Shown here one piece after another: positions 1 through 41,348 of a DNA stretch of 41,348 bases (within the stretch, counting starts at the first letter, position 1; each line of letters opens with the position of its first letter). Made by a program: the position numbers and the translations under genes. This DNA is from Gammaproteobacteria bacterium (GTDB taxonomy: Bacteria; Pseudomonadota; Gammaproteobacteria; DSM-19610). The notes beneath the pieces were generated by a model, which worked only from the letters and a program-made list of their open reading frames with translations, ran no database searches and was not told the DNA's origin. The DNA is taken from NCBI GenBank assembly GCA_020347685.1, contig CP070738.1:1762137-1803484 (forward strand), given 5' to 3'.

Positions 1-64
1 CGTGATCGATCAAATTAATACGCACATAAAAATGCTTGCATAAGCTATGCCAATGGGGGCTGAA

Positions 65-556
65 ATGGTGATCGAGGTGGTCCAGCAGGACATCACCCTG
101 CTCGATGTGGATGCGATTGTGAATGCAGCAAATACGTCTCTGTTGGGCGGGGGTGGTGTCGATGGGGCGATTCATCGCGCTGCCGGTCCGCAGCTAAGGC
201 AACATTGTCGCCGCCTCGGGGGCTGCCCCACCGGAGGGGCTCGCATTACTCCGGGCTTCCGTTTGCCGGCGCGCTGGATCATTCACACCGTCGGTCCAGT
301 GTGGAGGGGAGGTGATTACGGTGAGGCCGCGCTCCTGGAAAGCTGTTACCGCAACAGTTTCCGTCTGGCGCTGGAGAAACAGCTGGGCAGCATTGCATTT
401 CCCGCTATCAGCACCGGCGCGTATGGCTATCCAGGGGAACAGGCCGCCCGCATCGCGGTGGCCGTGATGAAACAACACGAGCTGCGTTTCCAGCGAATTA
501 TCGCCTGCTGTTTTTCCTCCGCCGACGTCGACCTGTACCGCACGATAACGCGCTGA
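65..556 (+). CDS. ymdB: Macro-domain O-acetyl-ADP-ribose deacetylase (YmdB-like)
   Basis: The product is a stand-alone macro domain of 163 aa, the usual size for the YmdB/MacroD group. This family binds ADP-ribose and hydrolyses O-acetyl-ADP-ribose or mono-ADP-ribose on proteins in the cytoplasm. The hallmark segments are visible: NAAN near residue 20, then [14 protein letters not shown], whose Asn and Asp are the catalytic pair in the family, and a GAYGYP loop near residue 125. I chose the ATG at 65 because it leaves the same short lead-in as the E. coli protein; an in-frame ATG at 47 would add six residues. It is a single gene, convergent with the minus-strand cluster that follows. The exact substrate is not visible from sequence. 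Confidence 0.88.
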
Positions 557-600
557 TTGTGTTCGGGCGTTTTGGCTTGCTCTCCCACCGGTTCGGGTGT

Positions 601-614
601 GCGACGGCCGTCGC
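601..614. repeat. Perfect GC palindrome between convergent genes
   Basis: GCGACGGCCGTCGC is a perfect 14-bp palindrome lying between the stop of the macro-domain gene and the stop of the opposing gene at 652. It has no T-run after it, so it is at best a weak shared transcription end. Confidence 0.35.
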
Positions 615-651
615 GGTTTCACCGCACTCGGCGGGCTCGCAAACCCGCGCG

Positions 652-1218
652 TCATAACTGCTGGAAATAGGCGCTCTCGGCGTCACTGAGGGGAGGGAGA
701 ATGTCGTTGCTGGCCTCCTGCGGCAGCGCCGCGGCGTCTTGTCGCGGCGCTGATTCCTGCGCGGCGGGCATCGCGGGAGGGGGATTCAGATGCTCGAGCC
801 ACAGCGCGATTTCGCCGTTTACGCTGAACAGCCGGTAGCGATACAGACTGAGACCCGGACAGAGGCGTAGCACCGCGCTTGCGCCGGGCGGGAATTCCCT
901 GGCGACCACCACCAGCTTTGGCGGTTGCTGCTGCTGTTGCAGCGGTTCGTAGACCTGATTGATCCAGGGCAGGGCGTTGCACAGCTGCTCGACGCCGCGC
1001 AGCCCGTTGAGCAGGGCGGCCTCGCTGTGTTCGGGTTCGAAGCTGACCAGCACCGGGTGCAGGTTGGCGTCGGCCAGCAGTAGCGGTTGCCCGTCCCAGC
1101 GTAATCGGGTTTCGAGGATGTTGGTGCCGGTGCCGGTAAGCTGTTCGGCGGCCTCAGTCAGCAGGCTGCGTAGCTGCTCGCGGTCGGGAGTTTCTGCGCT
1201 TTCGATTTTCAGCTTCAT
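652..1218 (-). CDS. Hypothetical protein, last gene of the MerR-CBM48 cluster
   Basis: A 188-aa protein that I do not recognise. It has no signal peptide and no membrane segment. The first 130 residues look like an alpha/beta fold, with strands such as PVLVSFEP and KLVVVAREFP and a Gln run (QQQQQ) near residue 95. The last 45 residues are rich in Ala and Pro and probably disordered. The start overlaps the stop of the upstream MinD-like gene by 4 bp (ATGA), so the two are almost certainly co-translated. Base composition is like the neighbours. No function is assigned. Confidence 0.7.
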   Translation of the reverse strand: MKLKIESAETPDREQLRSLLTEAAEQLTGTGTNILETRLRWDGQPLLLADANLHPVLVSFEPEHSEAALLNGLRGVEQLCNALPWINQVYEPLQQQQQPPKLVVVAREFPPGASAVLRLCPGLSLYRYRLFSVNGEIALWLEHLNPPPAMPAAQESAPRQDAAALPQEASNDILPPLSDAESAYFQQL

Positions 1219-1904
1219 GCGTTTCTCCGCGGCGTGGTCATGGTTAGTGTGCTGTAGAACCCGCTGTGCAAGAGGCGCTCGCTGATGCGGGCCAGAAAGT
1301 TATGGCGATGGCTGGCTTCTGCATCCTGCCCGGGACCGATCTGCTCGGGCAGGAATCCGAGGTTGAGCAGTGGCACATCGAGATAGCGCAGCGTTCCGAC
1401 CGCCAGCTTGCGGAAGTAACGCCACGCCGCATGCTGGTCCCGCGGTCCCACCAGGACGATACCGACATCCGGCGCGCCGTGTTGTGACAACAGCTTGATG
1501 CGCTGGTAGGCGTCACGAATCCCGTCAAGACTCGCCGGTACCAGCAACACCACGTGGTCGACGCCATACTTCAGCAGGGTGGCCGGACAGGTAACGGCCA
1601 GTAGACAGTATTCGTCGCTTCCTGGTGCCTCGGCGGCCTGCGCTTGTCGGAAGCTGTGCTCCATCGGGTTTGCCTCGCCGGGGTGGCACAGTGTGCACGG
1701 GTGTCCGCGCTGCGTCAGAATCTGCCCCAGCTCGTCGGTGATCCAGTGCTGTGCGGGCGTATCCAGCAAAAAAGGAATCGCCCGGCAGAAATCATCGCGG
1801 TGTGTCGCGGCCTGGGTAGTGCCCAGAAAGCGGGCGCTGATCTCTGCCAGACGACTGGAGGAAGTCGATTTTCGCTGCCATGCAGGGTTGAGCCGACTGA
1901 CCAT
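1215..1904 (-). CDS. MinD/FleN-like protein lacking a P-loop
   Basis: A 229-aa cytoplasmic protein. Its middle and C-terminal part (about residues 110-200: VDHVVLLVPASLDGIRDAYQ, then IKLLSQHG, VGIVLVGP and a following LDVPLLNLGFLPE) reads like the second half of MinD/FlhG-type ATPases, where a similar Ser/Asp-Ala-Tyr-x-x-I-K-L helix and a late L-G-x-x-P-x-D element occur. The N-terminal half has no GKGG or other Walker A motif, so it should not hydrolyse ATP by the usual mechanism. The family assignment is my reading of the pattern and is uncertain. It overlaps the upstream CBM48 gene by 1 bp and the downstream unknown gene by 4 bp. Confidence 0.6.
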   Translation of the reverse strand: MVSRLNPAWQRKSTSSSRLAEISARFLGTTQAATHRDDFCRAIPFLLDTPAQHWITDELGQILTQRGHPCTLCHPGEANPMEHSFRQAQAAEAPGSDEYCLLAVTCPATLLKYGVDHVVLLVPASLDGIRDAYQRIKLLSQHGAPDVGIVLVGPRDQHAAWRYFRKLAVGTLRYLDVPLLNLGFLPEQIGPGQDAEASHRHNFLARISERLLHSGFYSTLTMTTPRRNA

Positions 1905-2197
1905 CAGTGGTGCACCGGTACCTGGAGCAGTGAATTGATAGTCCCGAGTTCGTTGGGTATTTCAGCAGGGTTGGTGGGGTCGTGTTGCCACTTGCCGTCG
2001 ATGATCAGCCGGTATTCGTACACTCCAGGCTCTGCTGTAAATATCTTCTGCCAGTGACCATTGACGTTGCGGGTCTCAACATCACGGTCCGGAATCCAGT
2101 TGTTGAAGTCGCCTGCCAGCTGCAAACGGCGGCACTCGATTTCGGTGAAGGTTAGCACCACCATCTGTCGCATGGCCTTGGCCTTGGCGTGATTCAT
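1904..2197 (-). CDS. Single-domain CBM48 (AMPK-beta / isoamylase N-domain-like) protein
   Basis: A 97-aa protein consisting of one carbohydrate-binding module of the CBM48 type. The signature runs through the whole chain: LAGDFNNW, then W following NGH, GVYEYRLIIDGKWQHDP, and a closing Asn-x-x-L. In this family the two Trp residues and the Lys/Asn stack on alpha-glucans such as glycogen. Here the module stands alone, without a catalytic or kinase partner domain. I chose the start at 2197 because AGGAG lies seven bases upstream; the longer frame back to 2248 has no such site. It is the first of three overlapping genes and follows the MerR gene by about 110 bp. A structural or regulatory glycogen-binding role is inference. 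Confidence 0.82.
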   Translation of the reverse strand: MNHAKAKAMRQMVVLTFTEIECRRLQLAGDFNNWIPDRDVETRNVNGHWQKIFTAEPGVYEYRLIIDGKWQHDPTNPAEIPNELGTINSLLQVPVHH

Positions 2198-2307
2198 CGC
2201 TGTCTCCTCGCGGTATCTCTCGTCTCTGGTTTCGAGCTTGTTATGCAACGCTACGACGCCGGTTCGTTTGCCGGTTTGATGCTTGTCTGTGTGAACTGCG
2301 GGTTTTT

Positions 2308-2769
2308 TCAGGCTGAAGCCTCCGTTTGTTGCGCGTCAATGGGAAACAATTCACCCTGCTGTGGTAGCTGCTCACGAAGTTGTTCCACTTCGCGGGCCAG
2401 TTCCGCAACAGCGAATACCCATTCCTGTCCGGTCAATGCGTCGAAAGCGCGTTGCCCGTGAAAAACCAGCACGACATCGCCAGTCACCACCAGTGACAGT
2501 TCGGCCAGAGGCTGGCCCGCGGTTGGCAAAAATCGGGTGAGTGATTGAAGGCAATGGCGAATACGCTGCAGCGACACCCCGGCGTCAAGCAGCCGTTTCG
2601 CAGTGCGCAGCGCGATGAGGTCTGCGAAAGAATAGCGGGCGTGACCGCCGTCGGTATGGTGCTGCGGGACGACCAGCCCTGTTTTTCGCCAGTAGCCCAG
2701 CTGGCGTGTGGTCAGACCGCTGATGGCGGCCGCCTGCTGGCGGCTGTAGGAATTCTGTTTCACGTTCAC
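2308..2769 (-). CDS. MerR-family transcriptional regulator
   Basis: A 153-aa regulator. The N-terminal winged helix is clear: a helix-turn-helix with AAAISGLTTRQLGYWRKTGL, a wing with GHARYSFADL, and then ALRTAKRLLDAGVSLQRIR. The middle (LSLVVTGDVVLVFHGQ) is a short beta unit and the tail (EVEQLREQLPQQ) is a dimerisation-type helix. I see no effector-binding cysteines. The start is one of two GTG codons, at 2769 or 2763; a G-rich site five bases upstream favours 2763. It precedes the CBM48 / MinD-like / unknown trio on the same strand, so it is probably their regulator or is co-transcribed with them. Confidence 0.85.
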   Translation of the reverse strand: MNVKQNSYSRQQAAAISGLTTRQLGYWRKTGLVVPQHHTDGGHARYSFADLIALRTAKRLLDAGVSLQRIRHCLQSLTRFLPTAGQPLAELSLVVTGDVVLVFHGQRAFDALTGQEWVFAVAELAREVEQLREQLPQQGELFPIDAQQTEASA

Positions 2770-2794
2770 CCCCTGCCCGGGCGTTTCGTGATTA

Positions 2795-2827
2795 GCGAGA
2801 GTCTCGCAGGGTCTGGATGAATGTCAA
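2795..2827 (-). promoter_or_regulatory. Putative merR promoter with palindromic operator
   Basis: A TTGACA box (minus strand, 2827-2822) lies 53 bp upstream of the MerR start. Between them is the odd palindrome GCGAGA-G-TCTCGC (2795-2807), at the place where RNA polymerase would contact the -10 region. I see no good TATAAT match, which is common at activator-dependent MerR promoters. The role is inferred. Confidence 0.35.
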
Positions 2828-2836
2828 GAGGAAAGA

Positions 2837-2858
2837 GACAAAAAAAGGTTTTTTTGTC
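2837..2858. repeat. Perfect AT-rich inverted repeat
   Basis: GACA plus six more A, a GG centre, and the exact complement form a perfect 22-bp inverted repeat in otherwise GC-rich DNA, followed by another T6 run. It lies downstream of the cytochrome pair (minus strand) and upstream of the MerR promoter. It could act as a weak terminator for the cytochrome transcript or as a bent-DNA site. Confidence 0.5.
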
Positions 2859-3013
2859 CTTTTTTGGTCTCCAAAACGAAACAGCCTGCCTGCACCAGCC
2901 GATACATCAGTTTCGCTGTGGGAACGGCGGCGGCAGAGTACACCGCCAGCGGATCGCAACCGATGGCGGGCGCTCGACGGCAATGAGGCTGGGGAGAGAG
3001 TATTCCAGGAACA

Positions 3014-3047
3014 CCGCCCGGGACAGCGGCCTCGCTGCCCCGGGCGG
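3014..3047 (-). terminator. Strong hairpin after the cytochrome genes
   Basis: Two 15-base arms (3014-3028 and 3033-3047) pair with a single A/C mismatch around a GCCT loop, starting three bases beyond the stop codon of the minus-strand cytochrome gene. The following minus-strand sequence is only mildly U-rich (TGTTCCT), so this may stabilise the 3' end rather than be a full intrinsic terminator. Confidence 0.55.
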
Positions 3048-3050
3048 GGT

Positions 3051-3401
3051 CTATTTGGCAGCGCTCTGAGCGCCGGTCGGGGTGACAACGCCGGACTGAC
3101 TGGCGAACCAGGCAGCCAGGTTGTCCATATCCTGCTCCGAGAGGCCGGCGGCGAATCCGCTCATAATGGCATTGTTGCGGGCGCCGCTCTTGTAATCGGT
3201 CAGGGCGCGCACCAGATAATCGGCGTGCTGTCCCGCGAGGCGCGGATACTGGGGATCCCCGCTGTTGCCGTCCGCGCCGTGGCAGGCCTGGCATCGTTCG
3301 CTGGAAAGCGCCTGGCCGGCAGCGGCGTCACCGGCCGCGTGCGCGCCGGAGATCAGCCCGGCAAAAAGCGTAAACAGAAAAATATTCGTCAAGCGTTTCA
3401 T
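3051..3401 (-). CDS. Periplasmic monohaem cytochrome c (class I, c553-like)
   Basis: A 116-aa exported cytochrome. It has a Sec signal peptide ending in GAHA just before AGDAAAG, one haem site CQACH near residue 37, a PRLAGQHADYL segment typical of c4/c5/c553-type domains, and a Met in IMSGFAAGLSEQDM that is the likely sixth iron ligand. Mature size is about 94 residues, normal for one class I domain. It should carry single electrons between periplasmic partners. An AGGAGGAG site lies just upstream of the ATG. It follows a second cytochrome gene by 27 bp, so the two form an operon. The redox partner is not visible. Confidence 0.9.
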   Translation of the reverse strand: MKRLTNIFLFTLFAGLISGAHAAGDAAAGQALSSERCQACHGADGNSGDPQYPRLAGQHADYLVRALTDYKSGARNNAIMSGFAAGLSEQDMDNLAAWFASQSGVVTPTGAQSAAK

Positions 3402-3428
3402 GATTCGCTCCTCCTGGTTGAACTGCTA

Positions 3429-3755
3429 TTACTCGCCGCTCTGGGCGAAGAAGGCAGCGATATCCTGCATGTCCTGCTCGCTGAGTGTCTGCGCCTGGGC
3501 CTGCATGGTTTTGTGCGAACGCTGGCCGTCCTTGTAGGCCTGCAGCGCGGCCGCCAGGTACTGGGCGTGCTGTCCGCCCAGCTTGGGCACCTTGTAGGTC
3601 GGATAGACATTGTTGTAGCTGGGCACCCCGTGGCAGCCCATGCAGGTGAAGGATTTGATTTTGCCTGCGGCTGCGTCGCCGGCTGCCATCGCGCCTGCCG
3701 ACAGGGTTGCCGCGCACACCAGCAGTGTCAGGCTGGATAGATAAGTTGTCTTCAT
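3429..3755 (-). CDS. Periplasmic monohaem cytochrome c (class I)
   Basis: A 108-aa exported cytochrome with a Sec signal peptide (MKTTYLSSLTLL onward, cleavage after AMA), a single haem motif CMGCH near residue 38, the family segment PKLGGQHAQYLAAAL, and a Met-rich sixth-ligand region followed by LSEQDMQDIAAFFA. It is a paralogue of the next gene: both share the GDAAAGK start, the GQHAxYL element and the LSEQDM end. It is the first gene of the pair. The DsrE-like gene lies 117 bp upstream on the same strand. Tandem cytochromes of this kind often serve as soluble carriers to a terminal oxidase or reductase; that role is inferred. Confidence 0.9.
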   Translation of the reverse strand: MKTTYLSSLTLLVCAATLSAGAMAAGDAAAGKIKSFTCMGCHGVPSYNNVYPTYKVPKLGGQHAQYLAAALQAYKDGQRSHKTMQAQAQTLSEQDMQDIAAFFAQSGE

Positions 3756-3872
3756 AGTCCTCGCTCTCGTGGTTGGCTGTAAATCGACGCTACCCGTTGG
3801 GGGTATGCGACGGTGTCCGAATATGCGCGTGCCGCGTCTTGTGGCGATCGGACGGCGGGATTATAACAAAGC

Positions 3873-4349
3873 TCACCAGCTAATATAGCTGTAACCCTGT
3901 TCCTGCAGCTGCATCAGGTCATCCGCCCCGATGTCCACGATCTCGGCGAAATCCAGCATATCGGACTCGCTCCAGTCGAGTGTCTTCATGGTGTTGCCGC
4001 AGACGTGGAAAGACACCCCGTAGGCGGCCAGGCTGGATACGCGCTCGCGGACGAGTTCCGGCACCGGGCGCAGCGGCTGTTTCGCCAGAATGTGGATGCC
4101 CGGCCCGATTGCCGTCACAACGATGTGTATGTCGTCGCCGTGCTTGCGCAGCATCTCGCCGACCGAGAACAGCACGCCCTGCATATAGTCAGGGTCCGCC
4201 TTGTTGAACTGGTACACCAGTTTGTGGTCGGGTTCTCCCAGCAGCTCCCGGTCGATGAGCTCGGCTGTGGCGCTGCCGGACAGGGCGGCGATAGTGGCTG
4301 CAGTGGCCAACCACTCCAGACGGCGGCGATGCTGAGTGTTGGTATTCAT
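3873..4349 (-). CDS. Exported DsrE/DsrF-like protein
   Basis: A 158-aa protein with an N-terminal export signal (HRRRLEWLATAATIAAL, cleavage near SATA), and a mature domain resembling the DsrE/DsrF sulfurtransferase-like fold: HKLVYQFNKAD, HIVVTAIGPGIHIL, then VSFHVCGNTMKTL. The single Cys in VCGNTM matches the position of the conserved Cys in many DsrE-like proteins. Cytoplasmic DsrE acts in sulfur relay; members with signal peptides are common and mostly uncharacterised. The RRR at the start of the signal resembles a Tat motif but lacks the full consensus. It sits upstream of two cytochromes c on the same strand, which suggests but does not prove a periplasmic sulfur or redox role. Confidence 0.8.
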   Translation of the reverse strand: MNTNTQHRRRLEWLATAATIAALSGSATAELIDRELLGEPDHKLVYQFNKADPDYMQGVLFSVGEMLRKHGDDIHIVVTAIGPGIHILAKQPLRPVPELVRERVSSLAAYGVSFHVCGNTMKTLDWSESDMLDFAEIVDIGADDLMQLQEQGYSYISW

Positions 4350-4483
4350 AGGCTACTCCGTAACTGGAGGTTGTGAGGTCAGACAATAATCCGCTTCCGG
4401 AGGTTCGGGAGCGGCGGATTTCCGTCGCCAGTGTACAATACCCCATTTGACGCCCCGCCATAAACGGGGTTGCCCCTGTCGCT

Positions 4484-7400
4484 ATGAGTCAAGCCGCCGA
4501 TTTGCCTGAATGCGGGCAGCTGCCGCAGCTGCAACAGTCGATTGACGCCTGCCTGCTGCGGGATATTCCAGACCTGCATAAGCAGCTATACAGACTGCAG
4601 CGGCGTTGTCGCGACCGGCAGGCGGTCGGCCGCGGTGTCGAGCGTCTCGCGGCGCGGATTGCGCTGTCCCGCCAGTGTGTCGAGCGGCGCCTGGCCGGCG
4701 CGCCCTCCCCCGAGTATCCGCTTGCCCTGCCCGTCGTGGAACGGCGCGAATCCATCATGGCAAGCATACGCGACAACCCGGTTGTCATCGTGTGTGGGGA
4801 GACCGGCTCCGGCAAAACCACCCAGCTGCCGAAGATCTGCCTCGATCTGGGGCGCGGTGCGCGCGGGAAAATCGGTCATACCCAGCCACGCCGAATTGCC
4901 GCGCGCAGTCTTGCGGCACGCATCGCCGAAGAGCTTGGCAGCGTGCTTGGCGAGCAGGTCGGATACAAGGTGCGTTTTCAGGACCGTGTCCAGGACAGCA
5001 GCTATATCAAGGTGATGACCGACGGCATGCTGCTGGCCGAGGTGCAGTCCGATCCCGACCTGCTCGAGTATGACACGCTGATTATCGACGAAGCGCATGA
5101 GCGCAGCCTGAATATCGATTTCCTGCTCGGGTACCTGCACCGCCTGTTACCGCGGCGCCCCGACCTGAAGATCATCATCACTTCAGCGACAATTAATCCC
5201 GAGCGCTTCTCGGAACATTTTGGTGCAGCGCCGATTATCGAGGTGTCGGGACGCACCTATCCGGTCGAGATCCGTTACCGGCCTCTGCAGGGCGAGGACG
5301 AAGACCAGAAAGACAGGGGGCGCGGCCAGGCCATCCTCGATGCCGTCGACGAACTCGCCGCAGAGGGGCCGGGCGACGTGCTGGTGTTTCTGCCCGGCGA
5401 GCGTGCTATCCGTGATACAGCAGAACTGTTGCGCAAGCACCATCCACCCGCTACCGAAATCCTGCCCTTGTACGCGCGTCTGTCGGCTGCGCAACAGAGT
5501 CAGGTGTTCCGGCCACACCGCGGCAGGCGTATCGTACTGGCGACCAATGTCGCGGAAACCTCGCTTACCGTTCCCGGTATTCGCTACGTGGTCGACACCG
5601 GTCTGGCGCGGTTGAGTCGTTACTGCTATCGCACCAAGGTACAGCGACTGCCGATCGAAGCGGTGTCTCAGGCTTCGGCCAGCCAGCGTGCCGGGCGTTG
5701 TGGCCGGGTCGCGGCGGGCGTTTGTATCAGGCTGTATGGCGAGGACGACTGGCAGGCCAGGGCCGAGTTCACGGAGCCGGAAATCCAGCGCACCAATCTT
5801 GCCGCGGTGATCCTGCAGATGGTCGCACTGGGTCTGGGCAAGATCGAACAGTTTCCGTTTGTCGACCCGCCCGATGCACGCCTGATTCGCGATGGTTACA
5901 AGTTGCTCCACGAACTGGGCGCGGTGGATGATGCACAGCATTTGACGGCACTCGGACGCGAGATCGCGCGGCTGTCGCTGGACCCGCGTCTGGCCCGCAT
6001 GGTGCTGGCAGCGCGGGAGGGTCACTGTCTCACCGAAGTGCTGATTATCGTGTCGGCGCTGGAAGTGGTCGACCCGCGTGAGCGACCGCTGGATCATGCA
6101 CAGGCGGCTGACGAGAAACACGCCCTGTTCAGGCACGACAAGTCCGATTTTCTGGCTTATCTGAACCTCTGGAATGTGTTTCAGGAGCAAGCACGGCAGC
6201 TGTCGCAGAACAAGCTGCGCAAATGGTGCCGGGAACACTTTCTGTCGTTCCTGCGCATGCGCGAGTGGATCGATGTGCACCGCCAGTTGCTGTCACAGGT
6301 GAAGGCGCAGGGGATGTCCTGTAACCAGGCGCAGGCCGACTACCGGTCGGTCCATTGCGCGCTGCTGTCAGGGCTGCTCGGCAACCTGGCGTTTCAGGTG
6401 CAACCGAACGAATATCTTGGCGCACGCAATGTGAAATTTGCGCTGTTTCCTGGTTCGTCGCTGGCAAAGCACAAACCCAAATGGCTGGTCGCGGCTGAGC
6501 TGGTGGAGACCGGGCGGCGTTATCTGCGCACTGCCGCAGCCATTGAGCCGGCCTGGGTGGAACCGCTGGCCCAACACCTGGTGCGGCGCAGCTATTCAGA
6601 ACCGCACTGGGAGAAGAAACGCGCCCAGGTGGTTGCGTTCGAACGTGTCACGCTCTACGGACTTGCTCTGGTCAGTAGGCGCCGGGTCAACTTCGGGCCG
6701 CTCGACCCGGAGACTTCCCGCGAGCTGTTCATCCGCCACGCGCTGGTCAGAGGCGAATTCAATACCCATGCCGCTTTTGCAGAACACAACCGCCAGTTGT
6801 TGGCCGAACTCGAGCAGCTTGAAGCCCGCTCACGGCGGCGCGACCTGCTGGTCGATGAACAGGACCTGTACCGGTTCTTCGACCAACGCCTGCCGGCGCA
6901 GGTGTTCGACGGTCCGCACTTCGAACGCTGGTGGAAACGCGTACGCCAGGACCAGCCGCACCTGCTGCATCTCGACCGCGACCAGATAATGTTGCACGCC
7001 GCCGAGGGCGTGACCCGGGAACAATTCCCTGACAGCGTGCAGGTTCGCGGCATGAAGCTGCCGGTTCGATATCGCTTCGCGCCGGGTGAGGTCGACGATG
7101 GCCTGTGTGTGCAGTTGCCGCTGGCGGCACTCAACCAGCTGCGTGCAAGCGATTTTGACCGGCTGGTCCCGGGGCTATTGAGAGAGAAAGTCACGCTGCT
7201 GATAAAGTCGCTGCCAAAACAGCTGCGGCGCCATTTCGTGCCGGCGCCCGACTACGCTGAAGCCTGTATTTCAGCCATACAGGATAGTGAAAGCGGTCTG
7301 CTCGACGCGCTCGGCGAACAACTGCAGCGCATCAGCGGTGTGGCGGTGCCTGCCGCGCTGTGGCGTCCGGAGCTGTTGCCGCAGCATCTGTTCGCTTTTT

Positions 7401-8377
7401 TCGAATTGTATGACGAGCACGCAAACCTGATCGGTTCCGGGCGCGACATTGACGAGCTGCAGACCCGCTTTGGTGCGCGCGCGCAGCAGCGTTTTGCCGG
7501 TGTCGTCGATACCCGCTATGAGCGCAGCGAGATACGGGACTGGGATTTCGGTGCGTTACCGGAGTTCGTCGAGCTGCAGCAGGCCGGTGTGGGGCTGCGT
7601 GGTTACCCGGCGCTCGCAGTCAGCGGCGACCAGATCCAGCTGCGCCTGTTCGACGACCCGCAACAGGCGCTGCGCTCCCATCGCGAAGGGCTTCTGGCTC
7701 TGTTCCGCAACAAAGCCGGGCGCGCGATCAAGGAGATCAGGCGCGCGGTACCCGAGCTGCAGAAACAGATGCTGTGGTTCAGTAGCGTCGCGAGCGGCGA
7801 GGTACTGCAGGCTGATCTGGAGCGCGCGGTGCTGCAGGCCGCGTTTCTTCCTGACGATGCGGAGGTCAGGGACGCGGAATCCTTCCGGCGCAACCTTGCC
7901 AGCGGCACGCCACGCCTGGTGGCCCTGGCCACAGACATAGGCCGCTGGAGTTTCGAGGCGCTGCAGGCCTGGCACGATCTGAACCGCGTGCTGAAGGGCT
8001 CGGTTTCACCCCAGATGATCGCCGCCGTCAACGAGGTGCGCGAGCAGGTCGGTGGGCTGATCTATCCCGGCTTTGTGGCGGCGACACCGCTGCGCCGCTT
8101 GCCGCACCTGGGTCGTTATATCCGCGCCGCGCAACTGCGCCTTGAAAAACTTCCCGGGAATGTGCAACGGGAGCGAAAAAACGCCGCGATTGTCGCGCGC
8201 TACCAGCAGCGCTACCGACAGGCTGCTGCCACACATCAGCAACAGGCGGGGCTTGCAGAATTGCGCTGGATGATCGAGGAGCTGCGCGTGTCACTGTTTG
8301 CCCAGGAACTGGGCACGGCCGAAAAGGTATCTGCGGAGCGGCTCGATCGCCTGTGGGCGGAGCTGTCTGGCGACTAA
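4484..8377 (+). CDS. hrpA: ATP-dependent RNA helicase HrpA (DEAH box)
   Basis: The product has 1297 aa, the normal length of bacterial HrpA. This family of DEAH-box helicases unwinds RNA, processes some mRNAs and helps rescue stalled or collided ribosomes. Visible in order: Walker A GETGSGKT at residues 105-112, the Walker B/DEAH box at 202-205 followed by ERSLN, the SAT motif near 235, the second RecA domain with ATNVAETSLTVPG and ASQRAGRCGR near residue 400, the winged-helix and ratchet region, an OB-fold region around 690-760, and the long C-terminal domain (DUF3418 type) from about 780 to the end. It stands alone on the plus strand; the upstream gene is divergent. Confidence 0.97.
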   Translation: MSQAADLPECGQLPQLQQSIDACLLRDIPDLHKQLYRLQRRCRDRQAVGRGVERLAARIALSRQCVERRLAGAPSPEYPLALPVVERRESIMASIRDNPVVIVCGETGSGKTTQLPKICLDLGRGARGKIGHTQPRRIAARSLAARIAEELGSVLGEQVGYKVRFQDRVQDSSYIKVMTDGMLLAEVQSDPDLLEYDTLIIDEAHERSLNIDFLLGYLHRLLPRRPDLKIIITSATINPERFSEHFGAAPIIEVSGRTYPVEIRYRPLQGEDEDQKDRGRGQAILDAVDELAAEGPGDVLVFLPGERAIRDTAELLRKHHPPATEILPLYARLSAAQQSQVFRPHRGRRIVLATNVAETSLTVPGIRYVVDTGLARLSRYCYRTKVQRLPIEAVSQASASQRAGRCGRVAAGVCIRLYGEDDWQARAEFTEPEIQRTNLAAVILQMVALGLGKIEQFPFVDPPDARLIRDGYKLLHELGAVDDAQHLTALGREIARLSLDPRLARMVLAAREGHCLTEVLIIVSALEVVDPRERPLDHAQAADEKHALFRHDKSDFLAYLNLWNVFQEQARQLSQNKLRKWCREHFLSFLRMREWIDVHRQLLSQVKAQGMSCNQAQADYRSVHCALLSGLLGNLAFQVQPNEYLGARNVKFALFPGSSLAKHKPKWLVAAELVETGRRYLRTAAAIEPAWVEPLAQHLVRRSYSEPHWEKKRAQVVAFERVTLYGLALVSRRRVNFGPLDPETSRELFIRHALVRGEFNTHAAFAEHNRQLLAELEQLEARSRRRDLLVDEQDLYRFFDQRLPAQVFDGPHFERWWKRVRQDQPHLLHLDRDQIMLHAAEGVTREQFPDSVQVRGMKLPVRYRFAPGEVDDGLCVQLPLAALNQLRASDFDRLVPGLLREKVTLLIKSLPKQLRRHFVPAPDYAEACISAIQDSESGLLDALGEQLQRISGVAVPAALWRPELLPQHLFAFFELYDEHANLIGSGRDIDELQTRFGARAQQRFAGVVDTRYERSEIRDWDFGALPEFVELQQAGVGLRGYPALAVSGDQIQLRLFDDPQQALRSHREGLLALFRNKAGRAIKEIRRAVPELQKQMLWFSSVASGEVLQADLERAVLQAAFLPDDAEVRDAESFRRNLASGTPRLVALATDIGRWSFEALQAWHDLNRVLKGSVSPQMIAAVNEVREQVGGLIYPGFVAATPLRRLPHLGRYIRAAQLRLEKLPGNVQRERKNAAIVARYQQRYRQAAATHQQQAGLAELRWMIEELRVSLFAQELGTAEKVSAERLDRLWAELSGD

Positions 8378-8541
8378 CGCAGGGCATCCGGCCTGAACTT
8401 TGCCGCGCTGTCCGCTGCGCCGGGGCCAGTACAGCGCGGTCGAGTCGTGCTCCAGGGTAGCGGTGCCACCGGCAGGAAGCTGAAATTCGCCCCGGGCTGC
8501 CGGCGGAAACGTCGCCGAATTGTAGCGGGATGAGTTGGGTC

Positions 8542-9759
8542 TCAGTCCTCGAAGCGCTGGAAGATCAGCGTTGCATTGGTGCCGCCAAAGCCGAAACTGT
8601 TTGACATCACAGTGCGCAGGCCGGCGTTGTCCCGGCGTTCGCGCTGAATGGGAAAATCCTCAGCCGCGGGGTCGAGCTGCTGGATATTGGCGGATGCGCA
8701 GATAAAATCGTTTTCCAGCATCAGAAGAGAGTAGATTGCTTCATGAACGCCGGCAGCCCCCAGCGAGTGGCCGGACAGCGACTTGGTCGAACTCACTGGC
8801 GGTATGCTATCGCCGAACACCTGTTTGACGGCTTCCAGTTCGCGCACATCGCCCACCGGGGTGCTGGTACCGTGGGCGTTGATGTAATCGATGGATGCGT
8901 CGACGGTCGCCATGGCCTGCTGCATGCAACGCACCGCGCCTTCGCCGGACGGCTGAACCATGTCATAGCCGTCCGAGGTTGCGCCATAGCCAACGATCTC
9001 GGCGTAGATTTTCGCGCCCCGCGCTCTGGCCTGCTCCAGTTCCTCGAGCACCAGCATGCCCCCGCCACCGGCAATGACGAAGCCATCGCGCGTCGCGTCG
9101 TAGGCCCGTGAGGCGGTGGTGGGGGAATCATTGTACTTGGACGACAGCGCTCCCATGGCATCGAACAGCAGGGTAAGGCTCCAGTGCAATTCTTCCCCGC
9201 CGCCGGCGAAGACCCGGTCCTGTTTTCCATACTGGATCAGTTCGCAGGCATTGCCGATGCAGTGGGCACTGGTCGAACAGGCGGAACTTATGGAGTAGTT
9301 CACACCCTTGATTTTGTAGGCCGTGGACAGGCAGGCGGAATTGGTGCTGCCCATGGTGCGCGGCACCATGAACGGACCGACTTTCTTGGCACCTTTTTCA
9401 CGCAGCAGGTCGACAGCCAGCGTAACGTTCTGCGTCGAGGTGCCGCCGGAACCCGCGATCAGGCCGGTGCGCGGATTGGAGATTTCCTCTTCGCTCAGGC
9501 CGGCATCCTTGATCGCCTCCTGCATCGCAATGTAATTATATGCAGCGCTGTCGCCCATGAAACGGCGCAGCTTGCGGTCGATCAGGCTGTCCAGGTCGAT
9601 ATCGACAGACCCGTGAACATGGCTGCGAAATCCCAGTTCCTGGTACTCCGGGCAGAACACAATGCCTGATTTGCCCTGCTGCAGGGACTCGAGCACCTGT
9701 TGCTTGTTGATTCCGATACTGGCAGTAATGCCTATTCCGGTAACTACGACGCGCCGCAT
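8542..9759 (-). CDS. fabB: Beta-ketoacyl-ACP synthase I FabB
   Basis: This enzyme condenses malonyl-ACP with acyl-ACP in fatty acid elongation, and FabB-type enzymes are needed to extend the cis-unsaturated intermediate made by FabA. The protein is 405 aa (E. coli: 406). The active-site Cys is at residue 161 in [10 protein letters not shown], and the two catalytic His are in [11 protein letters not shown] and [15 protein letters not shown]. The C-terminal [10 protein letters not shown] loop is present. I chose the ATG at 9759 ([10 protein letters not shown]), which aligns with the family start; the 14-residue upstream extension is not family-like. It follows fabA by 10 bp, the usual fabA-fabB operon. 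Confidence 0.97.
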
Positions 9760-9769
9760 GCCTTGATTC

Positions 9770-10309
9770 CTAGAAGCTCTCAGTAGAAGTAAACAGACCA
9801 ACCCGCAGGCTCTTGGCGTGATAGATATCCTTGCCGTCGACCTGCATCAGGCCGTCCCCGATGCCCATAAACAGTTTGCGCTGGATGACACGTTTGATAT
9901 CTATCCGATAGGTCACCAGTTTGTTCTCCGGGGTAACCTGGCCCGAGTATTTCACTTCCCCGGCGCCCAGCGCGCGGCCGCGTCCCGGGCCTCCCAGCCA
10001 GCCGAGGTGGAAGCCGATCAGCTGCCACATGGCATCCAGGCCGAGGCAGCCGGGCATAACGGGATCCGACTCGAAATGGCAGCTGAAGAACCAGAGATCA
10101 GGTTTGATATCGAGTTCGGCGATGATCTCGCCCTTGCCGTGCGCGCCGCCTTCGCCGCTGATGTGCGCGATGCGGTCAAACATGAGCATGGGTGGGAGGG
10201 GCAGCCTGGCGTTGCCGGGGCCAAACAGCTCACCGTGGCCACACTGGAGGAGTTCCTGGTAGGAAAACTGGTTTTGTGCTTGCTGGGTCAAAATATCTGC
10301 CGTTGTCAT
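9770..10309 (-). CDS. fabA: 3-hydroxydecanoyl-ACP dehydratase/isomerase FabA
   Basis: FabA dehydrates 3-hydroxydecanoyl-ACP and isomerises trans-2- to cis-3-decenoyl-ACP, the branch point for unsaturated fatty acids without oxygen. The hot-dog fold core is highly conserved: [38 protein letters not shown] carrying the active-site His and Asp, [13 protein letters not shown], and GLFTSTESF at the end. From the ATG at 10309 the protein is 179 aa, near the usual 172; in-frame starts at 10321, 10330 and a TTG at 10336 are possible and no site has a good Shine-Dalgarno. A TAGAAT -10 box lies about 20-45 bp upstream of these starts. Confidence 0.96.
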
Positions 10310-10351
10310 GTGCTTGGCCATGGGCGTCATGGCCAATTGCCGAAGGCGCGT

Positions 10352-10380
10352 ATTCTAGCCGGTTGGATGGAATTTTTCAT
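10352..10380 (-). promoter_or_regulatory. Putative fabA promoter
   Basis: The minus strand carries TAGAAT (10357-10352), five of six matches to the sigma-70 -10 box, just upstream of fabA. Seventeen bases further is only a weak -35 (TGAAAA). I could not identify a FadR or FabR operator. Confidence 0.4.
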
Positions 10381-10444
10381 GGTGCAGGGGCAGGAAATTC
10401 GGTTTCCCCTGACCTGGATCAAACGGGAGCAGACCGGTTTACGT

Positions 10445-10927
10445 CTAATCGCGGAAATTGATGTACTGCAGGGGCAGGTCAATCGCGGCGCCCTTGAGCA
10501 AGGCAATAACCTTCTGGAGGTCATCCCGGTTCTTGCCGCTGACGCGCACCTTGTCGGCCTGCACGCTGGCCTGAACCTTGAGCTTGGCGTCTTTAACCAG
10601 CTTTACGATTTTCTTGGCGATATCCTGCGGAATGCCCTGTTGTACCCGCAAGGTCTGGCGTGCCTGGTTGATGGTGGTTTCCCGCTTGCCTTCCTCGATC
10701 GATCCAAGATCAATGCCGCGTTTGGCGAGCTTGAGGTGCAGAATATCCCTCACCTGATCGAGCTGAAATTCATTATCCGCCTGGATGGTGAGCTGGTCCT
10801 CGGACTGAACCACCCTGGCACTGGACCCCTTGAAGTCATAGCGGTTGCCGATTTCGCGGTTGGCCTGGTCAACCGCATTGCTAACCTCGTGCAGATCGAC
10901 TTCCGAAACAGTATCGAACGACGGCAT
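10445..10927 (-). CDS. yajQ: YajQ-family nucleotide-binding protein (UPF0234)
   Basis: A 160-aa protein matching the YajQ family over its full length: MPSFDTVSEVDLHEVSNAVD, REIGNRYDFKGS, and the long basic C-terminal half with KLVKDAKLKVQASVQADKVR and VSGKNRDDLQKVI. It forms two RRM-like halves. In Xanthomonas and Pseudomonas, members bind cyclic-di-GMP and act as transcriptional co-regulators; in other species they bind nucleotides or RNA. It lies upstream of fabA on the same strand with its own 100-bp spacer and downstream of a degenerate GGDEF gene, which makes a cyclic-di-GMP link attractive but unproven. Confidence 0.93.
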   Translation of the reverse strand: MPSFDTVSEVDLHEVSNAVDQANREIGNRYDFKGSSARVVQSEDQLTIQADNEFQLDQVRDILHLKLAKRGIDLGSIEEGKRETTINQARQTLRVQQGIPQDIAKKIVKLVKDAKLKVQASVQADKVRVSGKNRDDLQKVIALLKGAAIDLPLQYINFRD

Positions 10928-11106
10928 GGTCTAGAATTCCCCGCTGCTGCTCCCGTAGTACCCCGGCCTTTCCCGGACCGGGCTTATAGTACTTCAGACG
11001 CAGCGGGCCAATCCAGAACGCCGCTTGGAATTTCAGGTCGGCGTGCGGCAGCGGCGGGCAGCGAACCGGCGCGGAACAGGATCGATGCCTGCTCGGCCGA
11101 GCGATG

Positions 11107-12375
11107 TCAGCGGGAATGCAGGCTCTGAGCCGCACCGGTTGCGAGGTCCGCTGCAGATCGCTCTGCTTCGTCACCCTGCAGGGCGGTCTGCAGTTGCTCG
11201 AGGAGCGCGCGGTGCCGGTTATCTTGCGCGCGGTTCCATTCCTCGAACAGCGGCAGCGTTGCCCGGATCAATGCCGTCATGCGCCCGTCCGGTTGGCGGC
11301 CCATGGACAGCGCCTCGAGCGCATGCTGGACAGCGGCGATACTGGCCACCTGCGGGGGTGGGGGCTGGCGCGCGAGCGCCGCGGACTTGCTGCCCGGGTC
11401 TGCCGGCAGCGATGCCGGTGCTGTTGCGGCGCGTTTGTGCACTACGCAGTTGCCGCCGGCGTGCTGGGCGCTGCTTAGTTTTTCACTGGCATCGAACAGC
11501 AGTTCCTGGGGTTTTATGTCGGGGTGAATTAACGGGCACGATACTGCAATGCTGGTGGTAATCGAAAACGTATCGCCGGCGTTATCGAAAGTCTGGCTCT
11601 CGACGGTGGCTCGCAACTGTTCGGCAACCCGCCGGGCCCCGACCGGATTAGCGCACGGAAGCAGAATGGCGAAGGTGTCAAGTCCGATACGTGCAACAGT
11701 GTCCTCGCGCCTTCTGTCTGCGCACAGTATTTTCGCCAGCTGGCTCATAGCGCTTTCAGCTGCCTCCTTGCCCCGGCGCAGGAACAGTACTTTGTACCTG
11801 TCGATCTGTACCGCCAGTACGGCAAGCTCGGTTCGGTGCCTGACGGCATAGGAAAGCCCTTCTTCCAGATGTTCGAGAAAGGCGTGTTTATTGGCAAGGC
11901 CGGTCAGTGCGTCGAGGCTGTTCTGCTCTTCGAGCTGTTGCTTTCTCTCTTCGCTGTCCTGCAGCGCCTGCTGGGTACGCTGTTGTCTGGCTTGAGTCTG
12001 GGCTCGCGCGAGCAGCTGCACGGAGTCGAACGGTTTGGTGATGAAGTCACTTGCGCCGGCAGACAGCGCGGATTCTCTGCTGCCGTCGTCATCTTCGGCC
12101 CCGGTCACGATGATCACCGGGATGTTACTGATGCGCGGCTCTGCTGACTGCCGGATCTGCTTTACAAGTCCGAGGCCGTCAAGGTTCGGCATCGACAGGT
12201 CGGACATCACCAGGCCGATGCGGGACTCGTTCTGGAGCATCTCCCAGGCGATCTCTCCGTCCTCGGCTTCCAGTACCTCGAAATCATTTTTAAGGATTTT
12301 CCGTGCGGCTACCCGCATGAGTCGCGAGTCGTCCACGACCAGAATGATGGGTTTGTCTGTCATTGCGTCGGTCAT
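11107..12375 (-). CDS. Response regulator with degenerate GGDEF domain
   Basis: A 422-aa cytoplasmic protein. Residues 1-125 form a receiver domain with the DD pair in VVDDSRLMR, the phospho-acceptor Asp in VMSDLSMPNLDG and the Lys in FITKPF. A coiled-coil linker (about 130-155) leads to a GGDEF domain starting at DALTGLANKHAFLEHL. The catalytic signature is lost: the expected GG(D/E)EF reads GLDTF, and the metal/substrate segment normally D-x-F-K-x-x-N-D reads DRYKVLFL. It is therefore probably not a diguanylate cyclase. A Pro/Ala-rich linker and a helical C-terminal region follow. I chose ATG 12375, with AGGTG seven bases upstream; GTG 12384 is an alternative. Confidence 0.88.
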   Translation of the reverse strand: MTDAMTDKPIILVVDDSRLMRVAARKILKNDFEVLEAEDGEIAWEMLQNESRIGLVMSDLSMPNLDGLGLVKQIRQSAEPRISNIPVIIVTGAEDDDGSRESALSAGASDFITKPFDSVQLLARAQTQARQQRTQQALQDSEERKQQLEEQNSLDALTGLANKHAFLEHLEEGLSYAVRHRTELAVLAVQIDRYKVLFLRRGKEAAESAMSQLAKILCADRRREDTVARIGLDTFAILLPCANPVGARRVAEQLRATVESQTFDNAGDTFSITTSIAVSCPLIHPDIKPQELLFDASEKLSSAQHAGGNCVVHKRAATAPASLPADPGSKSAALARQPPPPQVASIAAVQHALEALSMGRQPDGRMTALIRATLPLFEEWNRAQDNRHRALLEQLQTALQGDEAERSAADLATGAAQSLHSR

Positions 12376-13334
12376 CAGCGGCACCTGACCTGGGGTTTAC
12401 ATTAATAAGGAGTGTCGGCGCGCCTTGTCCAATCTTTAACAATGTGTTGTTTGAACAGGGAATTTGGGCGCGAAGCCCGGGTCGATAACGGAAGGTGCGT
12501 TGGCCGTTCGGGTTGTCGGCCCGACGCGCACGCGTTACTGGGGCCGGGCTGCGCTGCAACGTCCCCGGCAGCGCCGTGGCCGGGGTTCAGTGCAGATCCT
12601 ATACGACCGTCGCGGCCGTGCCCCGATGAACAGTCTTTTCACCCTTGCCCCTCGAGGTGCTGAGCAGCGCGCTTCGCGGTGAGGCCTGAAACACAGCACT
12701 GCAACTGGCGGACCGGCAAGCTGCCTTGTGGCCTGATGCGCACCACCTCGCGGAAGCACGCTATGAAGTCGTGCTGCACGCGGTCAATGCGCGTCCCACG
12801 TTGTGGTGAGGTTGGTCACGGTTGTTCCGATCGTCAGCGGGCACAAGCCTCGCGTCGCGTCAAACCAGCTCGCCGGGGTGCGCTGCGCGAGCGCGCAAGG
12901 CATGCTCCGGAGCCTGTCTTTTCAGTGCCTGGCGGGCCTGCCACGCTGCGTCTGGGGCTCGCCCGACAAAGCGTATCAGCGTGGCGGCCGATTCAGCGTT
13001 AGGCAGACCAGCACCGGGGCATGCCTTGCCGGTGACCTGTTTTGTGCAGGCGTTATCGACAGGCAGTCGAACACGGCTGTGCCCGAATACTGTCGGGGGA
13101 AGCGCGGAAACTGCGCTAGCGATGGGGCGGCCGGTTTAGGATATGCACAGCGAGTCCTTAGCAAGCTTCTCGCAACGCAGGCCGCGCGCATCCGAAGCCG
13201 CCGCGCGGCAGCGATCCACGCCCGCCGTGAGTAACCCCGGCGTGGCCGGCGCCGGGCCTGATACAGCCTTGTCTGACCTTTGGTGCGCTATAGAAATATA
13301 TTTATAAATCAATGGCATATAAGGTACGCGAAGG
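12376..13334. other. Gene-free GC-rich kilobase with several inverted repeats
   Basis: I find no convincing gene here. Short open frames (for example plus-strand 12803-13234) have no family signature, no good ribosome site and unusual composition. The stretch contains several exact hairpins: GCGCTGC arms at 12551/12568, GCCACGCTG arms at 12940-12948 and 12977-12985, CACCGG arms at 13012/13029, and CCCGGCG arms at 13236/13250. An AT-rich run (13285-13322) closes it, just before a two-way terminator. Signatures of tmRNA, RNase P RNA and SRP RNA were looked for by eye and not found. It could hold a structured non-coding RNA or a decayed gene. The promoter of the response regulator lies at its left edge (TTGGAC around 12430, TTATTA around 12405, minus strand). 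Confidence 0.5.
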
Positions 13335-13364
13335 CAAAAAAAGGCCTGCTTGCGCAGGCCTTTT
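13335..13364 (-). terminator. Bidirectional intrinsic terminator
   Basis: Nine-base arms AAGGCCTGC (13341-13349) and GCAGGCCTT (13354-13362) pair around a 4-base loop. The minus strand then runs into seven U, ending the histone-like transcript. The plus strand has TTTTGT after the hairpin and may end a transcript coming from the gene-free region. Confidence 0.88.
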
Positions 13365-13382
13365 GTATGGCCATGAAGTCGG

Positions 13383-13685
13383 TTAGCGACGTGCTTTCTT
13401 CTTCGTGGCCTTCTTCTTCGCTACCTTTTTCTTGGTAACTTTTTTCTTGGCAACTTTTCTCTTCGGAGCTGCCTTCTTCTTGGTTACCTTTTTCTTGGTA
13501 ACTTTTCTCTTCGGAGCTGCCTTCTTCTTGGTTACCTTTTTCTTGGTAACTTTTTTCTTCGCTACCTTTCTCTTCGGAGCTGCTTTCTTCTTTGCTACCT
13601 TTCTCTTCGGAGCTGCTTTCTTCTTCGCTACCGCCTTCTTCTTCGCGGTAGTCTTACGCTTAACTGTCTTCTTCCTTACTGCCAT
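13383..13685 (-). CDS. Lysine-rich histone H1/AlgP-like repeat protein
   Basis: A 100-aa, extremely basic protein made almost only of Lys, Ala, Val, Thr, Arg and Pro. After a 23-residue lead it is built from hexads AAPKRK (four copies) separated by 1, 3, 2 and 4 pentads of the type VAKKK or VTKKK, ending in ARR. Such tails resemble eukaryotic histone H1 and bacterial AlgP/HctB/BpH1-type proteins, which bind DNA non-specifically and condense the nucleoid. There is no folded domain. A near-ideal AGGAGGT site lies six to seven bases upstream of the ATG, and a strong terminator follows the stop, so the gene is monocistronic and probably well expressed. A nucleoid role is inferred from composition. 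Confidence 0.87.
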   Translation of the reverse strand: MAVRKKTVKRKTTAKKKAVAKKKAAPKRKVAKKKAAPKRKVAKKKVTKKKVTKKKAAPKRKVTKKKVTKKKAAPKRKVAKKKVTKKKVAKKKATKKKARR

Positions 13686-14039
13686 GAGGATACCTCCTTC
13701 AAGTACTATGGTTCGCGCAACGTAACGGCGTTTGCAAACAGAACTTTAAACAAAAAAGAATAAATTACAACACCTAGGTTACGTTTCGCTCTATGATTCC
13801 TGTGTAAGTGCATGCTGCCGGCGAGCCGTGCATCACTGGTCGGCATCGTTTCGTTTCGGCGCACAGAATTTTCATACATGCATTTCGCAGCTAAATAGCA
13901 GTGTTTCGTGAACATGATGCGTTGTCTGTTAGGGTGCCGCTGGGGGGTTGTTCTGGACCCTGCCGAGCAGGTTTTAGTCTGCCAACAGAGAGTAAAAAAT
14001 TTTTCAAAAAGATGAAAAAATTCTGCTTCGAGGCTGATA
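13686..14039. other. Divergent intergenic region, histone-like gene / yihY
   Basis: This 354-bp spacer separates two divergent genes. On the minus strand, TTGTAA (13770-13765) and TAAAGT (13748-13743) with a 16-base spacer form a plausible promoter for the histone-like gene. On the plus side there is a small hairpin CCTGC-CGA-GCAGG followed by TTTTAG near 13960-13980, and A/T tracts at 13995-14025 just before yihY. I see no gene in it. Confidence 0.45.
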
Positions 14040-15434
14040 ATGCACGTAACGATCGTTGCATGTGCGCAACAAATGAAGACGGGACTTCATGCTATGAATA
14101 ATGCAATTCTGGACCTCTATGAACAGGCTGCACAGTGGTTGTGGAAGGACGAACTGCGCACCTTGTCCGCTCCGCGCAGGTCGGTCATTGCTTCAGTTCG
14201 TGTGCTCGTTGTGCTGGCAAGGCAGTTGCTCGGCGGACAACTCAACCTGCGTGCCATGAGTCTGGTTTACACCACCCTGCTATCGGTTGTTCCGTTGCTC
14301 GCCGTCAGCTTCTCGGTCTTGAAGGGCTTCGGTGTGCATAATCAACTGGAACCGGTACTGCTTAACTTTCTCGCCCCGCTGGGTGCCAAGGGTGTTGAGG
14401 TCTCGAACAACATCATCGGTTTTGTTGAGAACGTGAAGGTAGGCGTGCTTGGCTCTCTGGGCCTGGTGTTCCTTCTTTATACTGTTGTTTCTCTTACACA
14501 AAAAGTTGAATCCTCATTCAATTTCGTGTGGCAGGTTGAGCGGCTGCGAGCACTGGCGCAGCGGTTTTCCAGCTACCTGACCGTGATTCTGGTGGGCCCG
14601 GTGCTCATGTTCACAGCCCTTGGTGTAACGGCTACGGTCATGAACACAAGCCTGGTTCAATATCTGATCAGTGTGAAACCTCTCGGCGAGGTTATTGTGC
14701 TGGGTAGCAGGCTGATTCCCTATTTGCTGGTAATCGCTGCGTTCACCTTTATCTATATGTTCATTCCCAATACCCGGGTGAAGCTGCTTCCGGCTGTCGT
14801 CGGCGGTGTAGTGGCCGGTGTGCTCTGGCAGACCAGTGGCTGGGCGTTTGCGGCCTTTGTCGCTACATCCACCAATTACGCGGCGATCTATTCCGGTTTC
14901 GCCATCCTGATCCTGCTGCTGATATGGCTTTACCTCAGCTGGATGATTCTCCTGCTGGGAGCACAGGTCGCGTTTTATGTGCAGCATCCCCAATATGTGA
15001 CCCGGGAGCCGGTACGTTTCGATCTGAGCAATCGATTGCGCGAACGACTCGCCCTGCAGCTGATGTTCATGGTGGCGGACCACCATCTCAACGGTCGGGA
15101 ACCCTGGACGCTGGATGCCTTCGCGCAGCATCTCGGGCTCCCCATGCAGCCAGTCAACCAGGTGTTGCGGCTGATGATGGATACCGGCTTCGTTGCCGAG
15201 ACCAATGACGAGCCGCCTGCTTACCTGCCAAGACGGGACATCGAGACGATTGCCCTCGCAGACTTGCTCGACGTGGTGCGCAGCGCGGGCGAGAGCCGCC
15301 TGTTAACAGTGAAAAGCCTGCCTCACCAGGATCAGGTCGAGGATGCGATGGAATCGGTAAGGCGCGCGGTACAGCAGCAGCTGGGCGCGCGAACCCTGAG
15401 GGATCTGGTGGTGCAAGAGACCGCGGTTACCTAG
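14040..15434 (+). CDS. yihY: YihY/BrkB-family inner-membrane protein
   Basis: A 464-aa protein of the YihY/virulence factor BrkB family (UPF0761). The N-terminal 310 residues hold about six membrane helices, with the family segments LRAMSLVYTTLLSVVPLLAV, YLISVKPLGE, FIPNTRVKLLPAVVGGVVAG, and YAAIYSGFAILILLLIWLYLSW then LLLGAQVAFY. A C-terminal soluble extension (about 325-464) resembles a winged-helix domain, as in longer members of the family. Function is unproven; the old RNase BN claim for it was withdrawn. Start 14040 has GAGG seven bases upstream; ATGs at 14073 and 14094 (MNNAILDLYE) are alternatives. Its last 8 bp overlap the convergent next gene. Confidence 0.92.
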   Translation: MHVTIVACAQQMKTGLHAMNNAILDLYEQAAQWLWKDELRTLSAPRRSVIASVRVLVVLARQLLGGQLNLRAMSLVYTTLLSVVPLLAVSFSVLKGFGVHNQLEPVLLNFLAPLGAKGVEVSNNIIGFVENVKVGVLGSLGLVFLLYTVVSLTQKVESSFNFVWQVERLRALAQRFSSYLTVILVGPVLMFTALGVTATVMNTSLVQYLISVKPLGEVIVLGSRLIPYLLVIAAFTFIYMFIPNTRVKLLPAVVGGVVAGVLWQTSGWAFAAFVATSTNYAAIYSGFAILILLLIWLYLSWMILLLGAQVAFYVQHPQYVTREPVRFDLSNRLRERLALQLMFMVADHHLNGREPWTLDAFAQHLGLPMQPVNQVLRLMMDTGFVAETNDEPPAYLPRRDIETIALADLLDVVRSAGESRLLTVKSLPHQDQVEDAMESVRRAVQQQLGARTLRDLVVQETAVT

Positions 15435-15981
15435 CGGCGATGCGTGCCTGTTGCGGCGGTAATATGCCCTGACCCTGTCGGTAGGCGATCGGCTGTCCGG
15501 CCGGCCTGATGGTTATCCAGTCCGGCAGATGCCGGCTCATCTCCAGGAAGAAGCCGGCCCGTGTCACCTGGTCGCAGGCTATGTTGTTCGGCTGCCTGAT
15601 GGCCCGGTAGATCCAGGATCGAGCCTGTGGTGTGGCGGGTTCGGGCACCTCGAGTTGTGGCCCGTACTGAAGCAACAGCGTGCCGTTGGGGGTCCACTGA
15701 CCGGCGCAAAGCGCCTGTTGCGTGCGTCGTCTCGCGTCATGCAGCGCGATATTGACCTCGGCGAGTACTACGGAGGCGAGCGGCGCCTGCTCTCGCGGTA
15801 CCATCGCAATCACTTCGTCGTAGTCCTGTTGACTGGGCCACCGGTTGCTGTCGGCAACAGGCTGCTCCAGGGCGGTTGCCGTCGCTGCAGTGGCTGGCGG
15901 GGCGGTATCGGCGCAAACGGCAGAACCCGCCGGCAGGACCAGCAGGATGCAGTGGATACCGCGTAACAGAAGTGGCGCCAT
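15427..15981 (-). CDS. Secreted hypothetical protein
   Basis: A 184-aa protein with a signal peptide (LLLRGIHCILLVLPAGSAVCA, cleavage near CADTAPP), then an Ala/Thr/Pro-rich linker and a folded region from about residue 45. It contains a helix with DYDEVIAMVPREQAPLASVV, and two Cys (in QALCAGQW and NIACDQVTR) that could form a disulfide in the periplasm. The C-terminal part has WITIRPAGQPIAYRQGQGIL. I do not recognise the family. It is convergent with yihY and divergent from the thioredoxin-like gene, so it is a single gene. The stop overlaps the end of yihY on the opposite strand. Confidence 0.68.
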   Translation of the reverse strand: MAPLLLRGIHCILLVLPAGSAVCADTAPPATAATATALEQPVADSNRWPSQQDYDEVIAMVPREQAPLASVVLAEVNIALHDARRRTQQALCAGQWTPNGTLLLQYGPQLEVPEPATPQARSWIYRAIRQPNNIACDQVTRAGFFLEMSRHLPDWITIRPAGQPIAYRQGQGILPPQQARIAAR

Positions 15982-16060
15982 GATGTTTGGGTCCTCGGCT
16001 GTCTAACAGATTAGGGTGCCGTGCCGCTAGAAACCGTGAACCAGTAGGCAGATCACTCCC

Positions 16061-16585
16061 ATGAGCCGGCCCGAACCACAAAACAAACACCCAGCAAAGC
16101 GACACCTGCTGCGCTGGATTGTGACAGGAGTGCTGCTGGCCGGGCTGCTTCTCGCCCTGCACGGATACCAGACTCGCGGCGTCGCCCGTGGGCTGGCGCC
16201 CGAGTTCCAAGGCCGGCTGCTGGACGGGCAACCGGTTTCCATGCAGGCTTTTCGTGGACGGCCTGTGTTGCTGCATTTCTGGGCGAGCTGGTGCCCGGTG
16301 TGCGCCCTGCAGCAGGCCAGTATCGATCGAATCGCCCGGGATCACGCGGTATTGACGGTCGCGCTGGATGATGCCGCTACGGAAGAGATACGCGAATGGA
16401 TGCGGAGCAGGGGTGTCGCCTATCCCGTGCTACATGATGCGCAGGGACGGATTGCCGGTCGGTTCGGCGTACGCGGGGTGCCGACCAGCGTGGTTATCGA
16501 TGCGCGCGGGGAGATCCGTTTTGTCGAGGTGGGATACACTAGCGAGGCGGGGTTACGTTTACGTCTGTGGTGGGTCGATTCATGA
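16061..16585 (+). CDS. Membrane-anchored TlpA/ScsD-like thiol-disulfide oxidoreductase
   Basis: A 174-aa protein with a single N-terminal membrane segment (about residues 18-35) and a periplasmic thioredoxin-fold domain. The redox motif WCPVC has its cysteines at 78 and 81, and the cis-Pro loop reads GVPTSVVI. The GRPVLLHFWASWCP context is typical of TlpA/ResA/ScsD proteins, which reduce or isomerise disulfides outside the cytoplasm, for cytochrome c maturation or copper tolerance. No CcmG-specific feature is seen. The stop codon overlaps the next start (ATGA), so a 64-aa protein is co-translated with it. Confidence 0.9.
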   Translation: MSRPEPQNKHPAKRHLLRWIVTGVLLAGLLLALHGYQTRGVARGLAPEFQGRLLDGQPVSMQAFRGRPVLLHFWASWCPVCALQQASIDRIARDHAVLTVALDDAATEEIREWMRSRGVAYPVLHDAQGRIAGRFGVRGVPTSVVIDARGEIRFVEVGYTSEAGLRLRLWWVDS

Positions 16586-16776
16586 ACAGTCTGCAGCCCG
16601 AAGTCGAACAGGCGGTCGACGCCATCTGTGCGTTGGGCTGCACCGTGGTGAGTGACTACATTAGGGCGCTTCAGCAGGCGCAGTCGCGGCCCGAGTACCA
16701 GTCGCTTGACCCGCAACAACGCGCCAGCCTGCTGCGCGAGCTGCAGTCTATCATGGCGGTGTATGACGAAAGGTAG
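16582..16776 (+). CDS. Small conserved-looking protein, coupled to the thioredoxin-like gene
   Basis: A 64-aa soluble, mostly helical protein starting MNSLQPEVEQ and containing DAICALGCTVVSDYI, with two Cys, and ending in LRELQSIMAVYDER. The start overlaps the TlpA-like stop by 4 bp, which fixes it; a GTG five codons upstream is less likely. I do not know its function. The two Cys are spaced by four residues (CALGC) rather than as a CxxC motif. Its protein-like composition and coupled start support it as a real gene. Confidence 0.72.
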   Translation: MNSLQPEVEQAVDAICALGCTVVSDYIRALQQAQSRPEYQSLDPQQRASLLRELQSIMAVYDER

Positions 16777-16797
16777 GGGAAGCGCCGCTGCGCCGGG

Positions 16798-18612
16798 TTA
16801 GCTGGCCCGCGCCGCACGCTTGCGTTCGTGCTCTGCGAGCAGCTTCTTGCGCAGACGAATATGATTAGGCGTCACCTCGACCAGCTCATCCTCATCGATA
16901 AATTCGAGCGCCTGTTCCAGTGACATGCGGATCGGCGGGGTGAGCAGAATATTTTCATCGCTGCCGGCCGCGCGGATATTGGTCAGCTGTTTGGCCTTGA
17001 GCGGGTTGACCACCAGGTCATTGCTGCGCGAATGGATGCCGATGATCATGCCCTCGTACACTTCTTCGCCGTGGCCAATGAACAGGCGCCCACGCTCCTG
17101 CAGGTTGAACAGGGCATAAGCCAGCGCCTTGCCCGGACCGTTGGCAATCAGTACGCCATTGTTGCGGCTGCCGAAATCGCCTTTCTTCAGCGCGCCGTAG
17201 TGATCGAACACGCTGTACAGCAGTCCGGTGCCCTGGGTAGCGGTGAGAAATTCGGTACGAAACCCGATCAGGCCGCGCGATGGCAGAATGTAATCCAGCC
17301 GCACGCGGCCCTTGCCGTCCGGAACCATATCCCGCAGGTCACCGCCGCGCTGGCCAAGCTTTTCCATCAAGGTGCCCTGGTGCTGCTCTTCGACATCTAC
17401 GGTGACCTGCTCGTAGGGCTCCTGCTTCTGTCCGTCGATTTCGCGCACAATAACTTCGGGACGAGACACGCCCAACTCGTAACCCTCGCGGCGCATATTT
17501 TCGATCAGCACCGACAGGTGCAGCTCGCCGCGCCCGGAAACGCGGAACTTGTCGGGATCCTCGGTTTCCTGCACGCGCAGGGCGACGTTATGCAACAACT
17601 CACGCTCCAGGCGTTCCTTGATCTGACGCGAGGTGACAAACTTGCCGTCCTTGCCGGCGAAGGGTGAATTGTTGACCTGAAAGGTCATGCTGACGGTCGG
17701 TTCATCAACCGTCAGCGGCGCGAGCGCCTCAACTGCATTGGGATCGCACAGGGTGTCGGAAATATACAGCTTATCGATACCGGTAAACGCAATGATGTCG
17801 CCGGCGCTGGCTTCGGGAACCTCCACGCGTTCAAGTCCCAGGAAGCCGAAAATCTGCAGGATACGACCGTTCCGGCGCTGGCCGTCGTGGCCGACGATGG
17901 TCACCGGTGTGTTGGTCCTGACGCGGCCCCGCGCGATCCGACCGATGCCGATGACACCGACATAACTGTTGTAGTCCAGCTGCGAGACCTGAAGCTGAAA
18001 AGGGTCTTCCAGTTCCACCTGCGGCGGGTGCACCTTGTCGGCGATGGTCTGGAACAGCGGTTCCATGTTGCCTTCGCGTACCGTGTCACTGAGGCTGGCA
18101 TAGCCATTCAGCGCAGATGCATACACCACAGGGAAGTCCAGTTGCTCATCGGTGGCGCCCAGCCGGTCAAACAGGTCAAAGGTCTGGTCCAGCACCCAGG
18201 CGGGGCGTGCGCCCGGGCGATCGATCTTGTTGATGACCACGATGGGGTGCAGACCGCGCGCCAGAGCTTTCTGGGTCACGAAGCGGGTCTGTGGCATGGG
18301 GCCGTCCACGGCATCCACCAGCAGCAGCACCGAATCAACCATTGACAACACCCGTTCCACCTCGCCGCCGAAGTCGGCGTGACCCGGGGTGTCGACGATG
18401 TTGATGCGGTAGTCCTGCCACTTTATGGCTGTATTCTTGGCCAGGATCGTGATGCCGCGTTCGCGTTCCAGCGCGTTGGAGTCCATGACTCGCTCGGGTG
18501 CCGCGGCGCGTTCACCCAGGGTGCCGGACTGCGACAGCAGCTTGTCAACCAGGGTGGTTTTCCCATGGTCAACGTGGGCGATTATGGCAATATTGCGGAG
18601 GCGTTCGATCAC
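16798..18612 (-). CDS. typA: Ribosome-associated GTPase TypA/BipA
   Basis: A 604-aa translational GTPase of the EF-G/LepA superfamily that acts in 50S subunit assembly and stress or low-temperature growth. Seen in order: G1 [15 protein letters not shown] near residue 10, G2 RGITI, G3 [12 protein letters not shown]4 [10 protein letters not shown], then a beta-barrel domain II, the EF-G-like domains III and V ([20 protein letters not shown]), and the BipA-specific C-terminal domain ending in [14 protein letters not shown]. The length is normal. A TATAAT -10 box lies at 18648-18643 on the minus strand, 31 bp upstream of the start. The divergent yjbQ begins 66 bp away. Confidence 0.97.
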
Positions 18613-18642
18613 GAGGTGTACTCACAGCAAAAAAGATCAGGA

Positions 18643-18671
18643 ATTATACTGGAAGCGTCAACCAAAGGGCA
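18643..18671 (-). promoter_or_regulatory. Putative typA promoter
   Basis: A perfect TATAAT (minus strand 18648-18643) lies 31 bp upstream of typA. The -35 region at 17-base spacing (TGCCCT) is poor. Confidence 0.45.
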
Positions 18672-18678
18672 GGATAAA

Positions 18679-19095
18679 ATGGTTTTTCAATCTTCTTTTC
18701 AGCTGCGCACCCGGGGCAGGGGGAGTTACCCGGTCGGCGATGAGGTGCAGGCGCGTGTGGCCGAATCCGGAATACAAACCGGTATTTGTCTCGTTTTCCT
18801 GCACCACACCAGTGCCTCGCTGATGCTGTGCGAGAACGCCGATCCCGAGGTGCGGTCGGATCTGGAACGCTTTATGGCCCGGCTCGTGCCCGACGGCGAC
18901 CCGATATTTCGTCACGTGGATGAAGGTTCGGATGACATGCCCGCGCATGTGCGCAGCATTCTGACGTCCAGTTCGCTCGGCGTGCCCGTGTCCGGTGGCC
19001 GTTGCGACCTCGGCGTCTGGCAAGGCATTTACCTGTGGGAGCACCGGCGCGCGGCGCACCGGCGCCAAGTCTCGGTTACGGTGTACGGCGAGTAG
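18679..19095 (+). CDS. yjbQ: YjbQ-family protein (UPF0047)
   Basis: A 138-aa protein covering the full YjbQ/UPF0047 fold. The family core is clear: CLVFLHHTSASLMLCENADPEV near residue 35, a DEGSDDMPAHVRSIL segment with the conserved Asp and His, and the closing GVWQGIYLWEHR. Members have weak thiamine-phosphate synthase activity in E. coli complementation, but the true role is unclear. I chose ATG 18679, which has AGGA six bases upstream and matches the family start. It is divergent from typA and its 3' end overlaps the convergent zapG gene by 20 bp. Confidence 0.93.
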   Translation: MVFQSSFQLRTRGRGSYPVGDEVQARVAESGIQTGICLVFLHHTSASLMLCENADPEVRSDLERFMARLVPDGDPIFRHVDEGSDDMPAHVRSILTSSSLGVPVSGGRCDLGVWQGIYLWEHRRAAHRRQVSVTVYGE

Positions 19096-19564
19096 TCGCC
19101 GGTTCCTGGTCCTGCATGTCCAGAGTCGGCACATGCGGTGAGTCACCCAGGTAGTCGTCGGTGTCGGTTTCGTTCAGGCCGTTGGTTTCGGCATCCGAGA
19201 AGCCCTCTGGCGCCGGGCCGGTCTTAGCGGACTCCAGCACCGGCTGGTCCGGAATATCCAGGCGCGGGGTGCTGACCGGATTCTGGCACAGCGCCTGCGA
19301 GCCGGTCGCCAGGTGCTCGTACACCTCGCGATAGCTGTCCGTCATTTTCTGTACCAGTTCCGATGTGCGTTGGAAATGCTGTCCAACCTGACCGCGGTAA
19401 GCATCGAACTCGCGCTGCAGGGCGTCGCATTTTTCCTGCAGTGCCTGGCTGCGACGACTGTTGCACAAGGTCAGATAGCCTATGCCCACGCCACAGGCGA
19501 CGCCAAAGGCGAACCCGATCAAGCCCATTCCCCAGCTCCAACTCAAATCGATACCGCTTTCCAT
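19076..19564 (-). CDS. zapG: ZapG/YhcB-family inner-membrane division protein
   Basis: A 162-aa single-pass membrane protein of the DUF1043 family (YhcB, renamed ZapG). In E. coli it links cell-envelope synthesis and division. The N-terminal helix (WGMGLIGFAFGVACGVGIGYL) is followed by a coiled coil (about 35-75), and by the family segment HFQRTSELVQKMTDSYREVYEHLATGS. The C-terminal third is acidic and likely disordered. I chose ATG 19564, because GGAG lies seven bases upstream and because the family begins right at the membrane helix. It is convergent with yjbQ. Confidence 0.88.
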   Translation of the reverse strand: MESGIDLSWSWGMGLIGFAFGVACGVGIGYLTLCNSRRSQALQEKCDALQREFDAYRGQVGQHFQRTSELVQKMTDSYREVYEHLATGSQALCQNPVSTPRLDIPDQPVLESAKTGPAPEGFSDAETNGLNETDTDDYLGDSPHVPTLDMQDQEPATTRRTP

Positions 19565-19661
19565 TAGCCACTCCAGACACGCTCCAGGCTGTTGCGCGAG
19601 TATACCGGGGTTAAGCGTGAACTGCACAAGCGTCGGGCCTTTATTGTTGCTGTTGATGGTC

Positions 19662-19667
19662 TATACT
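19662..19667 (+). promoter_or_regulatory. -10 box for the RRM gene with a long leader
   Basis: TATACT at 19662 is the best -10 match upstream of the RRM gene. If used, the transcript would start near 19675 and carry a leader of about 170 bases, unusually long for a 90-aa gene. No clear -35 is seen. Confidence 0.35.
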
Positions 19668-19848
19668 TTTCGTGCCGCAGGCAACACCGTGTTTTTGCAG
19701 CGTTCTCGTCGCGTGCAAGGGCGGCTCGAGCTTTGCAAACGCATACCCAGGCGCTGCGGTACACGAGAGATGATGCGTTTTTCCGCATACCAAGGGAACG
19801 CGCTCCTGTGCCGGCTATCAGGAGTCCAATAGGAGGTTGGGAAGAAGA

Positions 19849-20121
19849 ATGAAATCCATCTATGTGGGCAATATTTCCTTTGACATCACGTCGGAAAAGT
19901 TGCGTGAGCTGTTTGCGGCGCATGGTGAGGTCAAGTCGGTCAAGCTGATCAACGACCGCTACACCGGCAAACCGCGCGGCTTCGCATTTGTGGAAATGGA
20001 TGACGAGTCTGCCGAGACGGCTATCAGCGCCACGGACGGGTTGGAATTCGAGGGCCGTAATCTGAAGGTCAACCTGGCGAAGCCAAGGGGTGTATGGCGC
20101 ATGCGCCGACCGCGCCATTAG
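19849..20121 (+). CDS. RNA-binding protein with a single RRM domain
   Basis: A 90-aa protein that is one complete RNA recognition motif. RNP-2 reads IYVGNI near the start and RNP-1 reads KPRGFAFVEM near residue 45, with the three aromatic RNA-stacking positions filled. The tail is a short basic stretch rather than the Gly-rich tail of cyanobacterial Rbp proteins. Bacterial RRM proteins of this kind bind single-stranded RNA and some are cold-induced; the target is unknown. I chose ATG 19849. AGGAGG lies 12 bases upstream and GAAGAAGA is closer; an in-frame TTG at 19837 is unlikely. The long untranslated leader suggests post-transcriptional control. Confidence 0.9.
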   Translation: MKSIYVGNISFDITSEKLRELFAAHGEVKSVKLINDRYTGKPRGFAFVEMDDESAETAISATDGLEFEGRNLKVNLAKPRGVWRMRRPRH

Positions 20122-20187
20122 TCACGCGTGTTCAGCACAGGTTGGCGGCCTCCCGCCGAGCCGGGTTTCCGGTAAGGGCAAGGATTG

Positions 20188-21141
20188 TCAGCACACCCTG
20201 TTGCGCGGACTCCCGTTGCCGAAGGCGAGAATGTTTGCGGTGATTTCACCTATCAGCCGCTGCCGGGCGGCACGACTGGCCCAGGCGATATGCGGTGTCA
20301 CGATCAAGCGCGGTGAGTTGTACTGGAGCAAGGCAGTGGTGGTCGCCGGCGGTTCCTCGGCCAGTACATCGATACCGGCGCCTGCGATCCACCCTTGCTG
20401 CAGGCCGCGCAGCAGGGCCTGTTCATCGACTATGCCGCCGCGCGCGGTGTTTATCAGTAGCGCAGTGTCTTTCATCTGACGCAGCTCAGTCTCACCGATC
20501 AGACCGCGGGTCTGCTCGGTGAGCGGGCAATGCAGGCTGATAACATCGCAGCTTTCCAGTAGTTGCGGGAGTGGCAGGCGGTCAGGGAGAGGGCTGTCGT
20601 GGACGCGCTGGGCGATATTGACCTGCATGGAGAAAGCGCGCGCCAGATCGGCCACGGCGCGACCCAGAACACCATAACCGATAATACCCAGCTGTTTCCC
20701 CGCCAGTTCCTCTATGGTCTCGTCGAACAGGCAGAAATGCGGGCTGCGTGTCCAGTCACCATCGCGGACCCGTCGGCGATACGCATCGAGTCGGCGGGTG
20801 AGCGTCAGCAACAGGGAAAAAACGTGTTCGACAACCGATGCGGTCGCGTAATCCCGGGCATTGCTGACCACGACGCCGGCGGCGCTGGCTGCCGCAAGGT
20901 CAATGTTGTTGGTGCCTGTGGCAGCGACACAGATCAATTGCAGGTTGCCGCTTGCCTGGATACTCGAAGCGGTAAGCGGGACTTTGTTCGTCACCACCAC
21001 CTGAGCAGCCTGAATACGTGGCAGCACTTCATCGGGGCCGGTATGGTGGTGAAACTGCCAGTGGGGCAGGCTATCCTGCAACTGCGCCAGATCGAGGTCG
21101 GACGGGTGCACGCTGTCGAGATCGAGGAACACGCCCTGCAT
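20188..21141 (-). CDS. D-2-hydroxyacid dehydrogenase (glycerate/hydroxypyruvate reductase-like)
   Basis: A 317-aa NAD(P)-dependent dehydrogenase of the D-isomer 2-hydroxyacid family. Residues 1-95 form the catalytic domain; the Rossmann fold has LGIIGYGVLGRAVADLA near residue 150. The catalytic set is visible: Arg in NTARGGIVDEQAL, Glu in VLAEEPP and His in VTPHIAWASRAAR. The closest functional types are hydroxypyruvate/glyoxylate reductases (HprA), which fit a role in glycerate metabolism; the substrate cannot be read from sequence. I chose ATG 21141 (MQGVFLDLD), matching the family start. A small exported protein gene ends 2 bp upstream on the same strand. Confidence 0.92.
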   Translation of the reverse strand: MQGVFLDLDSVHPSDLDLAQLQDSLPHWQFHHHTGPDEVLPRIQAAQVVVTNKVPLTASSIQASGNLQLICVAATGTNNIDLAAASAAGVVVSNARDYATASVVEHVFSLLLTLTRRLDAYRRRVRDGDWTRSPHFCLFDETIEELAGKQLGIIGYGVLGRAVADLARAFSMQVNIAQRVHDSPLPDRLPLPQLLESCDVISLHCPLTEQTRGLIGETELRQMKDTALLINTARGGIVDEQALLRGLQQGWIAGAGIDVLAEEPPATTTALLQYNSPRLIVTPHIAWASRAARQRLIGEITANILAFGNGSPRNRVC

Positions 21142-21143
21142 GA

Positions 21144-21398
21144 CTAGTTCTGTCCCGGCAAACCCTGCTTGAGGTTCGGATCTGCGGGACACTCACCGAG
21201 GCGGCCCGGACAGAGCGCGCCGAAAAAGACATCGACGAACGACCCGCTGCGCGCGCCCGCGCCGTTCAGGAACTGGGACCGGCAAGCCAGCGGGCAGCTG
21301 TCGGAAAGACCGATGCCGGCCGCTGCGGGTTCGGCCCGGGTTAGCGCAGCCGCCAGCAGCAGACTAATATAAAAAAGGGTACGCAGTGTGCATGCCAT
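21144..21398 (-). CDS. Small exported cysteine-containing protein
   Basis: An 84-aa protein with a signal peptide (TLRTLFYISLLLAAALTRA) and a mature chain of about 63 residues with four Cys, in SDSCPLACRSQ, GALCPG and GECPAD. Four cysteines in an exported peptide suggest two disulfides. The start at 21398 has AGGAG eight bases upstream, which decides it over the longer frame to 21467. It ends 2 bp before the D-2-hydroxyacid dehydrogenase start and is probably co-transcribed with it. I do not recognise the family. Confidence 0.62.
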   Translation of the reverse strand: MACTLRTLFYISLLLAAALTRAEPAAAGIGLSDSCPLACRSQFLNGAGARSGSFVDVFFGALCPGRLGECPADPNLKQGLPGQN

Positions 21399-21482
21399 CG
21401 CCAGGACTCCTGGTAACCATAACTGCAGGGGCTTGCCGTCTGATACTAGCATGTAGTTCCACAACAAGGGCGTAATGCTGCA

Positions 21483-24400
21483 ATGGTGAGCGGGTCGGGA
21501 CAGGTACAGCTCGAAGCGCTACGCCTGGCGATCAGGCAGGCCTACCGGGGCGATGAAACTGCCTGTCTCCGGGAACGGCTGCAAAGCGCCCGGCTGGCAC
21601 CGGAGCGTGAACAGGCGGTTCAGGACAACGCCCGTACACTCGCCGCGGCGGCGCGCAAGCGCGCCTCGGAACAGATCGGAATCGAAGCTTTTCTGCAGGA
21701 ATACGACCTTTCCTCGCGCGAAGGGGTGCTGCTGATGTGCCTCGCAGAAGCACTGTTGCGCATCCCCGATGCTGCCACCGCCGATCGTCTGATTCGCGAT
21801 CGTCTCGCGAAAGGACACTGGGACGAACATCTCGGTGGCAGTGCGTCTCTGCTGGTGAACGCCTCCACCTGGGGACTGCTGCTGACGGGCAGGCTGGTCG
21901 GTGCTCAGGGTCTGGCCGGCAGTGCCGCGGAGCAGTCCCTTAAACAGCTGGCGACGCGCCTCGGGGAACCGGTTGTCAGGCTGGCCCTGCACGGAGCGAT
22001 GCGGGTTCTTGCCGAGCAGTTCGTGACCGGGCGTGACATTAGCGAGGCGCTCAGGCGTGCGTCAACGCGGGGCGCTGTGCGTTATTCCTATGACTGCCTG
22101 GGCGAGGCTGCCCGCAGTGCCGAGGACGTGGAACGTTATTTCCAGGCCTACCGTTGCGCGATAACCGCTATCGGTGAGCGTGTCCAGCCGGGGCGCGCGC
22201 TGTTCGAGCAGCCGGGTGTCTCGATCAAGCTCTCGGCCCTGCATCCGCGCTATGAATACGCACAGCGGCAACGTGTGCTGCGGGAACTGGTACCGAGGCT
22301 GCGGGTCTTGATCGAGCAGGCCGCCTCGGTCGGTATCGGATTGACGCTGGACGCCGAAGAGGCGGATCGGCTGGAGTTGTTGCTGGATATTTTCGAAGTG
22401 CTGCTGCGGGAGCGGACCGGCGACGCGTGGCAGGGGCTCGGCCTGGCAGTACAGGCTTACCAGAAGCGCGCCTGGCCTGTGTTGCAGTGGCTCGAGCAGC
22501 TGGCTCGCTTGCAGGGGTGTTGTATCCCGGTGCGACTGGTCAAGGGCGCCTACTGGGACAGCGAAATCAAGCGGGCGCAGGAACGCGGCCTGGATGGTTA
22601 CCCGGTGTTCACGCGCAAAGCCGCGACCGACGTTTCCTACCTGGCGTGTGCCGGTTTCGTGCTGCGCCATCCCGACTGTTTCTATGCGCAGATTGCCAGC
22701 CACAATGCCATGACCCTGGCCTGGGTGCACGAACTGGCCCAGGGATGCGACTATGAACTGCAACGCCTGCACGGGATGGCGGAAAGCCTCTATGCTGTGC
22801 TCGCGGACTGTCTCGAGCGGCCGCCGCCGGTGCGTGTCTACGCTCCGGTGGGCAGCCACGACGAACTGCTGCCTTACCTGGTGCGGCGCTTGCTGGAGAA
22901 CGGCGCCAACAGCTCTTTCATCAACCAGCTGAGCGACGAGGGGCTGGACCTCGATCAGCTGGTCGAGAACCCTTGCGAGCGCATGCGGGCGCTGGAATGC
23001 CAGCCGCATCCCCATATACCGCTACCGCGGGATCTTTACGGCGCTGAACGCCGCAATGCTTCCGGCTGGGACCTCAGCGATCCGCTAGTGGTTGCCCGAC
23101 TCGAGGAGCAGCTGCGGAAGGCGTGCCACGAAACCTGGCGTGTCGGCAGCCGCGTCGGTGGTGAGGACTGCGACGGCGAGGTGCGCGCGCTGCCGAGCCC
23201 GGCGGACCGCGGGCAAATTGTCGGTTATGTGGCTGAGGCCGGTGCGGAGCTGGTTGATCGCGCCATGGGGCTGGCCGCTGCGGCTGCGCCGGACTGGGAT
23301 GCGCTGGGTGGCGAACGGCGTGGCGAGTACCTGCTGCGGGCGGCGGAACTTTTCGAGCAGGACGCGCCGCAGCTGATTGCACGTGTGGTTCGTGAAGGCG
23401 GTCGTACCATTGCCGATGCGGTGGCCGAACTGCGGGAGGCGGTCGATTACTGCCGCTACTACGCCCGGCAGGCGCAGCGCGAATTCGAGCGCCCCAGAGT
23501 GCTGCCCGGACCGACCGGTGAACAAAACGAGCTGCAGCTGCACGGGCGCGGTGTTTTTGCCTGCATCAGCCCGTGGAATTTTCCCCTGGCGATCTTTGTG
23601 GGGCAGATTGCCGCGGCGCTGGCCGCTGGTAACACGGTGGTGGCCAAGCCGGCGCGCCAGACCCCGATTACCGGGTACGCAGCGGTTCGCATTCTGGAGC
23701 GAGCAGGAATACCGGGACGGGTGCTGCACTTGTTACCCGGGAGCGGAGCCGGGATAGGCAGCCGGGTGTTCTCCAGTGCCGCCCTGAGCGGGGTCGCTTT
23801 GACCGGCTCGACAGATACCGCCTGGGTAATTCAGCGCGCCCTGGCGGAACGGCGCGGTCCCATCCTGCCGCTGATAGCCGAGACCGGTGGCCAGAACGTG
23901 ATGATCGCCGACAGTTCCGCTCTGCCGGAACAGCTGGTGGCTGACGTCGTGCAGTCCGCTTTCAACAGTGCCGGACAGCGCTGTTCGGCACTGCGGGTTC
24001 TATTTGTACAAAGTGAGATCGCCGAGCGGGTGATCGAGCTGTTGCGCGGCGCCATGGAGGAGATTCTCATCGGCGACCCCGGCTCACTGGCAACCGACGT
24101 CGGGCCGTTGATCGACGCCCAGGCGGTAGAGGGCCTGCAGCCACACGTCGAGCGCATGCAGCGGCAGGCGCGGCTGCTGCAACTCGTCCGCCCCGGTGCA
24201 CATCTGGCGGGAGGCAGTTTCTTTCCGCTGCAGGCTTTTGAACTGGAGTCGCTGGACTTGCTGGAGAAAGAGGTGTTCGGCCCCATCCTGCACGTCATAC
24301 GCTACCGCGGTGACCGCCTGGATGCCGTGGTCGACGCGGTCAATGGTACCGGATACGGGCTAACGCTGGGGGTGCACAGCCGCATCGAAGACACCTGGCA

Positions 24401-24623
24401 GCGCGTCAAGGCACGTGCCAGGGTTGGCAATCTCTATATTAACCGGAACATGATAGGCGCGGTGGTGGGGGTGCAGCCGTTTGGCGGGGAAGGCCTGTCG
24501 GGAACCGGACCCAAAGCCGGTGGTCCATTTTATTTGTACCGTTTCGCAACGGAGCGCACCTGCAGTGCTAACACCGCTGCAATGGGTGGCAATGCCAGCC
24601 TGTTGTCGTTGCCCGACAGCTGA
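21483..24623 (+). CDS. putA: Bifunctional proline dehydrogenase / L-glutamate gamma-semialdehyde dehydrogenase PutA (short form)
   Basis: PutA oxidises proline to glutamate in two steps at the inner membrane and cytoplasm. The 1046-aa chain starts directly with the helical arm, then the FAD-binding proline dehydrogenase barrel (LVKGAYWDSEIKRAQ; substrate Arg pair in LVRRLLENGANSSFINQL) and the aldehyde dehydrogenase from about residue 500, with FACISPWNFPLAIF, Glu800 in AETGGQN and the nucleophile Cys834 in SAGQRCSAL. It lacks the N-terminal ribbon-helix-helix DNA-binding domain of E. coli PutA (1320 aa) and the C-terminal extra domain, so it is the type A, non-repressor form. The ATG at 21483 has no strong ribosome site. 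Confidence 0.97.
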   Translation: MVSGSGQVQLEALRLAIRQAYRGDETACLRERLQSARLAPEREQAVQDNARTLAAAARKRASEQIGIEAFLQEYDLSSREGVLLMCLAEALLRIPDAATADRLIRDRLAKGHWDEHLGGSASLLVNASTWGLLLTGRLVGAQGLAGSAAEQSLKQLATRLGEPVVRLALHGAMRVLAEQFVTGRDISEALRRASTRGAVRYSYDCLGEAARSAEDVERYFQAYRCAITAIGERVQPGRALFEQPGVSIKLSALHPRYEYAQRQRVLRELVPRLRVLIEQAASVGIGLTLDAEEADRLELLLDIFEVLLRERTGDAWQGLGLAVQAYQKRAWPVLQWLEQLARLQGCCIPVRLVKGAYWDSEIKRAQERGLDGYPVFTRKAATDVSYLACAGFVLRHPDCFYAQIASHNAMTLAWVHELAQGCDYELQRLHGMAESLYAVLADCLERPPPVRVYAPVGSHDELLPYLVRRLLENGANSSFINQLSDEGLDLDQLVENPCERMRALECQPHPHIPLPRDLYGAERRNASGWDLSDPLVVARLEEQLRKACHETWRVGSRVGGEDCDGEVRALPSPADRGQIVGYVAEAGAELVDRAMGLAAAAAPDWDALGGERRGEYLLRAAELFEQDAPQLIARVVREGGRTIADAVAELREAVDYCRYYARQAQREFERPRVLPGPTGEQNELQLHGRGVFACISPWNFPLAIFVGQIAAALAAGNTVVAKPARQTPITGYAAVRILERAGIPGRVLHLLPGSGAGIGSRVFSSAALSGVALTGSTDTAWVIQRALAERRGPILPLIAETGGQNVMIADSSALPEQLVADVVQSAFNSAGQRCSALRVLFVQSEIAERVIELLRGAMEEILIGDPGSLATDVGPLIDAQAVEGLQPHVERMQRQARLLQLVRPGAHLAGGSFFPLQAFELESLDLLEKEVFGPILHVIRYRGDRLDAVVDAVNGTGYGLTLGVHSRIEDTWQRVKARARVGNLYINRNMIGAVVGVQPFGGEGLSGTGPKAGGPFYLYRFATERTCSANTAAMGGNASLLSLPDS

Positions 24624-24666
24624 CGGCTGCCGGAAACAGACAAGCGTACATTTCAGTTACTGAACA

Positions 24667-24680
24667 TTGATCTGAGTCAA
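24667..24680. promoter_or_regulatory. FNR/Anr-like binding site
   Basis: TTGAT-CTGA-GTCAA matches the FNR/Anr consensus TTGAT-N4-ATCAA at nine of ten specified positions. It lies 109 bp upstream of the PilZ gene and 44 bp after putA. If used, the PilZ gene would respond to oxygen limitation. Confidence 0.55.
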
Positions 24681-24701
24681 ATGCTGAGTTAGTGTTAACA
24701 G

Positions 24702-24731
24702 TTAAAGTAATACATTAAGTTTTAAAGTAAT
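24702..24731 (+). repeat. Direct repeat TTAAAGTAAT spaced by two helical turns
   Basis: The 10-mer TTAAAGTAAT occurs at 24702-24711 and 24722-24731, exactly 20 bp apart, between the FNR-like box and the PilZ gene. This spacing is typical of tandem operator half-sites on one face of the helix. Confidence 0.55.
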
Positions 24732-24788
24732 GCCTCAGGAGGACGATAAAACCACGATGGATCAACCTGGTTATCAGAGGAGGATGGA

Positions 24789-25154
24789 ATGGAACACCGA
24801 TGCAGTGTTCGTAAGCCCTACGAGTTTCAGCTGCTCATCTATAAGAATGGATTGCCCGTACAGAGCAGTGTCAGCCGAAACCTTGGGCTTGGGGGTGTGT
24901 TTATAAAAGCCGGCACCAGCGCGTGGCGGAAAAACGAGTGTCTGGAAGTCGAATTTCTCGGTTGCGGAAAGGCCGGGATGCGCTTACCGGCAGTGGTGGT
25001 GCATCAGTCGGCGCGGGGAGTGGGTTTGATGTTCGATGGCATCAGCAGCGAGCAGCGACGCGAATTACGCGTAATGCTGTTCAGCACCGAGCATGACCGG
25101 GAATCACCGGCAACAGACAACTCTGTGGTGAGCGGCTCGCGCGCCGTTGCCTGA
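24789..25154 (+). CDS. PilZ-domain protein (cyclic-di-GMP receptor type)
   Basis: A 121-aa protein made of one PilZ domain. The N-terminal arginine motif region reads HRCSVRKPYEF, and the second motif, normally D/N-x-S-x-x-G, reads NLGLGGVFI, so one position departs from consensus (Ser to Gly). Beta strands LEVEFLG and MRLPAVVVHQSARGVGLMF complete the barrel. PilZ domains bind cyclic-di-GMP and alter motility or surface behaviour; the weak second motif leaves binding uncertain. The start at 24789 has AGGAGG just upstream. The regulatory region holds an FNR-like box and a tandem repeat. Confidence 0.82.
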   Translation: MEHRCSVRKPYEFQLLIYKNGLPVQSSVSRNLGLGGVFIKAGTSAWRKNECLEVEFLGCGKAGMRLPAVVVHQSARGVGLMFDGISSEQRRELRVMLFSTEHDRESPATDNSVVSGSRAVA

Positions 25155-25162
25155 GCGAAACA

Positions 25163-25189
25163 GGCCCGCTCCGCTAAACGGGGCGGGCC
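25163..25189. terminator. Stable hairpin between convergent pilZ and Nudix genes
   Basis: Arms GGCCCGCTCCG and CGGGGCGGGCC pair over 11 bp (one T-G wobble) around CTAAA, 8 bp after the PilZ stop and overlapping the last Nudix codons. There is no clear T-run on either side, so it is a weak terminator candidate. Confidence 0.42.
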
Positions 25190-25725
25190 GGGTGTTTGAT
25201 GATTTCTCCGCGGTGCAGCGGAAAACCGTTGCCCCTGTTCTTGTCGCTGTAATAACGCTGCAGCGTTTCTTTCACCACCGGAAAAGCCAGTTGTTCCCAC
25301 GGAATATCCAGCTCCGTGAACAGCCCGCATTCCAGGCTTTCCGGACCCGGCGTGTAGCTGCCGTCGACGAGGCTGCCCCGAAACAGCATATAGACCTGGT
25401 TTATGTGCGGAATACTGAACAGGGTGTAAAGATTGGTAATTTCCACCCGCGCGCGGGCTTCCTCCCAGGTCTCGCGCATTGCTGCCTGTTCGGTGGTCTC
25501 GCCGTTTTCCATGAACCCGGCCGGCAGCGTCCATAGCCCGTAGCGCGGTTCGATGGCGCGCTTGCACAGCAGGATGCGCCCCTGCCACTCAGGGATACAG
25601 CCCGCTACGATTTTCGGATTCTGATAGTGGATCGTCTGACAGTCGTCGCACACAAACCGTTCGCGATCGTCGCCCTGGGGGATGCGCAAGGCCACCGGCG
25701 CTCCACAACTGCTGCAGAATTTCAC
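25174..25725 (-). CDS. Nudix hydrolase with N-terminal zinc ribbon
   Basis: A 183-aa enzyme with a zinc ribbon (CSSCG and CDDCQ, near residues 4-30), followed by a Nudix domain. The Nudix box reads GFMENGETTEQAAM then RETWEEARA, so the metal-binding Glu residues are kept but the usual Gly of the box end is Arg. The layout is like the COG1051/NudC-related group that cleaves nucleoside diphosphate derivatives such as ADP-ribose or NADH. It is too short for NudC proper (about 257 aa). I chose GTG 25725, which has AGGAG five bases upstream and gives the family's KFCSSCG start; a TTG at 25749 is possible. A second Nudix gene lies upstream. Confidence 0.88.
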   Translation of the reverse strand: MKFCSSCGAPVALRIPQGDDRERFVCDDCQTIHYQNPKIVAGCIPEWQGRILLCKRAIEPRYGLWTLPAGFMENGETTEQAAMRETWEEARARVEITNLYTLFSIPHINQVYMLFRGSLVDGSYTPGPESLECGLFTELDIPWEQLAFPVVKETLQRYYSDKNRGNGFPLHRGEIIKHPARPV

Positions 25726-25820
25726 CGTCACTCCTGTCTGATGAGGCAACCAATACTACCACAGGGCCGTTGCTGTTCAGTCAGACACAGCATGGCGGGA
25801 AACGAAGCCCCGGTGCAGGG

Positions 25821-26354
25821 CTACGCCAGCAACGGAGCGGTGCGCAACAGGCCAATGAGCGTCTTACCGTCCTCAATTTCACCATTCTGTGCCTTTTCCA
25901 GTGCCTGGCGGTAGTCGAGCCAGTGAACCTCGATAACTTCGTGGGCGTGCTGGTCGGCAGGGACCGGAGTGAGTGTGCGGGCCAGATAAAGGTGGATGCG
26001 TTCGTCACAGAAACCCGGCGTGCTGAGAAAACTGCCCAGTGAACGCCAGTCGTGAGCGGCGAGTCCGGCTTCCTCCTGGAGTTCTCGTTGCGCGGTCTGC
26101 TGCGGTGATTCGGGACGGTCTATTTTCCCGGCCGGCAGTTCCCACAGCCAGCCGCCGGCCGCGTGGCGGTACTGACGTAACAGGCACACCCGGTTGTGGT
26201 TATCGATGGCAACGACGGCGGCACCGCCCGGGTGCCGCACCACTTCCAGCTGCAGTGTTTGGCGGTTGGGTAGCGTGACCGTCTCGAGGCCCAGGTCAAC
26301 GACCTCGCCCCTATACAGTGTCGTGCGGTCTTTCAGCGCGGACTTATCGGTCAT
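25821..26354 (-). CDS. nudF: ADP-ribose pyrophosphatase-like Nudix hydrolase
   Basis: A 177-aa Nudix hydrolase resembling NudF/ADP-ribose pyrophosphatase, which splits ADP-ribose to AMP and ribose-5-phosphate. The N-terminal swap region (TLYRGEVVDLGLETVTLPN) and the core LLRQYRHAAGGWLWELPAGKID are typical. The Nudix box reads GKIDRPESPQQTA then QRELQEEAGL with all catalytic Glu in place, and STPGFCDERIHLYLAR matches the substrate loop of ADPR-type enzymes. The start overlaps the end of the upstream RibD-C gene by 11 bp, so these are translated from one message. Another nucleoside diphosphate-sugar substrate is possible. Confidence 0.9.
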   Translation of the reverse strand: MTDKSALKDRTTLYRGEVVDLGLETVTLPNRQTLQLEVVRHPGGAAVVAIDNHNRVCLLRQYRHAAGGWLWELPAGKIDRPESPQQTAQRELQEEAGLAAHDWRSLGSFLSTPGFCDERIHLYLARTLTPVPADQHAHEVIEVHWLDYRQALEKAQNGEIEDGKTLIGLLRTAPLLA

Positions 26355-27174
26355 AGATTGCCAGGGTCTGGCCCGCCCCCTGAGGCGCGTGCGGATCGAA
26401 ATACATGGCCCGCAGAGGCATGCAGAAAGCCGGCTCTAGGGGCGCGCCCCACACAAAGGTGTCGAATCGGGTACCGCCCAGCAGGCAATGCGCGGTTGTG
26501 TGATAGAGCCGATCCAGAGCGTTTCCCTGGATCAGGGTATGCAGAACCGCCGGCCCGGCGATAGCGTAAACCCGCCGGTAACCGAGCTCGGCCAGCGTCG
26601 CGCGCAGCACGCTCGCATCGACGTGTCCGTTCTGTCCGCAGGTGATCGCCTGCGCATGGGAGGAATCCACCAGGTGCCGCAGTCTCTCCGTATCGGCCAT
26701 CGCACCCGTGATAAGGTATAGGGTTCTGTCCTCGTATAGCCGGATCGATTCGACCGGTATGTCGAGGCTGGCGCTGAACACCGCGATATCCGGCTGTGGC
26801 GACAGGCCCTGGCGGATGCGCCATTCTCGCAGGTCATCGAACTCCGGCCCGGATCCCACCGGCAGCTCGGCCTGGGCCTCCTGCTCGGCCGCCTGGCGGA
26901 AATAACGGGCGCTGGTGATCAGCAGGTCGGCCTGGGCGGCCAGTTCCTGGAACAGTCGCCAGTCGCGCGGGTTGGCGATCGCCTCCGGTACCTGATGGCT
27001 GTTGCGGTCGGGTCCGGGGACAGCAATACGTCCGTCCAGGCTGGAAATGAAGTTGCTGTAGATGAAAGGGATTTGCGTGCGTCGCGGATGCTCCAGCACC
27101 TGTCCCATATACAGGCCCTGCAGCGCATGTTTGTTCCCTGAATCGGGATAGAGTTCCAGAACGTCTTGGTCCAT
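26344..27174 (-). CDS. RibD C-terminal (DHFR-fold) reductase-like protein
   Basis: A 276-aa protein with the pyrimidine-reductase domain of RibD in the middle and C-terminal part: FIYSNFISSLDGRIAV near residue 37, LLITSARYFRQ, then YAIAGPAVLHTLIQGNALDRLYHT. RibD's deaminase half is absent. Stand-alone members are annotated as dihydrofolate reductase family or riboflavin-type reductases, with NADPH as the expected donor; the substrate is unknown. It is the first gene of a three-gene set with two Nudix hydrolases, suggesting handling of modified nucleotides or flavin precursors. A terminator separates it from iscU upstream. Confidence 0.85.
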   Translation of the reverse strand: MDQDVLELYPDSGNKHALQGLYMGQVLEHPRRTQIPFIYSNFISSLDGRIAVPGPDRNSHQVPEAIANPRDWRLFQELAAQADLLITSARYFRQAAEQEAQAELPVGSGPEFDDLREWRIRQGLSPQPDIAVFSASLDIPVESIRLYEDRTLYLITGAMADTERLRHLVDSSHAQAITCGQNGHVDASVLRATLAELGYRRVYAIAGPAVLHTLIQGNALDRLYHTTAHCLLGGTRFDTFVWGAPLEPAFCMPLRAMYFDPHAPQGAGQTLAIYDR

Positions 27175-27204
27175 GGAGGAATCCTGAGCGGTTGCGCCCG
27201 GCAG

Positions 27205-27238
27205 AAAAAAGGCCGCGGTGTTTGCACGGCGGCCTTAT
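27205..27238 (-). terminator. Intrinsic terminator after iscU
   Basis: AAGGCCGC (27209-27216) pairs with GCGGCCTT (27229-27236) around a 12-base loop, and on the minus strand the stem runs into six U. It lies about 30 bp after the iscU stop and should end the iscR-iscU message before the RibD-C gene. Confidence 0.8.
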
Positions 27239-27266
27239 TCTCACCGGAACCCGTCGCTGTTATCAG

Positions 27267-27662
27267 CTAGGCCACTTCCTCGCGCTGGTTCTTCTCTTTG
27301 AAGTCTGAGATTGCCGCCTTGATGGCATCTTCGGCCAGTACCGAACAGTGCACCTTGACCGGCGGCAAGGCCAGCTCTTCCGCAATCTGGCTGTTCTTGA
27401 TCTGGCTGGCTTCTTCCAGGCTCTTGCCCTTGACCCATTCGGTCAACAGGGAGCTGGACGCAATTGCCGAGCCGCAGCCGTAAGTCTTGAAGCGAGCGTC
27501 CTCGATAATGCCATTATCGTTGACCTTTATCTGCAGCTTCATTACGTCACCACACGCGGGCGCGCCCACCATGCCTGTGCCCACACTGGTGTCGCTCTTG
27601 TCGAACGAGCCCACGTTGCGGGGGTTCTCGTAATGATCCAGAACCTTGTCACTGTATGCCAT
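27267..27662 (-). CDS. iscU: Iron-sulfur cluster scaffold IscU
   Basis: A 131-aa protein, the normal length for IscU, on which [2Fe-2S] and [4Fe-4S] clusters are built before transfer to target proteins. All functional residues are present: Cys37 and Asp39 in APACGDVMKL, Cys63 in YGCGSAIASSS, the HscA-binding LPPVK loop and Cys106 in VHCSVLAEDAIKAAI. It should therefore work as a scaffold. It lies 38 bp after iscR with no iscS in between and is followed by a terminator, so the cysteine desulfurase, IscA, HscBA and ferredoxin must be encoded elsewhere or be replaced. Confidence 0.97.
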   Translation of the reverse strand: MAYSDKVLDHYENPRNVGSFDKSDTSVGTGMVGAPACGDVMKLQIKVNDNGIIEDARFKTYGCGSAIASSSLLTEWVKGKSLEEASQIKNSQIAEELALPPVKVHCSVLAEDAIKAAISDFKEKNQREEVA

Positions 27663-27700
27663 CTAACTAACTCCCGTAGTCGTCGCAAGCACGGCCGGCT

Positions 27701-28156
27701 TCATGCCGCCGACTGTTGAAATCCCGAGCCGAAGCGGACGCCGCCCTGCTCGTCTTCCCCCGCCTCGCTGTTCTGGGCTACAGCCTCGGCCAGAGTCAAT
27801 CCGTCGAGGTAGTCGTAAATGCGTGCGCTCAGCTTGTTCCACATGATAACGCTCTGTGGCCATTCCTCGCCCGGTATACGCTCGCGGCGTGCGGGCATCG
27901 CATCATCGACCGCACTGAGTATTTCAGCGATCGTGATTTCGGATGCCGGTCGGCGTAGGCAATACCCGCCACCCGGGCCGCGCATTCCCGTAACCAGGCC
28001 ATGGTTACGCAGACGTGCGAACAATTGCTCGAGGTAAGATACCGAAATGGACTGTTCCACCGAGATGTCTGCCAGCGTCACCGGACCTTTGCTGTCCCGT
28101 AATGCCAGTTCCATCATCGCCGTAATCGCGTGACGACCTTTCGTTGATAATTTCAT
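27701..28156 (-). CDS. iscR: IscR-like Rrf2 regulator lacking the [2Fe-2S] cysteines
   Basis: A 151-aa Rrf2-family regulator at the iscR position. The winged helix is almost IscR-identical: KGRHAITAMMELAL, then SVSYLEQLFARLR (including Glu43, the residue that lets E. coli IscR discriminate its two site classes) and MRGPGGGYCL. The region that in IscR holds the ligands Cys92, Cys98, Cys104 and His107 reads MPARRERIPGEEW followed by PQSVIMWNKL and has no Cys or His; the only Cys in the protein is Cys66. It should not bind the usual cluster. I chose ATG 28156 (MKLSTKG), with GAGG seven bases upstream. A type 1-like IscR box covers its promoter. Confidence 0.9.
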   Translation of the reverse strand: MKLSTKGRHAITAMMELALRDSKGPVTLADISVEQSISVSYLEQLFARLRNHGLVTGMRGPGGGYCLRRPASEITIAEILSAVDDAMPARRERIPGEEWPQSVIMWNKLSARIYDYLDGLTLAEAVAQNSEAGEDEQGGVRFGSGFQQSAA

Positions 28157-28222
28157 GATTCGCCTCATTTGCTTTCAGGCGCAACACTCAAGATGCGCGT
28201 CTCCGTTTCCAGAACGATTACA

Positions 28223-28256
28223 ATGATAATAATACTTGAGTCTTTTAGTCAAGAAT
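28223..28256 (-). promoter_or_regulatory. iscR promoter with type 1-like IscR operator
   Basis: On the minus strand TTGACT (28252-28247) and TATCAT (28228-28223) with an 18-base spacer form a sigma-70 promoter. Overlapping the -35 is a 25-bp near-palindrome (28232-28256) with half-sites ATACTTGAGTC and TAGTCAAGAAT. It fits the IscR type 1 consensus at about 22 of 25 positions by my count. In E. coli such a site is used by holo-IscR to repress its own operon. Confidence 0.72.
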
Positions 28257-28354
28257 AAATCGTGCTGGACAGGGAGCCGCCGCCGGCGGGAGCCGCCGAC
28301 GTTCGTAATCCCATGGTGAAGCCGGGTTATTTAACCCCAGTGGGTGGCGTCGAG

Positions 28355-29737
28355 TCAAGCCGCCAAGCGGCGCGCGATGTCGTCAAAAATAGTCATATTT
28401 TCAGCGATTTGTGTCGCTGCATCGAGTACAAGCTGTTGGTCCAGCTCGAGCATTTGGAGCGCGAAGGCGGGTAATCCAAGGGTGTCCGCCTCTCCGATTC
28501 CGTGCAGCGCCAGGGCGCGGTTGGCAATTAACACCAGTTGCGGATACACCGCGTGTTGGTCCCAGTATCCCTCGTCATGATGGTATCTGACGGCGGTGAC
28601 CAGCTCCGCGGGCAGGCCCCAGGCCTCCATGAGCCAGGCGCCGATCTGATCGTGGGTCACGCCGAGCACCTGGCGTTCCAGTTCGCAACTCGGCATCTCC
28701 GGGTTTGCTTCGGCGAAGCGGTTGAGCAGGAAGAATTCCGCCTCAAACGTGTGACCCAGGACCAGCCTGCCGAGGTTCTGCAACAGGCCAGCCAGGTACG
28801 CGGTGCCACGCGGCGGTCGCTGGGCGCGCGGCAGGTATTGAGAAAGCACCTCGACCAGCCGCGCACAACAGACCGAATGCTGCCAGAAGGCGTCCATGCC
28901 GAACGGGCCGTCCTTAGGGACGCGTAACGCCTTGCCAATGGAAAAACCGAGCGCAAGGTTCATTACGTAATCGAATCCCAGCACTCGCGCGATGGCCGTC
29001 TGCAGATTGTTTATCTTGCCTGCGTACCCGTACAGCGATGAGTTGGCATAGCGCAGCACCTGTGCGGACAGGGCGGGGTCCTGCTCGATGATCTGTGCCA
29101 GCTGACGGGCGTTGGCGCGCGGGTCAGCCGCCAACTGGAGAATCTGGGCGGCCGTCGCAGGCAGCGCGGGTAATTCGTGGAATTCTTCAACGTCGCGTTT
29201 GACCCGCGCCGGGGTAAACTGCTCGACCGCCTCGGACAGACTCTGCTCATCGCCACTCAAGGTTGCCGCAGGGCGCGAAAACGGGACGCTCAGGACGCTG
29301 CCACCCAGAAGACTGCGGAACTGGAAGTAGGGCATCTGAACCAGCGAGGTGTGGGTTCCCGGTTCGAAGGTCACCAGATCCATCCCCTCCAGCGCGGCGT
29401 CCAGCACCACGTCCAGATTGTAGGCCGGCGCCAGGGGTGGATAGGAGCCTGGCTCGCAGTCACTGAAAACGGAGTTGAGGCGATTGCCGGGAACCAGTTC
29501 CAGGTCGCGGTGGAGCTGACGGCACAGCGTATCGAAATCGATCACGTGGTCGGCGGGCAGTACGGCCATCAGCAGGCCCCTCCCGTCCACCAGGATCACA
29601 GCCCGGACCAGTTGGCCAAGCGCCAGATCGCATGCCTCGGCGGCTTGCGTCAGGGTGGTGGTTTTGCGGTGCGGCAAGACCTGGTAGTGTGCATGCTCGC
29701 GTTCGAGCAGGTCGCGGATACTGGCCGGTATTCCCAT
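28355..29737 (-). CDS. YbaK/deacylase-like domain fused to HDOD domain
   Basis: A 460-aa cytoplasmic protein with two modules. Residues 1-150 form a YbaK/aminoacyl-tRNA deacylase-like domain (SIRDLLEREHAHYQVLPHRK, LVRAVILVDGRGLLMAVLPADH, TSLVQMPYFQFRSLLGG). From about residue 185 there is an HDOD domain: FHELPALPATAAQILQLA, IIEQDPALSAQVLRYANSS, YLAGLLQNLGRLVLGHTF, and a late VRYHHDEGYWD. HDOD proteins are non-enzymatic relatives of HD phosphodiesterases and act in signalling. The fusion is a known but uncharacterised gammaproteobacterial type. I chose ATG 29737 (MGIPASIRD), with GGGGAA upstream. It is divergent from rsd. Confidence 0.88.
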   Translation of the reverse strand: MGIPASIRDLLEREHAHYQVLPHRKTTTLTQAAEACDLALGQLVRAVILVDGRGLLMAVLPADHVIDFDTLCRQLHRDLELVPGNRLNSVFSDCEPGSYPPLAPAYNLDVVLDAALEGMDLVTFEPGTHTSLVQMPYFQFRSLLGGSVLSVPFSRPAATLSGDEQSLSEAVEQFTPARVKRDVEEFHELPALPATAAQILQLAADPRANARQLAQIIEQDPALSAQVLRYANSSLYGYAGKINNLQTAIARVLGFDYVMNLALGFSIGKALRVPKDGPFGMDAFWQHSVCCARLVEVLSQYLPRAQRPPRGTAYLAGLLQNLGRLVLGHTFEAEFFLLNRFAEANPEMPSCELERQVLGVTHDQIGAWLMEAWGLPAELVTAVRYHHDEGYWDQHAVYPQLVLIANRALALHGIGEADTLGLPAFALQMLELDQQLVLDAATQIAENMTIFDDIARRLAA

Positions 29738-29941
29738 CCTTAGGTTCCCCAATCTGTGGTTGATCTGGTTCAGCGACAGCAAGATCTGCACCACCATTGA
29801 AAAAATTATAGAATTCAGTATCCTGACAGCGCCTGGTGAATGCGCGGGGCAAACAGCGACAAAGGATCGACGCCTGAAGCCCGGGGTAGCGGGAACAGTT
29901 TGTTACAATTTTCTGACGAAAAGATCACGCGGAGTGACTTC

Positions 29942-30409
29942 ATGGTAAGCGATTTCAGCGCCGGCAAGGATCGGCGAAGCCGGTCACGAGAGAAGCTGGC
30001 CACCCTGGTACAGACACGAAAAGAAACGCTCTCGCTTTTCACCGAGCTGGCGAACCAGCGACCTTTCGAAGCCGACGAAATCACCAGCGAGGCACTGCAG
30101 GAATTTTGTCAGGCCCTGATCGACTACGCGGCGAGTGCGCATTTTCAGCTGTACCGTTTTATCTCCGACCGGATCGAGCGCAGAACACCGGTGCTGGAGG
30201 TGGCCGACAAGGTGTATCCCAAGATCGTCCGCACCACAGACCTGATTCTGCGCTTCAATGACAAGTACGAAGCCGTCGACCTGATCAACGGCAATAACGA
30301 AATTCTCACCCTGCTGGATTCCGACCTGTCCCAGCTGGGCGAAACGCTGGCGGAACGCATTCAGCTCGAGGATCAGGTCATCGGCGCCATGACAGGCCAA
30401 ACCCACTGA
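29942..30409 (+). CDS. rsd: Anti-sigma factor Rsd/AlgQ
   Basis: A 155-aa protein of the Rsd/AlgQ family, which binds the housekeeping sigma-70 factor in stationary phase and frees core RNA polymerase for alternative sigma factors. The all-helical chain has the family segments SREKLATLVQTRKETLSLF, ELANQRPFEADEITSEALQEF, CQALIDYAASAHFQLYRF and VADKVYPKIVRTTDLILRFND. I chose ATG 29942, with GGAG seven bases upstream, over an in-frame start at 29840 that would add 34 non-family residues. It is divergent from the YbaK-HDOD gene. Confidence 0.92.
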   Translation: MVSDFSAGKDRRSRSREKLATLVQTRKETLSLFTELANQRPFEADEITSEALQEFCQALIDYAASAHFQLYRFISDRIERRTPVLEVADKVYPKIVRTTDLILRFNDKYEAVDLINGNNEILTLLDSDLSQLGETLAERIQLEDQVIGAMTGQTH

Positions 30410-30418
30410 GCATCCGCC

Positions 30419-30455
30419 GGCGGCGCCTGGGGTGAAGCCCCACGAGCTGGCCGCC
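30419..30455. terminator. Two-tier hairpin between convergent rsd and methyltransferase genes
   Basis: Outer arms GGCGGC (30419-30424) and GCCGCC (30450-30455) enclose inner arms TGGGG and CCCCA (30428-30442). It lies 10 bp after the rsd stop. There is no T-run, so it is a weak terminator candidate serving either strand. Confidence 0.35.
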
Positions 30456-30461
30456 GTAGCC

Positions 30462-31115
30462 TCAGCCTTTGTCCGCCATGTCCAGAATATCCTGTGCCTG
30501 GCGGGCGGAAAGATAGCGCCAGGGTAACGGGATGAGTCCAGGAACCCGCCTGCGGTACTCGCGGTATTGCTCCCCGTAGCGTGCAATCAGGTCGTTTTCT
30601 TCCCGGCGCGAACCGATCGCGATGTAGAGCGTGAGCATTACCGCGGTTACCAGCAGCGCGGCATTCATTTCCCGCGTCCAGAGAATCACCAGCCCAAAGA
30701 AATACCAGGGGTGTCGCACCAGTCGGTGCGCCCAGGACAGGCGCAGCGGTGCAGGCCGGTCCGGATCTGATGCTGCCTGGCGGAGTTGCCGCACACCGAG
30801 AAATTCCCCACTGTCGTAGATTTTCATGCTCCACAGGAACCCGGCTACGGCGGCAAGTGCCGCCGCATCGGCGATCCAGCCCGCGACCCGCGGCCACTGC
30901 CACAATGCGGCGCCGGAGTAGCTGAACAGCAGCCACAGGGGCGGCACCAGGAGCAGCCCGGCGACCAGGTTAAACAGCAGGCGATAAGCCCGGTAGCGTT
31001 GCGGGAAGCGTCTCCTGAACCAGGCCTTGCTGGCGGGGCAGGCCAGACCGGAATGGATCAGGCCATACAGTGCCCAGCCGGTGGCAAGCAACACAAGGTG
31101 GGTGGCGGTTGTCAT
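30462..31115 (-). CDS. ICMT/MddA-like integral-membrane methyltransferase
   Basis: A 217-aa protein with about five membrane helices. The C-terminal half carries the signature of isoprenylcysteine carboxyl methyltransferase / phospholipid methyltransferase-like enzymes: HRLVRHPWYFFGLVILW, then IAIGSRREENDLIARYGEQY and YRRRVPGLIPLPW, where RHP and the EE pair bind S-adenosylmethionine. The closest characterised bacterial type in pattern is MddA, which methylates methanethiol to dimethylsulfide. Other NnrU-like relatives have no known substrate, so the specific activity is open. It is a single gene between convergent rsd and divergent mazG. Confidence 0.83.
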   Translation of the reverse strand: MTTATHLVLLATGWALYGLIHSGLACPASKAWFRRRFPQRYRAYRLLFNLVAGLLLVPPLWLLFSYSGAALWQWPRVAGWIADAAALAAVAGFLWSMKIYDSGEFLGVRQLRQAASDPDRPAPLRLSWAHRLVRHPWYFFGLVILWTREMNAALLVTAVMLTLYIAIGSRREENDLIARYGEQYREYRRRVPGLIPLPWRYLSARQAQDILDMADKG

Positions 31116-31356
31116 GGCCCAAGTCTAGCCTCCTGAGGCTGCTGCTACATGCCTGCTTCCGAATATAAACAGATGCACGATAGACTCACGACCTTGCCAG
31201 CAGCACCGGGCGTGAGCAAATGCTCGCCATCCCGCTCGCGGGCTTGCACCAGCGCGTACCGGTGGTGCTCGGTTCGCGCGAGGCGACCTGTTAGCGCGAA
31301 GGTGACGGTGGAGGTGACTGAAAGGTTGCCTGAACCGCGATCGGCTCGTCGCGGCG

Positions 31357-31388
31357 GCCGGACAGGGTGTATGCTCTGTCCGGCTTTT
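31357..31388 (+). terminator. Intrinsic-terminator-like hairpin just before mazG
   Basis: GCCGGACAG (31357-31365) and CTGTCCGGC (31376-31384) pair perfectly over 9 bp around a 10-base loop, followed by TTTTGG. It ends 22 bp before the GTG I assign as the mazG start. It may end an upstream transcript or attenuate mazG. The remaining spacer from 31116 shows no gene. Confidence 0.5.
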
Positions 31389-31410
31389 GGCTGCTCGCGA
31401 GACTGAAACA

Positions 31411-32226
31411 GTGAACTTTACACGTCCCGAATCTGATGCCGGAGCGATCGGCGAGTTGCTGGCGATCATGGCGCGCTTGCGTAATCCCGAACAGGGTTGC
31501 CCCTGGGATCTGGAGCAGGACTTCGCCAGCATCGCCCCCTACACCCTGGAAGAGGCCTACGAGGTCGCCGACGCGATTCAGCGCGGTGACGTCGAGGATC
31601 TGTGCGAGGAACTCGGCGATCTGCTGTTTCAGGTGGTGTTTCACGCGCAGCTGGCTGCTGAGCAGGGCCTGTTCCGGTTCGCCGACGTGGTCGCGGCCAT
31701 CAACCGCAAAATGGTGCGGCGTCACCCGCATGTCTTCGGTGACGAAGCGGTTGCCGATGCCAGGGCGCAGAGCGAGGCTTGGGAGAAACACAAGGCGAGC
31801 GAACGCGCAAGCAAGGGCATTGCGGGCGACAGCGCGCTGGCCGGGGTGCCGGTCAGCCTGCCGGCCCTGGTGCGTGCGCAGAAAATTCAGCGGCGCGCGG
31901 CGCGGGTGGGCTTCGATTGGCCACGCATGGAAGACGTGGTCGACAAGCTCGATGAGGAACTGTCCGAGCTCAAGGACGCGCTGCGCGCGCGTGAGTCAGG
32001 CGAGCGCCTGCAGGAGGAACTGGGTGATCTGCTGTTTACCTGCGTGAATCTGGCCCGCTTTCTGGATGCCGATGCGGAAAGCCTGGTGCGCGACGCCAAC
32101 CACAAGTTCGAAGTGCGGTTTCGCGTTGTCGAAGCGCTGGCGCAGGAGCGCCGGCGCGAGCTGCGCAACTGCAGTCTGGAAGAACTGGAAAGTTTCTGGC
32201 AGCAGGCCAAGCGGCAGGGCGGTTAG
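31411..32226 (+). CDS. mazG: Nucleoside triphosphate pyrophosphohydrolase MazG
   Basis: MazG hydrolyses NTPs and dNTPs to monophosphates plus pyrophosphate, cleaning the nucleotide pool and modulating the stringent response. The 271-aa chain has the two tandem MazG repeats of the E. coli type: the first with CPWDLEQDFASIAPYTLEE, AYEVADAI and EELGDLLFQVVFHAQ, the second with RAARVGFDWPRMEDVVDKL, EELSELKDAL and EELGDLLFTCVNLAR. The Glu and Asp metal ligands are present. I chose GTG 31411; an in-frame TTG at 31387 sits inside the T-tail of a hairpin and is less likely. The stop overlaps the convergent neighbour by 4 bp. Confidence 0.95.
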   Translation: MNFTRPESDAGAIGELLAIMARLRNPEQGCPWDLEQDFASIAPYTLEEAYEVADAIQRGDVEDLCEELGDLLFQVVFHAQLAAEQGLFRFADVVAAINRKMVRRHPHVFGDEAVADARAQSEAWEKHKASERASKGIAGDSALAGVPVSLPALVRAQKIQRRAARVGFDWPRMEDVVDKLDEELSELKDALRARESGERLQEELGDLLFTCVNLARFLDADAESLVRDANHKFEVRFRVVEALAQERRRELRNCSLEELESFWQQAKRQGG

Positions 32227-32696
32227 GCCGGGACCTCCGACAGCAGCCAGTCCAGGAACGGCTGCTGCACGAAAGTGTAGAAGCGTTGCACGATCCCGGG
32301 TTCACGATCCAGCGCGTGGCGCCCGCTTACCCCGCACACCTGGTTGATAAAGTGGCGCGCGCGCGCCGCGTCGATCTCTGCTTCATAGGACGTCAGGTTG
32401 ATCTGCTGCAGGTAGTCCCAGAAATGCGGATCCTTGGCCAGCACGGCGGCGTTGTGACTGGCGCTGCCGCCGACCAGGCTGTCGCGCAAGTGTATCCGGC
32501 GCTCGGGTGTGGAACGCACTTTCGGTCGTTTCAGGGGAACCACGCAGACCAGACAGTGGGCGTTCTGCGGACCTCGCAGCGGTGCCGTCCCGCCGAGGCA
32601 GTCCGATGCGCCGTCAATCAGGTACAGGCTGGGCGTATCCGTGGCCGGTGGCTCGCTGGCCCCCTCGGTCGAGATATGCTGGGCCGGTTGGTTCAT
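32223..32696 (-). CDS. Hypothetical protein convergent with mazG
   Basis: A 157-aa soluble protein of unknown function. The first 40 residues are polar and probably flexible. The rest contains HCLVCVVPLKRPKVRS, then RRIHLRDSLVGGSASHNAAV, HFWDYLQQINLTSYEAEID and ARARHFINQVCGVSGRHALD. It has three Cys, not arranged as a metal motif. An AGGAGG site five bases before ATG 32696 fixes the start and supports real expression; the longer frame to 32735 does not have one. It stands alone on the minus strand between mazG and amt. I do not recognise the family. Confidence 0.7.
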   Translation of the reverse strand: MNQPAQHISTEGASEPPATDTPSLYLIDGASDCLGGTAPLRGPQNAHCLVCVVPLKRPKVRSTPERRIHLRDSLVGGSASHNAAVLAKDPHFWDYLQQINLTSYEAEIDAARARHFINQVCGVSGRHALDREPGIVQRFYTFVQQPFLDWLLSEVPA

Positions 32697-32957
32697 CGCG
32701 ACCTCCTCATGCGAGGGCTGGGTAGGTAGACGCATCCATGCGTCGAAAATCCGTCCTTTCGTGGAATGGATGCATGAGTCGTGCCAGCTGAACCAGGGCG
32801 GCGCGGCGCCCGCGCCTGCCGGCAGTTGCCGCGGGTATCGCCCCTCTCAGCCTCTCCTGATCGCAGAGAGGTTTGTAAAAGGCATGAAAATCATTAAGGT
32901 ATTGCCCTCACGCGGGACCGGCGCTGAGCTGGCGGTCAAACAATCGAGGGTTCCAAA

Positions 32958-34166
32958 ATGGACGATTATCAAGCGGGCAGCGATGTGCTGTTCATTCTCC
33001 TGGGTGCCATCATGGTACTGGCCATGCATTCGGGCTTTGCGTTTCTGGAAGTCGGCACGGTGCGCGCCAAGAACCAGGTCAATGCGCTGGTAAAGATCAT
33101 CAGTGATTTTGCCATGTCGACCATTGCCTACTTCTTTATCGGTTTCAGCATCGCCTATGGGGTGGATTTTTTCTCCGGTGCCGAGGTGCTCAGCGAGAAG
33201 CACGGCTACGAACTGGTGAAGTTTTTCTTCCTGCTGACCTTCGCCGCCGCCATACCGGCCATTGTCTCAGGCGGCATCGCCGAGCGTGCCCGCTTCAATC
33301 CGCAGCTGCTGGCCACCTTTTTCCTGGTTGCCCTGGTCTACCCGCTGTTCGAAGGTATCACCTGGAACGGTAACTTCGGTATCCAGGACTGGATTGCCGA
33401 GACTCTTGGCGCCCCGTTCCATGACTTCGCGGGGTCGGTTGTGGTTCACGCCATGGGTGGCTGGATCGCGTTGGCCGCGGTGTTGTTGCTCGGTCCGCGC
33501 CACGGGCGCTACAAGATGGGCGGGGGCATAACGGCGCATCCACCGTCCAGCATCCCGTTCCTGGCGCTCGGCGCCTGGGTGCTCTCGGTCGGCTGGTTCG
33601 GTTTTAATGTCATGTCTGCGCAAACCATCGATGCGGTGAGCGGCCTGGTCGCCGCCAACTCCCTGATGGCCATGGTCGGCGGCATTCTGGCGGCGTTGTT
33701 CGTCGGCAGGAACGATCCGGGTTTCGTGCACAATGGTCCGCTCGCGGGTCTGGTCGCCGTGTGTGCCGGCTCGGATGTAATGCATCCCCTCGGTGCTCTC
33801 GCAACCGGTGCGGTCGCCGGTGCCCTGTTCGTGTGGCTGTTCACCCTGACTCAGAATCGCTGGAAGATTGACGATGTGCTCGGTGTCTGGCCGCTGCACG
33901 GTCTGTGCGGGGCCTGGGGCGGCATCGCTTGCGGCATTTTCGGCTCCACCGCCCTCGGCGGACTGGGCGGTATTTCGTTCGCTGCGCAGCTGGTAGGGAC
34001 CGTGCTGGGTATAGCCATTGCGCTGATCGGCGGTGTGCTGGTGTACGGCATCATCAAGGCCGTGGTCGGTCTGCGTCTCAGTGAGGAACAGGAATTCCAG
34101 GGGGCCGATCTGAGCATTCATCGTATTGCGGCGAGCCCCGATTACGATCGCGTACTGTCTGAGTGA
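32958..34166 (+). CDS. amtB: Ammonium transporter (Amt family)
   Basis: A 402-aa inner-membrane channel with 11 predicted membrane helices that takes up ammonium. The twin pore histidines are visible in DFAGSVVVHAMGGW and VWPLHGLCGAWGG, and the outer recruitment region has aromatic residues in the expected places (WNGNFG, WFGFNVMS). The chain begins within the first membrane helix, with no extra signal peptide, as in many non-enteric Amt proteins. The C-terminal regulatory tail ends EEQEFQGADLSIHRI, the segment that meets the PII protein GlnK in the family. No glnK gene lies beside it. The 260-bp upstream spacer shows no sigma-54 site that I could recognise. Confidence 0.95.
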   Translation: MDDYQAGSDVLFILLGAIMVLAMHSGFAFLEVGTVRAKNQVNALVKIISDFAMSTIAYFFIGFSIAYGVDFFSGAEVLSEKHGYELVKFFFLLTFAAAIPAIVSGGIAERARFNPQLLATFFLVALVYPLFEGITWNGNFGIQDWIAETLGAPFHDFAGSVVVHAMGGWIALAAVLLLGPRHGRYKMGGGITAHPPSSIPFLALGAWVLSVGWFGFNVMSAQTIDAVSGLVAANSLMAMVGGILAALFVGRNDPGFVHNGPLAGLVAVCAGSDVMHPLGALATGAVAGALFVWLFTLTQNRWKIDDVLGVWPLHGLCGAWGGIACGIFGSTALGGLGGISFAAQLVGTVLGIAIALIGGVLVYGIIKAVVGLRLSEEQEFQGADLSIHRIAASPDYDRVLSE

Positions 34167-34306
34167 CGTGGGTATTGGCCGCCAGCGGCGCGCGGGGGCG
34201 TACGCCGGCCCCGTCCTCACCTGTGTGCTGACCGGGCAGTGCTTCATAAACGGGTGGCACAGGCTACAATACTGCCTCCCTGTTAATGACTGCCCTGAGT
34301 GGGATT

Positions 34307-34798
34307 ATGGAAAAGATCGTTGAGAATCTGCTCTACGCCAGTCGCTGGGTGCTGGCGCCTATCTACGTGGGGCTCAGTGCCGCGCTGTTCCTGCTGGGCG
34401 TGAAGTTTTTCCAGGAGGTTCTGCACACCATTCCACTGGTTGTGGAAATGAAAGAATCGGACCTGGTGTTGCTGGTCCTGTCGCTGGTGGACATCGCCCT
34501 GGTCGGTGGCCTGCTGGTCATGGTGATGTTGAGCGGCTATGAAAATTTTGTGTCGCGAATCGACGTAGCGGAAGACGCCGAAAAACTTTCCTGGCTGGGT
34601 AAGCTCGAATTCGGCTCCCTGAAACAGAAGGTGGCGGCTTCCATCGTCGCCATTTCGTCCATCCACCTGTTGAAGGCGTTCATGAACGCCCAGCACACGC
34701 CCAATGACAAGCTCATGTGGTATGTCATTATTCATTTGACCTTCGTACTGTCTGCCATCGGCATGGCCTGGGTGGACAAGATGAACGCGCACAAATGA
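34307..34798 (+). CDS. yqhA: YqhA-family inner-membrane protein (UPF0114)
   Basis: A 163-aa membrane protein with about four helices, matching the UPF0114/YqhA family end to end: [74 protein letters not shown] and [18 protein letters not shown]. Function is unknown in the family. I chose ATG 34307 (MEKIVENL), which aligns with the E. coli start; the frame extends seven residues upstream. Its stop overlaps the pgl start (ATGA), so it is the first gene of a three-gene coupled set. Confidence 0.93.
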
Positions 34799-35484
34799 GC
34801 CGGGAGATCCGCTGGCATCGGTTTCCCGATAGCGAGGCCGTTGCCGCGGAGGCGGTCAGACGAATTCTGGACGCGGCCGGTGCCGCAATCGCAGACCACG
34901 GTGAATTTCGCATCGTGTTGGCCGGCGGCGGCACGCCACAGAAAGCTTATGAGTCGCTGGTGGAGCAGAACGCCGACTGGTCGCACTGGCATATTTATCT
35001 CGGCGATGAGCGTTGTCTGCCGCGCGATGATCCCGAGCGTAACAGTGTCATGATTGAGCGCGCCTGGCTCGGCCAGGGGCAGGTCCCTATGCAGCAAATA
35101 CACTGGATTGCAGCCGAGCGGGGAGCCCAGCCGGCGGCTGGGGAGTACGAGAGCGTCATACGCGCTGTGCTGCCCTTCGATCTGGTGCTGCTCGGCATGG
35201 GGGAAGACGGCCATACCGCGAGCCTGTTTCCCGGCCAGACACATGATCCAGAACGGCTGGTAGTGCCGGTGTTCCAGGCGCCCAAGCCGCCTCCCGAGCG
35301 CGTCAGTCTCAACTACACCGCACTCGAGCAGTGCCGCTCGCTGCTGCTGATGGTGACGGGCGCCGCGAAGCAGGCGGCGCTGGAGGACTGGCGTGAGGGA
35401 GCAGCGTTGCCGGTCAGCCGTCTGCGCTGTGCGTCGGGTGTCGATGTGCTGATGGATGAAGCCGCAGGGGCACGACTCGAATGA
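34795..35484 (+). CDS. pgl: 6-phosphogluconolactonase
   Basis: A 229-aa cytoplasmic enzyme that hydrolyses 6-phosphogluconolactone to 6-phosphogluconate, the second step of the oxidative pentose phosphate or Entner-Doudoroff route. The SOL/DevB-type signature is complete: [28 protein letters not shown] with [27 protein letters not shown], and [19 protein letters not shown]. The start overlaps the yqhA stop by 4 bp and the stop overlaps the AraC regulator start by 4 bp. No zwf or edd is adjacent, so the rest of the pathway is elsewhere. Confidence 0.95.
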
Positions 35485-36506
35485 CGTTATCTGCGCCAGC
35501 TGACCGACTTACCACCATTGGTTCGGCCGCTACGCTGCTGGCGCGCACACTGCAGACATACGGTTGTGATGCAGGCGATGTCTTCGCCCAGGCGGGACTG
35601 GGTCCGGCGCCGGCGCAGCCACTTGATGTACGTTACCCGGTTGCAAGGCTGCAGGTGGTATGGCGCCTGGCCGTCCAATACACCGGCGATCCCTGTTTCG
35701 GCCTGTCGGTCGCCGAGCAGATGGAGCCACAGGGACTGCACGGCCTGGGATTTGCGTGGCTGACCAGTGATACCCTGTTCGACGCTGTGAAACGGCTGGT
35801 GCGCTATCAGAGAGTGATATCCACTCTGTCGGACTACCGGCTGCGAACCCTCAACGGCGTTGTCGAGTTGTCCCTGAACCTGGATCGCCACGGCCTGGAT
35901 ATTCATCCCGTGACCCTGGACGCGGCCATGGCCATTATCGTGCGCATGTGCCGTCTCGCGTTGCAGGTTTCCTTTCAGCCGACTCGCGTCGCCTTACAGA
36001 GAGAACAGCCGTCCTGTGCCGACCGCTTCAGTGCCTTTTTCCAGTGCCCGGTGGAATTCTCGGCGCCATTGAATGCGATCTACCTCGATGCGGGCTTGCT
36101 GGATCAGCCACTGCCGAGCGCCAATCCGGAGCTGGCACGCGCCAATGACCGGGTGGTGATCGACTATCTGAATCGCTTCGATCGCGAAACGCTCTCCATG
36201 CAGGTGCGTGCCCGGCTGATCGACATGTTGCCGAGCGGCCAGCCGACCCAGGCGCAGGTGGCCGACGCGCTGAACATGAGCGTGCGCAATCTGCAGCGCC
36301 GCTTGCAGGCCGAGGGCACCAGCTTCAAACAGTTGCTGGACGAAACGCGGCGGGAACTGGCGGTGCAGTATGTTCGGCAGGCGCACCGTCCTCTCGGCGA
36401 GATTACCTACCTGTTGGGCTTTTCCGAGCCGAGCAATTTCACTCGTGCGTTCCGGCGCTGGACGGGCACGTCCCCGCACGCGTTCCGGCAGAACGGAGCG
36501 CGTTGA
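35481..36506 (+). CDS. AraC-family transcriptional regulator (OruR/ArgR-like layout)
   Basis: A 341-aa regulator. The N-terminal 200 residues match the arabinose-binding-type sensor domain found in OruR-like proteins ([55 protein letters not shown]). The C-terminal part (about 240-341) is a double helix-turn-helix: [40 protein letters not shown], and the second one [20 protein letters not shown]. The ligand is unknown. It is co-translated with pgl (4-bp overlap), which is unusual for a regulator of this class and suggests a link to sugar-phosphate metabolism, as inference only. Confidence 0.92.
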
Positions 36507-36622
36507 ACGGTTGCGCCACGGACGCGGCGAGCAGATGGCTACTCGTGAGCTGCTTTCTGAAGGGGAGGGGAACAGCGGGCTTCTGTCGGGAACTAGCCGA
36601 AGCCCGTGTCTGCAGGTTTGAA

Positions 36623-37704
<1,082 letters not shown>

Positions 37705-37795
37705 AGGACCCGAACGGCTCGAAAATTCTGAATCCGGCGTCTGTCAATAGCTTAGTCTAACCGCGCGGCGGGCATGGTACCAGAAAGCAAACGGT

Positions 37796-37824
37796 TTGAC
37801 CCAACCACCGGGAATCTATAGAAT
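37796..37824 (+). promoter_or_regulatory. rplU-rpmA promoter
   Basis: TTGACC (37796-37801) and TAGAAT (37819-37824) with a 17-base spacer are a good sigma-70 promoter, 37 bp upstream of rplU. Confidence 0.75.
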
Positions 37825-37861
37825 TGCGCCTCTTTCGTACGCTGTATTTGGAGATTCGGCC

Positions 37862-38173
37862 ATGTATGCGGTAATCATGACTGGCGGCAAACAGTACCGT
37901 GTCAGCCAGGGTGACAAGGTTCGCGTTGAGAAACTCGACGCTGCCGAAGGTGATTCAATCGAGCTCGACAAGGTGCTGATGGTCGTGGACGGCGACGATA
38001 TCAAAATCGGTGCACCGGTTCTGGACGGCGGCAAAGTGACTGCGCAGGTCAAGGCGCACGGTCGGGGAGACAAGGTGGAAATCATCAAGTTCCGCCGTCG
38101 CAAGCACCATATGAAGCGGCAGGGCCATCGCCAGGCCTACACTGAACTGGAAATTACGGGCATTTCTGCCTGA
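37862..38173 (+). CDS. rplU: 50S ribosomal protein L21
   Basis: A 103-aa ribosomal protein that binds 23S rRNA in the large subunit. The full family sequence is present: [20 protein letters not shown], the central beta barrel with [14 protein letters not shown], and the basic [20 protein letters not shown] tail. I chose ATG 37862, which is the universal L21 start, with GGAG upstream; the frame extends to 37796 without family support and would begin inside the promoter. rpmA follows by 16 bp. Confidence 0.98.
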
Positions 38174-38189
38174 GTTGAGGTAAGCATCA

Positions 38190-38447
38190 ATGGCACATAA
38201 AAAGGCCGGTGGTAGTACGCGCAACGGGCGCGATTCCGAATCCAAACGTCTGGGTATCAAGTGTTTCGGCGGCGAAGACGTGCTTGCCGGTAACATCATC
38301 GTGCGTCAGCGCGGTACCCGTTTCCACGCCGGCGTGAATGTCGGATGCGGAAAGGACCACACCCTGTTCGCCAAGGCGGACGGTACTGTCAGGTATGTCA
38401 CCCGTGGGCCGAAGAGCCGCAAATTCGTGGACGTGGTTTCGTCCTGA
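38190..38447 (+). CDS. rpmA: 50S ribosomal protein L27
   Basis: An 85-aa ribosomal protein whose N-terminal tail reaches the peptidyl transferase centre. The sequence is typical: [20 protein letters not shown], then [20 protein letters not shown] and [20 protein letters not shown]. It begins MAHKK directly, without the Firmicutes-type propeptide. It is co-transcribed with rplU and followed by a strong terminator. Confidence 0.98.
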
Positions 38448-38468
38448 GCCGCTCTGGATCACGCCGAG

Positions 38469-38496
38469 AAGCCCCGTCACCGTACGGGGCTTTTTT
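38469..38496 (+). terminator. Intrinsic terminator after rpmA
   Basis: GCCCCGT (38471-38477) pairs with ACGGGGC (38484-38490) around a six-base loop, followed by six T. It lies 22 bp after the rpmA stop and ends the ribosomal protein message before obgE. Confidence 0.88.
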
Positions 38497-38625
38497 GTGG
38501 CAGGCAACACTCGCAGATCTCCGCAGCGCGAAGGTCAAGGGTGCCGAAGCCAGCACCGGCCGCACGATTGGATTCGATCAGTATCCCGCGTAACGGCCCT
38601 GATCGCGCGCAGCCAACTGTCGTAG

Positions 38626-40868
<2,243 letters not shown>

Positions 40869-40885
40869 GTCCGGCGCGGGCAACA

Positions 40886-40914
40886 AAAAAGCCGGTCAGG
40901 GACCGGCTTTTTCG
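40886..40914. terminator. Bidirectional terminator between proB and rpsT
   Basis: AGCCGGTC (40891-40898) and GACCGGCT (40902-40909) pair around AGG, with A-run before and T-run after, so it works for proB on the plus strand and rpsT on the minus strand. Confidence 0.88.
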
Positions 40915-40936
40915 GGAACCTGGATGTTGTCTGTGC

Positions 40937-41203
40937 TCAGCCTTGCAGGGCCCGCACGTGGTGCGCCAGCCGGCTCTTGTGGCGCGCGGCTTTGTTCTTG
41001 TGGATCAGGCCCTTGTCTACCGACTTGTCGATAACCGGGACCGCGTTCTGGTAGGCGGTCTGGGCGGCTTGGGCATCACCGGTGGCAACTGCCTTGACAA
41101 CATTCTTTATATACGTGCGCAGCATGGAGCGCTGGCTGGCATTGCGCTGACGGCGGGCTTCCGCCTGACGGGCGCGCTTACGCGCTTGAGCCGAGTTTGC
41201 CAA
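40937..41203 (-). CDS. rpsT: 30S ribosomal protein S20 (TTG start)
   Basis: An 88-aa basic ribosomal protein that binds 16S rRNA. The sequence is typical: [20 protein letters not shown], then [18 protein letters not shown] and a C-terminal half with [17 protein letters not shown]. The start codon is TTG (41203-41201), with AGGAG seven bases upstream; no ATG is available in frame. E. coli rpsT also starts with UUG, and that weak start is part of its autogenous translational control, so the same control is likely here. murJ begins divergently 93 bp away. Confidence 0.98.
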
Positions 41204-41239
41204 AATTTATCTCCTGTTCCGGGTTCCGAAGAGCGCGAT

Positions 41240-41268
41240 ACTATGCGGATTTGGCGCCGATTTGTCAA
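41240..41268 (-). promoter_or_regulatory. rpsT promoter
   Basis: TTGACA (minus strand 41268-41263) and CATAGT (41245-41240) with a 17-base spacer lie 37 bp upstream of the rpsT start codon. Confidence 0.72.
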
Positions 41269-41295
41269 TCCGGTGGCGCGGTCAGGGGCGCGGCA

Positions 41296-41348
41296 ATGAG
41301 CCGTAAACTCGTCAAGGGAACCGCTCTGGTAGGCGGTATGACGCTGAT
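41296..41348 (+). CDS. murJ: Lipid II flippase MurJ, N-terminal fragment
   Basis: The window ends inside this gene. The 17 visible residues, starting MSRKLVKGTALVGG and leading into MTL, match the start of MurJ/MviN proteins, which flip the peptidoglycan precursor lipid II across the inner membrane. AGGGG lies seven to eight bases upstream of the ATG. The position divergent from rpsT is the usual one in gammaproteobacteria. The assignment rests on a short sequence plus context. Confidence 0.72.
   Translation, partial: MSRKLVKGTALVGGMTL

Follow-up and report, generated by a model that had tools for sequence, protein, structure and literature searches.

The 41,348-nucleotide stretch of DNA analysed here (the window) encodes a real IscR paralog, designated IscR3, which carries neither Cys nor His in the region where IscR holds its cluster ligands, which is under strong purifying selection, and behind which lies the only iscU gene of the genome. 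IscR is the textbook regulator that reads the state of the cell through its own Fe-S cluster. The parts of the system are of known kinds, and the combination of a Cys-less IscR paralog with a detached iscU appears to be new.

RESULTS

IscR3 retains the DNA-binding residues of IscR and has none of its cluster ligands

The iscR3 gene (27701 to 28156, minus strand, stop codon included) encodes a 151-amino-acid protein of the Rrf2 family. Translation likely starts at the ATG at 28156, which is preceded by GAGGCGAATC. An alternative in-frame ATG at 28168 (open reading frame 27701 to 28168) would add MRRI and give a protein of 155 amino acids; the downstream start was preferred because a GAGG ribosome-binding site precedes it and because a relative (L021) keeps RRI but has no upstream ATG. 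The original prediction had been that no Cys or His is present where IscR has C92, C98, C104 and H107 and that residue 66 is the sole Cys. Residues 86 to 108 (AMPARRERIPGEEWPQSVIMWNK; 27833 to 27901, minus strand), the counterpart of this stretch, bore this out with zero Cys and zero His, and AMPARRERIPGEEWPQS within them was invariant across the genus. The only His residues of IscR3 are H9 and H52. C66 (codon at 27959 to 27961, minus strand) adjoins Y65 of the wing, outside the C-terminal cluster region, and is conserved in families f1 and f122; L038 (from genome G376) and L078 have Ser or Phe at this position, and their proteins contain no Cys throughout. The existence of such members made C66 unlikely as an obligatory ligand.

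Retention of the winged helix and of Glu43, also predicted, was borne out as well: S40, E43, Q44 and R59, the DNA-contacting residues in E. coli IscR, are all present and were invariant in a 59-sequence alignment. Membership of the Rrf2 superfamily was indicated by 102 bits against PF02082 (cut-off, 30) and 105 bits against TIGR00738 (cut-off, 73.3), and the score of 143.4 bits against the IscR equivalog TIGR02010 was below the curated cut-off of 207.55. An AlphaFold2 model of IscR3 (mean pLDDT, 82) gave apo-IscR (4hf0) as the best structure match, with an E value of 4.8e-13, and IscR-DNA complexes came next. A C-terminal Ala-Ala, often SAA (27704 to 27712 in iscR3), was observed in 37 of 48 Cys-less proteins and in half of the standalone ligand-bearing IscRs, compared to 3 of 15 isc-operon IscRs; these termini resemble an ssrA-type C-terminal degron.

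The Cys-less state is conserved under strong constraint

Of the 16 other genomes in the Thiogranum-like genus, 15 had orthologs in the same Cys-less state, with 86 to 92% identity. The sole genome in which none was seen (G005) is 79% complete, and no iscU was seen there either. Outside the genus, orthologs were present in G017 (83%) and in G018 and G019 (71%), the copy in G019 ending at the contig end. Comparison of 13 sequences indicated that synonymous differences were near saturation (pS about 0.6) and that the loop at residues 86 to 105 had the lowest pN/pS of any part of the protein (0.015, with a mean pS of 0.63 and a pN of 0.009), the values for the remaining parts being 0.037 to 0.103. 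A frameshift restoring a Cys-rich segment had been named as an event that would overturn the prediction. No such segment was found in the other reading frames of the iscR3 stretch, and the same sequence was present in independently assembled genomes, which excluded a frameshift or sequencing error. A degenerating duplicate was ruled out by the low pN/pS of the loop together with the conservation of the promoter, operator and terminator.

The only iscU is detached from the isc operon

The iscU gene (27267 to 27662, minus strand; 131 amino acids) begins 38 bp after iscR3. Its product scored 230.9 bits against TIGR01999 (cut-off, 192.4) and retains the GAPACGD, YGCGSA and LPPVKVHC segments. A genome-wide search of the genome containing the window (G000) detected exactly one IscU, that of the window. 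Two further IscRs, both with all ligands, were present in this genome. The canonical iscR (G000:C1:2222636-2223067) heads iscS-iscA-hscB-hscA-fdx-iscX, and its product has all four ligands and scored 210.2 bits against TIGR02010, which is above the cut-off; the other ligand-bearing gene, iscR2, is standalone (818858-819253). IscR3, which had been taken for the protein at the iscR position, is therefore a third IscR paralog, and instead of the first place in an isc operon (iscRSUA-hscBA-fdx) it has iscU alone behind it. In the isc operons of G000, G008, G017 and G376, iscS was directly followed by iscA and iscU was missing. The closed genome G008 had the same arrangement, with iscU solely behind IscR3, and each of the other genus members with IscR3 had one IscU above the cut-off, adjoining IscR3. 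Second, low-scoring IscU matches in G003 and G015 were located beside another desulfurase and were NifU-like in appearance.

A second NifS-like cysteine desulfurase was located between iscR and iscS in many relatives (e.g., G008 and G017; L110 and L111) and was not present at this position in the genome of the window (isc operon at L005:5191-7068). The gene upstream of iscR3 (28355 to 29797, minus strand) encodes a YbaK-like aminoacyl-tRNA editing domain fused to an HDOD domain and is a conserved neighbour of IscR3 in f1 and some members of f122.

The iscR3-iscU unit has a type-1-like operator

A type-1-like IscR operator, ATTCTTGACTAAAAGACTCAAGTAT, was detected upstream of iscR3 (28232 to 28256, minus strand), with TT in both half-sites. 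Sites were scored against the E. coli type 1 consensus, to which the E. coli iscR promoter itself had 1 mismatch. The iscR3 operator had 3 mismatches in 25 positions, and none of 500 shuffles had fewer than 6. The operator was present in every f1 and f153 ortholog whose upstream sequence was long enough, and sites of the same type were also found before the canonical iscR and iscR2 of G000. In G000 and G008 the exact operator occurred solely before iscR3, the canonical iscR site being next at 2 mismatches and a control pattern giving 0 matches. Among genes with a site, TT in both half-sites, the bases contacted by E43, was observed in 29 of the 33 Cys-less ones versus 3 of the 26 ligand-bearing ones. 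When these were collapsed to families by hand, the numbers were 6 of 10 and 2 of 16, respectively (Fisher P = 0.026), and the association of TT/TT operators with Cys-less genes is suggestive only. The best type 2 site upstream of iscR3 in the window had 8 mismatches in 26 positions, no better than chance-like scores, and a pattern search for a wider regulon yielded few additional sites without a clear target. One type-1-like site (2 mismatches) was located about 50 bp before a 150-amino-acid open reading frame with no Pfam match (L129:1001-1453; G000:C1 near 184430), which is a possible further regulon member.

A sigma70-like promoter, TTGACT-18-TATCAT (28223 to 28252, minus strand; 10 of 12 matches), overlaps the operator and was aligned in the orthologs. 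The leader of iscR3 (28157 to 28216, minus strand) is highly conserved, with the ribosome-binding site and a possible hairpin (GCGCAC/GUGC-U-GCGC). It was nearly invariant in 14 genus members, one pair of the predicted hairpin had a compensatory change, and a GCGCCU stretch could pair with the AGGCG of the ribosome-binding site. A search of Rfam with the leader gave no match, and its single-sequence fold was no better than those of shuffles. After iscU, an intrinsic-terminator-like hairpin followed by T6 was present (27212 to 27230, minus strand). A hairpin with a GC stem occurred at this place in the window and in the 12 relatives inspected, nearly always with a T-run, so that iscR3 and iscU most likely form a single two-gene operon.

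Other gammaproteobacterial families also carry Cys-less IscR paralogs

Cys-less IscR paralogs were also detected in other gammaproteobacterial families, with a canonical IscR alongside in every genome checked, and were located immediately upstream of iscU in at least three further families. In family f153 (G376, G171, G281 and probably L078), the order was IscR3, iscU and a ribD-like gene, surrounded by rsd and nudix genes, and no second iscU was found in G376, G171 or G281. Cys-less IscR-iscU pairs were also present in G055, where this iscU is an extra copy, and in G119 and G334, where it is detached. Taken by family, IscR3 and iscU were joined in f1, f153, f37 and f101, and iscU was the detached gene in f1, f153 and f101. 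G303 had a Cys-less IscR before iscS-iscU plus a canonical IscR, and in G374 an extra iscU was preceded by an IscR whose ligand loop is shortened. The Thiohalobacter relatives (f122, among them the cultured T. thiocyanaticus Hrh1, L080) and G101 carried IscR3 in similar surroundings and with no adjacent iscU. G140, G350 and G101 had iscU inside the isc operon, and both iscU copies were present in G018. A spermidine-synthase-like gene followed IscR3 in G140 and Hrh1. Alongside the canonical IscR, as many as three different Cys-less IscR-like proteins were present in genomes of family f37 (L088, L117 and L118 in G055; L137, L144 and L149 in G303).

An alignment and tree had been proposed as the check on whether the protein nests in IscR. 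In a tree built without the cluster-loop columns, IscR3 did nest within the IscR family, the Cys-less proteins grouping with standalone IscRs and some isc-operon IscRs in a clade that was separated from the E. coli-type isc IscRs with a support of 99/94. All 48 Cys-less rows formed one group in the best tree, with a support of 43/84 that is not firm. Trees of IscU did not separate one from several moves of iscU to IscR3 (AU P values of 0.19 to 0.50).

DISCUSSION

The best sequence and structure match of IscR3 is E. coli IscR, with which it shares the Rrf2 fold, the four DNA-contacting residues, the wing, and first place in an operon that carries an isc gene behind a type-1-like operator. It differs in the absence of C92, C98, C104 and H107, in an operon with iscU alone and in its score below the TIGR02010 cut-off. 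CymR, the Cys-regulator of Firmicutes, is likewise an Rrf2 repressor with no cluster (the cluster-free state of IscR3 being read from its sequence), but IscR3 is tied to an Fe-S scaffold gene and not to cysteine genes. IscR3 was rejected as a CymR ortholog, since its score of 96.6 bits against NF047409 was below the cut-off of 195 and, with canonical IscRs at 90 to 94 bits, it was no closer to CymR than they were. An IscR homolog with no canonical ligands is found in Rhodobacteraceae (R. sphaeroides, PMC4618611; Dinoroseobacter structure 7zpn). That protein heads an isc-suf operon, needs the C-terminal C142 for its cluster and acts on the Iron-Rhodo-box, whereas IscR3 is a paralog beside canonical IscRs, has a wing Cys or none and has a type-1-like operator. 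The clusterless laboratory variant IscR(C92A) is active on type 2 promoters and leaves the type 1 iscR promoter unrepressed (PMC12594620); IscR3, in contrast, is natural, has a rebuilt loop and coexists with a canonical IscR. No papers on a Cys-less IscR-iscU pair or on IscR in Thiohalobacter were found in a search of open-access literature.

The explanation that we favour, and to which we give about an even chance of being correct, is that IscR3 is an ancient, cluster-independent IscR paralog locked in the apo form. The signal would be carried by the quantity of IscR3, which holo-IscR would set at the operator, and no longer by cluster occupancy. In favour of this reading are the lost ligands and the constrained loop, the Cys-free L038 and L078, the pairing with the sole iscU next to a coexisting canonical IscR, the fold closest to that of apo-IscR and the conserved operator. 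IscR3 would bind DNA in the manner of apo-IscR, with E43, S40, Q44 and R59 kept, whatever the supply of clusters, and the canonical isc-operon IscR, in its holo form, would read the iscR3 operator, which has TT in both half-sites. Abundant clusters would then keep the iscR3-iscU unit repressed, and a shortage would relieve repression of both this unit and the isc operon, raising IscU and a cluster-blind IscR simultaneously. Cluster status would reach the targets of IscR3 via its quantity and not its cluster occupancy, and the supply of IscU would be set apart from that of IscS, IscA and HscBA. In E. coli, it is Glu43 that prevents apo-IscR from binding type 1 sites (PMC5411485). This residue and the behaviour of IscR(C92A) in E. 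coli suggest that a permanently apo IscR3 should not bind its own TT/TT operator and that holo-IscR could. The original suggestion of a constitutive or differently gated regulator of iscU is retained as the best reading in the form of a cluster-independent or differently gated regulator that is linked to iscU. It had missed the real peculiarity of the locus, the absence of iscU from the isc operon and its presence solely behind IscR3.

The correlation of TT/TT operators with Cys-less genes fits the apo-locked reading and binding of IscR3 to its own operator equally well. The lack of a convincing type 2 site upstream of iscR3 and the single-Cys cluster of R. sphaeroides IscR (PMC4618611) also count against the apo-locked reading. 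The main rival, which we consider somewhat unlikely, is that IscR3 mimics the holo form: the rebuilt loop would replace the cluster-stabilised C92-C98 turn and shift the recognition helix, and IscR3 would always bind its own operator and hold iscR3-iscU at a constant level with no sensing. Besides the TT/TT operators, the occurrence of the exact operator solely before iscR3 in G000 and G008 and the invariance of the loop in the genus are consistent with such autorepression, and in NsrR the cluster turn does position the recognition helix (PMC5411485). However, the length and sequence of the loop differ in the Thiohalobacter relatives (L041 to L043 and L080) and in f153, most of which still have a TT/TT operator, and there is no variation at E43, the residue that keeps the apo form off type 1 sites. 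It is doubtful that IscR3 is instead controlled by a partner protein, most simply the apo-IscU of the same operon, so that loading of the scaffold would be the signal. The joining of IscR3 and iscU in four families, three of them with a detached iscU, and the strongest constraint falling on the loop would accord with protein gating; yet f122 and G101 retain IscR3 with no adjacent iscU, and operon partners frequently share no contact. The control of B. subtilis CymR, which is also cluster-free, by CysK offers a precedent.

The original claim that IscR3 does not sense clusters in the known way holds insofar as the IscR ligands are absent, but a cluster bound via a non-canonical Cys is conceivable, as R. 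sphaeroides IscR binds its cluster through the single C-terminal C142 and one non-canonical Cys hence does not exclude a cluster (PMC4618611). Unusual ligands in IscR3 (C66 across the dimer, Asp or Glu, or O or N ligands) nevertheless seem improbable: C66 is conserved in f1 and f122 but has become Ser or Phe in the Cys-free L038 and L078, where the synteny with iscU is the same, and its position next to Y65 of the wing is not in the cluster region. Least credible, and to our minds scarcely worth entertaining, is that IscR3 is a decaying paralog or a sequencing or assembly error; only the absence of ligands speaks for this, and against it stand the presence of the Cys-less protein in many independent assemblies, the constraint on the loop and the conserved promoter, operator and terminator.

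The host group consists of sulfur-oxidising bacteria, and the cell keeps a cluster-sensing IscR together with one that appears unable to sense clusters in the known way. A broader proposal, which we put forward as a long shot, is that a widespread gammaproteobacterial family of cluster-blind IscRs operates in tandem with a sensing IscR and has captured iscU in several lineages, which would place scaffold and desulfurase under separate control; in its most novel form, IscR3 would read the state of IscU by protein contact. Automatic annotation can call such proteins IscR or generic Rrf2 and thereby mask the difference. IscR3 provides a natural ligand-free protein for studying the control that the cluster exerts over binding to type 1 as opposed to type 2 sites. 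If the apo-locked reading is true, the function of apo-IscR can be split off into a gene of its own, and scaffold and desulfurase can be regulated separately.
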